Part shown: piece after piece, positions 1 to 64,000 of the stretch | Layout: every line of letters begins with the position of its first letter | How positions within the stretch are numbered: the stretch's first letter is position 1 | Translations under genes and position numbers: made by a program | Assembly: GCF_026802175.1 (NCBI RefSeq) | Contig: NZ_CP113797.1 | Span: forward strand, 1,279,026 to 1,343,025 | Origin: Thermocoleostomius sinensis A174 | GTDB taxonomy: Bacteria; Cyanobacteriota; Cyanobacteriia; Elainellales; Elainellaceae | Direction: 5' to 3' | Length of the DNA: 64,000 nt | Notes under the pieces: generated by a model | Database searches by the model: none | What the model was told of the DNA's origin: nothing | The model's input: only the letters and a program-made list of their open reading frames with translations

Positions 1-1872
1 GAGTTGGCCAATCGCATTCCCAATTCTAGCCCTCTATACGCAGAGGCCCAAAGTGCAATTGCTCAATGGCAAGAAAATTGGCAGATTGATGAAGCAATCT
101 ATGCCAAAGCACAAACGGCTCTTAAAAATCAAGATTGGGATAGTGTTTCGCACCATATTCTGGAGCTAAGTGAATCGCCCTATGATTACTGGAATACTGA
201 AAAGGTGAATGAACTGGCTCAACAAGTATTGAGCGAAAAGAAGGCACGGCAAATATTAGCGCAAGCCAAGCGCACAGCCGAGGTGGAAACGCCTGACAAT
301 CTGCAAGCGGCATTGAAACTAGCCAAAACCTTGGACACTACGACGTATACCTGGATGGACGCACAACCCACTTTGACTCAGTGGGGAAATACACTACTGA
401 CCATCGGGTTCGATCGCTGGCGTGAAAAACGCTTTGATGAAGCAATTGCTCATGCGGAGGCTGCAAGTGTTAGTTCTGCTTTGGCAACCGAAGCACAACA
501 CTTAATCGATTTGAGTCAGGCGCGACAGTTGGCATTAGCCAGTGGTGGCAATTGGAAGCCTCAACCCAAGCACGTTTGGAACTTGATGGAAGCGGTCTCA
601 GCGGCCAAGCGCATTCCATCGACTAGTCGCTTTTATGCTCAAGCTCAAGAGAGCCTGGCAAGTTGGGATGCACAACTGCAAGCCACCTCCCAGTTGCAGG
701 TTGCTAATCTACTAGCAGACTTGGGACAGCGTGATTCATTGCAAACTGCTATCGCCCAAGCAGAACAAATTCCTCCGGCTCATCCCCGACGATTACAGGC
801 TCAAACCTTGATCGCGTATTGGAAACAGGAAGTGCAACGAGTTGAAGACCAACCTTATTTGCTGTTTGCGCAACAGTTGGCGGAAGCTGGTACGGTTGCA
901 GACTTGAAGCTGGCGATCGCCGAAGCCAGCAAAATTGAGGCAGGGCGGGTATTGCGTCATCAAGCTCAAGGGCTGATTTATGACTGGACTCAGCAAATTC
1001 AAGTTCTAGAAGATCAACCTCTTCTTGCCGAAGCAACCACCCAAGCGCAACAGGGCAACCTGACAGATGCAATTCGGATCGCGGCTCAAATTCCAGCCGA
1101 TCGAGCCTTGTACGATGAGGCGCAAGCGGCAATTGCCGGTTGGCAAGCAGAATTAAACCGGATTGAAATCGCACGCACACGACCAGCCCGATCGAATGAA
1201 TCGAATGTTGCTAATACGCCAGACTCGTCCTATCCTACTTCCTCCGCTCAAGCTGATCCAGAGTCCTTTGATTGGGTGCAGACACCTACGGTGGCAAAGA
1301 CAGCCAAGGACGAACGCCCTGTCACCCCTCCATCGCCCCAATTAACTCCTGTGTTGCCACCTCAGGAAACGACCCGACAACCAGAACTTGCGCCACCTTC
1401 GCCTTTTGTACTGCAAGAGTCTGCTCCTTTGTATGAAGAGGAACCCGCTGCCCGATTTGAATATCGTTCTGATGGAGTGCCCCGGTTAATTCGTCGCCAT
1501 TCTCACTCCTCTGATACTCCTGCTTCGGTCGTCAACGAACCTCCAGCCATCCGTGAGGTATTTCCCCCATTGGATGATGCCACCCTATTTGAAGAACCTC
1601 CGGAAGTGGCACCGGCACTGGAATCGATTCCTGTTGAAGCTGAACCCGTTGTGGAAGAATTGCCGTCCGGAACCGAATCTTCTGCGATCGAATCTCTCCT
1701 ACCCTCCGAGTCTTCACAGTTAGAGGAAAGTGTTCCCTTATCGGTGGACTCGATCAACAAGAATGCATCGGATGAAATTTCTGAGGCTGTGGAACAGTCT
1801 TATCCGGTATCAATGAATGTTTCTGAGAATGAAATTGAACTGAATGTTGAGTTTAGCGATGGGTGGAATTAG
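1..1872 (+). CDS. C-terminal part of a large helical repeat protein (5' end outside window)
   Basis: The reading frame is open from the first base (codons for E-L-A precede any start), so the true start lies upstream of the window. The visible 620 residues hold repeated units of the form LYxxAQxxIxxW, seen for example near residues 9, 207, 265, 320 and 372, separated by helical Ala/Gln/Glu-rich segments. From about residue 400 to the end the protein is rich in Pro, Ser and Glu and looks disordered. No membrane segment, catalytic motif or nucleotide-binding motif is visible in this part. Proteins with such repeats occur in cyanobacteria, but I do not know a demonstrated function and assign none. 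It ends 74 bp before the next gene on the same strand. Confidence 0.8.
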   Translation, partial: ELANRIPNSSPLYAEAQSAIAQWQENWQIDEAIYAKAQTALKNQDWDSVSHHILELSESPYDYWNTEKVNELAQQVLSEKKARQILAQAKRTAEVETPDNLQAALKLAKTLDTTTYTWMDAQPTLTQWGNTLLTIGFDRWREKRFDEAIAHAEAASVSSALATEAQHLIDLSQARQLALASGGNWKPQPKHVWNLMEAVSAAKRIPSTSRFYAQAQESLASWDAQLQATSQLQVANLLADLGQRDSLQTAIAQAEQIPPAHPRRLQAQTLIAYWKQEVQRVEDQPYLLFAQQLAEAGTVADLKLAIAEASKIEAGRVLRHQAQGLIYDWTQQIQVLEDQPLLAEATTQAQQGNLTDAIRIAAQIPADRALYDEAQAAIAGWQAELNRIEIARTRPARSNESNVANTPDSSYPTSSAQADPESFDWVQTPTVAKTAKDERPVTPPSPQLTPVLPPQETTRQPELAPPSPFVLQESAPLYEEEPAARFEYRSDGVPRLIRRHSHSSDTPASVVNEPPAIREVFPPLDDATLFEEPPEVAPALESIPVEAEPVVEELPSGTESSAIESLLPSESSQLEESVPLSVDSINKNASDEISEAVEQSYPVSMNVSENEIELNVEFSDGWN

Positions 1873-1946
1873 GAATAGGGAGTCGGGAGTTGGGCTGGAG
1901 CATTAGACTCTAGTCAACTAATATTAATGAATAAATCAGAGATGAA

Positions 1947-2492
1947 ATGATATTGTTAAAGCCTATTCCTATGCGATCGACCTTTATGCTGAAAAACTCT
2001 ATGACTGTTTCTGCGATGAAGCGTGCATTGGTGCAGGGGTGTTTAGTAGGGCTAATGGGAGGGTTGCTGGTGGGATGCGAGTTTCTCAACCGCGATCTAC
2101 TCAGCCAAAATTCCACAACCAATGCTCCGGCGACCGACTCAACGGAGACATCTCCTGGGGCAGAAACGGCAAACTCAACACCGGGTAATGCTTCCACCCA
2201 AACAGCGGGCAAAAATGTGGCGTGCGACACTCCCAGTCATTTCGCAGAGGTGACATGGCAAGATGGGGGCCCAAGTATGACCTATGTCGATAAACCCGAT
2301 CGAACCAATTTTAGTCAGGTCACTCCAGTTGCCATTGTCAGTAATGCCGATGGCAGTACTACCTATGGATATGCAGGCGATTCAACGACCTATGTTCGCA
2401 TTTATCCCAATGGTAGCTGTCTGGTGCAGACGATCGATGCTCAAGGAACAGTTACAGTTGAAGAATTTGGGCGGGTTGGGTTTGTTGAGTAG
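1947..2492 (+). CDS. Putative lipoprotein, function unknown
   Basis: The N-terminus contains a short basic stretch, a hydrophobic Gly/Leu segment and the lipobox LLVGC with the acceptor cysteine at residue 44 from the start given. A later start at 2016 (MKRALVQG...) would place the cysteine at residue 21, the usual distance for a type II signal peptide, so the start is uncertain. A Ser/Thr/Asn linker of about 40 residues follows, then a compact C-terminal domain of about 90 residues with two cysteines and many aromatic and Gly residues, probably beta-rich. Predicted location is a membrane-anchored protein facing the periplasm. I do not recognise the C-terminal domain. Confidence 0.75.
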   Translation: MILLKPIPMRSTFMLKNSMTVSAMKRALVQGCLVGLMGGLLVGCEFLNRDLLSQNSTTNAPATDSTETSPGAETANSTPGNASTQTAGKNVACDTPSHFAEVTWQDGGPSMTYVDKPDRTNFSQVTPVAIVSNADGSTTYGYAGDSTTYVRIYPNGSCLVQTIDAQGTVTVEEFGRVGFVE

Positions 2493-3082
2493 AGTGGGTT
2501 GAGGCATGCAGGGGGTTGCCTGACGGAACGTTCTACGGGGTTGGCAAATTGAATCAAGATTTGAATCAACACTAGGAGCGGTTCCCGATCGCCCCTGACT
2601 TCAGCGTCAATGGTAACAGGTGAATTGTTCTAGTCCAGAACCCTATGTCTCTACTTAATGCTTCTTAATTCTAAAGAAGAATCGGCAGACAATAGCCGCT
2701 GTTTTCCAAAGAAAAACTAAAATGTGTGCCGAATCACGTCGAAAGTGCACAGAAGTTTGATATTGTGCAAATGTGCTGGTTTCATAAGGTCGATCGTGCT
2801 TTCTCTGGCTATGCTGTGCCGAGACTTCGCATCAACAGACTTTAACGATCGCCTGACTGACCTATCCTGGTTTCCTGCCATTTCCATTGCCATGAGATGT
2901 TGGCCGATAGCCATTTCAGCAATCAATCCTTGAGGTTGGTTGACGGGAGAGTGCGGCCAATGGCAGCAATCAATCGTTGCTGATCTCACCAATTTTTTGA
3001 AGGACTAGAAGATAGCGTGGGTTGCTCATTCAACTAGCGTTCTTCCTTCACTGTTTGTCCTTTCCCCCAAGGAGACTCGATC
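2493..3082. other. 590-bp intergenic region with no supported gene
   Basis: Short frames exist on both strands around 2717-2992, but none has a convincing ribosome binding site or recognisable product. The only clear signal is the AAGGAG at 3069-3074, which belongs to the next gene. Nothing else is seen. Confidence 0.5.
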
Positions 3083-3835
3083 GTGCATCAAGGGCTAAAC
3101 TGCTATATTGTGCAATCTATTGTGCAACACCGAACGCAAGACTTTTTCAAAACTGCTACCAGAACAAGCATTAGCCAAACCATTCGGAAAACCATTCAGC
3201 AATTTATAGTCACAGGTTGCCTCGTTTTCCTATTGTTTGTGGTTCCGGTTGGAACGAGAGTTGCTCATGCCGATGATGCGATCTCGACGGCAACTCAAGA
3301 GTTTTTGAATGCTGTCAATGAAGCGCGAACAAACTTTGATACTTTTTCTCGCGAATCGAAGGATCTGTTGAGCCAAGGTATTCGCGAATCGCAAGCCATG
3401 CTAAGCGATCTGCCAACGCAGTTAGAGAAATTTGCTGCTGAGACTGACCTTACAACCCGCGATCGATTGCGACGGGACATTGTAGCAAAGCAGCAATCTT
3501 TGACAGAGTTAACTAACTCATTTGACACGCAAATTGCTGCCGCCGAGCAAGCTGAAAAACAATACAAAACAGCGATCGACGATGCCTATGATCTGTTCAA
3601 AAAATCGATTTCCCAAACTCAAGATGGTTTGAAAACCGAAACCCATGACAAGGTAGCGAGTTTAAAGCAAACCCTGAAGGAAACGGCAAAAGCCATTAGT
3701 AGTGTGTCAGATGGAACCAGTCGAATTACGACCGGCAAGGTTCCGTTTACGCCCACTCAATGGGATGAACAATTCTCGTCGTTAGAGGCGGTACTTGAGA
3801 AAGCTAGTGATGCGATTCAAGCGCTAGTTGAATAG
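3083..3835 (+). CDS. Exported coiled-coil protein, function unknown
   Basis: The start is GTG at 3083, preceded by AAGGAGA eight bases upstream. Residues 41-59 are strongly hydrophobic and end in AHA before DD, a good type I signal cleavage site; the long n-region before it is unusual and the true start might be internal. The mature part of about 185 residues is charged and helical, with heptad-like spacing, and lacks cysteines or catalytic motifs. It is probably a periplasmic or surface-associated coiled-coil protein. It stands at the head of a plus-strand run of small envelope genes (to 7021) that may be functionally linked, although the gaps argue for several promoters. Confidence 0.75.
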   Translation: MHQGLNCYIVQSIVQHRTQDFFKTATRTSISQTIRKTIQQFIVTGCLVFLLFVVPVGTRVAHADDAISTATQEFLNAVNEARTNFDTFSRESKDLLSQGIRESQAMLSDLPTQLEKFAAETDLTTRDRLRRDIVAKQQSLTELTNSFDTQIAAAEQAEKQYKTAIDDAYDLFKKSISQTQDGLKTETHDKVASLKQTLKETAKAISSVSDGTSRITTGKVPFTPTQWDEQFSSLEAVLEKASDAIQALVE

Positions 3836-3915
3836 TCGAAGTCGCAACCTATTCCTCATCCTATGTTTAGATTTTCGTTTGCCACGTTAATAGATGGTTT
3901 ACAGGAGCATTCATT

Positions 3916-4572
3916 ATGAAGAACTTTAAGCGATCGATTCAGTTATTCTCGGCGACGGCTGCCCTAGTCGCAATGACGGTTGTTTCAACCAGTACGATGG
4001 TTCAAGCGCAAGCCATCACGCCGGAATTAGAAGCCCAAGCGGAAGAAGCCTGTATCAATAAAGCTCGCGCCGATGGATTTGAACTTTCAGAAGTTGTAGA
4101 TATTGCCGCAGTGGATGCAGACACGGTGAATGTGGTGTTGAACCTTACCCGTGATGGGCAACTGTTTAAACTAACCTGTGGATATACGGCCTCTAACCAA
4201 ACTGTCACTACCACGAATGCATCCCGCACCTATGCTCCCTGGATTAATCCGTGGTTAGGTATTCTTCTGCCACTCTTAGTGGGGTTGCCGTTGCTGTTAT
4301 GGTGGGCGGCTGGTCGTCGGGAAGACCGCGATCGGGTGGTCACCCGCGAGAGGACCTACATTGGCGAACGCTCAGAGGCAATTGTGCGAACTAGTGCCGA
4401 TGGAATTAATGTTCACGCTGGCCCAACCAGCACCTCTCGCGTGACGGGCAATTTGCGCAATGGTCAGCGCATTGTGTTGTCCGGACGTTATGACAACGAC
4501 TGGGTTGAGCTTGAAAATGGCGGTTGGGTGCCAGTGCGCTTTGTGGAAACGGCTACACGCTATGTCAATTAG
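3916..4572 (+). CDS. Membrane-anchored protein with C-terminal SH3b domain
   Basis: AGGAG lies 8 bases before the ATG. Residues 1-32 form a signal peptide ending VQAQ. A periplasmic-type domain of about 80 residues with two cysteines follows, then a membrane segment at about residues 113-132 (GILLPLLVGLPLLLWW). The C-terminal 60 residues (about 158-216) match a bacterial SH3 domain: VRTSADGINVHAGP, then RNGQRI and WVELENGGWVPVRFV. SH3b domains in bacteria usually bind cell-wall peptides, so a role at the cell wall is likely but inferred. A strong terminator follows at 4659. Confidence 0.8.
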   Translation: MKNFKRSIQLFSATAALVAMTVVSTSTMVQAQAITPELEAQAEEACINKARADGFELSEVVDIAAVDADTVNVVLNLTRDGQLFKLTCGYTASNQTVTTTNASRTYAPWINPWLGILLPLLVGLPLLLWWAAGRREDRDRVVTRERTYIGERSEAIVRTSADGINVHAGPTSTSRVTGNLRNGQRIVLSGRYDNDWVELENGGWVPVRFVETATRYVN

Positions 4573-4658
4573 GTGAAATTGGACGTTGCTTGGAATGGTT
4601 ACAGTTAACTTCTTTCAAGCGAACATTTAAGCCTAAAAATTAGATAATTTCTGTTTTT

Positions 4659-4709
4659 AAAAGAGATAAAACAAGATTTTCACTGTTTTTCTTGTTTTGT
4701 CTCTTTTTA
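4659..4709 (+). terminator. Strong intrinsic terminator after the SH3b gene
   Basis: Bases 4659-4675 pair with 4691-4707 in a 17-bp stem with one mismatch, around a 15-base AT-rich loop, ending in a T-run. It lies 86 bases after the SH3b stop codon. The arms are AT-rich and partly symmetrical, so it could also fold in RNA from the other strand. Confidence 0.75.
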
Positions 4710-4812
4710 GCATTGATTAGCTTTTTGCTGCTTCAAGCTACGGTATGATCACCTCAGCATTGATTGTTTGTTGTGATTTTCGATGTTGTGATGTTGTTCT
4801 TGAAGAGGATTT

Positions 4813-5292
4813 ATGAGCATCTATACCCCTGAAGAAATGAGTACGATCGCCTCTGCACCGATGATGATTGGCATGGCGATCGCCTCGGTTGATATGGGCA
4901 TTGTTTCAACGGCCATTGAAGCCGCTGCGATGTCCAAAGAAATTACTGGAGCCGCCAAGAAGTATCCCAATAATTCCATTATTCATTCGGTGTTTGCCGA
5001 TGAGGTGTTACGCAGCGGTGCTGTGAAAATGCAAAAGCCGGATGTGAAGTCGGAAGAAGTGCAATCGGGTGCCATTGTAGATAAGGCTCTGGCGGCAGTT
5101 GATGCAGCGGTGGCGATTGTCAGCAGCAAGGCGACTCCGGAAGAGGTGCAGGAGTATAAGCAGTTCATCTATTCCTGTGCCGATGCAGTGGCTAATGCAG
5201 CCGGCAGCGGTTTGTTTGGGTCAGGTAGCCCCAAAGTCACAGATAAAGAAGCCGCGGCTTTGACAAAGGTAAAAGCCGCCCTTGGCATCTAA
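4813..5292 (+). CDS. Small soluble helical protein, function unknown
   Basis: The 159-residue product begins MSIYTPEEMSTIASAP and is preceded by GAAGAGG. There is no signal peptide. The sequence is Ala-rich and helical, with two hydrophobic helices near the N-terminus (residues 15-45) and a central helix of the type VDKALAAVDAAVAIV. No catalytic residues stand out. The composition and length suggest a small four- or five-helix bundle. It lies between a terminator upstream and a lipoprotein gene downstream, so it probably has its own promoter between 4710 and 4800. I do not recognise the family with certainty. Confidence 0.75.
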   Translation: MSIYTPEEMSTIASAPMMIGMAIASVDMGIVSTAIEAAAMSKEITGAAKKYPNNSIIHSVFADEVLRSGAVKMQKPDVKSEEVQSGAIVDKALAAVDAAVAIVSSKATPEEVQEYKQFIYSCADAVANAAGSGLFGSGSPKVTDKEAAALTKVKAALGI

Positions 5293-5413
5293 AGTCATTG
5301 CCTCTCATCAACGCTTTTCAAGCTTGATTTCTTGCAATAGTTTGCAAGCTCGTTACAAGGTTAGTTACTTCTATTAATATTCAATTAATTCGCCTTAGTT
5401 TCAGGAGAAAACA

Positions 5414-6070
5414 ATGATTTCCGATCGCTGGCTTAGGGTACTTGCTCCCATTTTCCTTAGCCTGTTGATATTTGTTTCAGCATGTGCCCCAAAGCAAACC
5501 TCTCGTTACTCGGATATTCAGAAGGAAACAACGCGCCGTGGTGCACCGTCGGCTGTGGTGAAAACGGCTGAACAGGGAGGTACGTTTAACAAGTTCTTCC
5601 CAGGGTCTATGGGTTCCTATGAGGTTGTGCCTGCTCAAGAGAAGAAGGGCTTTGCCGAGTACAAAATCAACCAGGATGGTAAAACGGTTGCCATGCTGAC
5701 GATCAATGATACGCTAAGCTTGCCTTCTGCGGCTGCCAAGTACAAAACCAGCACTGAGAAGGTCGCTGGTTATCCGGCAGTCGATCAAGGCACAACGGCC
5801 ACTGGCATTCTAGTGAACGATCGCTATCAAGTGAAAGTTCTTTCGCGAGATGCTTCGTTTACCCGTGAGGATCGGGTCGCGTGGCTACAAAAATTTGACC
5901 TGAAGGGATTAGCCAAACTAGAATCGGCTCCCGCTTCCACAACAGCGACAACTTCAAAACCCTCTAAAGCCGCAGATTCAACACCCACCCTGCCCAGATC
6001 GTCTAGAACAGCGGATTCTAAACCGAAGCTTGAGTTTCCTCCAGGTTTGTCTCCTCAGCCTGCGACTTAA
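5414..6070 (+). CDS. Putative lipoprotein, function unknown
   Basis: AGGAG sits six bases before the ATG. The N-terminus is a classic lipoprotein signal: basic start, hydrophobic LAPIFLSLLIF, then VSAC with the acceptor cysteine at residue 24. Residues 30-165 form a folded domain (FNKFFPG..., YEVVPAQEKKGFAEYKI, YPAVDQG) that looks like a small alpha/beta domain. The last 50 residues are Ser/Thr/Pro-rich and probably disordered. It is predicted to sit on the periplasmic side of a membrane. It is 66 bp upstream of the next gene and may be cotranscribed with it. Confidence 0.78.
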   Translation: MISDRWLRVLAPIFLSLLIFVSACAPKQTSRYSDIQKETTRRGAPSAVVKTAEQGGTFNKFFPGSMGSYEVVPAQEKKGFAEYKINQDGKTVAMLTINDTLSLPSAAAKYKTSTEKVAGYPAVDQGTTATGILVNDRYQVKVLSRDASFTREDRVAWLQKFDLKGLAKLESAPASTTATTSKPSKAADSTPTLPRSSRTADSKPKLEFPPGLSPQPAT

Positions 6071-6136
6071 CGAGCGACGATCGCTGTACACCTCAACCTG
6101 AAGGGTTCCGCGCAGTTATAAGATAAGGAGATTACC

Positions 6137-7021
6137 GTGAGTAAACCAATCTATGAGTTGGTCGATGAGTTACCGAAAGGCGGCCTCACCGTATCAGCAT
6201 TGCGATCGTTAGACTTCGTGGTGCCAGGACAGTGGGATAATTTGGTTGGCTTTGACAACACAATTCGCACCGTCACTGGCGAAACTGACGAAAGCCTAAT
6301 TCAACAGATCGGCGAACGAGCCGTGGCGCTCTATAACGACAAGTCGCAAGGCTATCAGCGGGCCCTGTGGCTCTATGACACCGTTGACTCGGCCTCTGGG
6401 TTGCTGGGAACAGCAGCATTGGCTAACCGTATTGGGCAAGATTCGTTTTTAGGCTTTTTGAAGCACCTGACCCCCAAACCCGAACGGGCGCAAAGTATTG
6501 ACCTCTGCGTTAAACTCGTCACGGAGTTGGTTGCCTTCTGCCAAATCAACGGCATTCCTGGCGACAGCATTGGCGATTTTTTGGCATCGCTGAAAGATTA
6601 CAGCGGCGAGTCGTTGATGCGGATGGCGGCGTTGGTATCGTTTGATGGGTTGATTCCGCTGGGGCCTAGCTTCACCGATAAGGCCCTGTCGATGATTAAG
6701 GGGATGAATGCTTCCGAATTGGAGAAGAATCAAACCTTCAAAGGTGTCAAGGATTTGATTCCGGGCAACAATGATGCTGGGAAGCATGCGTTTATCACTG
6801 AAAGCTTTGAATCGACGAAGGGCTGGATGGACAGCTTTGTTGCGTCTAAAGGGCTAACTCAGGCGGGCTTGATTGATAACCTCTCGAAATTCATTGATTT
6901 CTCGAAAGATAAGGTGGATTATTTGGGCGCGTTATTGGATGTTTCGGTGAAATACTATCGCCACACAGGCATTCAAACGTTAGCACGTCGCTTAATTGAG
7001 CGGGCGGTCGCTGAAATCTAG
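6137..7021 (+). CDS. Soluble protein of unknown function (294 aa)
   Basis: The start is GTG at 6137 with AAGGAG six bases upstream. The product has no signal peptide or membrane segment. It is mostly helical, with a repeated theme of short amphipathic helices (LIQQIGERAVALYN, ALWLYDTVDSASGLLG, LDVSVKYYRHTGIQTLARR). It reads like a compact helical domain protein and I find no catalytic motif. An intrinsic terminator follows at 7068, which closes the plus-strand run that begins at 1947. Confidence 0.75.
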   Translation: MSKPIYELVDELPKGGLTVSALRSLDFVVPGQWDNLVGFDNTIRTVTGETDESLIQQIGERAVALYNDKSQGYQRALWLYDTVDSASGLLGTAALANRIGQDSFLGFLKHLTPKPERAQSIDLCVKLVTELVAFCQINGIPGDSIGDFLASLKDYSGESLMRMAALVSFDGLIPLGPSFTDKALSMIKGMNASELEKNQTFKGVKDLIPGNNDAGKHAFITESFESTKGWMDSFVASKGLTQAGLIDNLSKFIDFSKDKVDYLGALLDVSVKYYRHTGIQTLARRLIERAVAEI

Positions 7022-7067
7022 CAGTTCTCTGAACCATGCTCGATCGATTCTCGTTTTGATTCATGTA

Positions 7068-7099
7068 CCCCTCTTTCAACCTTGAGAGAGGGGTCTTTT
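7068..7099 (+). terminator. Intrinsic terminator
   Basis: CCCCTCTTTC at 7068-7077 pairs with GAGAGAGGGG at 7084-7093 (one mismatch), loop AACCTT, followed by TCTTTTC. It is 46 bases after the stop codon of the upstream gene. Confidence 0.8.
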
Positions 7100-7201
7100 C
7101 ATTGATTCCTCTAAAAGCTGGCTGAATTATACTAATTCTCTAAACTTGTTCCCTAAACTTGGACTATTCATCACCGCATCTGTAAAGGGCATCACGCATC
7201 T

Positions 7202-7229
7202 GTAAGGGCATTTCGCGAAACGCCCTTAC
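7202..7229. repeat. Small palindromic repeat (REP-like hairpin)
   Basis: GTAAGGGC at 7202-7209 pairs with GCCCTTAC at 7222-7229, and the centre TTTCGCGAAA is itself palindromic. A shorter relative occurs at 24220-24241, which suggests a dispersed repeat family in this genome. Confidence 0.55.
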
Positions 7230-7257
7230 TATGGGTATAAGCTCTTGCCGCTGGCGT

Positions 7258-7458
7258 TTATCTAACCAACACCGTCATGTATTTGCCTGCTGCAAAAGGC
7301 GCGGGAATGATGGGGGTGAATTTCACCCGATCGTTGGTCATTTTGCGCACGTAAAACTCATTCATCTGGTGTGTCACTTGCTCGCGAGAACCGATAATCC
7401 AAATTTGTACCCGATCGTCGTCAACAATGGGCAATTGCTCGTTCCATTCTCCAGTCAT
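7258..7458 (-). CDS. Small conserved-looking protein of unknown function
   Basis: A 66-residue frame starts at an internal ATG (MTGEWNEQLPI); an upstream in-frame extension of 11 residues is possible but lacks support. The product is balanced in composition, with a central segment VQIWIIGSREQV followed by a basic helix and a hydrophobic end YMTVLV, like a small alpha/beta protein. The flanking sequence is repetitive and intergenic, so this is an isolated gene. The function is not known to me. Confidence 0.5.
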   Translation of the reverse strand: MTGEWNEQLPIVDDDRVQIWIIGSREQVTHQMNEFYVRKMTNDRVKFTPIIPAPFAAGKYMTVLVR

Positions 7459-7922
7459 GTTGGTATTCCTTTTTTGCGGATTGTGCTGCAAGCGCGATCG
7501 TGCTGAGACTCCAAGAATTGGGGGTTCCTCCCACGCTCCCAGTGGAGGACGGCTACATCTCCCGCACCCCCTCTAGAAAGGTAGAGTCAATGGGTAGAGT
7601 GGCAAGGCGGTTTGAACCCTCACACGACTCACCCATCACCGATTACCGATTACCGATTACCCATTCCCCAAAGCTCGATCGCATCTCTAGAAAAAGCCCA
7701 AGGTGTGAGAGACGGCTCTCAAACTTAATTGCAGCATCAGCAAGGCCAGATGATACACTCATCAAAGCCTGCTTCCTGCTGGTGTCAGGAAGTTAGGTTA
7801 GCTGGTCGGGGTTGTTGGTAGCTTCCCTGATCAGCGCTATACCTCACCTTGAACCGATGGGTCACTGGTCATCTCCGGGCTGGAAAAAACCAGTACTCGC
7901 CAGCATAAAACAAACGATCGAA
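7459..7922. other. Intergenic stretch with short repeats, no supported gene
   Basis: An open frame at 7500-7796 has low-complexity content and runs through a tandem repeat, so it is not called. Three units of CCGATTA occupy 7639-7659. Confidence 0.5.
7639..7659. repeat. Heptanucleotide tandem repeat (STRR-like), CCGATTA x3
   Basis: Three exact, adjacent copies of a 7-bp unit. Short heptamer repeats of this kind are common in filamentous cyanobacteria. Confidence 0.7.
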
Positions 7923-8035
7923 TTACACAAGCGTGGAGTGCAAAAAACCAGGCGATCGTTCACTGGTGTAGAGCAATGGCTGGGTTGAGTTCACCTGTTG
8001 CTGTCACGGTTATTGCATAGGCTGCTGCGTTTGCT
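7923..8035. repeat. Direct repeat, copy 1, left of the ParE toxin-antitoxin pair
   Basis: About 113 bp that recur at 8799-8911 (offset 876) with scattered mismatches and no gap. Both copies contain TTACACAAGCGTGGAGTGC and GCAATGGCTGGGTTGAGTTC. Read in one frame both copies encode TQAWSAKNQAIV...AMAGLSSP, but copy 1 then meets a TAG codon, which suggests remnants of a coding sequence. Confidence 0.75.
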
Positions 8036-8132
8036 GCGATCGAATCAACATTTCTAAAATTGACTGGAATCATAGCTAATTCCCTCAGCTTATCTTTTAA
8101 GATGAAGTCACTGACCTAATCAAATTGCTGCA

Positions 8133-8360
8133 ATGAGTACTCATCCCTTGCTCAAGGTTGAAATTTCTCAACTTAGCATTGCTGAACGCATCCAACTCGC
8201 TGAAGACCTTTGGGATAGCATCCTGGAACAGCCAGACAAACTACCGCTGACTGATGCTCAGAAACAAGAACTCGATCGCCGACTGGAGCGATATCAGCAA
8301 GATCCGATGGCGGGTTCAACCTGGGAAGCAGTTAAGCAACGATTAGGCTTTCCTGAATGA
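8133..8360 (+). CDS. Antitoxin of a RelE/ParE-type pair (addiction module component)
   Basis: The 75-residue product has the features of the small addiction-module antitoxins: a short lead, then LSIAERIQLAEDLWDSI, an acidic helix with LTDAQKQELDRRLERYQQDP, and a C-terminal WEAVKQRLG. Antitoxins of this family bind the toxin through the C-terminal part and repress their own promoter through the N-terminal part. The stop codon overlaps the toxin start by four bases (ATGA), typical of translational coupling. The pair lies between two copies of a 113-bp direct repeat. Confidence 0.85.
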   Translation: MSTHPLLKVEISQLSIAERIQLAEDLWDSILEQPDKLPLTDAQKQELDRRLERYQQDPMAGSTWEAVKQRLGFPE

Positions 8361-8653
8361 GCTACAATCTCATCATTCGTCCCGAAGCAGAGTTAGATAT
8401 TCAAGATGGTTTCAAGTGGTATGAAACGCAGGTTCCTGGCTTAGGGTCTGAATTTATCCGAGCCATTGATACGTGTCTGTCTGGCATCGGTCGCAATCCA
8501 CTTGCCTATCCCCTGCTCTATCAGCAAGCACGACGAGCACTCGTCCGCCGTTTTCCCTATAGCATTCTCTACGTCTTTGATCAAAATACTGTTTCCATCA
8601 TTGCTTGCTTTCACAGTAAACGCAATCCAAAATCCTGGCAAGAAAGACTTTAG
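8357..8653 (+). CDS. RelE/ParE-family toxin
   Basis: The 98-residue product has the ParE pattern: MSYNLIIRPEAELDIQDGFKWYE at the start, a central helix with FIRAIDTCLSGI and NPLAYPLLY, then the beta strands with RRALVRRFPYSILYVF and a final HSKRNPKSW. ParE toxins poison DNA gyrase and RelE members cleave mRNA; which applies here cannot be told from the sequence. It overlaps the antitoxin gene by four bases, so the two are made from one transcript. Confidence 0.87.
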   Translation: MSYNLIIRPEAELDIQDGFKWYETQVPGLGSEFIRAIDTCLSGIGRNPLAYPLLYQQARRALVRRFPYSILYVFDQNTVSIIACFHSKRNPKSWQERL

Positions 8654-8798
8654 CGTTTAGTTTGAGCAGTTCTTGGTGCTGCTCACAGTAGCCGATAATC
8701 TCACAGATGGCAGGTAGGGGCAAGTCCCAGTTTTCGGCTCCCTGCTCTGGCGATCGTTGATTAATCATCATGTCTTGCCAAACCGTAGAAGCAAGGAG

Positions 8799-8911
8799 TT
8801 TACACAAGCGTGGAGTGCAAAAAACCAGGCGATCGTTCAATGGCAAGAAGCAATGGCTGGGTTGAGTTCACCTCTGGCTGCAACCGTTATTGCATGGGCG
8901 GCTGCATTTGC
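8799..8911. repeat. Direct repeat, copy 2, right of the ParE toxin-antitoxin pair
   Basis: Second copy of the repeat at 7923-8035. It is followed directly by the 21-bp tandem array. The frame FTQAWSAKNQAIVQWQ continues here without a stop until 8977. Confidence 0.75.
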
Positions 8912-9028
8912 TCAATTGGTCACTGCAATTGTTCAATCGGCTACTGCATTTGCTCGATCGCTAGCTGCATTTGTTTGATCAGCAACTCCATTTGCTCAAT
9001 TGGTTATTGCATTTGTTAAATTTGTCAC
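8903..9028. repeat. 21-bp tandem array, six degenerate units
   Basis: Units start at 8903, 8924, 8945, 8966, 8987 and 9008, each close to TGCATTTGCTCAATTGGTCAC; weaker units may continue to about 9060. One frame through the array reads as a Cys-rich heptapeptide repeat CICSIGH, CNCSIGY, CICSIAS, CICLISN, SICSIGY; another reads as a hydrophobic Ala-rich helix. A GTG at 8810 could open the Cys-rich frame (69 residues), with GCAAGGAG upstream, but the spacing is long and I do not call it a gene. Confidence 0.75.
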
Positions 9029-9287
9029 TCTATTTATAGCATTGCTTGCTGCATTTTCACCTTTGCCGATCGCCTTTGCTGGATCAGCGCAAGGCGTTTC
9101 TGCATTGGCGATCGCCATCTTAGAATTGCTGCCCTAAATTGCAGAAAACTTCTATTATTTACGCAAATACACAGAAAAAATTCAGCTTTTCAGTTAAAAA
9201 TATTGCTTAAACTCACAGAAATACGCATCCCAAATCAATTGGCTTTTGGCTATTTTAAGAGCAACGATTTACAGGAGAATCATTTCT

Positions 9288-9665
9288 ATGGTACTTAAAA
9301 CACGTGGCTCTGCGGCTCTTGACAAAGCACAACGGCGTCTGGCTTTGCTCAAATCTATTGAGGAAAATCTGGATCTGGGATATGGATTGACCGTTACCGC
9401 CTATGGCCAATTGATTGATCAAACCCGCGCCATGCTGGAAGCTCACAACACGTTGCTGTCTGAAATTGAAGAATCTCGCAAGACCATGAACCAGATGGAC
9501 AGGGCGCTTTCTGAACTATCTGGGCGAATGCTGAGCGGTGTCGCGACTAGGTATGGCCGAAACAGTATGCAGTATCTCAAGGCAGGCGGCTCCAACCGCA
9601 CGCGCAAGAGCCAACCGTCCCAATCTGCTGCACCTGAAACACCCCCACCAACCCAAGCGGCTTAG
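9288..9665 (+). CDS. Small coiled-coil protein, function unknown
   Basis: The ATG at 9288 is preceded by ACAGGAGAA at good distance, so I prefer it to the upstream in-frame ATG at 9246. The 125-residue product starts MVLKTRGSAALDKAQRR, forms one long charged helix to about residue 90 (LDLGYGLTVTAYGQLIDQT, AHNTLLSEIEESR, MDRALSELSGRML), then ends in a basic and Pro/Ala/Ser-rich tail. No signal peptide. It resembles small cyanobacterial coiled-coil proteins of unknown role. Confidence 0.7.
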   Translation: MVLKTRGSAALDKAQRRLALLKSIEENLDLGYGLTVTAYGQLIDQTRAMLEAHNTLLSEIEESRKTMNQMDRALSELSGRMLSGVATRYGRNSMQYLKAGGSNRTRKSQPSQSAAPETPPPTQAA

Positions 9666-9799
9666 ACAAGCATCACCACAGGTGTCATCAATTAGTTCTT
9701 AGGCTTGGGAAGAAACTGTTCTGAAGGTTGATATACCAAAACAGGCAGAATTAGTCGATCGCGCTTCTCAAGCTAAGCAGGATTCTACGCATTCTACGT

Positions 9800-9853
9800 A
9801 AAATTTAACCTTTTTTTGCTACCCGATCGAATTATCTGCCATGATTTGGCTAA
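9800..9853. repeat. Direct repeat, copy 1, left of the VapC-type pair
   Basis: The 24-base run from AAAATTTAACC to GCTACC is identical at 10615-10638; both copies then continue, after a few-base length difference, with ATCTGCCATGATTTGGCTAA. A shorter shared AAGCTAAGCA precedes both. Confidence 0.8.
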
Positions 9854-9915
9854 ATCGCCATCTTTGGAGCGAATGTTAAACTTGGGAAAAACGGCTTTGT
9901 AAGATTAACCAACCC

Positions 9916-10155
9916 ATGAAACTTGATATTCAGCTTGACGACGAATACATCCAAAAACTTTCATGCATCCAGCAACAAACCCAACAGGATGTAACAGAGG
10001 TAATCAAGGCATCGATCGATTTGCGCTATCAGCAGCTTCAACAAACAGATGATTCACCGACAAAGCTCCAACAGAGTCAGTTTATTGGTAGCTTTGAAGC
10101 TGAACCTGATCTTGCGGCCAATGCTGAGGCAATTTTGCGCTCAATGTTGCAATAG
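9916..10155 (+). CDS. Antitoxin of a VapBC-type pair (putative)
   Basis: The 79-residue product begins MKLDIQLDDEYIQKL, a beta strand followed by helices, as in ribbon-helix-helix antitoxins; the middle has VTEVIKASIDLRYQQLQ and the acidic tail ends EAILRSMLQ. It stops five bases before a PIN-domain toxin gene, which is the main reason for calling it an antitoxin. It would bind the toxin through its C-terminal half and the promoter through the N-terminal half, by analogy with known pairs. Confidence 0.75.
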   Translation: MKLDIQLDDEYIQKLSCIQQQTQQDVTEVIKASIDLRYQQLQQTDDSPTKLQQSQFIGSFEAEPDLAANAEAILRSMLQ

Positions 10156-10160
10156 AAAAA

Positions 10161-10574
10161 ATGATTATTGCAGACACTGGATTTTTTATTGCAATTGGCA
10201 ATCGCCGCGATCAAGATCATCTACGTGCTGTACAGATTCTTGCTTCGCTAGATGAACCATTAATTACTACTTATCCTGTGATTACTGAAACATGCTATCT
10301 GCCCTCTGCAAGAGCGGGACATGTCGTTCAATGCAACTTTTTGAAAGAATTTGTCGCTGGTGCATTTGAAGTGTTCAGCTTGCAGCGTGAGCATGTTGAA
10401 CGCATGATTGAGTTGATGGAATGCTATGCGGATTTGCCAATGGATCTAGCTGATGCATCTCTCGTTGTATTAGCAGAAAACTTAAAGCATGGACGGATTC
10501 TAACTACCGATCGTCGAGACTTCAGCATTTATCGGTGGAATAAAACCAATTCCTTTGAGAACTCGTTAAACTAG
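10161..10574 (+). CDS. PIN-domain toxin, VapC type
   Basis: The 137-residue product has the acidic residues expected of PIN ribonucleases: D5 in MIIADTGF, E43 in VITETCYL, D95/D98 in DLPMDLADASL and D117 in ILTTDRRDF. PIN toxins are Mg-dependent RNases that cleave tRNA or rRNA. The antitoxin gene is directly upstream (5-bp gap). The pair sits between two copies of an imperfect 54-58 bp repeat, suggesting a mobile or duplicated cassette. Confidence 0.88.
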   Translation: MIIADTGFFIAIGNRRDQDHLRAVQILASLDEPLITTYPVITETCYLPSARAGHVVQCNFLKEFVAGAFEVFSLQREHVERMIELMECYADLPMDLADASLVVLAENLKHGRILTTDRRDFSIYRWNKTNSFENSLN

Positions 10575-10614
10575 CTCCTTATCACGTTGCCTAAGCTAAG
10601 CAAAACTCTACACA

Positions 10615-10672
10615 AAAATTTAACCTTTTTTTGCTACCTAATTGATCGATCCATCTGCCATGATTTGGCTAA
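10615..10672. repeat. Direct repeat, copy 2, right of the VapC-type pair
   Basis: Second copy of the repeat at 9800-9853. It ends 26 bp before the preferred start of the large adhesin gene, so it lies in that gene's promoter or leader. Confidence 0.8.
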
Positions 10673-10697
10673 GCTGCTACTCAAGTTGAGCAAACTC

Positions 10698-13600
10698 ATG
10701 AGAATCAGGATCGATCGTCTGGTTCGGTTGGGAATCACCAGTGCTTTCACTGTCACAGGTCTATTGCTGGGGTTAAGATATTGTGACAGCGCCAATGCTC
10801 AAAGCCGGATTGAACCAGATGAGACGTTGGGAAGTGAACGATCGCAAGTTCGAGGGTTGAATAGCACCATTGACTTGATTGAAGGCGGTGCAACGCCAGG
10901 CCGCAACCTCTTTCACAGCTTCCAAGAATTTAATATTGATGCTGGACGAGAAGCTTATTTCATTCATCAGTTAGGTATCGACAATATCTTTTCACGGGTT
11001 ACAGGCGAAACGCGATCGGAAATTGATGGAGTATTGGGAACTCGTGCATTTGAAAATGGTGCGTTTGTTGGTTCTACTGCCAATCTTTTTTTCATTAATC
11101 CGAATGGTATTCTATTCGGCCCTAATTCGAGTTTAGATGTCGGTGGTTCATTCGCTGCAACAACCGCCGATGGTATTCAGTTTGGTGAAAACGGTTTTTT
11201 TAGTGCCACAAATCCAGAAGCCCCTTCGCAGTTATTGACGATCGATCCTTCTGCGTTTTTCTTTAATCAGCTTCCCGTCGGCAGTATCACGGTACAGTCT
11301 ACGACTCCGGTCATTTCTGGCATCAACGGTTTATTTGTTCCACTAGGAGAGAATCTGACGCTGCTAGGAGGTGATGTCAATATTGAGGGAGGTGGACTGA
11401 ATGCCCTCGGAGGACGAATTGACATTGGTGCGGTTAGTGGCGCTGGAACTATTGGATTCAATAGCAATGGCAGTTTCAATGTTCCAACAAGCATTCAGCG
11501 CGGAGATGTTGTTTTTACTGATGCAGCTAGGGCAGACGTGGGAACATTGGAAAGCGGCGGTGATATTGCTGTTACTGCCCGATCGATTACAGTGGCTGAT
11601 GAAAGTGTATTGTTTGCCGGGATATTCCGAGGGCAAGGATTTCAAGGAAGTCAAGTAGGTGATATTCGGCTGGATGCAACAGAGCGAATTCTAATCGCTC
11701 AAAGTAATGTCTTCAATGCAGTTCTGACAGACGCAACTGGCAATGCAGGAAATATTGAGATTGCTACTCCTATTCTGGAAGCCCTGGATGGGGCATTGCT
11801 GGCTACTATTACCCTTGGACAAGGCAATGCTGGCGACATTACCATTAACGCTGGTTCAGTATTTTTGACCAATGGTGCTCAACTGGTTGCTAATACCCTT
11901 GGACAGGGCAATGCAGGTAACGTAATGATCAATGCCACCGATCGGGTCACGTTTAGGGAAAGGAGTACCGATGGACGATTTCCGAGTGCTGCCTTCAGCA
12001 GGGTTAGTGAAACCGGCAATGGTGAGGGTGGCAACATTGAGATTACCACGCCTATCCTAGAAGTGCTTGATGGAGCAGGACTAGTCGCTAGTACCTTGGG
12101 TCGAGGCAGGGCTGGCAACGTGATCATCAATGCAACCGATCGCGTGTTGCTGGATGGCACCAGCAGTGTTGGTCGGGTTTCCAGTGCAATCTTCAGCACG
12201 GTAGGAGAGGGAGCAGTCGGACAGGGGGGCAATATTCAAGTCACTGCTGGCATCCTTGAAGTTCTCAATCGTAGTCAATTAACGACTAGTACGTTTGGCA
12301 ATGGCAATGCAGGAGATATAAGCATTACGGCTCGTGAGAGAATCACGCTTGCGAATGGAGGCACGCTAAACGCAGAAACATTTACGCAAAGTTCCGCTGG
12401 CGACATCTTTGTTAACACTGATATCCTCACTGCTAGGGCTGGTTCTTACCTAACCTCCAGTACTTATAGAGGTGGCAGTGGCAATGCCGGAAATGTGATC
12501 ATCAACGCCCATACGGTGAACTTTGACGGCACAAATCAAAATGATTTTATATTACGTGAATTCAATACGGGTTACACAGGTGCCTACAGTACCTCTGAAG
12601 GTGGAACTGGAAGTGCGGGAACAGTTGAAATCAATACCGAACGACTTCTCGTTCAAAACGCTGCCGAAGTAGCCACTCGTATGTTTGGAGGGGGAAATGC
12701 AGGGAATATCTTAATCAGAGCAAGCGATTGGGTTCGCTTTGATGGTGGTTTTGCTGTTAGCACAGTCGGGAGGGAGGGGGTTGGACGGGGTGGTGACATT
12801 CAAATCTTTACTGGCTCTTTATTTCTCACCAATAATGGTGAACTAAATGCCAGTACTCGCGGACGAGGTGATGCTGGCAACGTGGTGATCTCAGCAAGCG
12901 ATCGGATCGTGTTTGATGGAGGGGATGTCTTGAGCCTGGTTGGTGAGACTGGCAACGGAGCAGGCGGCAACATTGAAGTTACCACTCCCATTCTAGAAGT
13001 GCTTGATGGGGCACAACTGATCGCTAGTACCTTTGGACAAGGTAGGGCTGGCAATATCATTATCAATGTATCCGATCGCGTGTTGCTGGATGGAGTTAGC
13101 TCCAATGGGTTCTCTAGCGCACTTTTTACCAGTACCACCACAACAGCAACGGGTAGAGGAGGGCGTATCACGATTACCACACCTGATTTGCGCCTTACTA
13201 ATAGGGCGGTCATCAATGCCAGAACTGAGAATTCCCAACGTGGCGGCAGTATCATCATCCAAGCCGATCGGTTTGAAGCCTTCAACGGTGGACAAGTGAT
13301 CACCTCTACCCTGGGACAAGGGCAAGCCGGAAACATTACCATCAATGCCGATCAGGTGCGCTTATTAGGCAGCGATTCCACCTTTGCTCAACGAATTGCA
13401 GACCCTACTTTGAGGTTGCGTGTTGCCAATGAAGGCAACGGAGAAAGCGGCTTGTTTGCCAACACTCGTGCTGGTTCCACAGGCGACGGTGGCAGGATTA
13501 CCGTCAATAGCACGAACTTAACCCTAACCGATCGCGCTCGTATCTCAGCCCGCAGCGAAGGCACAGGTATCGCTGGAGATATTGAAATTAATGCGTCTGG

Positions 13601-14114
13601 ATTATTAGAAGCAAGAAATGGTGATATTGAAACGATCGCCACCAACTCATCGGGTGGAGATATTAATGTAGAAGCCGATCGCATTCAGTTGTACGGAGAC
13701 AGTGACATTCGCACAAACAGCAGCGTAGATGGCGGCAATATTACTCTCAGTGCCAGTTCAATTCTCGCCTTTGATGACAGTGACATTATTGCAGCAGCAG
13801 GCAATCAAGGTGGTGACATCACGCTCAATACAGCCGCGTACTTTGGTGAAAATTATCAAGCGGATACAGTAGATCAAGATCCAGAGAGTTTGGAAGGGAA
13901 CGATCGCGCTGACATTAACGCATCGGGAGCGCAACCGGGAAATATTACCACACCGGATACGAGTTTGGTGCAAAACAGTTTAACGGAATTGCCCGATACG
14001 GCGATTGATACTGATACCTTAGTGGCGAATAGCTGTGTCGTGCGTAGTGAGAATGGTAGTAACACATTCACGATTACTGGAACCGGAGGATTGCCTCTGC
14101 GACCAGGCGATTGA
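10698..14114 (+). CDS. Two-partner-secretion-type adhesin (haemagglutination-activity domain)
   Basis: The ATG at 10698 gives a normal signal peptide (basic start, GITSAFTVTGLLLGL, ANAQS); an upstream TTG at 10587 would add 37 residues without reason. After the signal comes the filamentous-haemagglutinin TPS domain: GRNLFHSFQEFNI, then VTGETRSEIDGVLGT and NPNGILFGPNSSLDVGGSF. The rest is a long beta-helix built from repeats of the form GNAGNIxINAxDRV and TPILEVLDGAxL. Such proteins are exported by a TpsB outer-membrane pore; none is in this window. The frame ends at a TGA after LPLRPGD, but the same frame continues for 52 codons with the usual C-terminal sequence of this family. Confidence 0.9.
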   Translation: MRIRIDRLVRLGITSAFTVTGLLLGLRYCDSANAQSRIEPDETLGSERSQVRGLNSTIDLIEGGATPGRNLFHSFQEFNIDAGREAYFIHQLGIDNIFSRVTGETRSEIDGVLGTRAFENGAFVGSTANLFFINPNGILFGPNSSLDVGGSFAATTADGIQFGENGFFSATNPEAPSQLLTIDPSAFFFNQLPVGSITVQSTTPVISGINGLFVPLGENLTLLGGDVNIEGGGLNALGGRIDIGAVSGAGTIGFNSNGSFNVPTSIQRGDVVFTDAARADVGTLESGGDIAVTARSITVADESVLFAGIFRGQGFQGSQVGDIRLDATERILIAQSNVFNAVLTDATGNAGNIEIATPILEALDGALLATITLGQGNAGDITINAGSVFLTNGAQLVANTLGQGNAGNVMINATDRVTFRERSTDGRFPSAAFSRVSETGNGEGGNIEITTPILEVLDGAGLVASTLGRGRAGNVIINATDRVLLDGTSSVGRVSSAIFSTVGEGAVGQGGNIQVTAGILEVLNRSQLTTSTFGNGNAGDISITARERITLANGGTLNAETFTQSSAGDIFVNTDILTARAGSYLTSSTYRGGSGNAGNVIINAHTVNFDGTNQNDFILREFNTGYTGAYSTSEGGTGSAGTVEINTERLLVQNAAEVATRMFGGGNAGNILIRASDWVRFDGGFAVSTVGREGVGRGGDIQIFTGSLFLTNNGELNASTRGRGDAGNVVISASDRIVFDGGDVLSLVGETGNGAGGNIEVTTPILEVLDGAQLIASTFGQGRAGNIIINVSDRVLLDGVSSNGFSSALFTSTTTTATGRGGRITITTPDLRLTNRAVINARTENSQRGGSIIIQADRFEAFNGGQVITSTLGQGQAGNITINADQVRLLGSDSTFAQRIADPTLRLRVANEGNGESGLFANTRAGSTGDGGRITVNSTNLTLTDRARISARSEGTGIAGDIEINASGLLEARNGDIETIATNSSGGDINVEADRIQLYGDSDIRTNSSVDGGNITLSASSILAFDDSDIIAAAGNQGGDITLNTAAYFGENYQADTVDQDPESLEGNDRADINASGAQPGNITTPDTSLVQNSLTELPDTAIDTDTLVANSCVVRSENGSNTFTITGTGGLPLRPGD

Positions 14115-14273
14115 CCATTGTTGCCCTATGAGACTAATCCAGTGCGATCGGTTTCGGGTGCAAGCAGTGTTGACGACGATCGATCGTGGCAACCGGGAGA
14201 CCCCATTGTAGAGCCGCAGGGAGCTTACCAACTAGAGGATGGTCGTTGGGTGTTAAGTCGCGAGTGCTCTTGA
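14115..14273 (+). other. In-frame C-terminal extension of the adhesin beyond a TGA
   Basis: After the TGA at 14112-14114 the same frame runs open for 52 codons to a TGA at 14271. It encodes SWQPGDPIVEPQGAYQLEDG and RWVLSREC, which from memory is the usual ending of cyanobacterial haemagglutinin-type proteins. The annotated gene is therefore probably truncated by a nonsense change, a sequencing error, or is read through. Confidence 0.75.
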
Positions 14274-14292
14274 GCAGAATGCCAACTTCTGC

Positions 14293-15903
14293 CTAGCCTG
14301 ATGCCTGTACCTTCGTCTCGATCTCAGATTGAATAGCAACTTCAGTTTGCGTAGATTGAGGCAGAAAACGACGAATACCCTGTTTCACCAATCGCTGCAC
14401 AAACAGCGATCGTTGATTGTCTTGCAATACGGCTTTGATTTTTTGCACCAAGCGATCGAGTTGAAAAGGCGTTTCAGATTGGACCTGAAGTTGCAGGCTT
14501 TGTTCCTCGAAATATTCCACCAAGCTTAGCCCAGCAATATGTGTTAAATAGGCAGCACTTAACCCTTGCAGCGTTCCTCCAGCAACATAGGTCAGGGCAT
14601 GGCTTTTCAACAGTGGGCCGATCGCTTGGGTTGCCATCTCAACAAGACCCAGCTTCACCATTTGTTCAGCCAACTGAACCATCACCGTTTTAGCTTGATC
14701 GATCGAAAATTTTTGTTGGTAAATCGCTCCCAGATCTACCACCAGTTGGGCTGTCACCGAAGCAGTAGCAATAAGATCCAGACTGGGGACAGGGTTTGCA
14801 AAGGCCGCGGCCGCAGCAATCCATTGATATTGCTCAATGATCGGAATCGCACGAGTACGACGAAACTGATTGAGTTCGTTTTGCACCACAATATTTAACA
14901 CCTTGGCCTGCCGCAAAACCGTATTGAGAATCAACTGTGATCCGTCTTGAGCAACGATATCTTTCAAACGGGCTTTCAGTAGCCCAATGTCAGGCTCAGG
15001 GTGCTCTAAGGTTTCTTGCACAGAACCATCAAACTGCTGTCGGCGCACAATGACCGGGGCGGGTTGGGCCGCGATCGCCACAATATCCTCAGCCGCAATT
15101 AACCCCTGCATCCGTTCACGCAACCGCTGCAAAATCAGCGGTCGTTCATCTGGCAAATATTGATCTTGTTTATTGAACAACAACAACACTCGTTGATGGC
15201 GCTGAACTAACGGCTCGATCGCCCGGAATTCTGAATCTCGCAAGTCGCCCGTCGTAACAAACAGAACGAGGTCGGCTGTATCGATGTCTTGGGTTGCTTG
15301 ATGTTGGGGTTCTTGATGTGGCTCAGGGGTTAGATCCGGAGAGGTTGGCTCAGTAGAACCCGCGGCTGGTTGCTCTGGTTCAACCGTTGGCTCAGCCATA
15401 GCGCTCTCTGTCGTGCCAGACATAAGGCTTGCATCGATCGCAGCAGGCACAGGCAAATTTTGAGTTTTCAACAATTCTACCAGCGTTGTTTTTCCCACTG
15501 CCTTGCCGCCTGTCACCGCTAAGCGCAACTCTTGGCGATCGAGTTCTTGCCGCAGTGCTGCTAATTGTTGCCGCAGTTGAACCACCAATTCCTGCATGGT
15601 TTGAGCGGTTGCCGCATTGAGATTGGCCGCTTGGCTTTCTGCTTCTAGTTGTTGAATCCGGGTTTCCACATCCCCCAGCGCCCGATTTACCGCTGTGCGA
15701 TCGAGCACAACCGGCGCTTGAAATGTCAGCCCTAACTGCCCTCGCTGTTTCAGCAACCAGAGTCCAGACCCCAGTGCTGCAATTCCCCAAACAGCAGAGT
15801 CAGCCAAGTGAGTCAAACTCGGATCAATGGCGCTGAAGACCCAAGCACCAACGGTTAGACCAAGCCCACCAACTAAAATTGGACGCCGCAATAGAGAAGC
15901 CAT
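14293..15903 (-). CDS. Membrane-associated P-loop GTPase with DUF697-like C-terminal part
   Basis: I place the start at the ATG for MASLLRRP; the 40-residue upstream extension is not protein-like. Two hydrophobic segments follow (residues 8-24 and about 37-53), then a coiled coil with RIQQLEAESQ and LRQQLAALRQELDRQEL. The P-loop is GGKAVGKTT and the G4 motif is FNKQD, so it is a GTPase of the Era/YcjX-like type. Between them is a Pro/Glu/Thr-rich insert where switch regions are expected. The C-terminal part has Ala-rich helices (WIAAAAAFANPVPSLDLIA, LTYVAGGTLQGLSAAYLTHI) as in DUF697 proteins. The gene is convergent with the adhesin gene. Confidence 0.8.
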   Translation of the reverse strand: MASLLRRPILVGGLGLTVGAWVFSAIDPSLTHLADSAVWGIAALGSGLWLLKQRGQLGLTFQAPVVLDRTAVNRALGDVETRIQQLEAESQAANLNAATAQTMQELVVQLRQQLAALRQELDRQELRLAVTGGKAVGKTTLVELLKTQNLPVPAAIDASLMSGTTESAMAEPTVEPEQPAAGSTEPTSPDLTPEPHQEPQHQATQDIDTADLVLFVTTGDLRDSEFRAIEPLVQRHQRVLLLFNKQDQYLPDERPLILQRLRERMQGLIAAEDIVAIAAQPAPVIVRRQQFDGSVQETLEHPEPDIGLLKARLKDIVAQDGSQLILNTVLRQAKVLNIVVQNELNQFRRTRAIPIIEQYQWIAAAAAFANPVPSLDLIATASVTAQLVVDLGAIYQQKFSIDQAKTVMVQLAEQMVKLGLVEMATQAIGPLLKSHALTYVAGGTLQGLSAAYLTHIAGLSLVEYFEEQSLQLQVQSETPFQLDRLVQKIKAVLQDNQRSLFVQRLVKQGIRRFLPQSTQTEVAIQSEIETKVQASG

Positions 15904-16199
15904 AGGACAAAGCAGTGAAGCGCAAGCAGGTAAACATGGGTAGGCAGTGTCTATCCTGGGTGTGACTAAAGTGTCAGCGGGATACATCTTTCCTAACCCA
16001 TTTAACGGTAACATAGCCAGCAACTCACTTAGTCAAGACCGGGAGTAAGGAAAACCCGATCGACAGACTCGTAATTAGAACGGTCATTTCTACTGCGTCT
16101 TACTTAGATAGCTTGGAAAGAAACGCTTCAACGAAGGCAGAGTGTGTCGCTGATCCATCAATGTTTCTATTGCCAGTTCAATAATCAGGGAACTTAACC

Positions 16200-17057
16200 A
16201 TGACAACATTTCGCTTTAGCCTCATTACTCCCAGCTACAAACCAGACTTTGAGCGCTGTCAGTTGCTGTGTCGTAGTATCGAAAAGTTCGCTCAGACTGC
16301 CATTAATCACTACATTGTTGTCGATCGTCAAGACTTAGCGCTGTTTCGCCAATTGCAGGGAGCGCAAACTCACATTGTCACGAAAGAAGAAATTGTACCC
16401 TGGTGGATTAAACGATTACCTAGAGTAAATGCTTGGCTAAATTTTAGAGGATTGCCAATTCGTGGCTGGATTCTTCAGCAAATTATTAAACTGGCAATGG
16501 CTGAAACCATTACTGATGAAGTTTTAGTGTTTATTGATTCAGATGTTTTCTTTATTCGACCGTTTAATCTCGAAGATATCTTTATTCAAGACGATAAGGT
16601 TCGATTATTTCGAATCGCTCAAAGAAGTCCGTTTCCAGAGTATGAGAAAACCGCCATTGAACTCCTCGGAATACCTGCCATTCCCTCCAATAAATATATT
16701 GGGCAAATCGTCTCTTGGAAGCGCGATAATGTTCTAAAACTGCATCGGCACATTGAAGCGGTGTCAGGAAAACATTGGATAGCAGCCGTTGCCAGCCACT
16801 GGCATCTATCAGAGTATGTGCTTTATGGCGCATTTGTAGACTATATTTTGCAGGAGCAAGCAGGACATTATTATGACGAAGGGGCATACTGTCTTGGATA
16901 TTGGAAAGATGTCCCCTTGTCTAAGCCACAGCTAGAAGAATTTTGTCAGCGCATTCAGCCAGAACATATCGCAGTCATGGTCTCGGCAAAAGCCGGAATG
17001 ACCCCTGACGATTATGCAACTTCGATCGAAGAAGCAGCCTATGTGACAAACAGCTAG
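16200..17057 (+). CDS. DUF6492-family glycosyltransferase-like protein
   Basis: The 285-residue product starts FSLITPSYKPDFERCQLLC, the nucleotide-binding beginning of a GT-A fold, and has VLVFIDSDVFFIRPF, where DSD is the DxD-type metal-binding motif. Later parts include ISWKRDN-like and SHWHLSEYVLYGAF segments typical of the family. Such proteins are thought to transfer sugars in surface-polysaccharide synthesis, but the substrate is unknown. No signal peptide or membrane segment. An inverted repeat at 17133-17154 after the gene could end its transcript, though its T-run suits the opposite strand. Confidence 0.75.
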   Translation: MTTFRFSLITPSYKPDFERCQLLCRSIEKFAQTAINHYIVVDRQDLALFRQLQGAQTHIVTKEEIVPWWIKRLPRVNAWLNFRGLPIRGWILQQIIKLAMAETITDEVLVFIDSDVFFIRPFNLEDIFIQDDKVRLFRIAQRSPFPEYEKTAIELLGIPAIPSNKYIGQIVSWKRDNVLKLHRHIEAVSGKHWIAAVASHWHLSEYVLYGAFVDYILQEQAGHYYDEGAYCLGYWKDVPLSKPQLEEFCQRIQPEHIAVMVSAKAGMTPDDYATSIEEAAYVTNS

Positions 17058-17127
17058 AGCAACTGACAGGGAAGTAGCGCCGTTCAGAGACCAAGCCTAT
17101 TTCTAGCCAGAGAGCTACTCCCAAATC

Positions 17128-17154
17128 AAAAACCTCCTGAAATTACTCAGGAGG
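17128..17154 (-). terminator. Intrinsic terminator of the tRNA-fMet gene
   Basis: An 8-bp perfect stem (17133-17140 with 17147-17154, loop of six) is followed on the minus strand by five T residues (17128-17132). It lies 12 bases beyond the encoded CCA end of the tRNA. Confidence 0.85.
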
Positions 17155-17166
17155 CTTCTAACTAGA

Positions 17167-17243
<77 letters not shown>

Positions 17244-17256
17244 TCGAACTTTATTT

Positions 17257-17286
17257 AGTATAGCGAGGGATTTACAGCTTTGACAA
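17257..17286 (-). promoter_or_regulatory. Sigma70-type promoter of tRNA-fMet
   Basis: On the minus strand TTGTCA (-35, 17281-17286) and TATACT (-10, 17257-17262) are separated by 18 bases. The -10 ends 13 bases before the mature 5' end of the tRNA. Confidence 0.75.
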
Positions 17287-17429
17287 CCAATTCCAAAAAT
17301 TCCTGTAACTTGTCCGCATCCCAAGCCTTCTGTCGAAGCAGACGAGGAGCATTTGTTCCAGGGTTTGGGGTTGAAGTCCCTGCGCCCTCGCGTAGGAGCA
17401 GAGATTGAGGGATGTTGTGTCTTCCAAAG

Positions 17430-17573
17430 TTCCGTTGCTAGCAAGGTAAGGAGACGGGCGTTCCGTGAACTGTTCGATATCAACAACACTTTAAAAATTG
17501 ATGAAGTTCCGTGAAACCGCTGTGATTTTCCGTAAAGTCGGAACTCACGCTGATTACATTAGTAGAACTCCGT
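17430..17573 (+). promoter_or_regulatory. Cluster of TTCCGT motifs upstream of the first 47-aa peptide gene
   Basis: TTCCGT occurs at 17430, 17461, 17507 and 17528, with CTCCGT at 17568. The copies at 17461 and 17507 share TTCCGTGAA. This density is high for a hexamer and the cluster lies 70-210 bp before the peptide gene, so an operator or iteron-like binding region is possible. The upstream region of the second module has only a related TTCCTTGTGAAG near 19040. The stretch 17287-17641 holds no other gene I can support. Confidence 0.35.
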
Positions 17574-17641
17574 ATACTTCGATCGGCCGATAGGTTCATT
17601 ATGTATCGGACAGTTCGCTTAGACGCCGAGGAATAAAGGGA

Positions 17642-17785
17642 ATGTTTGCACTCAACAACATTCAGTTGCTTTTTCTTGCCGCCATTCAACAACGCTTCTT
17701 GAAAAGCGTTCTCTTTGTGAAGCGGGAAGTCTTCCTTGTTGCCGTTGCTGCCGCGCGTGTTCCGGGTGGATGTTGTCCACCTTGA
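17642..17785 (+). CDS. 47-aa peptide, copy 1 (novel, ends PGGCCPP)
   Basis: The frame encodes MFALNNIQLLFLAAIQQR and continues through KREVFLVAVAAARVPGG to CCPP and a TGA. GAGGAA at 17628-17633 lies 8 bases before the ATG. A paralogue of exactly the same length is at 19186-19329: 29 of 47 residues are identical, and many of the codons for identical residues differ at the third base (for example across AVAA, PGG and the last P), so protein sequence is being conserved. The peptide is hydrophobic and basic in its first 38 residues; the invariant tail RVPGG-x-CPP looks like a processing or modification signal. A hexapeptide acyltransferase gene follows 458 bp later, as at the second copy. I know no described family; RiPP precursor, signal peptide or small membrane protein are all open. 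Confidence 0.72.
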   Translation: MFALNNIQLLFLAAIQQRFLKSVLFVKREVFLVAVAAARVPGGCCPP

Positions 17786-18243
17786 AAGCTTCTCTGTGAG
17801 TTTCAGAACTAGTCGTTGTCCATTGTTGGAGACTAATAGTGGAAACTAGCTCCACTGACAGCTTTGTTTCTTTCGATAGATAGAACAAGTCGAACCGTTT
17901 CTTGAGTTCGCAGCCAGCGCTTAACGGTGTTAGATATTCCTCATGTGTTTATCTACTGTCATAGTTGCTCTTGATTTGGGCAGTGGAAAGCGGCTAGTTG
18001 CACTCGTGCTTAAGCAGGCGGACATCCCAATCTTGTTCTGACGAATTTTGATTCCGTAGGTATCACATAGTTGCCGATCGCTTCCTAGCATTTGCATAAA
18101 CGCAGCATTCATTCCGTTTAAATCTCTGAATCAGCAGATCACCTGAATTGAGTAAGTTCTCAGTTCTATTAGCGTTGCGGAGGTGGGACGGTAACTCCGC
18201 ACTTCTAATGAATGGTATTTGAGCTTGTAGCAAGGTTTCAAGG
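17786..18243 (+). other. 458-bp leader between peptide gene and acyltransferase, copy 1
   Basis: No convincing frame is seen. GCAGCATTCATTC at 18102-18114 also occurs at 19652-19664, in the matching gap of the second module and at a similar distance (130-140 and about 125 bp) before the acyltransferase start, so a conserved leader or regulatory RNA element is possible. Confidence 0.45.
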
Positions 18244-18957
18244 ATGAAAATAACAGACACGACTTTAGAAAAAAGCATTGAGCATGTTCATCAACATGAA
18301 CAAATTCCTGAGCAATCCTCAGACTCAATGAATCGGTGGCGCTTGCTGACTGAGCGCTTTTTGATCAGTTTAATTGGAGGAATTCCCCGCCCCCTGGGAG
18401 CACACCTCAGACGAGGCTTCTATCCGTTGATTTTTGCGCAAATGGGGCGATCGGTGCACATTCAAGCAGGCTGCGAGTTTATCGGTTCACAATCAATTGA
18501 AATCGGCGATGAAGTTCGGCTGCTGCGGGATGTGCGCATTAACTTGAAAGCCAATCGAAGCCGACTACGCCTTGGCAACGAAGTGTGTCTCGATCGAGGA
18601 GTTGATATCAATGTAGCCGGGGACGATTGCCTGATCGACATTGGCGACCATAGTTACCTAGGACCCTATGTGTGTATGGCGGGACCTGGTTCCATCATCA
18701 TCGGCAAAAACTGCATGATTGCTTCTCAAACGGGGATCTATGCCAACAACCACCGCTCCTATGGACTCAGCCGAGAAGGCATCACCATCGAAGACAACTG
18801 CTGGTTGGGGTCTGGGGTGAAGGTATTGGACGGAGTGACGATCGGTCGCAACAGTGTGGTTGGAGCGGGTTCAGTGGTGACGAAAGACATTCCGCCCTAC
18901 TCGGTGGCGGTGGGTGTGCCAGCCAAGGTGATTAAGCAGACAACCGGCGTGGTGTAG
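18244..18957 (+). CDS. Hexapeptide-repeat (left-handed beta-helix) acyltransferase, copy 1
   Basis: The 237-residue product has a basic N-terminal segment ([36 protein letters not shown]) and then the imperfect hexapeptide repeats of LbetaH acetyltransferases: [76 protein letters not shown]. Family members such as WcaF/NodL-like enzymes O-acetylate sugars using acetyl-CoA; the catalytic histidine is probably in ANNHRSYG. Bases 18562-18963 are identical to 20107-20508 in the second copy, whereas the first 106 residues differ clearly. It follows a 47-aa peptide gene. Confidence 0.88.
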
Positions 18958-18963
18958 TACCTT
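18562..18963 (+). repeat. 402-bp identical tract, copy 1 (gene conversion)
   Basis: Identical to 20107-20508 (offset 1545) from CGACTACGCC through the stop codon to AGTACCTT, with sharp loss of identity at both ends. This points to recent conversion or recombination between the two acyltransferase genes. Confidence 0.9.
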
Positions 18964-19185
18964 ACCTGCTATCCAGGCAATCAGTATTCCCAAACGGGAC
19001 GAGGAATACAACTGAAGAGATTCAATTCTTTGTAAAGTTCCTTGTGAAGTTTCGATAACCTGACTGAATACCCCAAGCTCAATCTGTTTAGTTTAAAAGA
19101 ACTCAGTTTCCCTAAGCGGCTTCATGCTGGCAACAGAGTATCAGCACTTGGGTTAAAACAGACTGATCTGCTGAGGAAATTGCTT

Positions 19186-19329
19186 ATGTTTAAACCCAAC
19201 ACGACTCGGTTATTGATCCTCGCAGCGATTTATCAACGTCTTTTGAAAGGCGTTTCATGGCTGTATCGTGAAGTTGTAATCCGCGCTGTGGCAGCGGTAC
19301 GTGTTCCAGGCGGTTTTTGTCCACCGTGA
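19186..19329 (+). CDS. 47-aa peptide, copy 2 (novel, ends PGGFCPP)
   Basis: Encodes MFKPNTTRLLILAAIYQR, a middle part with LYREVVIRAVAAVRVPGG, and ends FCPP before TGA. GAGGAA at 19173-19178 lies 7 bases before the ATG, matching the arrangement of copy 1. Length, the LAAIxQRxLK block, REV, AVAA and RVPGGxCPP are shared. Outside the coding region the flanks have diverged strongly, while the codons show mainly synonymous change, which supports translation. The second acyltransferase gene starts 450 bp downstream. Confidence 0.72.
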   Translation: MFKPNTTRLLILAAIYQRLLKGVSWLYREVVIRAVAAVRVPGGFCPP

Positions 19330-19779
19330 AGTCATCGGAGTCAACGATAGCTAGATGACTTTTTGCCCTAACCGAAATTTAGTGAGTTAGTTCAGAGCAT
19401 TATTTCATCGGCTCGGAAAGAAATTTTCTAGTTCCTAGTTCAATCTTCAACGATCGTCTTGGTTGTAATCCGATATCAATCTGCGTTCATTAGTTTTACT
19501 GGATGAACCTAAAAGTGCTTCTTAGCGGCACAATAAGCAGAACACTAGTGGAACACTTTATTGAGAAATTTTAATAACGTGTTGTCCGCTCCCAAGCTTG
19601 TATAAAAATCGTACTGAAGATACATTTACAAAGTATCCTCAGCGGTGGCTGAGTGCAGCATTCATTCACCTAGAGATGAGTTTGTCACTTAACTAATTTT
19701 CTCTAATTCACGCTCATTGCATTGCAATTTGCATAGTGTGTTCTCGAAATATGTTCTTTGAATGGCTAGGTTGATAACC
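19330..19779 (+). other. 450-bp leader between peptide gene and acyltransferase, copy 2
   Basis: AT-rich and without a supported gene. It shares GCAGCATTCATTC (19652-19664) with the leader of copy 1. Confidence 0.45.
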
Positions 19780-20502
19780 ATGAAAATTACTAATACGTCA
19801 AATACTGTTTTAAAACAGCGCATTGAATCAATTCCGCATCATCGTATAAAACTCACCCAATCAAAAGATTCTCATGAACGCTGGCGTTGGTTGCTTGAGC
19901 GCACATTGATCACATTCGTTGGCGAAATCACCCGACCGACTGGCGTTCTTTTGAGGCGATGGTTATACCCACTGATTTTTGCGCGCATGGGTCGATCGGT
20001 TTACATTCAAGAGCGCAGTGAAATGATTGGCTGCAATTCTATTGAAATTGGTAGCAATGTTCAAATTTTGAAAGATGTAAAACTGAATGCCAAGTATCTC
20101 CGGGTGCGACTACGCCTTGGCAACGAAGTGTGTCTCGATCGAGGAGTTGATATCAATGTAGCCGGGGACGATTGCCTGATCGACATTGGCGACCATAGTT
20201 ACCTAGGACCCTATGTGTGTATGGCGGGACCTGGTTCCATCATCATCGGCAAAAACTGCATGATTGCTTCTCAAACGGGGATCTATGCCAACAACCACCG
20301 CTCCTATGGACTCAGCCGAGAAGGCATCACCATCGAAGACAACTGCTGGTTGGGGTCTGGGGTGAAGGTATTGGACGGAGTGACGATCGGTCGCAACAGT
20401 GTGGTTGGAGCGGGTTCAGTGGTGACGAAAGACATTCCGCCCTACTCGGTGGCGGTGGGTGTGCCAGCCAAGGTGATTAAGCAGACAACCGGCGTGGTGT
20501 AG
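19780..20502 (+). CDS. Hexapeptide-repeat acyltransferase, copy 2
   Basis: I start at the second ATG ([10 protein letters not shown]), which aligns with [10 protein letters not shown] of copy 1; an in-frame ATG 18 bases upstream is possible. The product has the same layout as copy 1: basic N-terminal part with [20 protein letters not shown] and [15 protein letters not shown], then hexapeptide repeats. From residue 110 to the end the protein is identical to copy 1, including the putative catalytic histidine region, so the two enzymes probably have the same reaction and differ only in the N-terminal part, which may set partner or substrate. The role in surface glycan or peptide acylation is inferred. 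Confidence 0.88.
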
Positions 20503-20508
20503 TACCTT
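20107..20508 (+). repeat. 402-bp identical tract, copy 2 (gene conversion)
   Basis: Identical partner of 18562-18963. Confidence 0.9.
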
Positions 20509-20525
20509 CTTCTAACAACCAACAT

Positions 20526-20555
20526 AAAAAAAGCAGGGTGGCATCGCTACCCTGC
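20526..20555 (-). terminator. Intrinsic terminator of acsF
   Basis: Stem of 10 bp with one G-T pair (20533-20542 with 20546-20555, loop ATC) followed on the minus strand by seven T residues (20526-20532). It lies 60 bases beyond the acsF stop codon and between two convergent genes. Confidence 0.88.
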
Positions 20556-20615
20556 CTGTGATGGATTCTACTAATTTGTAAACGCCTTTATAAGGGTCAA
20601 TCGACAGCTTTTCAC

Positions 20616-21683
20616 TCAATGAACTGACGCTTGAGGTTGAATCGGCTTCATCAAGTAAAGACGCAGCAGATTGACAGCAATCGATGCCATATGCGGCAGC
20701 TTGCGCAGGGTCTTCAGCCAGTTTGGTGCACTAGAGTTAGCGATAGCAGCAATCTTCAAATTTGCCGCAGCCGACACATCCATAAGTTTAAAGAAGACGG
20801 GATGGTCTACATTTAGAATTACTGGGAACACCCGTCCAGCTGTTTCATTGGTTTTGCGAATTACATGGATATCATACTCGCGTGCATCCAGCCCGATCGC
20901 TCGATAGAATTCCGATCGCTGAATGTCGTTGAGGTACATGGTGGCAAACACCGACAGTAGGAAGAATCGGCTCCATAGCCGTGCTTTCCAATCATTCAAG
21001 AACTGAGGCTGGGACTTCATAATGGCATCAAAGAAATCCCCGTGGCGATTTTCGTCCTGGCACCAATTCTCGAAGAATCGGAAAATCGGGTAGATGCGAT
21101 TTTCGGGATGTGACTCAAGATGGCGATAAATCGTAATATAGCGCCAGTAGCCAATTTTTTCAGACAGATATGTGGCGTAAAAGATAAATTTGGGCGCGAA
21201 GTAGGTGTAGTTTTTGCTTTCGGTTAAGAAGCCCAAATCAAGCTGAAGTCCAAAGTCGGACATGGCTTTGTTCAAGAAACCAGCATGACGAGCTTCATCC
21301 CGCGACATCAACGAGAAACACTCGGCCAGCACAGGGCTGCGATTTTTCAGCTTCCGCGATAATTCCTTGTACAGCAGGAACCCAGAAAATTCAGCGGTAC
21401 AAGAACGCTCTAAAAACTCAATAAACAACCGCCGGGTTTCTCCATCAATGTGATCCCAGGATTGTTGAAACTCATCAGTACGGACAAAGTGATGACGATT
21501 ATAGTCAGCCCGGAATTCTTCCAAAATTGCCAAGAGTTCATCTTCGTTGGCAGAAATGTCCATCGTGGCCATCTCTTCGAAGTTTGTGGTGTAGAACCGA
21601 GGCGTGAGAATGGTGTCTTTGGCTGGAGCCTTAATTCCAGGACGAAGCTCTTCAACCGACGTTTTTTTCAGAGAATCTACCAT
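20616..21683 (-). CDS. acsF: Mg-protoporphyrin IX monomethyl ester oxidative cyclase
   Basis: The enzyme forms ring E of protochlorophyllide from Mg-protoporphyrin IX monomethyl ester with O2, iron and electrons, in the membrane-associated chlorophyll pathway. The start at the ATG for MVDSLKKT is preferred; a GTG four codons upstream is possible. Diagnostic parts are [52 protein letters not shown] (ExxxxRHA di-iron site) and [16 protein letters not shown] (second DExRHGD di-iron motif). The length of 355 residues is normal for cyanobacterial AcsF. It is a single gene with its own terminator. Cyanobacteria may have a second low-oxygen paralogue (chlE2 type); I cannot tell which one this is. 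Confidence 0.96.
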
Positions 21684-22029
21684 GTGTATCTTCACTCTTG
21701 CTTCTAGATCGTTCTGACCTCAGCCATTGAAAAGCTATCCGATCGCTGGAGATCTTGAAACTCAAAATCAAACTCAAAATCTGCTTCAGGATTCAGATAG
21801 AGTTCCAGAGTCGTTTGGCTGTGGAACTGAGGCTTCGTGAATTCTGAAAGGGGTTTATTTACGTCCTTTAGTCTATCAGCCTAAGCCGTACCCATGCGCC
21901 CTCACAACGTTAAGAGTTGCAACAGAATATGAGGTTTTGTGACTGGTTGACTCGGTTTTTTGTCAGCAGAGATAAACTTCCGGTTCTTGAGAGCGGTTCC
22001 TTCTTTGCAACGTTTAAGGTGAAACAGTT
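21684..22029. other. Divergent promoter region between acsF and the amidase gene
   Basis: 346 bp that must hold the promoters of two divergent genes. I see no clear -35/-10 pair, operator or RNA element. Confidence 0.4.
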
Positions 22030-24204
22030 TTGAAAGGTTTGCAGATTCAATGGTTTCTACCGGGTCTGATGAGTTTCCTCTGGTTAACCTGTCCGGCGAT
22101 CGCAGGCGAACTTGCATCCTGGCAGTTTGACCCAACGCAGAATCGGTTAGAGTTTACGACCAACGAAGGGGTGCAGCCGCGTGCGCAGTTAGTTCCTAAC
22201 CCAACGCGATTAGTGATTGACTTACCCGGCACAACCATGGGTGGGGTGCAGCGCAGTCAAGAATTGTCGGGTAGTATTCGGCAAGTTCGCCTTGGGCAGT
22301 TTGATGCGACAACAACTCGCATTGTGGTGGAGTTGGCTCCGGGATATGTGCTCGATCCGCAGCAGGTGCAGTTTCGTGGATTGACGCCAACCGAATGGAT
22401 TGTACAGCTTCCCACTCCTGACTATGTGGGTGTGGCGGACCCCCTGCCTGTTTTGGGTACATCTTCTGATGATCGTGTCTTGAGCCATGCTGCTGCCCCA
22501 TCTCCTCCAGTTCCGCCCCCACCTACTTCGTCTATTCAATCTTCGTCTATTCAATCCCCTCCACCGATGGTTCAAGGGAGCGCGCTGCCTTCTCCGGCAA
22601 TTGTAACGCTGCCCGATCGTGTCAGTTCTGTGGTTTCTACTCCCACCCTAGACTGGCCGGCCGTTACCAGTCCGCCGCCGGCGGGGGGAAACAACTCGAT
22701 GGCTCAAGATGCAGTGACACAGGATGGGGTGACACAAATAGAGTCGCTACAAATCACCAACGATGGATTGTTTCTTCGCACCCGCGGCGCTCCCCCAACC
22801 ATTGATGACATTGATCGCAGCCGTAACCGCCGATCGATCACCATTACAGTCGAGAACGCTGTGATTGCTCCTCAGTTAAGCGAACAAGAGCAAGCAATCG
22901 AGCAGTTTGGCATCGAGCAATTGCAGTTTGAACAAATCAATGAAGACAACAACGATCTGCCATCGGTAAAGATTACACTCAGGATCGATCGCGATAGCCC
23001 CAACTGGAATGCTTCTGCCAGTGGAATCGAGGGAATTGTGCTACTGCCGCAACAACGATCGGCTCGGCAGACAGCGCGGCGATCATCTGCCACTCAGGAC
23101 GCCACTCAGGGCACCAATATGGCTTCTAGCCAAAACGTGTCACGGCGATCGCAACGGCGGTCGGAACCAGACCTGACTGAAGCACCCGACGCCTTAAATC
23201 CGTCTACGGCATCTGCCGAGGAACCAGACCTATCTGTTGCCATGATCGAGGGCATTGAATTCGACCCCAGCAACCGCCAATTGCTGATTCGCTCCGATCG
23301 TCCTATGACTCATGCAGGGCAATGGCGAAGTGGCATGTATCAAGTGCGGTTGTTTCCGGCTCGTTTGGCCAATCAGGTGACGGGGCCACAGCTTGCTACT
23401 GATAGCCCGCTGCTACGAGTACGGTTACGAGAAGAAGAGGATGAGACGGTAGTGGTGATGATTCAACCAGCCGCCGGGGTGCGGTTTGGTGCGCTCAATT
23501 GGGTGACGCCACAACTACTGGCGCTGGAAATGGAACGATCGTCACCAACCGCCGCAACTCCTCCCGCCTCCAATCGAACCAGCTATCCGGTTTCACAGAA
23601 CAATTCTTCGGCTCCATCATTATCGATGCTCCCTTCATCGGGACGAATTCCCAACGGTCGGCTGGTGATTGTGATTGATCCGGGGCACGGTGGTGCAGAC
23701 GTGGGAGCCGTTGGTGTGGGTAATATTCATGAAGCCGACGTAGTATTACCGATCGCCCAACAAGTAGGAGCCTTGTTGCAGCAACAGGGAGTGCATGTGG
23801 TGATGACCCGCAACGACGATCGAGAAATTGATCTAGAACCACGAGTGCAGATGGCCGAGCAAGCCAATGCTACGTTGTTTGTCAGCATTCATGCCAACTC
23901 AATGGGCATGGATCGTCCCGATGTCAACGGTACGGAAACCTATTACTATTCCAGCGGGGCCGGGCTAGCACAGGTGATCCAAACGAACATCGTCAATACT
24001 GTTGGCACGAACGATCGCGGCATTCGCCAAGCGCGATTTTACGTGCTGCGACGAACGACTATGCCCGCTGTACTAGTCGAGATTGGCTATGTTACGGGTC
24101 GTGAGGATGGCCCCCGCCTCGCCGATGCCAACTTTCAGGCGCAGATGGCCCGGGCGATTGCGCAGGGCATTTTGCAGTATGTGCAAAGCATGGCCAGCCA
24201 GTAA
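22030..24204 (+). CDS. amiC: AMIN-domain N-acetylmuramoyl-L-alanine amidase
   Basis: Cleaves the bond between MurNAc and L-Ala in peptidoglycan, needed for daughter-cell separation and, in filamentous cyanobacteria, septal junction pores. The TTG start gives a good signal peptide (FLPGLMSFLWLTCPAIAG). Residues about 25-120 are a first AMIN domain (TRLVIDLPGTTM, IVVELAPGYVLD), a second lies near 230-330 and a third AMIN-like segment near 390-490, joined by Pro/Ser linkers. The catalytic Amidase_3 domain is at about 545-715, with zinc ligands in VIVIDPGHGG, NIHEADVVL and FVSIHANS, and the catalytic Glu in AVLVEIGYVT. At 724 residues it is longer than E. coli AmiC because of the extra AMIN-like region. 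Confidence 0.94.
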   Translation: MKGLQIQWFLPGLMSFLWLTCPAIAGELASWQFDPTQNRLEFTTNEGVQPRAQLVPNPTRLVIDLPGTTMGGVQRSQELSGSIRQVRLGQFDATTTRIVVELAPGYVLDPQQVQFRGLTPTEWIVQLPTPDYVGVADPLPVLGTSSDDRVLSHAAAPSPPVPPPPTSSIQSSSIQSPPPMVQGSALPSPAIVTLPDRVSSVVSTPTLDWPAVTSPPPAGGNNSMAQDAVTQDGVTQIESLQITNDGLFLRTRGAPPTIDDIDRSRNRRSITITVENAVIAPQLSEQEQAIEQFGIEQLQFEQINEDNNDLPSVKITLRIDRDSPNWNASASGIEGIVLLPQQRSARQTARRSSATQDATQGTNMASSQNVSRRSQRRSEPDLTEAPDALNPSTASAEEPDLSVAMIEGIEFDPSNRQLLIRSDRPMTHAGQWRSGMYQVRLFPARLANQVTGPQLATDSPLLRVRLREEEDETVVVMIQPAAGVRFGALNWVTPQLLALEMERSSPTAATPPASNRTSYPVSQNNSSAPSLSMLPSSGRIPNGRLVIVIDPGHGGADVGAVGVGNIHEADVVLPIAQQVGALLQQQGVHVVMTRNDDREIDLEPRVQMAEQANATLFVSIHANSMGMDRPDVNGTETYYYSSGAGLAQVIQTNIVNTVGTNDRGIRQARFYVLRRTTMPAVLVEIGYVTGREDGPRLADANFQAQMARAIAQGILQYVQSMASQ

Positions 24205-24219
24205 GGAGCGATCGTGGGT

Positions 24220-24241
24220 AGGGCGTTTCGTGCAACGTCCT
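24220..24241. repeat. Small hairpin between convergent genes
   Basis: AGGGCGTT at 24220-24227 can pair with AACGTCCT at 24234-24241. It resembles the repeat at 7202-7229 and lies between the converging amidase and ychF genes, where it may help end both transcripts. Confidence 0.4.
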
Positions 24242-24254
24242 TATGGTTGGGAAA

Positions 24255-25346
24255 TCACACATTAAAGCGAAACAGCAACACATCTCCTTCTTTGACTACG
24301 TAATCCTTGCCTTCGCTGCGTACTAGCCCCTTCTCTTTGGCTGCGTTCATTGAGCCAGCTGTCACCAAATCTTGATAGGCAACGGTTTCTGCCCGAATGA
24401 AGCCCCGTTCAAAATCGGAGTGAATGACGCCTGCTGCCTGGGGAGCCAACATCCCTGCCCGAATCGTCCAAGCGCGAGTTTCCTTAGGTCCGGTGGTGAA
24501 GTAGGTACGTAGCCCCAGCAGTTCATAGGTGGCGCGAATCAGGGATTTTAGTCCGCCTTCGCTTACCCCCAGCGAGTCTAAAAATTCCTGCCGATCGCTC
24601 TCTGGCAGTTCAATCAGTTCTGCTTCCACCTGCGCCGAAACAATCACCACCTGCGCTTGTTCCTGAGCGGCGATCGCCTTGACTTGCGCGACCCAATCGT
24701 TCCCAGAGGCGAGATCGTCCTCGGAGACATTAGCTGCATAGATGACGGGTTTGCGCGTCAACAATCCCAGCGGTTTAATCAGGACTTCTTCTTCCTCAGT
24801 CAGGGTCACCTGTCGTGCCGATTTGCCTTCGTTCAGCACAGCACTAATTTTCTCAAGGGCCGCCAGTTCTGCTTGCGCTTCTTTACTGGTGCGGGCTTGT
24901 TTGCGAACTCGCTCTATTCGCCGTTCAAGTTGCCCTAAATCGGCTAAGCCCAATTCTAGGTTGATTACTTCAATATCCCGCACTGGATCAACCGAGCCAG
25001 ACACATGAATAATGTCGTCGTCGTCAAAACAGCGCACCACATGCACGATCGCATCCACTTCGCGAATATTAGCGAGAAACTGGTTTCCTAACCCTTCCCC
25101 TTTACTGGCCCCTTGTACCAGACCAGCAATGTCCACGAATTCAACGCGAGCAGGTACAATCTCCGCCGATTCAGAAATGTTTGCTAACACTTGCAATCGC
25201 TCGTCTGGAACCGCAACCACACCTGTGTTTGGCTCGATCGTACAAAAGGGAAAATTGGCCGCCTGTGCCTTGGCATTGGCCACAAGCGCATTAAATAAAG
25301 TCGATTTACCGACGTTGGGCAGCCCCACAATCCCGGCTCTCAGCAT
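24255..25346 (-). CDS. ychF: Ribosome-associated P-loop ATPase/GTPase YchF (OLA1 family)
   Basis: The 363-residue product has the YchF layout: G1 GLPNVGKST at the N-terminus, the switch region [11 protein letters not shown]3 in [19 protein letters not shown], a coiled-coil insertion at about residues 128-200 ([14 protein letters not shown]), the NxxE-type base motif AANVSEDD, and a C-terminal TGS domain ([36 protein letters not shown]). The NVSE motif favours ATP over GTP. It is a cytoplasmic ribosome-binding protein of stress responses. The length and both ends are normal. Confidence 0.96.
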
Positions 25347-25501
25347 GGCAACTTAAACTTACCTAAACAAAACATCAATTCATGCAGTCCACCCCCCAGT
25401 GTACTCGGCGACGGAGCGATTTGCTTGCTAATGATGCTCTCACGCCAGAACACCTTCAGAGCACCCACCGCCTGCGGACCCTTGATGGATATTGATGGAT
25501 A

Positions 25502-26326
25502 TTACTTGACCTCACTCAGCGAATGGGTCTGGGTTGGTTCAGTCATCGCCGATCGAATTGCTTGAGCCAAATCATCCGGCGTGCCGATGTCTAAATATGA
25601 GCCATTGGCGAAGGGAACCGCTTGAACTGATAGACCAGCATCGATCCCTGCTTGAATCACATCGCCGATCGGAAGTTCACGATCGCGAGTACAGGTTGGT
25701 AGGTAGTCGTGTAGAAATTGGGTGAAGGTAGGCATCCATGTTGCGATCGCCCACATGTATTTTAGTGTTGTTTGCGCTGGTTTTTCAATAATTTGCTGAA
25801 CTCGTCCGATATCGTCAAACTCTACAACACCGACTTTGTGATAATTTTCAGTTGGAAAGAGTCCTAATACAATATCTGCGTGAGTTTGAGTTTGATGCGC
25901 CATTAAGTGTGAAAACGCATCTTTGGGTTGAAATAGAATATCTGGAAACCCAAAGATGATCTGGGCTTGCTGCACAAAAGGATAGGCTTGATCTAAGGTA
26001 AAGGGGACTCCGTAAGACACATGCACCGTTAAATATCCTAAGGGCAAATTTAGCCGCGATCCATCGCCAAAATAAGCTGGGATATCCCACTTGCCCGGAC
26101 GCACGATGAAGAACGCTTTTCGTGCACCTGCTTGCTGCATACTTTCTAGCAAGTAATGGCTGACTACTTTGGGTTTTGGTTGATTAGCAGAATCGGCATA
26201 AAATCCGATCGGATACAGTTCTTTACTTAACGGTAAGGGAGCAAGGCGGGTGGCTTGTCCGGCGGCAGGCAAGAGTCCAATAATTTCGCGATCGATCGGG
26301 TTGGGTTTCGTTGCAAATTCGTTCAT
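25502..26326 (-). CDS. Sugar nucleotidyltransferase (RfbA/GlmU-like)
   Basis: The N-terminus IIGLLPAAGQATRLAPLPLS with KELYPIGF is the signature of nucleotidyltransferases that activate sugar 1-phosphates (GGxGxRL...K). Later residues include FGFPDILFQ, the usual uridyl/thymidyl-binding aspartate, and VEFDDIGRVQQIIEKP. The end has a GSYLDIGTPDDLAQAI motif that closes the catalytic domain. At 274 residues it is a stand-alone catalytic domain without a hexapeptide tail. The sugar cannot be inferred. It is transcribed away from the SLH gene. Confidence 0.85.
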   Translation of the reverse strand: MNEFATKPNPIDREIIGLLPAAGQATRLAPLPLSKELYPIGFYADSANQPKPKVVSHYLLESMQQAGARKAFFIVRPGKWDIPAYFGDGSRLNLPLGYLTVHVSYGVPFTLDQAYPFVQQAQIIFGFPDILFQPKDAFSHLMAHQTQTHADIVLGLFPTENYHKVGVVEFDDIGRVQQIIEKPAQTTLKYMWAIATWMPTFTQFLHDYLPTCTRDRELPIGDVIQAGIDAGLSVQAVPFANGSYLDIGTPDDLAQAIRSAMTEPTQTHSLSEVK

Positions 26327-26431
26327 AAATGTGTCATCTGCACAAAATCTAATTACATTACAGAGAATTACGGGTAATGCCTCAAACCATCCGTATGCTG
26401 AAGTAAATAATGTGCCATCAGGAGCAATTTC

Positions 26432-28522
26432 ATGACTAGCGGTTCTGCGACTCCTTCAACGAATCGTAATTTTTCAGATATTGACAACCATTGGGCAAAA
26501 GCCAGCATTCTGGCCTTGGCCGATCGCCGCATTCTTAATGGCTATCCAGATGGCACCGTTCGACCGGATGCAGGCATTACGCGAGCAGAGTTTGCTACGT
26601 TGATGAAGGGCGCGTTTCCCAGTGCCCCAGCGGTGCGTCCAGCGGTAAATTTTTCGGATGTGCCTCCGCAATACTGGGCATACAGTGCGATTCAGTGGGC
26701 TTATGAACGCGGGTTCTTCTCCGGCTATCCGGATGGTACGTTTCAGCCTAGCCAAATGACTTCTCGCTTGCAAACGGTGTTGGTACTGGTCAGTACGCGA
26801 TCGATTGACCAAGCATGGTTGCCAGATGAGTTACTACGCCTCTATTTTGAAGACGCAGGGCAGATCGCCACTTGGGCCAAAAAAGCAGCCTCCGATGCGA
26901 TCGCGGCTGAAATCATCGTCAACTATCCTCAGGTGCGGCAATTGCGACCCTTAGAGAATGCCACTCGTGGAGACGTTGCGGCGATGGTCTGTCGCACGCT
27001 CAAGATTCCCAATGTGGTTCCAGCCGAGTATTCAACCTGGTTTTGGGGCGTTTACGACATTAAAGATGGAGTGACGGTTCCCTTTGCTTCCTGGAAAGGC
27101 AGTGCCCGGCTCATGCGGGATATACAAACACTGCTGGTTCCATTTCGACTGTATCCCGCCAACCAGATTAATGGTGAATACAACTGGGAAACCGAAAAAG
27201 CTCTGACGCAATTCTGCGATTTTTATGGACTGCCGAATATGCGTAGCGGCGTGTTTGATGAAAAATTTGCTTGGTCGTTACTCAATGCCGATCCGGTCAG
27301 TTTTATCCTGGCGTATGCGAAAGATCGGCAGCAAATTTACAACGAGTTTTTGGCACAAGAAGCAGGATATGATGCCACCAAGTTGGCATTTCTCGATCGT
27401 GGTATTCAAAACTCCCCCTACCACGATGATGTTCCAGAGTATCCGGCGCGGCTTCAGCAGGTTCCTGACGGCACACAGTTGACCTCGTTAGGTTCGCAAG
27501 TCACCTTAACGGGAACCAACACAGTCGTTACGTTTGCGCCCTATCCGGCGATCGGCAGTCGTCCGCAAATCGATGGCGGGTTAGAGTTTTTGCACAGTGA
27601 TATCAAATATGCTTGTGTCTGTGTGGGCAGCATTGTAGATGGTAAACTGCGATCGCATTGGCTGGGCCGCAATCCTCTCACTAATGCCCAGCAGTGGAGT
27701 ACAACAAAAATTATTCCCGTCTTAAATGTGGTGGCTCGGGCCAATGCGGTACAGCCATCAGCCAGTATGCGCGACTGTTTGGTGCGGCCGATCGGCAGTG
27801 CCAGCGGCTATGGGTTCTACAATTTGGTGGTGGATTTGGTTAGCTATCGATCGGCGATCGCTAGTTCCAACGCCGTGGCGGCCAAGTTCAAGCAATTTTT
27901 CACGCCAGCGGATTTGGAAAGCTGGGTGAAGCGAATTACCGGCAACAGCGGCCTCACGTTTCGGGGGCGATATGGCGAAGCACCGTTCATTGATCGACCT
28001 GATTTATTTCACCAACCGTCGCAGCGGGTCATTCTTTCTGCCCCAAGCACCAGTCACACAGGAGATAACCTGATGTCGGCTTATGACTTGACGCGGTTTG
28101 TTTCGCTTTTGGGCTGGCACAATTATTTTGCCCAAGAAGCAAGATTACCCTCGGCGCAATGGAACAGCTTGGAAACTGTGGTGCGGGCCATGGGAACCGA
28201 TACGGCTCGCTATCTGGATGTGGCGATCGAGCGTTTGGGGCTGAATACTGTGATCGAATCGCCAGTAATTTTATCGAAATTGGGGTTTGGACGCAGCAGT
28301 AGCCGCGATCGCACCGAAATTTGCTATGTGGCGTTGCTGCAATTTGCCGATACTCGCCCGCGTCGCCAAGGTAAACCTGCTGTACAGTACACTGTGGCGC
28401 TATCGCTACTAGCTGCTAAAGACCTCAATGATGCTAACGAAGAAGCCCGACAACTGGATGCCCGCATAGCTGCCGAAGTCACCGAAATTTTGCGCCGCCT
28501 TGTGTCACAAGAATTAGCCTGA
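26432..28522 (+). CDS. SLH-domain protein with peptidoglycan-binding and serine-hydrolase-like parts
   Basis: AGGAG lies seven bases before the ATG. Residues 14-60 and 71-118 are SLH domains (FSDIDNHWAKASILALADRR, NGYPDGTVRPDAGITRAEF; FSDVPPQYWAYSAIQWA, SGYPDGTFQPSQMTSRLQT), and about 135-187 is a third, degenerate one. About 215-290 resembles a PG_binding_1 domain (LMRDIQTLLVPFRL, GEYNWETEKALTQFCDFYGL). The rest has a STTK tetrad at S423-K426 followed by helices, compatible with the SxxK of a serine beta-lactamase or penicillin-binding-protein fold, but I do not see clear SxN and KTG partners, so activity is uncertain. There is no signal peptide at the N-terminus, which is odd for an SLH protein. 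Confidence 0.75.
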   Translation: MTSGSATPSTNRNFSDIDNHWAKASILALADRRILNGYPDGTVRPDAGITRAEFATLMKGAFPSAPAVRPAVNFSDVPPQYWAYSAIQWAYERGFFSGYPDGTFQPSQMTSRLQTVLVLVSTRSIDQAWLPDELLRLYFEDAGQIATWAKKAASDAIAAEIIVNYPQVRQLRPLENATRGDVAAMVCRTLKIPNVVPAEYSTWFWGVYDIKDGVTVPFASWKGSARLMRDIQTLLVPFRLYPANQINGEYNWETEKALTQFCDFYGLPNMRSGVFDEKFAWSLLNADPVSFILAYAKDRQQIYNEFLAQEAGYDATKLAFLDRGIQNSPYHDDVPEYPARLQQVPDGTQLTSLGSQVTLTGTNTVVTFAPYPAIGSRPQIDGGLEFLHSDIKYACVCVGSIVDGKLRSHWLGRNPLTNAQQWSTTKIIPVLNVVARANAVQPSASMRDCLVRPIGSASGYGFYNLVVDLVSYRSAIASSNAVAAKFKQFFTPADLESWVKRITGNSGLTFRGRYGEAPFIDRPDLFHQPSQRVILSAPSTSHTGDNLMSAYDLTRFVSLLGWHNYFAQEARLPSAQWNSLETVVRAMGTDTARYLDVAIERLGLNTVIESPVILSKLGFGRSSSRDRTEICYVALLQFADTRPRRQGKPAVQYTVALSLLAAKDLNDANEEARQLDARIAAEVTEILRRLVSQELA

Positions 28523-28792
28523 TGCTGTTGGTTTGCAATTGAATGATTAAAACTGAATTGCTGACTAGAGGCTGGTGAACAACAGTTGTTTGACCGAACA
28601 GTTTGAATTCGATCGCTTAAAGTTCACTGAAACTTTTCAATCGATCGATCAAACCTATCCTGACCTTGCCAGAAAAACCTGTGAAAAGTAAGCATCGTGG
28701 GTTTCCTAGCCAGCTATGCGTTTTAGGACTTGCACTCGGCAAAGACATGAGCCACTACTCAGCAAGGAGTTCCGAAAAGAGGTTGATGGTTG

Positions 28793-29872
28793 ATGTTAAT
28801 GAGCGATCTGTGTCTATTAGTTGCCAGTCTAATTACGCAGGGACGGATTTCTGGTTGGCTATTGGCAAATTCAATCTCTAAGCTGCCAACACTTTTTCCT
28901 AATGTCATCACTGAAGAATTCTCTCGCTGGTGTAATCGCATGACGATCGCAGAAATTGAAAATCTAGGACATACAGTTTTTGTGTCCCAGGTTGAAGTCG
29001 ATCGCCCGGAATTTAGCCATCAGCCGCGAGTTGTGCCGATGGCAATGCTGGGTGACACTGCCATGACGTGGGCACCCGATCGGTCTATTTCTGTTCCCGT
29101 TCCAATTCCAGTTCGGATTCAAGCACCCGCGTTGCCAGAACCGCTGTTTCATGATCCGATTGATGTTCCCATTCGTCCTGTATCAGGAGCACAACTCTAT
29201 CAACAGCGGCTTGCAGCCCTGATAGCAGGCAAAACCTATACTCGCTTGCCAGTCGATAGTTTTCACGAACACTGGTTGAATGCAACGGAACAACCAACTC
29301 ATAATCAGTGGATAGATCTGCTACATCAGGAAGCCCGCGCTATGGCCAACGGACAAGGTAACGCCCGACTCACCGTGTTACTCGGAGATTCGCTGTCACT
29401 GTGGTTTCCCTTGGAATTGATGAGCACTGATCGATTTTGGCTCAACCAAGGCATTTCCGGTGATACGACCGCCGGGATTTTGCAACGCCTTGACGCGTTT
29501 CGCGAAACGCGCCCCGACACAATTTATGTCATGGCAGGTATCAATGATCTGCGGCGTGGAGCTACCGATGCTGAGGTGACAAACAATTTGCGCTTAATTA
29601 TGCAGCGACTCCGACGCGCCCATCCTTATGCAAAGATCATTATTCACTCAATTTTGCCCACCCGCCTTGCTGCACTGCCTACCACTCGGATTCATCGTCT
29701 CAATCAAGCCATTGCTGCAATGACACAGGAAGAAGGCGTGCTCTTTTTGAATTTGCAACCAGTTTTTATGGACGAGACGGGCATCCTTCATCGCGATCTC
29801 ACCACCGATGGCTTGCATTTAAACGAGCGTGGCTACCGCACATGGGGCAATGCAATGCTATCGATGTTGTAG
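28793..29872 (+). CDS. SGNH/GDSL-type hydrolase
   Basis: The catalytic domain lies in the second half: block I LLGDSLSLW with the nucleophilic Ser, block II GISGDTTAGILQRL with Gly, block III YVMAGINDLRRGA with Asn, and block V TTDGLHLNERGYRTW with Asp and His. Such enzymes are esterases or acetylhydrolases of glycans and lipids. The N-terminal 150 residues contain a hydrophobic stretch and low-complexity Pro and Val segments with no known domain. Starts are ambiguous (TTG 28790, ATG 28793, ATG 28799) because several follow one another; AGAGG is just upstream. Confidence 0.85.
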   Translation: MLMSDLCLLVASLITQGRISGWLLANSISKLPTLFPNVITEEFSRWCNRMTIAEIENLGHTVFVSQVEVDRPEFSHQPRVVPMAMLGDTAMTWAPDRSISVPVPIPVRIQAPALPEPLFHDPIDVPIRPVSGAQLYQQRLAALIAGKTYTRLPVDSFHEHWLNATEQPTHNQWIDLLHQEARAMANGQGNARLTVLLGDSLSLWFPLELMSTDRFWLNQGISGDTTAGILQRLDAFRETRPDTIYVMAGINDLRRGATDAEVTNNLRLIMQRLRRAHPYAKIIIHSILPTRLAALPTTRIHRLNQAIAAMTQEEGVLFLNLQPVFMDETGILHRDLTTDGLHLNERGYRTWGNAMLSML

Positions 29873-29895
29873 TGTACAGGGTTAAAGCGTATAGG

Positions 29896-30267
29896 TCAGG
29901 GCTTTTGCCAAACCACTAAAATCACGCCCAAAATAATCAACCCCACTCCAATGACGCGCTCAATCGGAATGACTTCGTGAAAAACGAAATGACCAATCAA
30001 CACCGAAAAAATGTAGCTCATGGCAATTGAGGGTCCGACAATGCTGAGATTAACGCGAGTGAGCACTAAAATATAGGCGATCGCGCCAATGGCATAACAG
30101 GTTAATCCAACAATCAGTTCGGGCACGGTGATGATGCTAATAATATGGCGGGTCAGGTTTTCCCAATTCACCTGCCCCAGTTTCAGTGCACCTGCCTTGA
30201 GAAAAAATTGTCCGCCCACACTCGCCAAAATTGAAATCAGCAGTAGAAAAAATTCTTGCAGAGTCAC
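29896..30267 (-). CDS. Small four-helix transporter of the EamA/SMR type
   Basis: The best start is the GTG at 30267 with AAGGA eight bases upstream, giving 123 residues; ATG at 30333 would add 22. Four membrane segments are seen: FFLLLISILASVGGQFFL, IITVPELIVGLTCYAIGAI, LSIVGPSIAMSYIFSVLIG and VIGVGLIILGVILVVW. The order and length fit the half-size EamA proteins related to ArnE/ArnF and small multidrug exporters. The substrate is unknown. No partner gene for a heterodimer is adjacent. Confidence 0.8.
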   Translation of the reverse strand: MTLQEFFLLLISILASVGGQFFLKAGALKLGQVNWENLTRHIISIITVPELIVGLTCYAIGAIAYILVLTRVNLSIVGPSIAMSYIFSVLIGHFVFHEVIPIERVIGVGLIILGVILVVWQKP

Positions 30268-30431
30268 GGCAGTTGTCCTTGAAGCATCGGTCGCCAAAGA
30301 TTTTGCATAAACGAATTCCTGCAAATTGAACATCCGTAGTTTACAACCAGGTTGCAACCTTTTGGGGCATACTGAACAGTAGCGTTAAACTGGAATTGTA
30401 AAGATTGTTTTAAAAACTAGGTGTGATTGAC

Positions 30432-31106
30432 ATGGTTAGTGCGGTTTCTCCTTACACCGATGAGCAGATTGCCGTCTGGCTACGAGGTCTTTTAACGGTT
30501 GCCTGGGCAGATGGGCACTTTGATCCGGAAGAGCAAACGTTGATTGGCGAACTGACTCAAACAGAACTTGCGCCCAAAACCGAGCTAGGCAAGGTAGAGT
30601 CAATTACTGCTAAAGAATTAGCTAGGACGTTAGGGGGCGATCAAGGCCTAGCTGAAAACTTTATGCGCACAGCCGTGATGGTGGCGATCGCCGATGGCGT
30701 TTATTCCAGTTCTGAAGATGACATTTTGCATGACTTTTGTGTTGCCCTGGATTTGCCGCCCAAGCTTTTAGAATCCCTCCGTTTGACGCTGAATTACCGC
30801 CCAGAAGATGGAGGGGCCCCCATGTCGGATTTCTCTCAAGCGGATCAGCCTGATCTGCTGGCCCCCATGCGCGAATGGCTTGATCACTTAGAAGTACACG
30901 ATCCAAGGCTGGCGCGTTTTCTTTGCAAAATGATTCCGCCACAGTGTCCCTTTGAGCGAGATGTCAAACTCTTTGGACAAAAGGTGGTTCATATTCCGCC
31001 CATGTGTAAGCTCAACCCGCTTTATGACCAGCTAGTCGGCTTACGCTTTCGCGCCCTAACTTATTTAGCAGATGAATGTCAAGAAGATGTCACGAAGTAT
31101 TGTTAG
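30432..31106 (+). CDS. TerB-like domain fused to Mo-nitro_C domain
   Basis: Residues 1-115 form a TerB/DjlA-like helical domain (LTVAWADGHFDPEEQTLI and VMVAIADGVYSSSEDDIL, two D-G-x-x-xx-E repeats that may bind metal). Residues about 135-224 match the cyanobacterial family labelled Mo-dependent nitrogenase C-terminal (LAPMREWLDHLEVHDPRLAR, LCKMIPPQCPFERDV, IPPMCKLNPLYDQLVGLRFR), with three conserved-looking cysteines before the final one in VTKYC. Despite its name the family is found in many cyanobacteria that do not fix nitrogen, and its function is unknown. A GTG start three codons upstream is possible. Confidence 0.85.
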   Translation: MVSAVSPYTDEQIAVWLRGLLTVAWADGHFDPEEQTLIGELTQTELAPKTELGKVESITAKELARTLGGDQGLAENFMRTAVMVAIADGVYSSSEDDILHDFCVALDLPPKLLESLRLTLNYRPEDGGAPMSDFSQADQPDLLAPMREWLDHLEVHDPRLARFLCKMIPPQCPFERDVKLFGQKVVHIPPMCKLNPLYDQLVGLRFRALTYLADECQEDVTKYC

Positions 31107-31148
31107 AAGGTGGGATTGAGCCACACTGACCCCACCTGTTAGGGACAG

Positions 31149-31301
31149 TTAAGCCGTGACCTTCAATTTTGGCACTGTCGGATCGGTCAGGCTGAGCATA
31201 AAGCTAAGTACTTGTTCAATGGTTCGCCCATTGACATCACCTTTCTGCCTGTTTTTTAGCGATCGATCGCAATCTATCCCTTGTCTTGTTTTGCCCATCA
31301 T
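31149..31301 (-). CDS. Possible 50-aa protein or gene remnant
   Basis: The frame starts MMGKTRQGIDC and ends with SFMLSLTDPTVPKLKVTA. GAAGG lies five bases before the second ATG (31298). The last 30 residues look protein-like (NGRTIEQVLSFMLSLTDP) and resemble the C-terminus of a larger enzyme, perhaps a c-type cytochrome or peroxidase; the first 20 are less convincing. It could be a decayed fragment. It is not proven to be translated. Confidence 0.3.
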   Translation of the reverse strand: MMGKTRQGIDCDRSLKNRQKGDVNGRTIEQVLSFMLSLTDPTVPKLKVTA

Positions 31302-32440
31302 AACCTTCTTTTCCTACCGATGGATGGCTACCTTTCGTCTCTAGCTCTCCACGTAGACAGGTTTGCCCTGCCAAGAAGTTTTGCAGTCATTTAATTACCC
31401 CTCGAACCCTTTCCAGAATCTTCCTTAAGGAGGATGTCAGAATTCAAGATTCCCACCAAACTCACTTGCGAAGAGGCGTTGCCATTAGAGAAAATAGGTT
31501 CTAGCATTGATGTATTGCAATTGTATTGCAAGTGTTATACAGGGTTTGCCTACGGTCAGGGATAGCTACCGCCAAGAGGAATCACTCGAGAGAATAGCTA
31601 GAAACATCGCAATAAAGAAGGGTCGCATTTACTAGTCTTTCATGTCAAGCAGCAAATGGGTACGCATCATTTTACAAGGCTGCATTCTACTTTGTTGAGC
31701 ATGGCTTTTGATAAACACCCGGAAAACCACACTAGAAATGCTTTAAGCACTGCTCAAGGATGGCTAAGACTAGCATCAGGGCAGGTGCGAGCTTAATCAG
31801 TGTTCTGATGCCACAGATGCGAACCCGTATTACTTGTCGGGGACTCTTCAGAGCAGGTGTTTAAGAGAGTCCATGTTCAAAGGTGCGTTGAAAGGTGCAT
31901 CCGAACTGGTTCACTGAACAAAATTCAGAATTTGAATTCAGAGTTTGCAGATGTAGGGAGGGCGCATCTACTGTTCTTCATAGGGTCAGAGTCCGTTAAG
32001 ATGCGCTCTGAAAAACCAGAAAACTAGAAGTGTTGGGTGATTGTCATAGGTATTGAGTTCATGCAATCAGTTGAGGTAATAGGAATGACACCCTGTTATC
32101 AGTTTACGGTTATTTCTAAAACCAATCTGATTCCCAATCCTTTTCCACTCTCCAATTTATCCAATTCTCTGTTTCAATTAAACAGTTGTAATAAAGCTGT
32201 AACAGAATCCAGTCCTTCTTTGGTTGGGAAACGGTGAAACCTGCTTGACTAACAACTCTTTGTCCCTCATCCTCAATCCTTTGTTCCACCAAGGGTAAAG
32301 GAATTGAAAACCAAAAATCTGTGAATGCCCCTCGTCCGTTCTGGAAGAGGGGTCGGAGTGAGGGCGGGTCAAGTTTTAGTTTTGTCAGTCAGTCAGCGGT
32401 GAAATGCTAGTGAAGTTGTAGTAAAGAATGATGGCTCTTT
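31302..32440. other. 1.1-kb intergenic region before the phototaxis operon
   Basis: No supported gene or RNA. The frame at 32037-32237 has no ribosome binding site and is atypical. The promoter of the downstream operon must lie in its right part; TTGTGAATATTGTGAAC at the operon start is a short direct repeat overlapping the first codons. Confidence 0.45.
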
Positions 32441-33655
32441 GTGAATATTGTGAACATTATAGAACCTCCGATCGCAACCTACAAAATCTTAAACGTTGAT
32501 GAATTAAATCAACGCCTTCAAGCCTGCCATCAGTCGCAATTTACAGGACGCTTAGACATTCATAACAAAACCTCTCAAAGCCCGCAGTGGAGCCTGTTCT
32601 TCCGCGGTGGCAGTTTAGTGGGTGGTACAAGTGTGTTGCACTCGGTTCGCCGTTGGCATCGACAGCTTTCTCTTTACTGCCCTCAACTGCTCGATCGATC
32701 GCGAGAAGGCACAGATCTATCTCAGAACTGGAACCAGCAGACGTTGGTTGGATTGGTTCAGCAGGGCAAAATGTCGCAAGAGCAGGTGGTGTCTGTGGTG
32801 GCAGGAAATTTAGTCGAAATTTTGTTTGATTTGATGCAACTCTACACCCTGCAATTCGATCGCCTGATGCACCTTACCTATCGCCAGTTACCAAGCGAGA
32901 CGGCAATCACGCTACCAATTCGGATTTCACCCGCGCTGATTTGGCAAAAGGCTAGCCAACAGTGGGAGACGTGGCAACAAGCTGGGCTGGGAAGCTGGTC
33001 GCCTAATTGGGCCCCTGTGATTTGGGATGCCGAGGAACTGCGTCGCCAAACCTCGCTGCTGGTCTATCACAACCTCACGACCATCATTGACGGCGATCGC
33101 ACTCTCAGAGACTTAGCTGCCAAGTTAAAGCAACCGCTTGTTTCGCTTGCCCTATCGCTGCTTCCCTACATTCGTAAGGGCATCATGGGACTCGTAGAAG
33201 TGAGAGATTGGAACTATCAAACGCAATCAACTCACTCATCGCCCCCGATCACTCCTCCACCTGTACAAGTTCTATCGTCCAGTCCACTAGTAGCTTATAT
33301 CGAGGATAGCCGATTTGACTGCATTGCCATGAATCAAATTTTGGCACAAGCAGGATATCGCTTTATTAACGTTCGCGATCCAGTACAGGCGTTACCCATT
33401 TTGATTGAACAAAATCCAGGCTTGATCTTTTTGGATTTGATCATGCCTGTAACCAATGGCTATGAAGTGTGTGGACAACTTCGACGGGTATCTATGTTTA
33501 GAAATACACCCATTATTATTGTCACAAGTAGTGATGGCATTGTCGATCGCGTGCGAGCAAAACTTGTGAATTCGTCCGGTTTCATTTCAAAGCCGATCGA
33601 ATCAAAGAAAGTACTGTCTGTCTTACATCATCATCTACCATTAACAGCGCCTTAG
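32441..33655 (+). CDS. pixG: PatA/PixG-type response regulator
   Basis: First gene of the phototaxis operon, starting with GTG. Residues about 15-130 and on to 250 form the PATAN/DUF4388-type region of PatA-family regulators (LDIHNKTSQSPQWSLFFRGG, VVAGNLVEILFDLMQL, GDRTLRDLAAKLKQ). Residues about 283-402 are a receiver domain with phospho-acceptor D332 (LIFLDLIMPVTNGYEV), T/S in VTSSDG and K in SKPIE. In Synechocystis, PixG with PixH, PixI, PixJ and PixL controls pilus-based phototaxis, and PATAN regulators act on PilB/PilC. Its place before pixH supports the name. Confidence 0.88.
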   Translation: MNIVNIIEPPIATYKILNVDELNQRLQACHQSQFTGRLDIHNKTSQSPQWSLFFRGGSLVGGTSVLHSVRRWHRQLSLYCPQLLDRSREGTDLSQNWNQQTLVGLVQQGKMSQEQVVSVVAGNLVEILFDLMQLYTLQFDRLMHLTYRQLPSETAITLPIRISPALIWQKASQQWETWQQAGLGSWSPNWAPVIWDAEELRRQTSLLVYHNLTTIIDGDRTLRDLAAKLKQPLVSLALSLLPYIRKGIMGLVEVRDWNYQTQSTHSSPPITPPPVQVLSSSPLVAYIEDSRFDCIAMNQILAQAGYRFINVRDPVQALPILIEQNPGLIFLDLIMPVTNGYEVCGQLRRVSMFRNTPIIIVTSSDGIVDRVRAKLVNSSGFISKPIESKKVLSVLHHHLPLTAP

Positions 33656-33750
33656 TGGCTCATATTTATCTCCTTTATTGATGCAATCTCTGAACCCTTT
33701 CAAATTCTCTTAGTGACAATCCTCTGACTTGCTTAAGGAAGCTTGATTGT

Positions 33751-34116
33751 ATGACTACTGTACTGTTAGTTGAGGACAGTTTGACCGATACTGAAATCAT
33801 GACTCGTTACCTTTGGAAAGCAGGTTTGACGGTAATTAGTGTGACGAATTGTGAGGATGCTCGAAAAAAATTTCAACATCAAAAACCTGATCTAATTGTC
33901 TTAGATGTAATGCTACCGGGAAAAAGTGGATTTGAATTATGTCGTGAACTGAAAACAAATACAGAAACAAAAGAAATTCCAATTGTTATTTGTTCTACAA
34001 AAGGAACCGAAGCGGATAAATTTTGGGGAGCATTGCTAGGGGCTGATGCTTACTTACCTAAACCCGTGGATCAAAAAGAGTTGATGAATATTATTTTACG
34101 ATTTACTATTGCTTAG
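33751..34116 (+). CDS. pixH: CheY-like response regulator (PixH)
   Basis: A 121-residue single receiver domain: acidic pair VEDS near the N-terminus, phospho-acceptor D52 in LIVLDVMLPGKSGFEL, STKG switch region and the invariant Lys in PKPVD. Sequence and position match the PilH/PixH proteins of cyanobacterial pili-motility operons. It would take phosphate from the PixL-type kinase, competing with or supporting PixG. It starts with ATG 95 bp after pixG and ends 15 bp before the CheW gene. Confidence 0.9.
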   Translation: MTTVLLVEDSLTDTEIMTRYLWKAGLTVISVTNCEDARKKFQHQKPDLIVLDVMLPGKSGFELCRELKTNTETKEIPIVICSTKGTEADKFWGALLGADAYLPKPVDQKELMNIILRFTIA

Positions 34117-34130
34117 AGGGAAAGGCGATC

Positions 34131-34670
34131 GTGCAACCATTAAAACCAGAGCTATCAATCATTAGTTTGCTAGATACTCTGAGCCTAACCCCCGCTTCAG
34201 ATCATCGGCAGCGGCTTCTGCGCATTAGCTTGAACCATCAAGATAATGCCCTTTTACCCCTAGAGCAAATCACCGAAATTCTACAAGTTAATGTCACAGA
34301 TGTGCTCTCGGTGCCTGAACTGCCCGAATGCGTTCTCGGCATTTGCAATTGGCGAGGAGAAATTCTTTGGTTGGTTGATCTGTGTCAGGTGTCAGGCTAT
34401 CCTTCACCTTTTCAGCAAGAACCGTTGCCTCCATCGATATTTTCTGTGATCGTCCGCGTGAATCAGCAAGCGATCGGTGTTGGTGTGCCAGCGGTTAGTG
34501 AGGTGGAGTTACACGATCTGAAGCAACTTCAACCGATTGTTTCCGGCTTAGTATCACCAGGACTGCTGCCGCTAGTTTGGGGGCTTTTACCAGAATGCAA
34601 TGACCCCGTTTTGAACATAAAGGCAATTGCGGAGTATCCCCTATGGAAAAACCAGACAATCAAGGCTTAG
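34131..34670 (+). CDS. pixI: CheW-like adaptor (PixI)
   Basis: GTG start after AAAGGCG. The 179 residues make a CheW domain: [20 protein letters not shown], the conserved [12 protein letters not shown] and a C-terminal [13 protein letters not shown]. CheW couples a chemoreceptor to a CheA kinase, here the receptor encoded next and the kinase at 38375. The last nine codons overlap the start of the receptor gene, so translation is probably coupled. Confidence 0.9.
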
Positions 34671-37600
34671 TGTCTGAAGGCGAGGGTTCTCCATCCTTAG
34701 GCCTGATTAAACGAATTCAAAAGCGCCTCAAACGGAACCCAACTTCAGAGCCGGATTCAAGTCAATCTTCAGAGCAAGTAGAGCAGGCTCCAGAGGATTC
34801 CTTAGCGGCGATAGAGATATCTGCTCCCTCTATTACGCTGAGAATTCCGCCTGACTTTACGCCCAACCCAGAGTTATCAACGGCGTCATCAGAGACATCC
34901 TCGATCGATTCCTCTTCTGCGTCTCATGTTGTAGATGATCACACTAGTATGCATCTACCGTTTGATGATCAATCCGTCGCCGATCCTCCACCCAGCGAAG
35001 CCATGCGTAGTTTTAACTCGAGTGAAAATTCCAGATTTCTCAGATTTCCATCGAATACAAGTTTCTATTCAACTTCTAGTTCAATACCTAATTCCATGTC
35101 TAACTCCATGTTGATGAACGAGTCATCCACTTCCATCGGTCGAGATTCAACGTTGGGGTGGTTATTGATAACGACGCAACAACTGCGACAAGCGAAAACC
35201 ATTGAAGCCTTGCTGAACATTACAGTGGCAGAAGTGCGGCAACATCTCCAAGTCGATCGGGTTCTAATTTTTCGGTTTCAGTCCGAGAGTCAAGGCACGG
35301 TGCTAGCTGAATCCATCGCTAACGGATACACACCTAGCTTAAAAGAAACATTACCGGCGATCGCCTTTGGTGCAGAACAGCCGTTGCACTACTGGCAATT
35401 GCCCTTCGTTAGTATTGAAGATGCCACGAAACGAGCATTGACCCCACACCAGCGCCAACTGTTTGAACGGTTTCAAGTCATGGCAAGTTTGTGCATTCCC
35501 ATTTACATGGGCAGCCAACTGTGGGGTTTGCTAGTGGTTCAAGGATGTACACGCCCTCATTACTGGCAGGAAGCCCAAATTCTGTTGTTGCATCAGGTTG
35601 TGGCGCAGTTACAGATTGCATTACAGCCCCTGGAATCTAGAGAAGAGCGGCAACTATTTGATCGCATTAATGATCAGATTCGACAAAAAGTGAACCTGAG
35701 TGATCTGTCAGCGATGGTAGTGCGAGATGTGCGTAAACACTTGGGTGCAGACCGGGTGGCCGTTATTCAATTCTGCCCAGATTCTCAAGAAGATTCCTCA
35801 ATCCAGGTTGTGGGGGAAGCTACAGCCAATCTGCCTGTTATGATTAATGCGGTTTGGAAAGTAATCAGCGATCGCGTTCGTGACAACTTGCCGCTTGTGG
35901 TCAATGACAGCCGGATTACAACGTCAACAGAGTCTTTAGATTTTTTAGAACAGTTTGATATTCAATCATGTGCAATCGTGCCACTGGTTCAGGGAGAAAC
36001 CTTATGGGGAGCTTTGGGGGCGTTTCAACACAGCGGTGCTCGCCAGTGGTCGTCAGATCAGATAGAGTTTCTGACCCAGATTAGTCAGCGATTGAATGTG
36101 GCGCTACAGCAAGCTGATGATTTGATGCAGTTACATCAACAGACGGCCCACATTATTGATGTGGTTCAACTGCATCAATCGGTAACGGCGATGATTCCTC
36201 GGTTACTTCAGTCCCAATCCCTAGAAACTCTCTTCCAACTCACTAATCAATCGGTGCGACGATTATTAAAGTGCAATCGGGCAACTATTCATCGCTTGCA
36301 GGATGATGGTAGCCGTGAATGGCTAGCAGAATCGGTAGCGCAGGGATTCAGTTCCCTTGAAAAGGTGCAACTAGAGAGCCGCCTCAATCCAGCCGTGCTG
36401 ATGTTGCAAGAGAATTTGTATCGCCAAGGCAAAAGTTGGGTGGTACACAATATCCATACAGCTGATTATACGACTGAGGAAGTGGAGTATTTCGAGGAAT
36501 TGGGGATTCAAGCCTTTGTGAGAACGCCGATTGTTAAGCAAGGGGCCCTGTGGGGAATTCTTAGCGTGTATCAATCTGGTAAGCCTCGACAGTGGACAGA
36601 TGCTGAATTGTTGGCCTTGCAGCAACTTGGTCTCCAGGTAGGCGTAGCTTTGCAGCAGATTGATCAAGTAATGCAAGTGCAACAGTTATCAGAACAACTA
36701 GCGCAAACGGTGCAGCGCGAGCAATTGGTGATCAAGATTGTGGAACGAGTGCGGCAGTCATTGGATTTACAGCAGACATTCCGCACCACTGCTAGAGAAA
36801 TTCGCAACTTTTTAGAAGTCGATCGCGTGGCTATTTTCAAGTTTGATGCAGAGTCTGGCTACCGAGAAGGAGAAACGATCGCCGAAGATGTACAGCCAGG
36901 CTATGTTTCTGCCTTGTCCGTCAAAGTTGTCGATCACTGCTTCAGCGAAAATTTTGCGGAGATGTATCGCAAAGGACGAGTGTGGGCTACCGCCGATATT
37001 TATCAAGGTGGGCTACAAAGCTGTTATATTGATGTGCTCTCAAAGTTTCAGGTGCGGGCTAATTTGGTCGTTCCGTTGCTGCGTGGAGATGAGCTTTGGG
37101 GATTGTTCTGTGTACACCATTGTCAGGATGCGCGTGAATGGCATTCGACTGATATTGAGTTTGTCAAACAAATTGCGGCTCAACTCAATATTGCAATTCA
37201 GCAAGGAGAATATGTTGAACAGTTACAGCGACAATCAGAGGAACTCTTAGAGATTGCTGAACAGAGTAGGAATGCTAAAGAAAATCTTCAGCAAGAAGTT
37301 ATTCAACTCTTATCAGCTGTCAGACCCGCGTTGAATGGTGATCTAACCGCACGTGCACCTGTGACTGATACCACAGTAGGCACAATCGCCGATGCTTACA
37401 ACAACACGTTGAGCAGCTTACAGCAAATTGTGATGCAAATGCAAACTGCATCAACTCTGGTTGCTCAAACTTCTCAATCAAGTGAAGCATCTTTATCAAG
37501 TTTGTCTGCCCAAGCGGAACTGCAACTGCAATCATTAAATCAAGCCCTAAGCCAAGTACAACGTTTGGTACATTCCACTCAAGTCGTGGAAACCTATGTA

Positions 37601-38272
37601 CAACAAGTGCAGTCTACGGTTCAGCAAGCTAACGAAACTGTTATGTCGGGTGATGAGGCGATCGATCGAACGGTCGATGAAATGGACAAAATTCGTGAAA
37701 TTGTTGCAGAGGCTAATCTGCGGCTGCAACGGCTGAGCGAATCATCGCAGAAGATTTCCAGAATTGTTAGCGTTATCAGCAACTTCACCACTCAGACCCA
37801 ACTATTAGCCCTGAATGCTGCCATTGAAGCCACTCGAGCTGGTGAATATGGGCGAGGATTTGCTGTCGTTGCTGATGAAGTGCGATCACTAGCGCGACAA
37901 TCGGCCGATGCAGCCGTAGAAATTGAACAACTTGTCCAAGACATTCAAGCCAGTACCGCAGAAGTGGCAACGGCAATGGAATCAAGTAGCCAACAGGTAG
38001 CGTCGGGTACTCAAGTGGTGAATGAAGCTCGCGAGAATTTAAACTCAATTGTGAATGCAACTAGCCAAATTAGTGAACTCGTAGCTCATATTACTCAGGT
38101 CATGCAAGAGCAGACTTTACAGTGTCAAACGCTGACACAAACAATGAATGATGTTGCGACGAGTGCAAACAAAACTTCGCAGGATTCTGTCACCATTTCT
38201 ACTTCCTTTAAAGATCTGCTGGCTATGGCTCAAGATCTACACGCGAAAAGTAATCGGTTTAGGGTGGCATAG
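34643..38272 (+). CDS. pixJ: Cyanobacteriochrome-type phototaxis receptor (four GAF, MCP domain)
   Basis: The 1209-residue receptor has a Ser-rich disordered N-terminus to about residue 165, GAF domains at about 180-335, 345-490, 520-675 and 700-870, a linker helix region and a C-terminal MCP signalling domain ([37 protein letters not shown]). GAF4 carries a DXCF motif ([10 protein letters not shown]) with C766 and a second cysteine, C794, in [11 protein letters not shown]; the spacing of 28 equals that of C494 and C522 in TePixJ. Such domains bind phycocyanobilin or phycoviolobilin and sense blue/green light. The residue after C794 is Tyr instead of the usual His. No membrane segments are visible, unlike classical PixJ, so the receptor may be soluble. 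The other GAF domains lack this pair. Confidence 0.93.
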
Positions 38273-38374
38273 TTGAGAGAGTAGGGAGTAGGGAATTAAA
38301 ACAATTTATCTTGTCTGCTGTTTTTTGCTTTTTCTGTTCTTCTTGATAGTAAGTCTGTAATTCTAAGCGATGTC

Positions 38375-41300
38375 ATGACCCTCGATCCAACCATTCGCGA
38401 GCAAACCTACCGATATTTTGTTCAGGAAGCACCAGAACTGCTGCAAGCACTGGAGCAAGGCTTACTGGATTTCAAAAGCGATCGCAGTCTTCATCATGTT
38501 CATACGTTGCTGCGCGTGACTCATACGCTGAAGGGTGCTTCTATTAGCGTGGGATTGGAAACAATTGCCACGGTTGCTCATTCTTTAGAAGATATTTTTA
38601 AGGCGCTCTGTCAGCCAGATCTGATGATTGATTCGGAAGCAGAAGCGTTGCTGTTTGAAGGAGTGGAGTGTCTGCGGCTGCCATTGGTGGCAGAGTTAAC
38701 GGGGCGATCGGTGAACCATGGAGAAATCTTAGATCGAACGGCGGCAATTTTTGCTCAATTACAGGAGAAATTAGGCGATTGTTTTGATCACAATGCCCAG
38801 CTTCCCACCTCGGAAGAGTTGGGCTTTGATGTGACGCAATCGATTTTTGAAGTGGGAGTGGCTCAACGGTTAGAGCAACTGTCTGAGGCGATCGATCAAT
38901 TGCAACCTAATCAACTTTCGGCTCTCTTGCGTACACAGACCGAGGTGTTTTTGGGGATTGCTGAATCTCTCAATCTGGTTGGGTTTGCGGCCATTGCTCA
39001 AGCAACAATGACTGCCTTGGATCAGCATCCCGATCAGGTCGTCGCCATTGCGCAACAGGCTTTGATAGACTTTCGGGAAGGGCAAGCGGCGGTATTGACC
39101 GGCGATCGCCAGCAGGGTGGGCAACCATCTCCCTCCTTGCAAGCGTGGGCAGAACAAACAACAGAGTCCGTTAATCCGTTGCCTGAAGTTGATGCGAACT
39201 CGTTGTTAGAGTCAATTTGGGGAACAGCGAGTGCAGATGCACTGGAAACCCCAACTGAGCCAGAGCTAAATCTGTTTGCAGCGATGACTGCATCCTCAAC
39301 GAACGATTGGGGGAACGATCGTTCGTTTGCGTCATCCCATCCCATGCATGTATCCCCCCCTCCCTCGGTCAACGATTCAGCAGCCCCTTCTACCGTACGG
39401 GTGAATGTCAAACATCTCGATCACCTTAACTATGCAGTTGGAGAACTCCTCACTCATCAAAACCGACAATTGCTGCAAACCGAACAACTTCGGTTTGATA
39501 TGCTGACATTGCGACGACGACTCAATCAGCATCAACAACTGCTCAATCAACTGCGGCGTTTCTCCGATCGCCTGACGATGGGCGAAGAAGCGCTCCAGCA
39601 AACGAGAAGGCGCGGAAAGGGCAAACGCAACAAATCTTCCTCGGTGCGTCCATCACAGAACTATCTAAAATCTGATGTGGCTCACTCGCAGCCTGTTAAA
39701 CCCGATCGCCACAGCCCTGCCTACCTCATTCAAGCCTTACTGGATGATCTGGTGCAATTGACAGAGTCGGTCGATGCGATTGATTTGTTCGCCCGCGAGT
39801 CTACTCAGACGCAGGAAAAGCAACGTCATCTGCTAACAAATACCCGCAATGCTTTGATTGAAGCACGAATGTTGCCCCTAGGAGAAGTCTTGCGGCGCTT
39901 TCCCCAAGTACTGCAACAGCTAGAGACCTTGCATAACAAGCCCGTGGTTTTAAATTTGCAGGGAACAGATGTATTAATTGACAAAGCGATCGCTGAGAAG
40001 CTGTACGATCCATTGTTACATCTGGTTCGCAACGCTTTTGATCACGGTATTGAAACGCCCACTGTTCGGCAAGAGCAAGGCAAATCTGCTGAGGGGCACA
40101 TTACAATCGCCGCACATAACCAAGGCAGTTGTCTCATGATTGAAGTTCGCGATGATGGCAAGGGAATTGACTTTGACCAAATTCGTTATCGGGCTGTTGC
40201 GCAACAACGGCTTTCGCTCGAGCAAGCTAGTCAACTAAGCCAATCCCAATTGATTGATTTGTTGTTTGAACCAGGGTTTTCAACAGCAGCTCAGGTGAAT
40301 GACTTGTCCGGTCGAGGGATTGGGCTGGACGTGGTGCAAAGTCAACTAAAAGCATTGCGAGGTTCTGTGACTGTACAGACCCAACCACATCACGGTACTA
40401 CCTTTACGCTGCAAATTCCACTAAATTTGACGATCGCCTCATTACTGGTGTGTGAAGCGGGTTCTCAAGTCTATGCTCTCTTAGATGATGCTGTTGAGCA
40501 AATTTTGATTCCTCAATCTAGTCATATTTATGAGCGTCATGGCTGCAAAGCGTTGAAATGGAAGAAAGAGGGACCAGAACAACTTGTACCCATCTTTTCA
40601 CTTTCTAGTTTGTTAAACTATGGTGCAATCATCTATCCTCCAGCCAATTTTCGGTTGCCATCGGTTGCCGGAAAGGAAACAAGCAAACCGATTGTACTGA
40701 TGCGCTGCCAAACTGGGTTATTGGCTATTGAGGTCGATCGCTTGATTGGTGAACAAGAACTGGTGATTCGGCCTCTAGGAAAAATGATTGAAGCCCCTGG
40801 CTATGTGCAAGGGGCGAGTGTTTTACCCACTGGGCAGTTAGCGTTAGTTCTCGATGGAGCCAAGCTGGTACAGTTAGGAATTGCCCGTCAGCAAGCAAAT
40901 GTCCACAGCCATTGGTCGGACTCTGCTAAAACTCTGACTCATGCAACTGCGCCAAGTTTGCTATCGGCTGACCCATCTCATCAAACTGGTTCTATTTCCC
41001 CTCCCGAACGGTTGGCTCCGTCTCAGGTGCCTCCGAACACCCGAATCTTGGTTGTGGAAGATTCCATTACTAGCCGTCAAGCACTCGTGTTTACGTTACA
41101 GAAAGCTGGCTATCAAGTGTTTCAAGCCAAAGATGGTCAAGAAGCGATCGCCCAGCTACAGCATCAGCATCACATTCGCTTAGTAATCTGCGATATTGAA
41201 ATGCCGACGATGAATGGATTTGAGTTTTTGGGACATATTCAAAAACTACCGCACCTGTCTCATATTCCAGTGATTATCCTTTCTTCTCGTACTGATCACA

Positions 41301-41428
41301 GCTATCGATCGCTAGCTGCTCAACTAGGGGCAATTGCTTATATGACGAAGCCCTACATTGAACACAAACTACTAGCCACTATCACTGATCTATTGCAGCA
41401 AACCTTGCTCAATACGGTATCTGAATGA
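38375..41428 (+). CDS. pixL: CheA-type hybrid histidine kinase (PixL)
   Basis: Order of domains: Hpt (about 1-120) with phospho-accepting H50 in RVTHTLKGASISVG; linker; dimerisation region (LDHLNYAVGELLTHQNR); HATPase with HLVRNAFDHGIETPTVR (N box), VRDDGKGIDFDQI (G1 box), GRGIGLDVVQSQLKALRG (G2) and HGTTFTLQIPL; CheW-like domain (about 685-840); and a C-terminal receiver with D940 in LVICDIEMPTMNGFEFL. It phosphorylates PixH and PixG and its own receiver. Length 1017 is normal for PixL/TaxAY. It overlaps the following gene by four bases if that gene starts at its first ATG. Confidence 0.94.
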   Translation: MTLDPTIREQTYRYFVQEAPELLQALEQGLLDFKSDRSLHHVHTLLRVTHTLKGASISVGLETIATVAHSLEDIFKALCQPDLMIDSEAEALLFEGVECLRLPLVAELTGRSVNHGEILDRTAAIFAQLQEKLGDCFDHNAQLPTSEELGFDVTQSIFEVGVAQRLEQLSEAIDQLQPNQLSALLRTQTEVFLGIAESLNLVGFAAIAQATMTALDQHPDQVVAIAQQALIDFREGQAAVLTGDRQQGGQPSPSLQAWAEQTTESVNPLPEVDANSLLESIWGTASADALETPTEPELNLFAAMTASSTNDWGNDRSFASSHPMHVSPPPSVNDSAAPSTVRVNVKHLDHLNYAVGELLTHQNRQLLQTEQLRFDMLTLRRRLNQHQQLLNQLRRFSDRLTMGEEALQQTRRRGKGKRNKSSSVRPSQNYLKSDVAHSQPVKPDRHSPAYLIQALLDDLVQLTESVDAIDLFARESTQTQEKQRHLLTNTRNALIEARMLPLGEVLRRFPQVLQQLETLHNKPVVLNLQGTDVLIDKAIAEKLYDPLLHLVRNAFDHGIETPTVRQEQGKSAEGHITIAAHNQGSCLMIEVRDDGKGIDFDQIRYRAVAQQRLSLEQASQLSQSQLIDLLFEPGFSTAAQVNDLSGRGIGLDVVQSQLKALRGSVTVQTQPHHGTTFTLQIPLNLTIASLLVCEAGSQVYALLDDAVEQILIPQSSHIYERHGCKALKWKKEGPEQLVPIFSLSSLLNYGAIIYPPANFRLPSVAGKETSKPIVLMRCQTGLLAIEVDRLIGEQELVIRPLGKMIEAPGYVQGASVLPTGQLALVLDGAKLVQLGIARQQANVHSHWSDSAKTLTHATAPSLLSADPSHQTGSISPPERLAPSQVPPNTRILVVEDSITSRQALVFTLQKAGYQVFQAKDGQEAIAQLQHQHHIRLVICDIEMPTMNGFEFLGHIQKLPHLSHIPVIILSSRTDHSYRSLAAQLGAIAYMTKPYIEHKLLATITDLLQQTLLNTVSE

Positions 41429-41436
41429 GGAGTACG

Positions 41437-41976
41437 ATGGTTAGTCATCATTCCCCCAACTTAGCCAAATATATTGTCTTTTCGATTACACCCTATCGTT
41501 TTGCTTTGCCTGTCGAACAGGTACTGCGAGTGATTCGTCGTCCTGCTTCAAGTGGTCAACCTAACGAAACTGGGCTACTGCAAATTGATCGCTACGTTAT
41601 CAAGCTCTTGGATCTTCATGAATCATTACAGGCTAGTGCAACGGATTCGCTGCAAAATCGATCGATTTTAGTGATCATCCATAATTTTCAAGGACACCTG
41701 TATGGCATTCCGATTGGTACTCCTCCTGATCTAGTAGAGTTGTCCGCTGCGCTAGTGCATTCACTGCCAGAACTCAATAGCCACTCCAGTATGCCTGAAC
41801 GCATCAGTTATGCAGTAGCCACCTTACAATCGACAACGGTACCTATCTTTCTCCTTGATTTACAACGAGTGCTGACAATGGAGATTCCTAAACCTCGCTT
41901 ATTAATGTCATCTACTCCTAGCACTGCTCAAGTAGGGGAAGTTGATGGTGGGGAGTCGGGAGTCGGGAGTCGGTAA
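41437..41976 (+). CDS. Second CheW-like protein of the phototaxis operon
   Basis: AGGAG at 41429-41433 fits the ATG at 41437 better than the ATG at 41425 that overlaps pixL. The product is a divergent CheW domain (YIVFSITPYRFALPVEQVLR, IDRYVIKLLDLHESLQ, LYGIPIGTPPDLVELSA, FLLDLQRVLTM). It lacks the central NWRGE-type loop found in the first CheW and may have another role such as adapting the kinase to receptors encoded elsewhere. The gene ends in a heptamer repeat that contributes its last codons. Confidence 0.8.
   Translation: MVSHHSPNLAKYIVFSITPYRFALPVEQVLRVIRRPASSGQPNETGLLQIDRYVIKLLDLHESLQASATDSLQNRSILVIIHNFQGHLYGIPIGTPPDLVELSAALVHSLPELNSHSSMPERISYAVATLQSTTVPIFLLDLQRVLTMEIPKPRLLMSSTPSTAQVGEVDGGESGVGSR
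41951..41971. repeat. Heptanucleotide tandem repeat GGGAGTC x3
   Basis: Three exact 7-bp units that form the end of the second CheW gene (residues GESGVGSR). Relatives occur at 1878-1890 and 38283-38296. The repeat may have replaced the original stop. Confidence 0.75.
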
Positions 41977-42009
41977 TAGACTACCAATTTCAATTACCGA
42001 TTATCAACT

Positions 42010-42525
42010 TCAATAATGCACTACAACTGGAGTGCCGATCGTCGCCCAATTGAATAGCCATTCAGCATGATCTACGGCAACATTGACGCAACCATGACTA
42101 ACTGGTGTGCCAAATGAACGATGCCAGTATGCTCCATGAATACCATAATTACCGTCATAGTACATCACAAACGGAACATCAGGAACATCATAATCATCCC
42201 CTTGCATCCGTGCTGTGCGATGTTTTGATTGCACTGTAAATGAGCCAACTAAAGTGGGATGGTCGTCTGTTCCGGTAGAAACAATAATGGCATATACTGG
42301 TGTTCTTCCTTCCCAAGCAATTAAGCGCTGAGTAGACACGTTGATCTCGATCCAGCGAGTGTTTGTGTACTGTAGCTCCGTCATGCGTTGAGCAATCCAA
42401 GTTTGTGCCTCGACAGGTACAACGATCGCCTCCCCAACTGTAATTGATAAACTCAAGCACAAACTTAATAACATCCTCGCACTCCAAGGATTGATCCACG
42501 AACGAGAATGGATTCGGCGTTTCAT
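42010..42525 (-). CDS. L,D-transpeptidase (YkuD family), exported
   Basis: The ATG for MKRRIHSRSW gives a signal peptide with WSARMLLSLCLSLSITVGEA; ATG 17 codons upstream is the alternative. The catalytic domain has TRWIEINVSTQRLIAWEG, PVYAIIVSTGTDDHPTLVG, the histidine motif GIHGAYW and the catalytic cysteine in PVSHGCVNVAVDHAEWLF. L,D-transpeptidases make 3-3 cross-links in peptidoglycan or attach proteins to it. It is a single gene convergent with the phototaxis operon. Confidence 0.92.
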   Translation of the reverse strand: MKRRIHSRSWINPWSARMLLSLCLSLSITVGEAIVVPVEAQTWIAQRMTELQYTNTRWIEINVSTQRLIAWEGRTPVYAIIVSTGTDDHPTLVGSFTVQSKHRTARMQGDDYDVPDVPFVMYYDGNYGIHGAYWHRSFGTPVSHGCVNVAVDHAEWLFNWATIGTPVVVHY

Positions 42526-42645
42526 GATAATTAATTTGTGGTTGCTACTTAGTTGATCGCGTTCATTCCTACCCATCCTGAAATTTTTTACAGAATGTTT
42601 AACCAGCGTGCCTACTCCAGATATAGCAGGTTTTATTCTCTAGAT

Positions 42646-42873
42646 CTACAGAATTTCATCGGGGTTGATGCTCATCGATCGCAACTGCTCAGCTAATCGA
42701 TTAGCGCGTTGGCGTTCCTTACCGGATACCACAGCAAGTCACCTGCCACAAACCCATCTGGGCTCGGCAAACAACCAATCTAAGTTTTGCTGAATCGTGA
42801 CAATCCAACGAAACTGCTCGGTGTTGTCTGCCATCTGGTTGCCGTCACTGTCTGGGTAGATAATTTCTGAATG
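42646..42873 (-). pseudogene. Uma2-family endonuclease remnant
   Basis: The N-terminal segment reads IIYPDSDGNQMADNTEQFRW and IVTIQQNLDWLF, as in Uma2 (DUF820) proteins. After LFAEP a frameshift follows: the correct continuation DGFVAGDLLWYPV is in the next frame. Then about 120 residues with the catalytic core are missing and the C-terminus ERQRANRLAEQLRSMSINPD follows. No start codon remains. It is therefore a gene with one frameshift and a large internal deletion. Uma2 genes are abundant in cyanobacteria and are often found decayed. Confidence 0.8.
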
Positions 42874-43127
42874 GAATCAATTGGCTTCAGCACTCAGAGA
42901 AATCCAAACTGGAAGCAATTAATTTTGTTAAGTTGATCTAAGTATGCCTGAGGGGATCGATCCTACCTTGTATATTAACGTTGAGTATCCTCCAGGTTAT
43001 TAGACTCCTCTCTGCCACTCGCAACGGGTTTCTCCTCGGCAGACAGATCTATGCTGTTTTGAAGCAATAGAAATTAGGTCTGCATCGGACTTTTCTTACA
43101 CTTTTAAAGTTAGATATTGGATTATTT

Positions 43128-45647
43128 GTGAAAACCAAATTCAAGGGTCAGCCTCCAGTTGATAACAACGGAGCAGCGGACGGAATTATTGATAGGATTG
43201 TTGAACTCAGCGAAGTTAGGGTAGAACAAGGACAACGTGATCAACACCCGAAGCAGCACGGCTGTGTTTGGGCGGAATTCACCATATTAAAGCACCTGCC
43301 CAAGAAACTCAAAGTTGGAGTGTTTGCAGCACCCCATACTTTTCCAGCTTGGATTCGCTTCTCGAATGGTCAAGCTCAGAATGACTCTAAGGGAGATTTG
43401 GTCTACGGCATGGCCATCAAACTTATGGGAGTGAAGGGCAAGAAAGTTCTAGAAGGTGAAGAGCAAGCGGAAACTCAAGACTTTGTGTTATCTACACTAC
43501 CTGCTTTTTTTGTTAACGATGCAGAGGATTATGTCGAGTTGCTTGAGAAGCGTAGAGCGAATAATAGTGAATCGATGGCATTTGCTCAGTTTCTTGTTCC
43601 TAGTTGGAGTCCACTGCAATGGCGCTGGCGCGAGGCTCAGATTCTATTACCCGCAGGGTTGAAGAAATTTTTTGGAAAACCAGCGAGTCCTCTAGAAATT
43701 CCTTATTGGAGTGGAACGCCCTATCGTTTGGGATCTCAAGCGATTAAATTTTTTGTCAAACCTGCAATCGAGAACCACGGAACTCAATCATCGAAGAAAG
43801 ACTCCGATTACTTGAGCAAAGCGATGGTCAACCATTTGACGTATCGATCGGCTGAGTTTGACTTTTATGTGCAGCTACAAAATGAAATAAATCCCAACCG
43901 CACGCCTGTAGATGATCCAAGGATTGTGTGGAAAAACGCTGAGACGTATCGCGTCGCAAGGATACGCATTCCAGCACAGATATTTGACCTTCCAGAGCAA
44001 AGAGAATTCGGTGAGAATTTGTCTTTTACACCTTGGCACTGCTTGCCAGAGCATGAACCACTTGGTGATATTAATCAAGTACGTAAGGATACTTATCAAC
44101 ATACTTCAAAACGTAGGCATGTCCAAAGGAACCTATTGCCTCAAGAACCGACTCCGGATGCTTTTACTCCTCAACTACTAGATTCAGTCATGCTGAGCGA
44201 TCGTTCTGTGCAACAATACCCCTTGACAGTTGTTGTTAAAATTCGAACTGATCGTAAAGCTGATCTTGAAGCGATTTTAGAAAGCCGAATCAAAACTATC
44301 AACTACAAGTCTATTCAGGAACGACTGCTTTGGTTGTACTGGTATCAGAAGTTAATCAAAGAAGTCGATAAAAGAGAAGAATTTAATCCTTGGATGATTC
44401 TGCGAGCGTGTTATTTAGCGTTTATCATCATTGAAGACAATGAAATTCGATCGCGATTTAGAGACTCGAATTTGACTCATTTTTCTCGATTTGTAATTTT
44501 AGAAGACCAAGGAACGTTGAAGGGATTAGAGCCACATCTGTACTTCAGTACCAACTATGATGGCGCGTTTGAAGACTATATTCAAGAACTAATTGCCCTA
44601 ATGGGCGATAAGCTCGACAAGATTTTCGAGTGTTGCGAAGGCTACACTGTAGGGTGGGCATTGAACCCCGCTCGATTAACTCGCTTCATTCGCTCGCATT
44701 CATTTCAACCGGAAAACGTGTTTTACAATGCTTATCAATTCACCCAGTCCAAATATGGTCTATCCGTTGCAGCGATACGCCAGAACGCTGAAATTTATGC
44801 CATACTAAAACGGCTTTTACAGTACTTTGACAGTCTAGGTTTTAAGCTGAGTTTACTAGATTTTTATAGTATTTCCTTACCTGCCAGCTTGCCAGCACCA
44901 AGCATCTGGTCAACCATAATAGAAACAGTCAAAAAGTTAGTGGAGAAAAGGAGTGATTCCTTATTAGGTGTTGGTTCCAAGCTGCTGCAATTTCTTCTAG
45001 GAATTAACTCTAATCGACCCCCTGATCTTGTCAAAATTGTAGAACTCAATGAACAGTTTGACTTACCAGGATTTAAAAGAAACTTGAAGACACTTACCGC
45101 TTTAGAAGACAAGATTACACAAAATCAAATAACAGTACTAACTCCACTAAAAACCTGGAGGTTACCCTATGGAATCGAAGTCGATTGGTTTTATCGGATT
45201 GCGTTGACAATTGTTTTGTTTTTGCTAAAACGGGGTGCTCCTAATGGGCTTCCCAAACTAGGTACAATCCATTTAGCACGGTGGGTAATTGTAGATTTAG
45301 AAACACAGGTGAACAAGCGTCGTCGCAAGGCTTCCTATTTGCTGTTTGAAAGCAACTACGATGAAGCTTGGGATGCTTATATTGATGATTTTGTTAGGTA
45401 TACAAGAGACGGAATGAATGTGATTTGGGGACCCTGTGTTGGATTTCCTGAAACGGGTGCTGACGATATTGAGTGGTTTAAATATTACATCCGTCAGCAT
45501 CAATTTCCGGCTCAAATGTTTTATAGTGCTCATCCAAATCTATCGATTGGGCAAATTCAACGCGATCGAAAAATTGGCGAACGAGCAATACAACTGCTCA
45601 ATTTTCTGCAACACGCAGAAGTGCAAAGATTTCTTACAAACCTATAA
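43128..45647 (+). CDS. Catalase-like protein with duplicated C-terminal domain
   Basis: GTG start. Residues 1 to about 340 match the catalase-like family: RDQHPKQHGCVWAEFTIL, HTFPAWIRFSNGQAQNDS, GMAIKLMGV, QDFVLSTLPAFFVND and RVARIRIPAQIFDLPEQ. These proteins bind haem but many lack strong catalase activity. The C-terminal 480 residues are an extension in which one domain of about 120 residues occurs twice (about 449-568 and 713-832): (H)xxRxVIxxL ... YLxFxSNYDxAxxxYI ... CxG ... FIRxHxFxxxxxFYxA ... IxxNxxI. The fold may be ferredoxin-like. The next gene, 33 bp downstream at most, encodes a DyP peroxidase, so the two are probably cotranscribed and act on the same oxidant or product. Confidence 0.8.
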   Translation: MKTKFKGQPPVDNNGAADGIIDRIVELSEVRVEQGQRDQHPKQHGCVWAEFTILKHLPKKLKVGVFAAPHTFPAWIRFSNGQAQNDSKGDLVYGMAIKLMGVKGKKVLEGEEQAETQDFVLSTLPAFFVNDAEDYVELLEKRRANNSESMAFAQFLVPSWSPLQWRWREAQILLPAGLKKFFGKPASPLEIPYWSGTPYRLGSQAIKFFVKPAIENHGTQSSKKDSDYLSKAMVNHLTYRSAEFDFYVQLQNEINPNRTPVDDPRIVWKNAETYRVARIRIPAQIFDLPEQREFGENLSFTPWHCLPEHEPLGDINQVRKDTYQHTSKRRHVQRNLLPQEPTPDAFTPQLLDSVMLSDRSVQQYPLTVVVKIRTDRKADLEAILESRIKTINYKSIQERLLWLYWYQKLIKEVDKREEFNPWMILRACYLAFIIIEDNEIRSRFRDSNLTHFSRFVILEDQGTLKGLEPHLYFSTNYDGAFEDYIQELIALMGDKLDKIFECCEGYTVGWALNPARLTRFIRSHSFQPENVFYNAYQFTQSKYGLSVAAIRQNAEIYAILKRLLQYFDSLGFKLSLLDFYSISLPASLPAPSIWSTIIETVKKLVEKRSDSLLGVGSKLLQFLLGINSNRPPDLVKIVELNEQFDLPGFKRNLKTLTALEDKITQNQITVLTPLKTWRLPYGIEVDWFYRIALTIVLFLLKRGAPNGLPKLGTIHLARWVIVDLETQVNKRRRKASYLLFESNYDEAWDAYIDDFVRYTRDGMNVIWGPCVGFPETGADDIEWFKYYIRQHQFPAQMFYSAHPNLSIGQIQRDRKIGERAIQLLNFLQHAEVQRFLTNL

Positions 45648-45680
45648 TTGTTCTCATCTCAAGTTAAAGTTTTAAGAAAA

Positions 45681-47225
45681 ATGAATTTGCAAGACAAAGA
45701 TCAGCCGTTACAGCAATCAATCAACCTAGAAACTGGAGATATTCAAGGAATTATTATTAGTGGCTTTAAGTATTTGCCATTCTCTCGCTATCTGTTTTTA
45801 CAGATCGATAATCCGGTACAAGCAAGAACCTGGTTGAAGAAAATTTGTCCCGCTATCACTACAGCAAAAATAGAACAAACTCGCGCTCGTCGTGACCCTG
45901 CTATTAATATTGCCTTTACGCATGTAGGGTTAAAACAGTTGGGACTGTCAAATGAGGCATTAAATACCTTCCCACAAGAATTTATTGAAGGAATGGCAGC
46001 ACCGTATCGATCACGGCAGTTAGGAGACGTAGAAAAGAGTAAGCCAGAAGAGTGGGAAAAGCCTTGGCGCAGAGAGTGGACTAAAACTTTAAACCCAGAG
46101 GACTATCAAGTTGCAGAACAACGAATTCATATCTTGCTCATTATCCAAGCAGCAGATCATTATCAGCTAGAAAAGTGTTGCGAAGTTTACTTGAAGCAAT
46201 TTGACGACTCAAAGAAATCAGATTTGAGTCAGGCTGGGCGAATTATTTATAAGCAAGATGGCTATCAGTATAAACCTAGCGAATGTGGGCAGAATAAACC
46301 CGATCGCTACTTCAAAGAACATTTCGGATTTCGTGATAGCATCTCACAACCTGCGATTGAAGGAAGCGGCAAGCTGCTAGCTCCGGGACAAGACTGTATC
46401 AAGGCAGGAGAATTCATTCTAGGTTATCCCAATGCATTAAGTACTAACACTAAGATTCATTTACCACCTACACCAATAGTTAAAACAGATTTCAATCATC
46501 TGAAAGTTTTGAGAGGTTCTCTCAGAGATTTTGGGCGTAACGGCAGTTACTTGGTATTTCGTAAACTGCGTCAAGATGTGGAGTTATTTCACAAGTATTT
46601 TGACCTGTTTGAAAAAGAAGAAAAGGAGTTGATGAAAGCTAAACTTGTAGGGCGATGGCCGAGTGGTGTACCCCTTAGCTTGTCGCCCGATCGCGATCCA
46701 CTAGCAGATGCAAACGGTGACGCAAAACTGATCGAGGAATGGGAGGCAAAGCTCAACGATTTTTCCTACCGAGACAAAGATGCTTCTGGCTATGGATGTC
46801 CACTGGGTGCTCACATCCGTCGAGTCAATCCACGTGATTCGTTGGGAAATGAACCTGAAGAGTCAATCAAAACGTCGAAGCTCCATCGAATTATTCGCCG
46901 TGGCGCACTTTATGAAGATACAGAAGGTAGAGAAAAGGGGCTATTGTTTATCTGCATCAATGCCAACATTCGTCGTCAGTTTGAATTTATCCAACAGAGT
47001 TGGGTACAAAGTTCTAACTTCAATGGGTTATACGGAGAGATTGATCCCCTAATTGGTAAAGATCCCAAAGAAGCACGACGAGAGATGACGCTTCAGCAAG
47101 AACCAATTCGGCAATCTTTGCAAAATCTCCCCACTTTCGTCACAGTCAGAGCAGGCGGATACTTCTTCTTGCCAAGTATTTCAGCGCTACATTTCTTAGC
47201 AGAATTTAGTATAGGCAATGAGTAA
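45681..47225 (+). CDS. DyP-type haem peroxidase
   Basis: The start is uncertain: TTG at 45648 directly after the upstream stop, or ATG at 45681 used here. The sequence has the DyP parts VQARTWLKKICPAITTA, the distal region FGFRDSISQPAIEG (D230 counted from 45648, a GxxDS variant of the GxxDG motif), proximal haem His H389 in PLGAHIRRVNPRDS and the RGALYED and LLFICINANIRRQFEFIQQ segments near the end. DyP enzymes oxidise dyes and other organic substrates with H2O2. At 514-525 residues it belongs to the long class of DyP. No Tat signal is visible, so it is likely cytosolic. Confidence 0.85.
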   Translation: MNLQDKDQPLQQSINLETGDIQGIIISGFKYLPFSRYLFLQIDNPVQARTWLKKICPAITTAKIEQTRARRDPAINIAFTHVGLKQLGLSNEALNTFPQEFIEGMAAPYRSRQLGDVEKSKPEEWEKPWRREWTKTLNPEDYQVAEQRIHILLIIQAADHYQLEKCCEVYLKQFDDSKKSDLSQAGRIIYKQDGYQYKPSECGQNKPDRYFKEHFGFRDSISQPAIEGSGKLLAPGQDCIKAGEFILGYPNALSTNTKIHLPPTPIVKTDFNHLKVLRGSLRDFGRNGSYLVFRKLRQDVELFHKYFDLFEKEEKELMKAKLVGRWPSGVPLSLSPDRDPLADANGDAKLIEEWEAKLNDFSYRDKDASGYGCPLGAHIRRVNPRDSLGNEPEESIKTSKLHRIIRRGALYEDTEGREKGLLFICINANIRRQFEFIQQSWVQSSNFNGLYGEIDPLIGKDPKEARREMTLQQEPIRQSLQNLPTFVTVRAGGYFFLPSISALHFLAEFSIGNE

Positions 47226-47257
47226 CAGGCGATAGGATGATTTTTATCACTCAGTTT

Positions 47258-50200
47258 CTATACTTCGATCGCTCCTAAGTTACACAAAGTTGCTTTTTGT
47301 GCAGTGGTTAACCCGGTGATTCCTGTAATATTCATATGTTCATAGGGGCGGTTATCTCGTAGTGTTTTGATGAGGTCTCCTGTCTGTGAGTCCCAAAGTC
47401 TAATCATGCCATCTTGCCCGCTACTTGCAATCATTGACTGATTTTCTAAAAACGTTGCAGTATAAATCTCACCTATGTGCCCGACCATAGTTACGAGGCA
47501 TTCACCAGATTGAACATCCCATAACGATACGGTTTTACCGTCGCTGCCACTTACCAACTGTTGTCCGTCTGCGCTAAACCGTACAGACCAAATTCGGCCA
47601 TCGCAGGTTAAAATCCGTAAACATTGACCCGATTGCACATCCCATAGGCGAATAGTTCGATCGTGACACCCACTTGCAAGCATCTGACCATCTGGGCTGA
47701 AAGCAATTGACCAAACTGCGCTGTCATGACCTTCCAAGATTTTGAAACATTTGCCAGATGGAATATGCCACAACCGTACAACTTTATCATCGCCGCCGCT
47801 TGCTAAAATGTGTGATATTGCGCCAGCACCGGCAGCGCGATCGGGATAAACACCACAAGCCACCGACCAGATTTGCCCTGGATGCTGAAGCGTTTCCAGA
47901 CACTGCCCTGTTTCAACATCCCAAATTCTCACGGTTTGATCACTACAGCCGCTTGCTAACAGTCGATCGTCTATGCTGAATGCCACGGACATAACTAGGT
48001 TAGTGTGACCATACAAAACATGTAAGGGCTTACCGGTGTCCACGTGCCAAAGTCGAACTGTTTGATCGCTGCTTGCAGTGGCCAGTATGCGGCCATCTTG
48101 ACTAAAAGCTGTACTCCAAATCCAGCTTTTGTGTCCAGTTATTGTTTTAATGCATTCACCCGATTGTATATCCCAGAGTTTCAATTTCTTGTCGTTTCCC
48201 CCACTTGCTAAAAGTTGCTGCTTAGAGTTGAAAGCAATCGTTCTAATTCCATCGTCATATCCTGTTAGGGTTCTTACCGATTGACCAGTTCTGACATTCC
48301 AGAGCTTGATCATGCTGTCATTACTACCGCTAATTAGCGTTTCCTTATCCGGATGGAATGCGACTGTCCAAACTCCGTTTGGATGTCCTCGTAAAGTGTT
48401 AAGACATTGTCCAGAAGCAATATCCCAAATTCTGACAGTTGTGTCTTGTCCGCCACTGGCTAGGGTTTGAGCATCGGAACTCAGGGCAAGAGAGGTAACT
48501 GTACTAGAATGTCCTTGCAGGTGACGGATACAAGTTGCTGTAGCAATGTCCCAAATTCTGACAACAGAATCACTACTGCTGCTAATCAACCAGCGTCCAT
48601 CGGGTGTGAAGATAACCGATCGAACCCACCCTTGATTTTGAAATTCCTTTAAAGTCTGCCCAGTTTGCACGTCCCACAGGCGAATGGTTCGATCGTCTCC
48701 CCCGGCTCCACTAGCCACCCAGCGACCATCCAGACTAAATTTCGCATACCAGACCGTGCTTGTATGACCCTCCAAAACACGTAAACACTCACCAGTTTTG
48801 GCGTTCCAAAGTCGCACAGTGCAATCAGCGCTGCTACTGACTAGCGTTTGCCCATCTGGACTAAAGCATCCATACCAGACCCAATTGGTATGTCCAGATA
48901 GCGTGCGTAGGCATTGTCCAGTAGTCAAATTCCACAACTTAACAGTGTGATCAAAACTGCTGCTTGCTAGAAGCTGTCCGTTAGGACTAAAGGAAACCGA
49001 AGTGACCCAACTGTGATGTCCCACAAGGGTCAAGTGCTTCTGTCCATCAGTGGTTCGCCAAACTCGCACCAAGCCGTCCGAGTTTCCGGCAGCAAAAAAC
49101 TGTCCATCTGGACTAAATGCCAGCCCTAAGGTAGCACTCAGCGCATCAGCAAAAACCGACTTCGAGAAATCTGCATTAGCAAAATTGACCTGATGCAGGG
49201 TTTTATCAATTAAGTAGGCTTGCCAAATACACAGAGAAGAACAGTCTAGCCCACTTAAATCAGCGTTCAACTCACCCAGCAAATTCAAAACATTACCGCC
49301 AACATATCCAGGTTGCAGAGGGGCTTCCTGTCTGAGCATCACCAACAAGTCTTTGAACTGCTGCTCGATCGCCTGCATACTTCCTAACTTCATTGTTAAT
49401 TCTGTGAGAATTGGTTGAATGATCAGGCGAATTTGCGCTTGCCGAATATAATCCTTACTTTGCGCCTTGAGCAAGGCATAGTGCCTCAGTAGAGTTTGTT
49501 GTCGTTTAACGACCTCGTTGCATACGCCTGCAATAAGTTGATAAGTTATGTACTCCATGACAACCGGCTGAAGCGAGAGTTGCTTTGTTGTACGTTCGAC
49601 TAAGCAGCGGCGGATTAGCGATTGCACTGCATCCAGCAGTTGTCGTCGCACCAGATCAGAAACAATATCCGCTTCCAACTCAGCTAGTGTAACTGGCTCA
49701 CGATTGATTGCCAGCCAATACATTACTTGTTGTTCTGCTAGCGATAAGCGCTCAAATTGACGTTTGAGTAAATCATTGATATCACCAAATTGAAATTCGC
49801 CTTGTCGCAAATAGGGCAGCAATTCAGCAATGTCACCCTCTGCAAGTTCTTGGATTCCAGATGCAACAATTCGTAGTGCTAATGGATTCCCTGCATAATG
49901 CTCAAAAACTTCCTGCAATTCGCGATCGTCTGCACCATAACATCCTTTTGACTTGAAAATTTCCCAACCTTCGGACTGTGTTAGTCCTTTCAATTGGAGC
50001 GATCGAACGGGTGCATCAATACCTTCTAGAAACGATACATCTTTGGGTTTTTCACGACTGGTTAACAATACGCAACTCTGGTGTGATGACTCACTCATGC
50101 GTTGTAATAGACGACCATAGCCTTCATATTCTGAATTGTAGTGACCCGCGCAAGTGCCACTTTGTAAAGTAGATTCAAAATTATCTAACAGAACAAGACA

Positions 50201-50809
50201 GCGATGCTGATTCAGGTATTGAATTAGACGAGAAAGTCGCCCTTCTAAAGTATCAGGAAGATGGATTTCCTGTTGATTGGATAGGAACTGAATTAGTTCT
50301 TGGAGTAATTCCTCAATCGGCGGTGCATTCAGCAACGATCGCCAAATCACATACTCAAATTCACCCTGTATCTGTTCCGCCAACTTCACGGCTAGGGTGG
50401 TTTTGCCCATGCCGCCCATGCCTAAAATCACGATTAAGCGACAGCGATCGACCGTGATCCACTGGGTTAATGTCGCCAATTCATCCATGCGACCGTAAAA
50501 CGTTGACACTTCGGGCGCTTCTCCCCAATCCTGCTGTGTTGCGGGGCGATCGACGTTAGTTACTGGCATCGCAGGTGGAGGTGAGGATTCCTCCAGCGGG
50601 GCAGCAACATCTTTCCAGTGCAGCAATAGCCTTGTGCAAAGCTCCTCAAAAATGGCGCGATCGACCGGTTTACCGTTGAGGAAATTACTAACCGTCGCTA
50701 AAGCAACTCCCAACTCTTCAGACAGTTCGCGTTGAGTATGAAATCTAGCCCGAACCGCTGCTTTTACGGTTCCAATGTGTACCTGATCCACTCTAAGCGA
50801 TCGTGACAT
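47258..50809 (-). CDS. HTH-NB-ARC-WD40 STAND protein with 14 WD repeats
   Basis: Residues about 12-70 form a helix-turn-helix-like N-terminus (RELSEELGVALATVSNFLNG). The NB-ARC-type NTPase follows: P-loop GMGGMGKTTLA near residue 135, Walker B CLVLLDNFE, sensor CVLLTSREKP and the ARC part with GNPLALRIVASG. After a helical linker there are 14 WD40 repeats (about 560-1165), enough for two seven-bladed propellers, ending in LW or IW each time. STAND proteins are signal-dependent switches; some are antiviral or apoptosis-like effectors, others transcription regulators. The HTH and lack of a nuclease or protease effector favour regulation, but this is inference. Confidence 0.9.
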   Translation of the reverse strand: MSRSLRVDQVHIGTVKAAVRARFHTQRELSEELGVALATVSNFLNGKPVDRAIFEELCTRLLLHWKDVAAPLEESSPPPAMPVTNVDRPATQQDWGEAPEVSTFYGRMDELATLTQWITVDRCRLIVILGMGGMGKTTLAVKLAEQIQGEFEYVIWRSLLNAPPIEELLQELIQFLSNQQEIHLPDTLEGRLSRLIQYLNQHRCLVLLDNFESTLQSGTCAGHYNSEYEGYGRLLQRMSESSHQSCVLLTSREKPKDVSFLEGIDAPVRSLQLKGLTQSEGWEIFKSKGCYGADDRELQEVFEHYAGNPLALRIVASGIQELAEGDIAELLPYLRQGEFQFGDINDLLKRQFERLSLAEQQVMYWLAINREPVTLAELEADIVSDLVRRQLLDAVQSLIRRCLVERTTKQLSLQPVVMEYITYQLIAGVCNEVVKRQQTLLRHYALLKAQSKDYIRQAQIRLIIQPILTELTMKLGSMQAIEQQFKDLLVMLRQEAPLQPGYVGGNVLNLLGELNADLSGLDCSSLCIWQAYLIDKTLHQVNFANADFSKSVFADALSATLGLAFSPDGQFFAAGNSDGLVRVWRTTDGQKHLTLVGHHSWVTSVSFSPNGQLLASSSFDHTVKLWNLTTGQCLRTLSGHTNWVWYGCFSPDGQTLVSSSADCTVRLWNAKTGECLRVLEGHTSTVWYAKFSLDGRWVASGAGGDDRTIRLWDVQTGQTLKEFQNQGWVRSVIFTPDGRWLISSSSDSVVRIWDIATATCIRHLQGHSSTVTSLALSSDAQTLASGGQDTTVRIWDIASGQCLNTLRGHPNGVWTVAFHPDKETLISGSNDSMIKLWNVRTGQSVRTLTGYDDGIRTIAFNSKQQLLASGGNDKKLKLWDIQSGECIKTITGHKSWIWSTAFSQDGRILATASSDQTVRLWHVDTGKPLHVLYGHTNLVMSVAFSIDDRLLASGCSDQTVRIWDVETGQCLETLQHPGQIWSVACGVYPDRAAGAGAISHILASGGDDKVVRLWHIPSGKCFKILEGHDSAVWSIAFSPDGQMLASGCHDRTIRLWDVQSGQCLRILTCDGRIWSVRFSADGQQLVSGSDGKTVSLWDVQSGECLVTMVGHIGEIYTATFLENQSMIASSGQDGMIRLWDSQTGDLIKTLRDNRPYEHMNITGITGLTTAQKATLCNLGAIEV

Positions 50810-51255
50810 AGCTCTTCACCGATAGATTCCTGAATTCTGTGACGTTTCAAATAAATATAAGAAGGTCGATCGCAAGTCATAACAAGTCAGTCATTTTCAG
50901 GTTCGATCTCAGTCAGCAACAGGGTTTGATAAGAGCATCTTCAAACAACCTCTAAGAGATTCCTGAAGATGCATCGAGAGGTTTGCAGCCTATTTAGAAT
51001 AACCGAGCAATTGGGTAGTGGGCCTCTCTACTCTGTAATTATTAATACCTTTGATTGTAATTAATACCTTCGATTGTCAATCTATTCACTTCGTAAAAAC
51101 TCAATAAAAACTCAGGCATTCTCAATCACAAACTCAGTCATTGTGTTGATTTGATGAAAGTAGAAACGCAGAAGAAATAACCTTTCAGGTGGATGGCGTT
51201 TACCACATTATTCCTTCTCACTCTTGAGATCAGTACTTATTTCGGTGACATTACT
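50810..51255. other. 446-bp divergent intergenic region
   Basis: Promoter region of the STAND gene on the left. Around 51039-51078 a 20-bp unit near ATTAATACCTTYGATTGT occurs twice in tandem; other short repeats of ACTCA follow. An in-frame ATG-like extension of the next gene starts at 51193 but is not preferred. Confidence 0.45.
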
Positions 51256-51492
51256 ATGAATCTACACTTCTCCTCTCCCTTCAACCTCATGATCATTCCG
51301 CTGGGAACCGTTGTGCTGTTAACTGCTCTATTTGGGGTTAAGCAAGTTGAGTCCCATTTCAACCAGGCTGATACTAGTCATACTGACACAGCTTTAACGG
51401 AGAATGCGCCACTCCAACCTGCCTTAGAAGAACCGATCGCCCCCGGCTCTAGTGCGTGGTGTGATGGACGGTTCCAAGATTGCCCAAATTAG
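51256..51492 (+). CDS. Small single-pass membrane protein, function unknown
   Basis: I use the ATG at 51256 (MNLHFSSPFN); a longer form from 51193 would add 21 residues. One membrane segment is clear (LMIIPLGTVVLLTALFG), followed by a Thr/Glu/Pro-rich tail that ends WCDGRFQDCPN, with two cysteines that could form a disulphide if the tail is outside. It precedes a secreted protein gene by 84 bp, so they may be cotranscribed. Function unknown. Confidence 0.55.
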   Translation: MNLHFSSPFNLMIIPLGTVVLLTALFGVKQVESHFNQADTSHTDTALTENAPLQPALEEPIAPGSSAWCDGRFQDCPN

Positions 51493-51576
51493 TAGAGATA
51501 AAACAATAGCTTGTATTGAGCATCTACTCATCACTCTCGTCACACTTTCAATCATCGTATTCTTGGAGAAACAACC

Positions 51577-52020
51577 ATGCGCCCTCAATCCTTGTTTCGC
51601 ACTAGTGCTGCCCTATTGGTTGGTGCAACTCTGCTTTGTTCTAGCTCCGCGATCGCCACCCCCGATCAAGCTCGTGCTTATTTAGAAAATGCAGCTTATG
51701 ACGAATTACCCGATTATGTTTTCTCAGGACGACCGTTAACTGGCTCAATTGCAGGAGGACAGTATACTCATCGAACTGTACGACTACGAGCAGGAGTCGA
51801 GTACATCTTTATGGCTGCCTGCGACGATTATTGTACCGATGTAGATCTATATTTATATGATCGCTACGGTCAAACATTACTGGATTCAGATAGCGACACA
51901 GATGATTATCCGATTATTTCGTTTACGCCCTCAAACACAGGCAACTATCGACTATCCATTCAAATGTACACCTGCTCAAATAGCACCTGCGGGTATGCGA
52001 TCGGGACACTAACTCGCTGA
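51577..52020 (+). CDS. Exported PPC-like beta-sandwich protein
   Basis: GGAGAAACAACC before ATG. Signal peptide with LFRTSAALLVGATLLCSSSA and cleavage near AIATP. The mature part of about 115 residues resembles bacterial pre-peptidase C-terminal (PPC) domains: TGSIAGGQYTHRTVRLRAG, DVDLYLYDRYGQTLLDSDSD, TPSNTGNYRLSIQMYTC. Four cysteines (two near YMAACDDYC, two in TCSNSTC) may form disulphides. PPC domains are usually attached to secreted proteases; here the domain stands alone. It could be a periplasmic binding or carrier protein. Confidence 0.75.
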   Translation: MRPQSLFRTSAALLVGATLLCSSSAIATPDQARAYLENAAYDELPDYVFSGRPLTGSIAGGQYTHRTVRLRAGVEYIFMAACDDYCTDVDLYLYDRYGQTLLDSDSDTDDYPIISFTPSNTGNYRLSIQMYTCSNSTCGYAIGTLTR

Positions 52021-52936
52021 GGTATGGTGACAGCAATTCAATCGTTTCGGCTCCCCTTCTCCCCCCTATGGCAGAGGGGAGTGGGGGATGAGGAGACAAA
52101 GAATATGGCAGTCAACCCAGTTCGAGCGTCTTAGGTTAACGATTTAGGTTAACGCTCGCCTTAAATTAAATAGTGACAAAATACGAAATAGTCGCCTGTT
52201 CCGGTGTAGAGCTTAATAGCTGAAAAAGAACGGTTTGCTGGCTGAAGAAGCTATCGCACATTGATAGCACAACGATCGATGGCTTGAATAAAGCTTAGAT
52301 CACTAAGAAGCTAGCTAGTTTGAAACACAGCCGGTAACAGAGCTAAATCGAATCGAGAAGTATCCGCAGACGCTAGTTGTCCTTTTCATTCACGAAGATT
52401 TATCCGCAGAAACCTGATCCCAAGAAACTAGTTGAAAAATTTTACCTAGGTCTTAATACAGTCAGTTCAGTCCTGAATTTCTCAAAATTAATAGAGGCTG
52501 AACCAAGAAAATATTTGCTTGCTTTTGATGCACGGAAGCATTGCAGTACTTGGGTAAGCAACTGTGGAATTTGAGAGAAACTGAGCTTGATTAGTAGTGA
52601 AACAACAACGTTTAGCTAAACACCGTCAAAGCAAAATGAGCCGCTAGATAGCTGTAAATTCAGAACGGGTTAGGCTTTGCTATCTTACCCAACAGCAATG
52701 TTAAAGGGGGTTTCCAAAGCTAACGAATTCAACACGTCCTATCTACCTGCTTATTACACTGTTGTTGTTTTCAAAGTCATGTCTTCTAAATCGATCGCCT
52801 TTTCAAACGCTTTTTAAAGCGTGTCTAAGTTGCCAAATTTGCAAGCAATCGCACAATTTTTTTTAAGTTACTTGCAATTTTTGGTTTACAAACTAAGTCT
52901 TACGTCACTTATCTATCACCCATCATTTGGTGCACC
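52021..52936. other. 916-bp intergenic region without a supported gene
   Basis: It begins with a G/C-rich repeat-like stretch (52055-52100) and has a duplicated AGGTTAACG near 52131-52156. Frames at 52377-52574 and 52821-53021 have no ribosome binding site. The promoter of the GNAT gene should be near its right end. Confidence 0.45.
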
Positions 52937-54103
52937 ATGGCACAAGTGTTACTTGCAACTACACCTGAAGCGCGTCAACAAATCTATCAATTTCGCTATC
53001 GTGTTTACGTCGAGGAGATGAACAAAAATCCTCGCGGAGCCAATCATGCTGAACGCATTCTCAAAGATGAATTAGACGATACAGCTACCTTGCTTTACCT
53101 GACGATCGATGGCGACATTGCGGCCACCCTACGACGTAATAGATTAAGTGAAACTCCCCTACCTAACTTGATCCACCGCGCTTTAGAAATCGAGCGGTTT
53201 ATGGTGGCTTTTCCAAAGGATGTGCTTTCTTTTAGCTCTCGGTTTATGGTGGCTCCTAAGTATCGAAACTCTTCGATAGCGGGGGCGATCGTTGTTGAAG
53301 CGTATAAACTAGCCCGCGAACAAGGCATTCTGTTCGATTTTTCCCATGCATCACCTTGGCTGGTTCCGTTCTATGAAAATTTGGGGTTTCGTCGCTACGG
53401 CGATAATTTTCTGGATGTAGATGCTGGATTACAAATTCCATTAGTGTTGCTGCTAGACGATATTGCCCATTTGCAAGCGGTGCATTCTCCTATGTATCGA
53501 TCGGCTCGTCGAGTAACCACACCAACCGTTACACGAGATTGGTTTCTTGAAGCCTTTCCTAAAGCTGCTGATTTCTTCAACACCTATCAACACTCGCCCG
53601 AAGAAGTTTGGGAATTTTGGTTGCACAAACAACAAAATCATTCTGATCAACCAGTGTCTATTTTTCAATCTCTCGATCGAGAGCAACTCAAAAAACTTTT
53701 GAGACAAGGATTATTTCATTCGGTGAAAGCAGGTGAGAACATCGTGCGGATTGGGGATATCCATAGCTCAGTGTTCGTTGTGTTGTCGGGTATCGTTCAA
53801 CGCCAGAGCACCATTCATTCTAACACCACCACTACATCAGTACTTAATCCTCATCATTTCTTTGGAGAAGTCACCCTGTTTGCTTCGCTGCCATCCCCAG
53901 AACAAGTCACAGCCGTCACCGATGTAGAACTGTTTGTGCTGCCCAAACAAGCCGCTATGCGAGCGATCAAGACCATGCCCGACGCTATGTGTCAGTTCTT
54001 TTTGCAGGTCTCTCAATCGCTGTGCGAACGGTATGTTGCCAAAGATGTGACTTACGAGCGATCGACCGATTTATCTTCATCCAACATCAATCAAGCTGCT
54101 TAA
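52937..54103 (+). CDS. FeeM-like N-acyltransferase fused to a cNMP-binding-type domain
   Basis: Residues 1-165 are a GNAT domain of the type found in N-acyl amino acid synthases and autoinducer synthases: QIYQFRYRVYVEEMNKNPRG, RNRLSETPLPNLI, FSSRFMVAPKYRNSSIAGAI, FVPFYENLGFRRYG-like. A helical linker follows. Residues about 250-365 have a cyclic-nucleotide-binding fold (VKAGENIVRIGDIHSSVFVV, HHFFGEVTLFASL), but the arginine normally found after FGE...P is replaced (PSPEQVTAV), so cAMP binding is doubtful. The next gene (78 bp on) encodes a haem-oxygenase-like protein; the pair may form an acylated product and then oxidise it. Confidence 0.8.
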   Translation: MAQVLLATTPEARQQIYQFRYRVYVEEMNKNPRGANHAERILKDELDDTATLLYLTIDGDIAATLRRNRLSETPLPNLIHRALEIERFMVAFPKDVLSFSSRFMVAPKYRNSSIAGAIVVEAYKLAREQGILFDFSHASPWLVPFYENLGFRRYGDNFLDVDAGLQIPLVLLLDDIAHLQAVHSPMYRSARRVTTPTVTRDWFLEAFPKAADFFNTYQHSPEEVWEFWLHKQQNHSDQPVSIFQSLDREQLKKLLRQGLFHSVKAGENIVRIGDIHSSVFVVLSGIVQRQSTIHSNTTTTSVLNPHHFFGEVTLFASLPSPEQVTAVTDVELFVLPKQAAMRAIKTMPDAMCQFFLQVSQSLCERYVAKDVTYERSTDLSSSNINQAA

Positions 54104-54127
54104 CCTTAGCCCCTTCTACCTCCCACC

Positions 54128-54151
54128 CATCTACTCATCTACTCATCTACT
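54128..54151. repeat. 8-bp tandem repeat CATCTACT x3
   Basis: Three adjacent units between the two genes of the pair; the last one is exact as well. Confidence 0.7.
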
Positions 54152-54181
54152 TATCCCACCCCATTCATAAGGAGAAAACTT

Positions 54182-54868
54182 GTGCAGGAAATTTTGCAGG
54201 TCATTCAAAAAGCCAAAACAATTTTTCGCCTCAAACTAGAACAAGTCGAGCAATCTGGCGGCTTAACCCTAGAACAATATGTTCGCTATTTGTCGATGCA
54301 ATATCATCTGACGCGCAATGTCCAACGGCACTTCTTTACGATCGCAGGACATCCTTTGCTAGCTCATAAAGGCAAACTACGCGAATTTCTTGTCGCCTTC
54401 GGATTAGAAGAAGAGATGCACTACAAAATTGCCTGTAAAGATCTAGAAAATCTAGGGTATGACGTTTTACCCGTGCCATTGGACGTTAAATTGTGGTGGA
54501 CGTATTTTGATTCAGTGATTCACTCGCGTCCGCTGGTGCGGCTGGGTGCAACTTGCATTTTGGAAAACCTTGGCGCAGGTGGTGGCGATGTCGTCAAGCG
54601 ACTGATGAGCAACGCCCCATTTATCAACGAACGCACGTCTCGCTTTGTGCAAATTCACCTACACGAAGAGTTGCCCCACGGGGATTGGATTGTACAAACC
54701 CTGAAAGATGTGCCCCTAGACGTAGCCAATATTCGTGACCTGCGCGAAGGAGCCGAAACGGGCGCGATTCTTTATCTACGGATGGTAAATTGGGCATTGG
54801 GAACGGATTACCTGACCAACTGCATCCTGGAAGAACCCACCAATGCGCTTCCTTCTCAGGTGGCTTAA
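54182..54868 (+). CDS. Haem-oxygenase-like putative di-iron enzyme (HDO type)
   Basis: GTG start with AAGGAG seven bases upstream. The 228 residues form an all-helical TenA/haem-oxygenase-like fold. Candidate metal ligands follow the HDO pattern: E76-x3-H80 in GLEEEMHYK, E129 in ILENLGAG, and H159/E162-x3-H166 in IHLHEELPHGDW. Proteins of this fold with such ligands use O2 and two irons for oxidative chemistry on fatty acids or amino acids (UndA, SznF and relatives). Substrate unknown. Its pairing with a FeeM-like acyltransferase suggests an N-acyl amino acid or fatty-acyl substrate, which is inference. Confidence 0.75.
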   Translation: MQEILQVIQKAKTIFRLKLEQVEQSGGLTLEQYVRYLSMQYHLTRNVQRHFFTIAGHPLLAHKGKLREFLVAFGLEEEMHYKIACKDLENLGYDVLPVPLDVKLWWTYFDSVIHSRPLVRLGATCILENLGAGGGDVVKRLMSNAPFINERTSRFVQIHLHEELPHGDWIVQTLKDVPLDVANIRDLREGAETGAILYLRMVNWALGTDYLTNCILEEPTNALPSQVA

Positions 54869-54979
54869 TTCTATATCAGTCTGTTGGCTTTACAGAATCT
54901 TTAATAGCTGTCCGGAATTGGAGAAAACGATCGGGTATCCATTCATTGCATTTGAATTCCTTTCGATGGAAAATCTGTC

Positions 54980-55225
54980 ATGAAGACAACCTCGCCTCAG
55001 CGCGTCAAGTTGTTCCCTAAGAATGTCTACGGTACGGTTGAGAAGCGTATCACCCCTACACAGCCAGGACGAGTGCGGTTTCAAGGCAGCACCTGGAAGG
55101 CTCGATTTTATGGAGCAGCGTGTCCGGTGCTGGTTCCTGGGGACGCTGTCAAAGTGGTTGGGCTAGAAGGAATTACCCTCCTGGTTCTGCCTAAAGGGGA
55201 TGCATCCGACACCCCCGATCGGTAG
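54980..55225 (+). CDS. NfeD-like OB-fold domain protein
   Basis: The 81-residue product has the NfeD C-terminal domain features: GTVEKRITPTQPGRVRFQGS, WKARFYGAACPVLVPGDAVK, and VVGLEGITLLVLPK. This is a stand-alone NfeD domain without the membrane or protease part. NfeD domains partner with stomatin-like proteins in membrane microdomains; no stomatin gene is in view. GGAAAATC upstream is a weak ribosome binding site. Confidence 0.8.
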   Translation: MKTTSPQRVKLFPKNVYGTVEKRITPTQPGRVRFQGSTWKARFYGAACPVLVPGDAVKVVGLEGITLLVLPKGDASDTPDR

Positions 55226-55284
55226 TCGAGTCCGGCAACCTGCCGGTTGATTCTAATACGTCATAAGTTACTTCATACTACGAG

Positions 55285-55307
55285 TAGGGTGGGTAATGCT
55301 CACCCTA
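55285..55307. repeat. Short hairpin repeat
   Basis: TAGGGTGGG at 55285-55293 pairs with CTCACCCTA at 55299-55307 (one G-T). It lies between convergent genes and could end transcription. Confidence 0.45.
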
Positions 55308-55345
55308 CCCTATCAGCGTTGAAATGTCGAAACAACGATCGCAGC

Positions 55346-55591
55346 CTATTCGTATTCGTAAGCCATAGACTCCAAGGTTTCCATTTCGGGTTGCTCGAGT
55401 TCAATGGCAATTTCTGTAGATTCTGGTAGCGATAGCGGTACTGGTGGTAGAGCAGTTTTAGCTTTGGCTTTATAGGCAGCAGGATCGATGCGATTCCAAT
55501 GCTCAATCATGCTCAGAACAAATCCTACTCCAAAGTAAACCAGGCTAACTAAAATGACCAGGTTGCAAGTGAAGTCTACAAGGGCTTCCAC
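55346..55591 (-). CDS. Small membrane protein, function unknown
   Basis: AGGAG seven bases before the GTG at 55591 makes this start better than the TTG at 55621. The 81-residue product has one membrane segment (FTCNLVILVSLVYFGVGFVL), a short basic stretch with WNRIDPAAYKAKAKTAL and an acidic C-terminal tail rich in Glu and Pro. It is single-pass, with the tail probably in the cytoplasm. Function unknown. Confidence 0.65.
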   Translation of the reverse strand: MEALVDFTCNLVILVSLVYFGVGFVLSMIEHWNRIDPAAYKAKAKTALPPVPLSLPESTEIAIELEQPEMETLESMAYEYE

Positions 55592-55826
55592 GATCGTGCT
55601 CCTAATCAACGGATATAACAACAGATATTTTGGAGGCAGTTAACTATTTCGTTAACTTGGCTACCATTCTCTAGCTTACTGTAGCCGAGGACGGCCAAAA
55701 ATAGTCACCCCCTAACGAGAGATCGCCCCGTGTTTGTAGCGAATTACTAAAATCAGTTGCTCGTGAGGACAATTCTTGCCAATCTCGTTTAAAGTCACTG
55801 CTGCAATAGCAATTCAGAACAAGACC

Positions 55827-56141
55827 ATGAGTCTAAGCGTAATTAAATTCTCTTCGGAAGATTGTGGACTTTGCCACAAGATGTCGTTTTATGATCAAAA
55901 AGTTGCTGAGGAACTTGGTCTAGACTTTGTTGATGTCAAGATGCAAGACACAGCCACCTATCGCAAATACCGCAAAATTTTGCTGGCCCAATATCCTGAC
56001 AAAGCGGAAATGGGCTGGCCGACCTACATCATTTGTGATTCGCCTGACGGCGAATTTAAGATTGTGGGGGAGGTGAAAGGAGCACACCCCAAGGGGGAAT
56101 TTCGATCGAAATTGCAAGAGGTAGTGGCGCAGATGAATTAG
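55827..56141 (+). CDS. Thioredoxin-fold protein with CGLC active site
   Basis: I start at the second ATG (MSLSVIKFS), because the upstream 17 residues are not protein-like for this fold. The active site is SEDCGLCHKM; cis-proline is in GWPTYIICDSP. Length of 104 residues is normal for a minimal thioredoxin. The C-G-L-C dipeptide differs from C-G-P-C of ordinary thioredoxins, so the redox potential and partners may differ. It is likely cytosolic and may serve in disulphide reduction. Confidence 0.85.
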   Translation: MSLSVIKFSSEDCGLCHKMSFYDQKVAEELGLDFVDVKMQDTATYRKYRKILLAQYPDKAEMGWPTYIICDSPDGEFKIVGEVKGAHPKGEFRSKLQEVVAQMN

Positions 56142-56175
56142 GGCGGCAGCTAATTTGCCGTGGCTTCAAAAAGGC

Positions 56176-56916
56176 TTAAAAAAGATTTAGCTGTTCGCTT
56201 TCCAAAGGAGTCGCCATTGCTTGCTTCTTTTCTAGTTTCTCTAACTCCGAAGCGGGGGTTTCAGAGGCGAGTTTGTGGGCAAAGCGGGTCGTTTCTGGCA
56301 GGCGATATTTGGTTGTGCAGCGCAACACATAATCGATCGCTGTTTCTAAACTCACCCGATGCCCCGGAGAAATGTATAGTGGTTTGGTTTTAGGGCGAGT
56401 GCGTAAGGCGGCTCCGATCGTCTCTCCTTTGTGCTGGAGCGGTTGCCAAGCGCCTTTTTCATCGAGTATGTCGGCATGGTTTCCCACCAACAGCGATTTA
56501 GCTACACCAATGCTAGGAATGTTAGTGAGCAACCCCAAGTGGCAAGCTATGCCAAACCGACGTGGATGGGCAGTTCCTTGACCGTCGCACAGCAATAGGT
56601 CAGGTAGAATGTGCAATTTTTCCAATGCATCCAATACGGCAGGAACCTCGCGAAACGACAGCAGCCCAGGAATATAGGGAAAGGTGGTAGGACGACGGGC
56701 GATCGTCTGTTCCTGTAACTGTAGACCTGGAAAGCTTAAAACAGCGACAGCTGCCCGAGTGGTATGACCTGCATCTTCAAACCCCACATCTACGCCTGCG
56801 ACCGTATCAATGCTCTGGAACTGATCAAGCGTAATGACAGCCTGCTGCAAGGATTGCTGGAGGGCGATCGCTTCCTCTGGTGTTAAATTCCAGTCGTGTT
56901 GATGATGCAAGTCCAT
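56176..56916 (-). CDS. nfi: Endonuclease V
   Basis: Cleaves DNA 3' to deoxyinosine in repair of deaminated adenine. Motifs: [12 protein letters not shown] with the first catalytic Asp, [40 protein letters not shown] with the second Asp, and the third in [11 protein letters not shown]. At 246 residues it is slightly longer than E. coli Nfi because of a C-terminal tail rich in Glu and Lys. The gene is on the minus strand, convergent with the thioredoxin-like gene. Confidence 0.95.
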
Positions 56917-57009
56917 AAGCTAAAAGCAGATAAGAGCATTAAGCCTACCTTACCTGCTTTCACGTCACGAGTTAATCTTGCAATAGAAAGAAGCTGCCAC
57001 TGAGCTTAG

Positions 57010-58395
57010 TTAGCCGCGCCGACCAATGCCCACATAGCGGAATCCAGCTTTCTCAACCACGTCTTGATCCAAAAAGTTACGACCGTCAATGATGATTGGT
57101 GTAGTCATCAACGTCGCCATCTTGGCAAAATCAAGGCTGCGGAATTGTTTCCAATCTGTCACCAACACCAACGCATCACAGCCATCTGCCAACCGCTCTG
57201 GGTCAGTTTCTACTAGGACGTTGGACAAGCCGTGCCGCATTCCACTCTGAGATACCAGTGGATCAAACGCTTTCACCTTCGTTCCCAGCCGATGCAGTTG
57301 TTCGATGATGTCGAGAGCGGGCGCATCGCGCATGTCATCGGTATCAGGTTTGAAGGTCAAGCCCAATAAACCAACGGTTTTACCCTTGAGGATTTTCAAC
57401 ACTTGTTGCAGTTTTTCCACTGCTAGCAGGCGCTGTCGTTGGTTCACACTGACCGCCGACTTAAGCAACTGCGCTTCATAGCCATAATCGTCAGCAGTGT
57501 GAATCAAAGCAGACACATCTTTCGGGAAGCAGGAACCGCCCCAACCAATGCCAGCTTGCAGAAACTTGTTGCCAATGCGCGAGTCCAGACCAATTCCTTT
57601 AGCCACTTGCGTCACATCTGCGCCTACCCGATCGCAAATGTTGGCGACTTCGTTGATGAAACTGATTTTGGTGGCCAAAAAGGCGTTGGCAGCGTACTTA
57701 ATCATCTCAGCTGAGCTTAGGTCAGTCACAAGAACGGGAACCGTTGGCAGGGATTTGTCTTCGGCAAACTCCCGCGACACGATCGGCGCATATAGTTCTT
57801 TCATCATCGAGATAGCCCGCTGACCGTTGCTACCGAGCACAATGCGATCGGGGTTGAAGGTATCGTAGATAGCGCAGCCTTCCCGCAGAAATTCAGGATT
57901 GCTGACTACATCAAAATCAGCGGTGATTTCGGTAGCCGTTCCACCGCCCGCCGCCACGAGTTCTTTCTGTCGCTCTGCTACACCATCTAGCACCAGCATT
58001 CGCACCCAGTCTCCAGAGCCAATGGGCACAGTTGACTTATTGACAATAACTTTGTATCCACCGTTCAGGTGCTCTCCAATGCCGCGTGCCACTGCTTCTA
58101 CATAGCGAGTGTCGCTTTCTCCCGTTGGTAAAGGAGGAGTGCCTACGGCGATAAACAAGATATCGCCATGGGAGACGCCCGCACCTAAATCGCTTGTGAA
58201 GTGAATCCGCTGTGACTGAATGGCTCCTTGCATCAACTCAGACAATCCTGGCTCAAAAATGGGAGACTGCCCAGACTGCATCAGTTTTACTTTCTCTTCG
58301 TTGTTATCAACGCAAACAACATCGTGCCCGATGTGAGCCAAACAAACACCTGTTACCAAGCCAACGTATCCAGTACCAATGACACAAACACGCAT
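57010..58395 (-). CDS. UDP-glucose 6-dehydrogenase
   Basis: Oxidises UDP-glucose to UDP-glucuronate with two NAD+. The ATG at 58395 is the normal start (MRVCVIGTGYVGLVTG, Rossmann motif); 16 extra codons upstream are not needed. Further motifs are FIAVGTPP, NKSTVPIGSGDW, VSNPEFLREGCAI and the catalytic Cys in GIGWGGSCFPKDV, then LTFKPDTDDMRDAPAL. Downstream of a UDP-glucuronate decarboxylase gene on the same strand (gap about 150 bp), so the two make UDP-xylose for cell-surface polysaccharide. Length 462 is normal. Confidence 0.95.
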   Translation of the reverse strand: MRVCVIGTGYVGLVTGVCLAHIGHDVVCVDNNEEKVKLMQSGQSPIFEPGLSELMQGAIQSQRIHFTSDLGAGVSHGDILFIAVGTPPLPTGESDTRYVEAVARGIGEHLNGGYKVIVNKSTVPIGSGDWVRMLVLDGVAERQKELVAAGGGTATEITADFDVVSNPEFLREGCAIYDTFNPDRIVLGSNGQRAISMMKELYAPIVSREFAEDKSLPTVPVLVTDLSSAEMIKYAANAFLATKISFINEVANICDRVGADVTQVAKGIGLDSRIGNKFLQAGIGWGGSCFPKDVSALIHTADDYGYEAQLLKSAVSVNQRQRLLAVEKLQQVLKILKGKTVGLLGLTFKPDTDDMRDAPALDIIEQLHRLGTKVKAFDPLVSQSGMRHGLSNVLVETDPERLADGCDALVLVTDWKQFRSLDFAKMATLMTTPIIIDGRNFLDQDVVEKAGFRYVGIGRRG

Positions 58396-58547
58396 GGAAA
58401 TCAGTTCCTTAAACAATGAGAGACAACATGGATTCGTTTCCACCTTCTGTCAAATCATGGTTGAACAGAAGTAGGACGGTTGTGCGAGGAGAGACGGCGG
58501 TCATCGTTCGACAATTGTTCTAACACAACTGTATTAAACCCGATCGC

Positions 58548-59522
58548 CTAAATTTGTAGGGGGGCTTCTGTTTTGTCTTTGTCAGATTGAGCCGCTTCAG
58601 TGAGCCGTGCCCGGAAGTCTTCAATCGTACGTTGCAGTCCTTCTTGCAGCGGCACGGTAGGTTGCCAATCTAGATGGGTTTTAGCTCGTGTAATATCGGG
58701 TTTACGGCGGCGGGGATCATCTTGGGGCAAGGGCTTAAAGTCGATCGCCACATCCGGGTTAACCATTTGCTGCACCGCTTGAGCCAGTTGCAGAATCGTG
58801 TACTCGTCTGGATTGCCTAAATTAACTGGGCCAATAAAGTCGCTGTTCATCAAGCGCATAATACCTTCTACCAAGTCAGAGACGTAGCAGAAGCTGCGGG
58901 TTTGAGACCCGTTTCCATAGACGGTCAAGGGTTGCCCGCGTAGCGCTTGCACCACAAAATTGCTGACGACTCGACCGTCGTTTTCCAACATGCGGGGGCC
59001 ATAGGTATTAAAAATACGGACGATGCGGATGTCCACATCATTTTGACGATGGTAGTCAAACGCCAGGGTTTCTGCTACTCGTTTGCCTTCGTCATAGCAA
59101 CTGCGAATGCCGATCGGGTTGACATTGCCGCGATATTCTTCGGTTTGAGGGTGCATTTCTGGATCGCCATACACTTCCGAGGTCGAAGCCAGCAGAAATC
59201 TAGCTTTCACCCGTTTAGCTAATCCCAGCATATTTAACGTACCCATGACGTTGGTTTTGATGGTTTTAACGGGGTTGTACTGGTAGTGCACAGGCGAAGC
59301 TGGACAAGCCAAATGATAAATTTGATCGACTTCTAAGCGAATGGGTTCGGTGACATCGTGCCGAATCAGTTCAAAGTTGGGATGATTAAACCATTTGAGA
59401 ATATTGCGCTTATGTCCGGTGTAGAAGTTGTCGAGGCAAAGAACGTCATGGCCTTGCTCCATTAACCGATCGATAAGGTGAGATCCAATAAAGCCGGCGC
59501 CACCTGTGACTAAAATTCGCAT
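58548..59522 (-). CDS. UDP-glucuronate decarboxylase (UDP-xylose synthase), NAD-dependent epimerase family
   Basis: The ATG for [20 protein letters not shown] is the real start; the upstream in-frame stretch is made of an 18-bp tandem repeat. Motifs: NAD-binding [24 protein letters not shown], catalytic Tyr/Lys in [25 protein letters not shown] and [18 protein letters not shown]. The [18 protein letters not shown] region is that of UXS rather than GalE. It acts on the product of the adjacent UDP-glucose dehydrogenase. Confidence 0.93.
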
Positions 59523-59580
59523 AGTATTGGTTACTCTGTATACTCCAAGAATGTTCGGCAGACCGACAACGTCGATCTTT

Positions 59581-59616
59581 AGGGTTCCCTCTAGATTCAG
59601 GGTTCCCTCTAGATTC
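59581..59616. repeat. 18-bp tandem direct repeat (two exact units)
   Basis: AGGGTTCCCTCTAGATTC twice in a row. It is 60 bp upstream of the UXS start, in the likely promoter or leader. Confidence 0.85.
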
Positions 59617-59872
59617 CAAATTCCTCGCACATTGCCAGAATCTTAAATTGATCTGAAGTTTGGCTAGGTTCGCCCTTTACGTTTACCAAATCTTTACCTG
59701 CTAAAACACTAGCAATCTGGACGACTGCTTATTTTGCAACCGCATATTCACGGAACTTTTAATATCCGCTTTAGTGGGTCAGGGCAGTCCAATCGAGCTT
59801 TTGTTCGCAAACTTCATCATCGTTGTGATAACACAGAACTTAATTTTTTGAAAGATTTAGAAAGATTTTTTA

Positions 59873-59897
59873 GTGAGAGAAAACTCACAATTTTTTT
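59873..59897 (+). terminator. Plus-strand intrinsic terminator in an antisense position
   Basis: GTGAG at 59873-59877 pairs with CTCAC at 59884-59888 and is followed by AATTTTTTT on the plus strand. All nearby genes are on the minus strand, so it may end an unannotated plus-strand RNA. Confidence 0.45.
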
Positions 59898-59933
59898 ACA
59901 ATGGCGGGTGGACCGGACTAGAACATAACCTGG

Positions 59934-61115
59934 CTAGAAATCGTCTTGAACGTTCGATCGCAATCTCCGCTGATATTGCATTCCTGGCAACATTGAAGCT
60001 AAATCCATCAGTTCAAGTTGAGACAGGACACTAAGCACGGTTCCAGCATCTAATCCGGTTTGTTCGACTAGCCAATCAACCGTGACTGGCTCTAGGGGCA
60101 TGGACTGCAACACCTGCCGTAATTCTGGTGCAAGCTCAAGCCCAACCAAACTCTCTTCGGCAAACATAGTCAGTTGCGTTGAAGAGGATGGGGCAAGCGA
60201 CACCGACGAGGCAAGGGGCGGCAAGTTTGGTAACAGTCCTAGCCCATTTAATAGCTCTTGTTCGCCTAGAATGACCTGAGCACCTTGGTTAAGCAGTTCT
60301 AAACAGCCTTTAGAACGAGAATTATCGAGTGAACCAGGCAAAACGTAGACCTCGCGTCCATAGTCATTGGCAAACCGAGCCGTGATCAGGGCCCCCGATC
60401 GTTCAGGTGCTTCAACAATTAGGGTCGCTCGGCATAATCCAGCAATAATTCGGTTGCGACGCGGAAAGTGAGAGCGATCGGGTTGTGTTCCGGCTGGATG
60501 CTCACTCAATAGCAACCCCTGCGAGACAATTTGTTCCGCGAGCTTGTGGTTAAACCAAGGATAGATCACATCTACACCCGTGCCTAATACGGCGATCGTC
60601 CGTCCCGCGGTCGCTAGGCAGGTATGATGGGCTTCCGTATCGACCCCTGCTGCTAAGCCGGACACAACGGTGAATCCAGCTTTGGTTAACGTGGCACTGA
60701 GTTTGCGCGTCCACCGTCTACCATAGTCTGAGGGTTTGCGCGTTCCCACGATTGCAATAGCCGGTAACAGTCCTTGATTTTCTGGGGGACTGACTCGACC
60801 GCGGAAGTAGAGAACGGGAGGCGGATCAGGAATTTCCCGCAGTAGCCGAGGATAATCTGGATCAGACAACGTCCAAAAGTTAGGGTTTGTAGTTTGATGC
60901 TGCTCCAAAAGCTCAACTGGATCTAGATTGCGCCGCTCAGCGACAATCGTTTCGGCTATTTGCCGCCCAACCCCGTCTACGGTCGCAAGCTCTGTTAACC
61001 CTGCATCCCAAGCTGCTTCAAGCGTACCAAAATGTTGGTGAAGGCGGCGAATGAGAATGGCCCCAATTCCAGGAATTTGCGACCAAGCAAGCCAGAAAGC
61101 CCGCTCTTGTGCCAA
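59934..61115 (-). CDS. dprA: DNA-processing protein A (DprA/Smf)
   Basis: Loads RecA on incoming single-stranded DNA during natural transformation. TTG start with GGGAG seven bases upstream. N-terminal HhH region (WSQIPGIGAILIRRLHQHFG, VDGVGRQIAETIV), then the Rossmann-like core (AIVGTRKPSDYGRRWTRKL, VVSGLAAGVDTEAHHTCL, AVLGTGVDVIYPWFNHKLA, RSHFPRRNRIIAGLCRATLI, FANDYGREVYVLPGSLDN) and a C-terminal winged-helix domain (PVTVDWLVEQTGLDAGTVLS). All parts are complete and the length is normal. The organism may therefore be transformable. Confidence 0.95.
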   Translation of the reverse strand: MAQERAFWLAWSQIPGIGAILIRRLHQHFGTLEAAWDAGLTELATVDGVGRQIAETIVAERRNLDPVELLEQHQTTNPNFWTLSDPDYPRLLREIPDPPPVLYFRGRVSPPENQGLLPAIAIVGTRKPSDYGRRWTRKLSATLTKAGFTVVSGLAAGVDTEAHHTCLATAGRTIAVLGTGVDVIYPWFNHKLAEQIVSQGLLLSEHPAGTQPDRSHFPRRNRIIAGLCRATLIVEAPERSGALITARFANDYGREVYVLPGSLDNSRSKGCLELLNQGAQVILGEQELLNGLGLLPNLPPLASSVSLAPSSSTQLTMFAEESLVGLELAPELRQVLQSMPLEPVTVDWLVEQTGLDAGTVLSVLSQLELMDLASMLPGMQYQRRLRSNVQDDF

Positions 61116-61287
61116 TGATGTCTCCCTAGTAGAAAATAAACGCTTTGCTGAGAGTGTTTAGCCGGATGGATGAACGAAGAATCAAATCGAGATCTTGATC
61201 TACAGGATTCCCTGATTTTTCGACTAATATTGCAGATCGATTGAGATGAGCCGTCGCAGATTACTCTAGATGCTCACAGATAACCTC

Positions 61288-62870
61288 TCACGTCTTAAAG
61301 GCTTCAGAACTATCTTCATCAGCAACCCAAATACAGTATCGAACATCTCCACGAATGTATTCACTTGAACCATATGCACGTTTGATGAACTTATTAGCTG
61401 CTGGGTATTTCTGAGTAAGGTGGTGTGCTTCACTGCTACTAAATTAAGAGATTTCCACCTTCGACTGGCTTCCCACCTGCCTCAACTGGAAATCTGCCAT
61501 CATCTGGTAATAAGCATTTTTCAATAACAACATTAGCTCCAGCCACCAAATACGCATTGATATTCTCAACTTCCTTAACAACCGTTTCCCCAGTCTCTTC
61601 CACCGCAAACAACCGCCGTACTTTCCCCATGTGATCCGAGATGCCCACAATCACCACCGTGACCCCGGCATTATGACTCGCCAGATTCGCCCACTTAAAG
61701 CTGGTATGGGCAAAGGCAATCTCATGCCCTGTGACAAAAATCAAGGGCCACAAAATCGGCACCTGCTGCCCCTGACAAATCGAATTCGTTGCCACAAATG
61801 CGGCTGCCGATGGGGTCTGGGTGTCGTAATCCGCCGCCTTCATGAACCAACCGGCCACATAATCCAGCGACTTCCAGGTTTTCGTTCGTCCCCCAGATAC
61901 CAGCTTCGAATCATCCTTTTGCTCTGCCGATTGCCAGGTCGAACCCAAATAGGGTGGATTGCCGCAAATATAGGTTTCGCCCCCTCGTTTTCAAAATCAA
62001 TCTCCGTCTGCTCCAAGGGTGTACTAAACAAATCATCAGCCACTAGCTTCACCCCCGTCCCCGTCGGTGGACACAAACTCAACCAATTCAACCGCAGGGC
62101 ATTGCCACAGGTAATCCAGTTCTCATTCTTCAGGGGCAAAAACTCCGCCAACGCCAACCGCTGCCCCCGGTACAGCACATCGCACTGATACTCGGCAATG
62201 ATCAACGCCAAGCGGGCAATCTCACAAGCAAAGTGGCGAATTTCAATGCCGCGAAAGTTAGTGAGGGGAATCTCGGAACGGCGATCGGGTTCTCCCCGGC
62301 GGCGGTTGATTTCGGCTTCAATGGCCCGCAGTTCCTTGTAGGCAATCACCAAAAAATTGCCCGACACACAGTCCGGGTCAAAGACGCGAATCCGAGCCAG
62401 CCGTTGCCGCAGGTTCAGTAGCTTGCGTGGGTTGTGTCTCCGGCAGCTTCTAGCTGTGCCCGCAGATCGTCCAAAAACAATGGATTCAACACCTTGAGGA
62501 TGTTGGGCACGCTGGTGTAGTGCATCCCCAACGCGCCGCGTTCCTCATCTTCGGCAATGGACTGAATCATCGAGCCGAAAATATCCGAGTTGATCTGTTT
62601 CCAGTCCAGGTTGCCAATGTGGAGCAGGTACGATCGGGCGATTTTGCTAAAGCGAGGGACTTCCACACCCCCAGCCCCTCGCCCTCTCGGGGCGAGGGGA
62701 GCCGAACCTTCTGATCCCCCTTCTCCTGGCTTGGGAGTAGACCGAAGGGCGCGCGAAGCAGGGGTTAGGGGATGAGGGCTAGCCTGCCGAATTATGGATA
62801 ATGCTTCCTCTACATCCCTTTCCACCAACTCACTGCTGACAAGAACCACCCTCAACCCCAGCGATTTCAA
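61288..62870 (-). pseudogene. MmeI-type DNA methyltransferase/restriction gene, decayed
   Basis: Fragments in several frames match one protein. From the 5' side: SYLLHIGNLDWKQINSDIFG with GMHYTSVPNILKVLNPLF (about 62670-62430); after a frameshift the SAM-binding motif FDPDCVSGNFLVIAYKELRA (about 62390); RLALIIAEYQCDV; a frameshift near 61985 leads to ETYICGNPPYLGSTWQ, the NPPY catalytic motif; then DGRFPVEAGGKPVEGG; an in-frame stop at 61439-61441; and a remnant SSSEYIRGDVRYCIWVADED-like target region to 61288. A C-rich repeat hairpin at 62675-62699 is inserted within. The stretch 62800-62870 is of unclear origin. The N-terminal nuclease part is missing. Confidence 0.8.
62675..62699. repeat. 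GC-rich palindromic repeat inserted in the methyltransferase pseudogene
   Basis: CCCCTCGCCC at 62675-62684 pairs with GGGCGAGGGG at 62690-62699 around TCTC. Together with flanking sequence (about 62660-62790) it resembles the dispersed repeat that reads LTPxxxRG-type in many cyanobacterial genomes. It interrupts the homologous region of the methyltransferase. Confidence 0.65.
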
Positions 62871-63760
62871 CTATCTTCCCTTCCCGGTATTTCCGCTAGG
62901 CTACTCACGTTTTCTAACGCGATATCGGGGCAGGTGCGTCTGATGATGCCTGTGAGGACTTTGCCTGGGCCAATTTCGATAATGCGATCGATGCCTTTGT
63001 CAGCCAATTGCAGGGTGATTTCGCGCCAGCGCACCGATCCTGTCATTTGGCGAATCAATCGATCTTTGAGCACAATACCTTCGGTGACGGGAGTGGGATC
63101 AACATTAGATAGAATGGGTACGTGAGCCGCTCGAAAGGTAATAGCTTCTAGCGCTTGTTGAAATTCTGTCGCCGCTGCGGACATCAGTGGAGAGTGAAAC
63201 GCGCCACTGACGTTGAGCTTCACGGCCCGTCTGGATTTAACATTAGCCAAGACAGATTCCACCGCTGCCTCGGTTCCCGAAATCACCACCTGTCCGGCAT
63301 TATTGTCGTTTGCCAATACCACGTCTGGAGTTTGGGAAATTTGTTGCTCTAGCTGGTCGCGATCGAACCCCAACAGAGCCGCCATGATCCCTTCCGAGGC
63401 AGCATCCATCAACTCGGCCCGACGTTTCACCAGCCGCAGTCCAGTTTCAAAATCAAATACTTTAGCAGCATAGAGCGCCACAAATTCACCTAAACTATGC
63501 CCTGTCATTAATTCAGGACGTTGCCCTTGCTCCCACATCAGATCAGCTAAGATGCTTTCGATCACATACAGACAAGGCTGGGTGTAGAGGGTTTTGGAGA
63601 CCTTATCGCCTTCGTCTTGGCAAACCGCCGGCACAGACCAGCCCAATATTTGTTCAGCTTGCTCAAACTTGGATTGGGCTTCAGGGAATTCATACAGATC
63701 AGCACCCATACCGATTGCCTGCGAACCTTGTCCTGGAAACACCCATGCCGTCTTAGTCAT
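62867..63760 (-). CDS. fabD: Malonyl CoA-acyl carrier protein transacylase
   Basis: Transfers malonyl groups from CoA to ACP for fatty-acid synthesis. Motifs: VFPGQGSQAIGMG, catalytic Ser in MTGHSLGEFVAL, FHSPLM with catalytic His in VSGAFHSPLMSAA, and SNVDPTPVT. The length of 297 is normal and both ends look complete. It is not next to fabH or acpP here as in many bacteria. It is followed immediately by the decayed methyltransferase. Confidence 0.96.
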   Translation of the reverse strand: MTKTAWVFPGQGSQAIGMGADLYEFPEAQSKFEQAEQILGWSVPAVCQDEGDKVSKTLYTQPCLYVIESILADLMWEQGQRPELMTGHSLGEFVALYAAKVFDFETGLRLVKRRAELMDAASEGIMAALLGFDRDQLEQQISQTPDVVLANDNNAGQVVISGTEAAVESVLANVKSRRAVKLNVSGAFHSPLMSAAATEFQQALEAITFRAAHVPILSNVDPTPVTEGIVLKDRLIRQMTGSVRWREITLQLADKGIDRIIEIGPGKVLTGIIRRTCPDIALENVSSLAEIPGREDS

Positions 63761-63863
63761 AGCAATTGCAGAAATAAGGGTATACAGCTTTGTAGCCAGA
63801 CCTACATTTTACGGCACTAGCAACCAGCCCTATGCGAAAAATAGCCTTTCCTTGATAGCAACT

Positions 63864-64000
63864 CTAGAAATCAAAGTAAATATAGGGTGGGGCTTCGTTG
63901 GGAGCTAGTAGCCAAGCGGCAAACAAACAAATGGGAATCAGCAGCATCTTGATCGATAGGTGCAGTTGTAGCTTCAGATGCCGGTGGATAAAGTAAGCGA
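63864..64000 (-). CDS. C-terminus of a probable MBOAT O-acyltransferase (partial)
   Basis: The last 44 residues of a gene that begins beyond the right edge: AYFIHRHLKLQLHLSIKM, a membrane segment LLIPICLFAAWLLA, and the ending PPYIYFDF. The short tail after a final helix, ending IYFxF, is like that of AlgI-type membrane-bound O-acyltransferases. Only the end is visible, so the family call is tentative. Confidence 0.5.
   Translation of the reverse strand, partial: AYFIHRHLKLQLHLSIKMLLIPICLFAAWLLAPNEAPPYIYFDF

Follow-up and report, generated by a model that had tools for sequence, protein, structure and literature searches.

Results

Two short reading frames precede a duplicated acyltransferase gene

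Within the window, that is, the whole 64,000-nucleotide stretch of Thermocoleostomius sinensis A174 DNA analysed here, two 47-codon reading frames (ORF1 and ORF2) run from an ATG to a TGA stop, and each is followed by a gene for a hexapeptide acyltransferase (Table 1). A prior reading made from the letters alone (the sequence-only reading) had placed these ORFs 7-8 bases behind a GAGGAA and about 450 bp ahead of the acyltransferase genes, with 29 of 47 residues shared, and its coordinates, spacings and identity were all confirmed. For acyltransferase 2 the first in-frame ATG lies at 19762, and a start at 19780 (MKIT) matches copy 1; the preceding gap is 432 nt with the former and 450 nt with the latter.

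Table 1. Features of the duplicated module (positions are those of the window)
Feature	Position	Strand	Remarks
Tandem TGAAG/GTGAA/GTAAA-like repeats upstream of ORF1	17501..17541	+	seen by eye; possible activator or promoter site, weak
Shine-Dalgarno GAGGAA of ORF1	17628..17633	+	8 nt before ATG
ORF1, putative leader peptide, 47 aa	17642..17785	+	tail RVPGGCCPP-stop
ORF1 conserved C-terminal tail, codons 39-47	17756..17782	+	contains nucleotide core TGTCCACC (17774-17781)
ORF1-acyltransferase 1 interval, 458 nt	17786..18243	+	
Hexapeptide acyltransferase 1, 237 aa	18244..18957	+	Pfam Hexapep 8.4e-17
GTAAAGTTCCTTGTGAAG repeat upstream of ORF2	19029..19053	+	half-site at -154; suggestive only
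Shine-Dalgarno GAGGAA of ORF2	19173..19178	+	7 nt before ATG
ORF2, putative leader peptide, 47 aa	19186..19329	+	tail RVPGGFCPP-stop
ORF2 conserved C-terminal tail, codons 39-47	19300..19326	+	contains nucleotide core TGTCCACC (19318-19325)
ORF2-acyltransferase 2 interval, 450 nt	19330..19779	+	
Hexapeptide acyltransferase 2	19780..20502	+	Pfam Hexapep 9.2e-18 (for 19762-20499)

The similarity of the two ORFs is beyond chance (E = 1.7e-11 in a search of their own genome). The claim that they differ mainly synonymously does not stand codon by codon, with 13 codons identical, 16 changed synonymously and 18 changed in residue; counted per site, however, synonymous change is the more frequent kind, by a factor of about 2.5 (pS 0.64, pN 0.25). 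That the module is a duplication is borne out by the acyltransferase genes, identical over 402 bases in their 3' parts, and the peptides have diverged. The gene upstream of ORF1 encodes a DUF6492 protein with a weak Stealth match and may itself be a sugar gene; it falls outside the ten-gene upstream sample described below.

A family of 47-residue peptides with a conserved tail

Judged by sequence, ORF1 and ORF2 are members of a family of 47-residue peptides in filamentous cyanobacteria, one that has apparently gone undescribed so far. The host genome carries four copies, those beyond the window lying at 1348769 (-) and 3177368 (+), and copies were found in other cyanobacterial genomes at 34 named loci. 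A search of the whole phylum placed the family in at least 3 of 386 genomes, a lower bound because at most 18 candidates were scored per genome. Excluded from all counts are pieces under 40 residues and one locus (L016) with the full tail and no start giving 47 codons. Pfam returned no match for the two window peptides, NCBIfam matched none of 18 family members, and a plasmid collection yielded no match. We found no paper containing the tail strings IPGGLTPP, RIPGGL or VRIPGG, and among the matches listed for cyanobacterial polysaccharide leader peptides, small ORFs and sulfated polysaccharide, the family is absent from titles and abstract openings.

Length is 47 residues nearly always, and the conserved part is the 11-residue C-terminus, AV[RK][IV]PGGLTPP-stop, the N-terminal part being the variable one. 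A proline adjoins the stop in 37 of 38 representatives and Pro-Pro-stop closes 36 of them; L017 ends Phe-Pro, and L031 runs on without a stop after Pro-Pro. The RVPGG-x-CPP tail of the sequence-only reading describes both window copies, which carry FC or CC where others have LT, and its cysteine goes no further: position 45 is Cys in these two only, Thr in the other members listed and Ala in L072. Values of dN/dS far below 1 (about 0.025 for the tail and 0.34 for the rest of the peptide, from 35 non-independent pairs) point to purifying selection, as had been supposed for an undescribed small peptide family tied to its downstream genes.

The peptides have a net charge of 0 to +8 and moderate hydrophobicity, and hydropathy shows no TM-like segment (best 19-residue value 0.64-1.97 in 43 peptides, 40 of them below 1.6). 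A PEP-CTERM/exosortase sorting reading was dropped because no TM segment follows the motif. AlphaFold2 gave no confident fold (mean pLDDT 63.7, pTM 0.29), its N-terminal helix at residues 4-19 being predicted at low confidence.

Codon-level constraint near the end of the ORF

At codons 37, 38, 41 and 47 the residues are fixed and synonymous codons vary freely, codon 47 using all four proline codons evenly; the peptide itself is therefore under selection. Codons 45 and 46 behave differently. The Thr45 codon is ACT in 35 of 36 cases, against a background for ACT of 0.26 before proline and 0.35 overall, codon 46 is CCA or CCC in 35 of 37, and both biases persist after thinning to 55% identity (17/18 each). 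The third base of codon 45 is T in 37 of 38 representatives and is kept in the Thr-to-Ala variant (GCT). Such constraint suggests that the last codons act during translation or as mRNA, and would be unneeded for a secreted peptide.

No conserved RNA fold was found over the ORF, and cis pairing of the ACTCC[AC]CC core, tried against the regions before and after it and around the start, did not exceed that of shuffled sequences. A hairpin in the tail (GGNGG/CCNCC) is locally predicted for many members taken singly, but was rejected: covariation is absent, and in the 12 of 38 cases whose Gly42 codon ends in C or A the complementary base never appears at codon 46.

The ORFs stand half a kilobase ahead of unrelated polysaccharide-type genes

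With identical copies removed and close relatives kept, the next gene is co-directional with the peptide ORF at 45 of 46 loci, at a median gap of 513 nt; among comparison neighbours (loci over 8 kb) the same strand is shared by 122 of 210 (58%), at a median gap of 110 nt. The one gene on the opposite strand is at L022, and at L014 and L062 the next gene is more than 900 nt away. Thirty of the 32 first downstream genes scanned, from the 46 loci, fall into eight Pfam-defined kinds that fit the making or decoration of polysaccharide, among them acyltransferases, glycosyltransferases, methyltransferases, one sugar dehydratase and sulfate permeases; the misfits are a DRL oxidoreductase at L011 and a gene at L042 that matches nothing in Pfam. 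None of ten upstream genes picked belongs to these kinds, and secA, secDF and yidC are absent from the 32 downstream genes. Genes of the Hexapep, TylF and SulP kinds also have roles outside polysaccharide making. The proposed pairing with an acyltransferase holds for both window copies, but across the family the partner may be any of several unrelated kinds of gene. In one genome (G017) the four copies precede Hexapep, TylF methyltransferase, SulP and GT2 genes, so conservation follows position and not one partner enzyme.

Flanking signals and candidate routes to the next gene

Of the 38 upstream regions, 12 contain a pair of half-sites spaced by 12 nt, whereas none of 100 shuffles gave more than 5, that spacing having been picked after nine were tested; the ORF1 region lies outside these 12, which leaves its tandem repeats a weak candidate. 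Downstream, the intervals are mostly unconserved beyond close relatives among the matches listed. A second conserved ORF in the interval was rejected, the similarity being confined to close relatives and spread over several frames at once. Rfam detected only tRNA at gathering score in the window region and ten loci, and a sub-threshold snoRNA match was taken as chance.

Intrinsic terminators are rare (2 of 34 intervals, L028 and L032; shuffles mean 0.65, max 3), and a looser scan of the two window intervals detected no + strand terminator. Rho (PF07497) was not found in the host genome (0/1), the control being positive in 9 of 14. With terminators rare and Rho not found, the usual routes from a leader ribosome to the next gene are missing.

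Discussion

The sequences themselves show a family conserved at the protein level, nearly always of 47 codons and with an almost invariant tail at the stop; some 0.5 kb downstream, in the same direction, follow genes that are unrelated but share a theme. To explain this arrangement we favor, as the probable reading, a leader peptide acting in cis: its Pro-Pro-stop end would stall the ribosome and thereby control the next gene. The 47-codon ORF would be a regulatory leader opening the transcript of a main gene for the synthesis or modification of extracellular polysaccharide, and the ribosome would pause or arrest as the Pro-Pro end is made or released (codons 46-47-stop). The stall would be determined by residues A37-G43, then in the exit tunnel, and may be aided by the fixed codons 45-46, which would lie in the P/E sites or immediately behind them; candidate cues include a metabolite, the level of a factor (EF-P or a release factor) or the state of the membrane. 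The stalled or released ribosome could alter downstream expression by affecting how stable the mRNA is, how RNA polymerase pauses or how the leader folds, by a route that would not involve Rho and probably no intrinsic terminator, and the peptide, once released, need have no activity. A more specific proposal, made tentatively, is that of a portable regulatory nascent-peptide cassette set before unrelated polysaccharide genes, where the 11-residue chain and codons 45-46 would jointly set an arrest that acts without Rho or a terminator and defines a polysaccharide regulon.

Two marks of arrest peptides are present, namely a short ORF that immediately precedes the gene it would regulate and shares its direction (45/46 loci), and a conserved C-terminal motif with proline at the stop (37/38). 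Against the reading, arrest peptides are not known to require a near-constant length such as the 47 residues seen here. TnaC-type leader peptides are short, end in Pro-stop and stall at termination; the family resembles them in its Pro-stop end and presumed stalling, but differs in sequence and length, in a host without detectable Rho and in downstream genes that do not serve amino-acid metabolism. PatS/PatX-type peptides are likewise small cyanobacterial ORF products with a conserved C-terminal motif, but theirs is a different motif and they are not known to be arranged as leaders of other genes. P-stop peptides encoded ahead of sec genes have been shown to arrest ribosomes in vitro, the A site then being occupied by the stop codon (PMC10987492). 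Like the present family these are short uORF products of patchy distribution with a conserved C-terminal end in Pro-stop; they precede secA/secDF and were picked for an N-terminal localisation signal (PMC10987492), whereas the peptides here, of only 47 residues and ending GGLTPP-stop, precede polysaccharide-type genes, show no N-terminal signal or TM segment by hydropathy, and would stall by analogy. A uORF with a RAPP end governs a non-sec operon, and this copper uORF, CruR, shares with our family its place at the head of an operon of non-secretion genes and a conserved C-terminal Pro-Pro motif (PMC9426467). CruR, however, is there a DUF2946 protein with RAPP at 139-142 and a CXXC metal site and acts via Rho (PMC9426467), whereas the family has no Pfam match and Rho was not found in its host.

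Other readings of the same evidence are possible. A peptide acting in trans, as a small signal or regulator co-expressed with polysaccharide genes and bound through its AVRIPGGLTPP end by a receptor or transcription factor, would account for the extreme conservation of 11 residues behind a freely changing N-terminal part, for the shared theme of the neighboring genes and for the several copies in some genomes; it would work in the manner of the short peptides with a C-terminal motif that pattern heterocysts. Yet codon-level constraint at 45-46 would be superfluous for a signal, the copies remain 5', co-directional and about 0.5 kb off, and no TM-like segment appears by hydropathy, so that we consider this reading rather unlikely; the secreted signal first suggested for the window peptides gains no support either. 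It is improbable that a nucleic-acid element is the primary function, the ACUCC[AC]CC core pairing with a trans RNA or binding a protein and the ORF mainly carrying it to a ribosome-exposed place: the T at codon 45, kept even in the Ala variant, fits such an element, as does the similarity of its letters to the loop conserved in Yfr1, a cyanobacterial sRNA, but synonymous freedom at codons 37, 38, 41 and 47 under fixed residues and the lack of a pairing partner in cis speak against it.

We give little credence to a stable small protein working with polysaccharide enzymes, which it might localise by forming an amphipathic helix on the membrane surface. Charge, moderate hydrophobicity and the predicted helix 4-19 would suit it, but the structure model is of low confidence, the partners are unrelated (a methyltransferase and a permease are among them), and variation falls in the N-terminal part. 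The RiPP-like precursor of the sequence-only reading, with a leader-GG-core shape and modification by the acyltransferase, is scarcely credible: it drew on the GG near the end and the Cys of the two window copies, but only four residues follow the GG, position 45 is otherwise Thr or once Ala, many copies are followed by something other than an acyltransferase gene, and RiPP enzymes were absent from the scanned genes (window neighbors and the downstream and upstream genes of family loci). That reading was supported in part, in its peptide family, the selection on it and its tie to the downstream genes, and not in its acyltransferase specificity, RiPP or secreted signal. Of the conditions it had named as refuting, a lack of homologues and a dN/dS near 1 are both contradicted by the data.

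The family is an example of genes that length-limited annotation would miss. If the leader-peptide reading is true, a short peptide tail would be the mark by which filamentous cyanobacteria reveal a hidden regulon, made up of genes for sheath, slime and polysaccharides that are sulfated or acylated. Leader-peptide control would then extend beyond amino-acid, antibiotic, metal and secretion systems. Point mutations in the Pro-Pro codons or the start codon would offer a simple experimental handle on that regulon, and leader translation acting on a gene 0.5 kb away, in a phylum without Rho, would represent a route of control yet to be described.

Two ORF-acyltransferase pairs in the window

In the single-contig, 5.81-Mb host genome, ORF1 and ORF2 each precede a hexapeptide-repeat acyltransferase gene.

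Coordinates of the two ORFs and their downstream genes
Feature	Position	Strand	Remarks
ORF1	17642-17785	+	47 codons; GAGGAA 7-8 nt ahead of ATG
ORF2	19186-19329	+	47 codons; GAGGAA 7-8 nt ahead of ATG
Hexapeptide-repeat acyltransferase 1	18244-18957		downstream of ORF1, gap 458 nt
Hexapeptide-repeat acyltransferase 2	19780-20502		downstream of ORF2, gap 450 nt

Direct comparison bears out the 29 of 47 common residues counted in the sequence-only reading; its statement that the ORFs differ mainly at synonymous positions does not hold, with 16 synonymous vs. 18 residue-changing codons and 13 identical ones. At their 3′ ends the acyltransferase genes match base for base over 402 positions (18562-18963 vs. 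20107-20508), whereas divergence is seen in their 5′ parts and in the leader ORFs, so that the pair looks like the outcome of recent gene conversion of the enzyme with the peptides kept apart. Over their whole alignment the two enzymes agree at 188 of 240 residues. Upstream of ORF1 lie a DUF6492 gene (16200-17057; 4.2e-33), which weakly matches Stealth CR2 and is a possible sugar-transfer gene, and, just ahead of the ORF, a minus-strand tRNA gene (17170-17243; Rfam tRNA). An own-genome search recovered two further host copies: 1348769-, preceding an acyltransferase gene assigned through its likeness (72% DNA identity over 637 nt) to the Pfam-confirmed Hexapep gene of family locus L020, and 3177368+, preceding a GT8 gene.

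A patchy cyanobacterial family under protein-level selection

A four-row profile (E <= 0.1) matched, in part weakly, 14 of 60 genomes including the host. Within the host's order a 36-row profile (E <= 1e-4) hit 10 of 36 genomes, again including the host and with one to four copies each, and within a second order 6 of 42; the distribution is thus patchy. Across 84,980 species genomes the pattern AV[RK]IPGGLT, which is blind to variants such as the window's own copies, returned 41 stretches and 34 confirmed loci, some sharing one genome and all cyanobacterial by record title (Phormidium, Elainella, Nodosilinea, Myxacorys, Phormidesmis, Leptolyngbya, Scytonema, Fischerella, Westiellopsis, Iningainema and others).

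Once near-identical peptides were taken out, 38 representatives remained, 34 of them with exactly 47 codons to the stop; loci L040 and L062 have 45 and L022 has 50, and in L031 (6001-6222 of that locus) the frame lacks a stop after Pro-Pro and continues for 27 more codons. The consensus tail reads A-V-R/K-I/V-P-G-G-L-T-P-P-stop, and since TAA (16), TGA (16) and TAG (5) all serve as stops, no single release factor is implied. From 35 non-independent within-group pairs, dN/dS is 0.28 for the whole ORF, falling from 0.34 in codons 1-36 to 0.025 in codons 37-47. Synonyms are freely used at codons 37, 38, 41 and 47 while the residues are fixed or nearly so, which identifies the peptide as the object of selection.

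The two codons preceding the last are further constrained: at codon 45, 35 of 36 Thr residues are encoded by ACT, a codon that accounts for 0.26 of the Thr codons ahead of Pro in those loci, and at codon 46 CCA or CCC is used in 35 of 37, against 0.50 expected (P ~1e-19 and 7e-9, respectively, assuming an independence that the sequences do not have). After thinning to <=55% identity both biases stand at 17 of 18. The window copies carry TGT CCA, thereby retaining the third-base T and the CCA despite the Cys residue. Of the six loci found in the second order, four duplicate peptides already in the set; the new ones, L071 and L072, have ACT CCC and GCT CCC (the latter with Ala45), both matching the family pattern. 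At codon 4 the family mostly has A in third position (CCA, CTA, TCA; e.g. L029:6010-6012), but both window copies have C.

Pfam gave no match for the two window peptides, NCBIfam none for 18 family members and Rfam none for the ORFs of the window region and 10 loci. The peptides contain no TM-like segment, and their predicted structure lacks a confident fold (pLDDT 63.7, pTM 0.29).

The ORF tracks position and gene theme

In 45 of 46 loci, a set cleared of identical copies but not of close relatives, the next ORF (>=120 aa) is co-directional, at a median gap of 513 nt (quartiles 399 and 549), and 40 of these 45 gaps lie within 190-700 nt; of the other neighbours, counted at loci >8 kb, 122 of 210 are co-directional and the median gap is 110 nt. 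The first downstream gene was checked against Pfam in 32 loci, the remaining 14 (L014, L022, L023, L034, L036, L037, L039, L041, L043, L045, L051, L052, L056, L058) being mostly close relatives of scanned ones. Acyltransferase types (13 Hexapep, 5 Acyl_transf_3) and glycosyltransferases (4 GT2, 2 GT4-type, 1 GT8) are joined by 2 TylF methyltransferases, 2 SulP (L025, L046) and 1 GDP-mannose-dehydratase type; outside these kinds fall a DRL oxidoreductase (L011) and a matchless 310-aa gene (L042:6514-7443), similar to a 311-aa gene after L043. The acyltransferase, earlier put forward as a specific partner, is therefore one of several kinds of downstream gene, and with genome G017 placing its four copies ahead of Hexapep, TylF, SulP and GT2 genes, the ORF tracks position and theme rather than a partner protein. 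SulP sulfate permeases are also second downstream genes in 4 of 10 loci hand-picked in part for a SulP-like look (L038:7774-9252, L048:8035-9573, L054:7494-8933, L057:8753-10237), a recurrence that hints at sulfated polysaccharides. None of 10 upstream genes in a hand-picked sample, which the window's DUF6492 gene lies outside, belongs to the downstream-type families.

Among the matches listed, locus-to-locus homology often ends within tens of bases of the ORF and resumes only at the gene (e.g. L053/L056, L049/L055), indicating an interval conserved in length, not sequence; the exceptions are Scytonema-like copies, which have part of it in common, both in L045/L047 (~300 nt) and in L042/L044, where the downstream genes differ. 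Upstream of the ORF, TTTGTAAA occurs in 10 of 38 regions, compared with 20 shuffles in which no 8-mer exceeded 7, and half-sites [GT]T[AG]A[AG] with a 12-nt spacing were found in 12 of 38 (vs. mean 1.8 and maximum 5 in 100 shuffles), 77-212 nt ahead of the ATG and in 11 of 12 cases at 135-212; ORF2 has such a pair and ORF1 does not. With nine spacings tried, these sequence patterns are only suggestive of a common candidate activator site, which would place the ORF in the transcript's 5′ leader.

Ribosome arrest as the proposed mode of action

The analysis demonstrates a conserved leader ORF subject to selection on the protein, together with its Pro-Pro-stop end, its leader position, the theme of the genes it precedes and the constraint on its terminal codons. 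Arrest and leader peptides as such are already known kinds; in the literature searched on leader peptides, small ORFs and cyanobacterial polysaccharides, we found no earlier description of this family, its polysaccharide setting or its codon signature.

By analogy with the uORFs before secA and secDF, for which PMC10987492 showed ribosomes halting at Pro-stop while the stop codon is positioned in the A site, and with the RAPP-ended uORF that governs a copper operon through Rho (PMC9426467), ribosomes would arrest at the Pro-Pro-stop-ended leader ORF, and this arrest would control the downstream gene. As codons 45 and 46 are fixed and codon 47 is free, stalling while codon 46 occupies the P site and Pro47 the A site would be just as compatible as stalling at the stop codon. 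The weak point of the leader-arrest model is that a stalled ribosome would have to make itself felt 0.5 kb away with neither Rho nor terminators: Rho was not found in the host genome and, according to PMC13289151, cyanobacteria lack it. Intrinsic terminators are few in the ORF-gene intervals; a conserved RNA fold over the ORF and a cis-pairing partner were sought and not found. The main rival is a peptide acting in trans; we consider arrest at the leader's end and control of the following gene the most likely working of the family.

Follow-up and report, generated by a model that had tools for sequence, protein, structure and literature searches.

The window analysed here is a stretch of 64,000 nt from Thermocoleostomius sinensis A174 (NZ_CP113797.1, forward strand), and all coordinates given below are positions in it. 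It carries two genes on a common strand, separated by 78 bp, the second of which starts with a GTG codon preceded, 7 nt upstream, by the sequence AAGGAG. Both open reading frames were found where a preliminary description of this DNA had placed them, and a comparison of the GC content of the pair (46.4%) with that of the window (47.4%) gives no compositional sign either way. The features of the locus, with the evidence for each, are the following:

52937..54103, + strand: gene 1, a FeeM-type GNAT acyltransferase with a C-terminal cNMP-fold (CNB) domain, 388 aa (ORF, Pfam, fold)
52937..53491, + strand: acyltransferase domain of gene 1, residues 1-185 (PF21926 and PF13444 above cut-off; FeeM fold; conservation)
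53654..54040, + strand: CNB domain of gene 1, residues 240-368 (PF00027; many CNB structures matched)
53861..53905, + strand: altered phosphate-binding cassette FGEVTLFASLPSPEQ, with Ser320 in place of the canonical Arg (alignment)
54169..54174, + strand: Shine-Dalgarno sequence AAGGAG of gene 2 (sequence)
54182..54868, + strand: gene 2, a predicted HO-like dimetal oxidase/oxygenase (HDO), 228 aa (ORF, fold model, predicted ligands)
54410..54421, + strand: predicted ligands E77xxH80, core helix alpha1 (alignments; spacing of AetD D76xxH79)
54563..54565, + strand: predicted ligand E128, core helix alpha2 (invariant in five orthologues and all distant relatives)
54656..54679, + strand: predicted ligands H159xxxE163xxH166, core helix alpha3 (alignments; spacing of AetD H172xxxE176xxH179)

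Gene 2 is present in 5 of the 36 genomes of the host family, and in all five it is adjoined by gene 1 on the same strand and in the same order, with a gap of 18-87 bp; no HDO without an acyltransferase neighbour was found among these 36 genomes, and a sixth one carries only a fragment of gene 1 that runs off the end of a contig. The co-occurrence corresponds to a Fisher p of 1.6e-5 over the 36 genomes if their relatedness is ignored, and the trees of the two genes share one unrooted topology. A pattern-based scan covering 84,980 species returned four loci besides the window, each with both genes (Phormidium tenue FACHB-886, Cyanobacteria bacterium RM1_2_2, Elainella saxicola E1 and filamentous cyanobacterium CCP2); these are identical to the four relatives from the family search, so that the survey becomes broader while the number of cases stays the same. 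The 386 genomes examined across the phylum contain only weak relatives of gene 2, and several of them carry full-length relatives of gene 1 with no HDO within the examined flanks. Plasmid records gave no HDO match and two weak acyltransferase matches. The pair is rare, patchily distributed and tightly linked. The preliminary description had proposed a survey of co-occurrence in cyanobacteria and considered that rare co-occurrence would speak against a joint role: co-occurrence turned out to be strict, so that this objection fails, although the pair itself is limited to a single cyanobacterial family. The adjacency seen in five related genomes shows linkage, not the handing over of a substrate.

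Co-inheritance of this kind could also result from hitch-hiking of two functionally unconnected genes on a mobile segment. The scattered presence of the pair within genera would fit such a history, as would a transposase-like ORF found upstream of it in one genome (L038), but the adjacency has survived orthologue divergence to about 45-72% identity as well as differing surroundings, and hitch-hiking seems highly improbable. No conserved neighbours other than the two genes themselves were seen around the pair, nor was a shared promoter motif found when the 250 bp preceding each of the five pairs were compared. A lipid signal had been put forward as a possible product; as no conserved receptor, regulator or exporter lies next to the pair, nothing specific speaks for a signalling role. 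In the window, an NB-ARC-WD40 gene (47258-50809) is divergent from the pair, and NB-ARC genes with a different N-terminal part are also found upstream of it at L041 and L049, making three genomes in total. We did not adopt these genes as part of the unit, given that their N-termini differ and that a WD40 gene also lies close to L002, a locus encoding one of the longer HDO-like proteins described below.

The N-terminal domain of gene 1 matches the FeeM family (PF21926) with 34.6 bits (cut-off 27) over residues 15-172, and PF13444 likewise exceeds its cut-off. PF21926 is matched at E 0.1 or better by 11 of 13 relatives, and R20, D44, D47, R102, P140, Y146, G150 and R152 are invariant across all 13; a PF21926 family search over the phylum missed gene 1 itself, and its counts, which are lower bounds, were left out of the analysis. 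The solved fold closest to the structure model (pLDDT 84) is FeeM itself (2g0b; Z 18.0, rmsd 2.3 over 168 residues), followed by a GNAT acetyltransferase (Z 17.7) and by AHL synthases (17.1 and below); FeeM is the best match, yet it has close competitors, ranks 2-5 being within 1.3 Z of it. FeeM was retrieved by the fold comparison but was absent from the matches of the acyltransferase domain in a profile-PDB search. The FeeM-like acyltransferase of the preliminary description is nevertheless borne out by PF21926 and by FeeM as the top solved fold, and gene 1 is probably an enzyme that attaches a fatty acid to an amino group. FeeM-like GNATs may take amines other than amino acids, which counts against a firm assignment as an N-acyl amino acid synthase.

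An identity of gene 1 as an AHL synthase (LuxI) was considered and rejected. Such enzymes have a Glu three residues before a conserved Arg and a Trp in an N-terminal motif, and both are missing here: the place of the Glu is taken by F, V, I, H or Y in 13 of 13 relatives, none of which has a Trp within residues 20-32.

The C-terminal domain scores 56.1 bits against cNMP_binding (PF00027) over residues 261-345 of gene 1. That its key arginine is missing had been recognised before, and the alignment agrees, with Ser320 in its place. All five HDO-linked proteins have Ser at this cassette position, inside a conserved S(P/S)E(Q/R) motif, whereas Arg is found in all eight other FeeM-CNB relatives, which come from picocyanobacteria-like and deeper lineages of the phylum; the phosphate-binding-cassette Arg by which nucleotide-binding CNB domains are recognised is therefore lacking from every HDO-linked protein. 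The two groups also differ in the relative conservation of their domains: with the comparisons being non-independent pairs from a single branch of the tree, the CNB is more conserved than the acyltransferase domain in nearly all comparisons among Arg-bearing lineages (for instance 67 vs 60%, 50 vs 39%), the exception being one near-identical pair, and always less conserved in the HDO-linked lineage (41-58 vs 52-61%). As far as sequences can tell, the loss of the Arg and the faster divergence of the CNB fit a loss of cyclic-nucleotide control in the HDO-linked lineage.

Fusions that keep the Arg (L005-L008, L009-L012) occur in small-genome cyanobacteria and in one deep lineage of the phylum, and could possibly constitute a family of cyclic-nucleotide-regulated N-acyltransferases without an HDO neighbour; two of them (L005 and L006) have a chloride-channel-like gene immediately upstream. 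In the literature, which was covered in part, a cNMP domain joined to an N-acyl amino acid or AHL synthase was not found.

A CNB domain and a GNAT are likewise joined in a single chain in mycobacterial Pat, a cAMP-regulated acetyltransferase, and gene 1 could thus be a CNB-controlled protein or metabolite acetyltransferase of that type, with the HDO acting in a separate process. Ordinary GNAT structures do come near the FeeM score, but the match to Pat (NF058543) is weak and restricted to the CNB of gene 1, and the domain order of mycobacterial Pat is the reverse of that seen here. As the FeeM family scores above its cut-off, the canonical Arg of the CNB is lost and adjacency to the HDO is strict, we regard a Pat-like role as quite unlikely and retain the FeeM-type acyltransferase for gene 1.

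Gene 2 scores 15.6 bits against PF14518, below the cut-off of 28.9, and its best orthologue matches that family at E 3.9e-6; because the HO fold and the ligand motif are both present, the low score is taken as sequence divergence. Its AlphaFold model (pLDDT 80.7) shows a bundle of the HO-like type made up of helices only, for which a second-look structural alignment gave matches to 3dde (Z 17.2), TenA proteins (up to 16.9), CADD and HrmI (15.7) and UndA (14.5). Fold prediction hence upholds the haem-oxygenase-like protein proposed earlier and places it in the HDO superfamily; the similar Z of CADD, TenA and haem oxygenase means that the fold names the superfamily of gene 2 and not its chemistry. 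Searched against the sequences of solved structures, gene 2 gave chance matches only and no solved HDO.

The HDO ligand motif is E-H-E-H-(D/E)-H on three core helices (PMC11363339), and alignment assigns a predicted ligand of gene 2 to each of its six places. The likely 3-His/3-carboxylate set, as judged from sequence conservation, is E77, H80, E128, H159, E163 and H166, which would hold a dimetal centre. Across five orthologues E76, E77, H80, E128, H159, E162, E163 and H166 are invariant; three distant relatives keep E76, E77, H80, E128, H159 and H166, with position 163 always Asp or Glu and position 162 variable, and on their account E163 is preferred over E162. The Glu of helix alpha1 is E77 or E76, and E77 corresponds to the spacing in AetD, whose ligands are D76xxH79, E140 and H172xxxE176xxH179 (PMC11611611). 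The preliminary description had listed E76xxxH80, E129 and E162xxxH166: an HDO-type ligand set was rightly recognised, as were H80 and H166, but residue 129 is an Asn, the true Glu being E128, H159 was overlooked, and E162 is a less likely ligand than E163.

The SznF-type subgroup (3H/4C) has a seventh ligand, an additional Glu on auxiliary helix alpha2; in gene 2 there is no Glu near residues 49-53 (RHFFT), the corresponding place as located by sequence spacing only. In AetD the residue at this place is hydrophobic, a trait linked in that work to substrate-triggered enzymes (PMC11611611). Two HDO-like proteins of ~295 aa with an N-terminal extension (L002:1291-2184 and L003:1255-2136) bear a Glu where this ligand could sit. 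In another cyanobacterium (L056:7726-10109) a protein distantly related to gene 2 (233 aa, PF14518 above cut-off) is encoded after a 255-aa ORF that matches no family and before a JmjC/cupin-like gene, a cluster that is possibly another small oxidative pathway.

With CADD and TenA both among its closest folds, gene 2 might instead be a self-sacrificing CADD-type p-aminobenzoate synthase, which has the same fold and ligand set, or a metal-free TenA-like protein. Such assignments deserve very little credence: gene 2 keeps all six predicted metal ligands, has no match at E 1 or better to TIGR04305 (CADD pABA synthases) and is linked to an acyltransferase, and the genome already has a canonical CADD-family HDO (L075, G000:C1:904791-905309; TIGR04305 290.8 bits, PF14518 about 121 bits), likely a p-aminobenzoate synthase. 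An unsupervised alignment of gene 2 with L075 lines up all six ligands.

Taking together the structure of the two genes, their predicted folds and ligand residues, and the fact that they are adjacent and co-inherited, we incline slightly towards a two-gene, co-inherited biosynthetic unit in which gene 1 N-acylates an amine, its CNB does not read nucleotides and gene 2 oxidises the product. Like FeeM, gene 1 would acylate an amino acid or a comparable amine with a fatty acyl group, whose donor is probably acyl-ACP; the CNB of gene 1, no longer reading a cyclic nucleotide, would be a scaffold or bind another ligand. The acylated product would be bound by gene 2, probably via a carboxylate on Fe1, and be desaturated, oxygenated or cleaved with O2. 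The substrates of characterised HDOs are mostly fatty or amino acids, and several of these enzymes bind substrate on Fe1; an N-acyl amino acid contains both parts and is therefore a natural candidate substrate, one not reported for characterised HDOs in the literature consulted. More tentatively, the HDO may take an N-acyl amino acid and make an undescribed class of cyanobacterial lipids (e.g. an enamide, a dehydroamino acid or an N-oxygenated acyl amine), the CNB acting as a sensor of a non-nucleotide ligand, a scheme that we hold possible rather than probable. The pair suggests a small-molecule pathway that has yet to be described.

HDOs with a validated function number only about a dozen, and since the unit here is minimal, with just two genes, and its class of substrate can be predicted, co-expression offers a direct test of what this HDO acts on. 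If the proposed unit is real, a different kind of tailoring oxidase would be added to N-acyl amino acid pathways, and a CNB domain would have changed its role inside one protein family.

Several known systems resemble parts of this arrangement. FeeM (PDB 2G0B), an N-acyl amino acid synthase, has PF21926 and the best-matching fold in common with gene 1, which is only 14% identical to it and is, unlike FeeM, fused to a CNB and paired with an HDO. The cyanobacterial HDO AetD resembles gene 2 in its HO fold and in the spacing of DxxH, E and HxxxExxH (PMC11611611), but acts on bromotryptophan and has no detectable sequence match to gene 2.

The closest precedent for the pairing is that of TyzA, TyzC and TyzB, in which a FeeM-fold synthase likewise lies beside a product-modifying oxidase. 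TyzA of Mycobacterium tuberculosis was called an N-acyl amino acid synthase on the same structural grounds as those used here for gene 1 and then shown to be one, and reconstitution showed that acylation comes first, the O2-dependent oxidase TyzC acting on the product of the adjoining synthase (PMC10404671). The main rival to our scheme reverses this order, with the HDO modifying a fatty acid (free or as acyl-ACP) or an amino acid before the acyltransferase conjugates it. UndA, one of the fold matches to gene 2, uses free fatty acids and AetD a free amino acid, as this order would have it; the Tyz precedent and the position of the acyltransferase gene, which comes first in 5 of 5 genomes, argue weakly against it, and we consider it unlikely. 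For acylation followed by oxidation, a further parallel is provided by the NasY clusters for stieleriacines and related N-acyl tyrosines, where a synthase adjoins a proposed desaturase (PMC12479983). Both systems differ from the present pair in their partners. TyzC belongs to the flavin enzymes of the nitroreductase superfamily, and cyclisation of the product falls to a ThiF homologue; no counterpart of either was seen beside gene 1 and gene 2. The NasY partners are also a nitroreductase and ThiF, and PMC12479983 makes no mention of an oxygenase or of a cyclic nucleotide domain. Operons of a synthase and an oxidase are thus already known, with flavin oxidases; in the present pair, whose synthase has a changed CNB domain, it is the HDO in the predicted role of the oxidase that is new.
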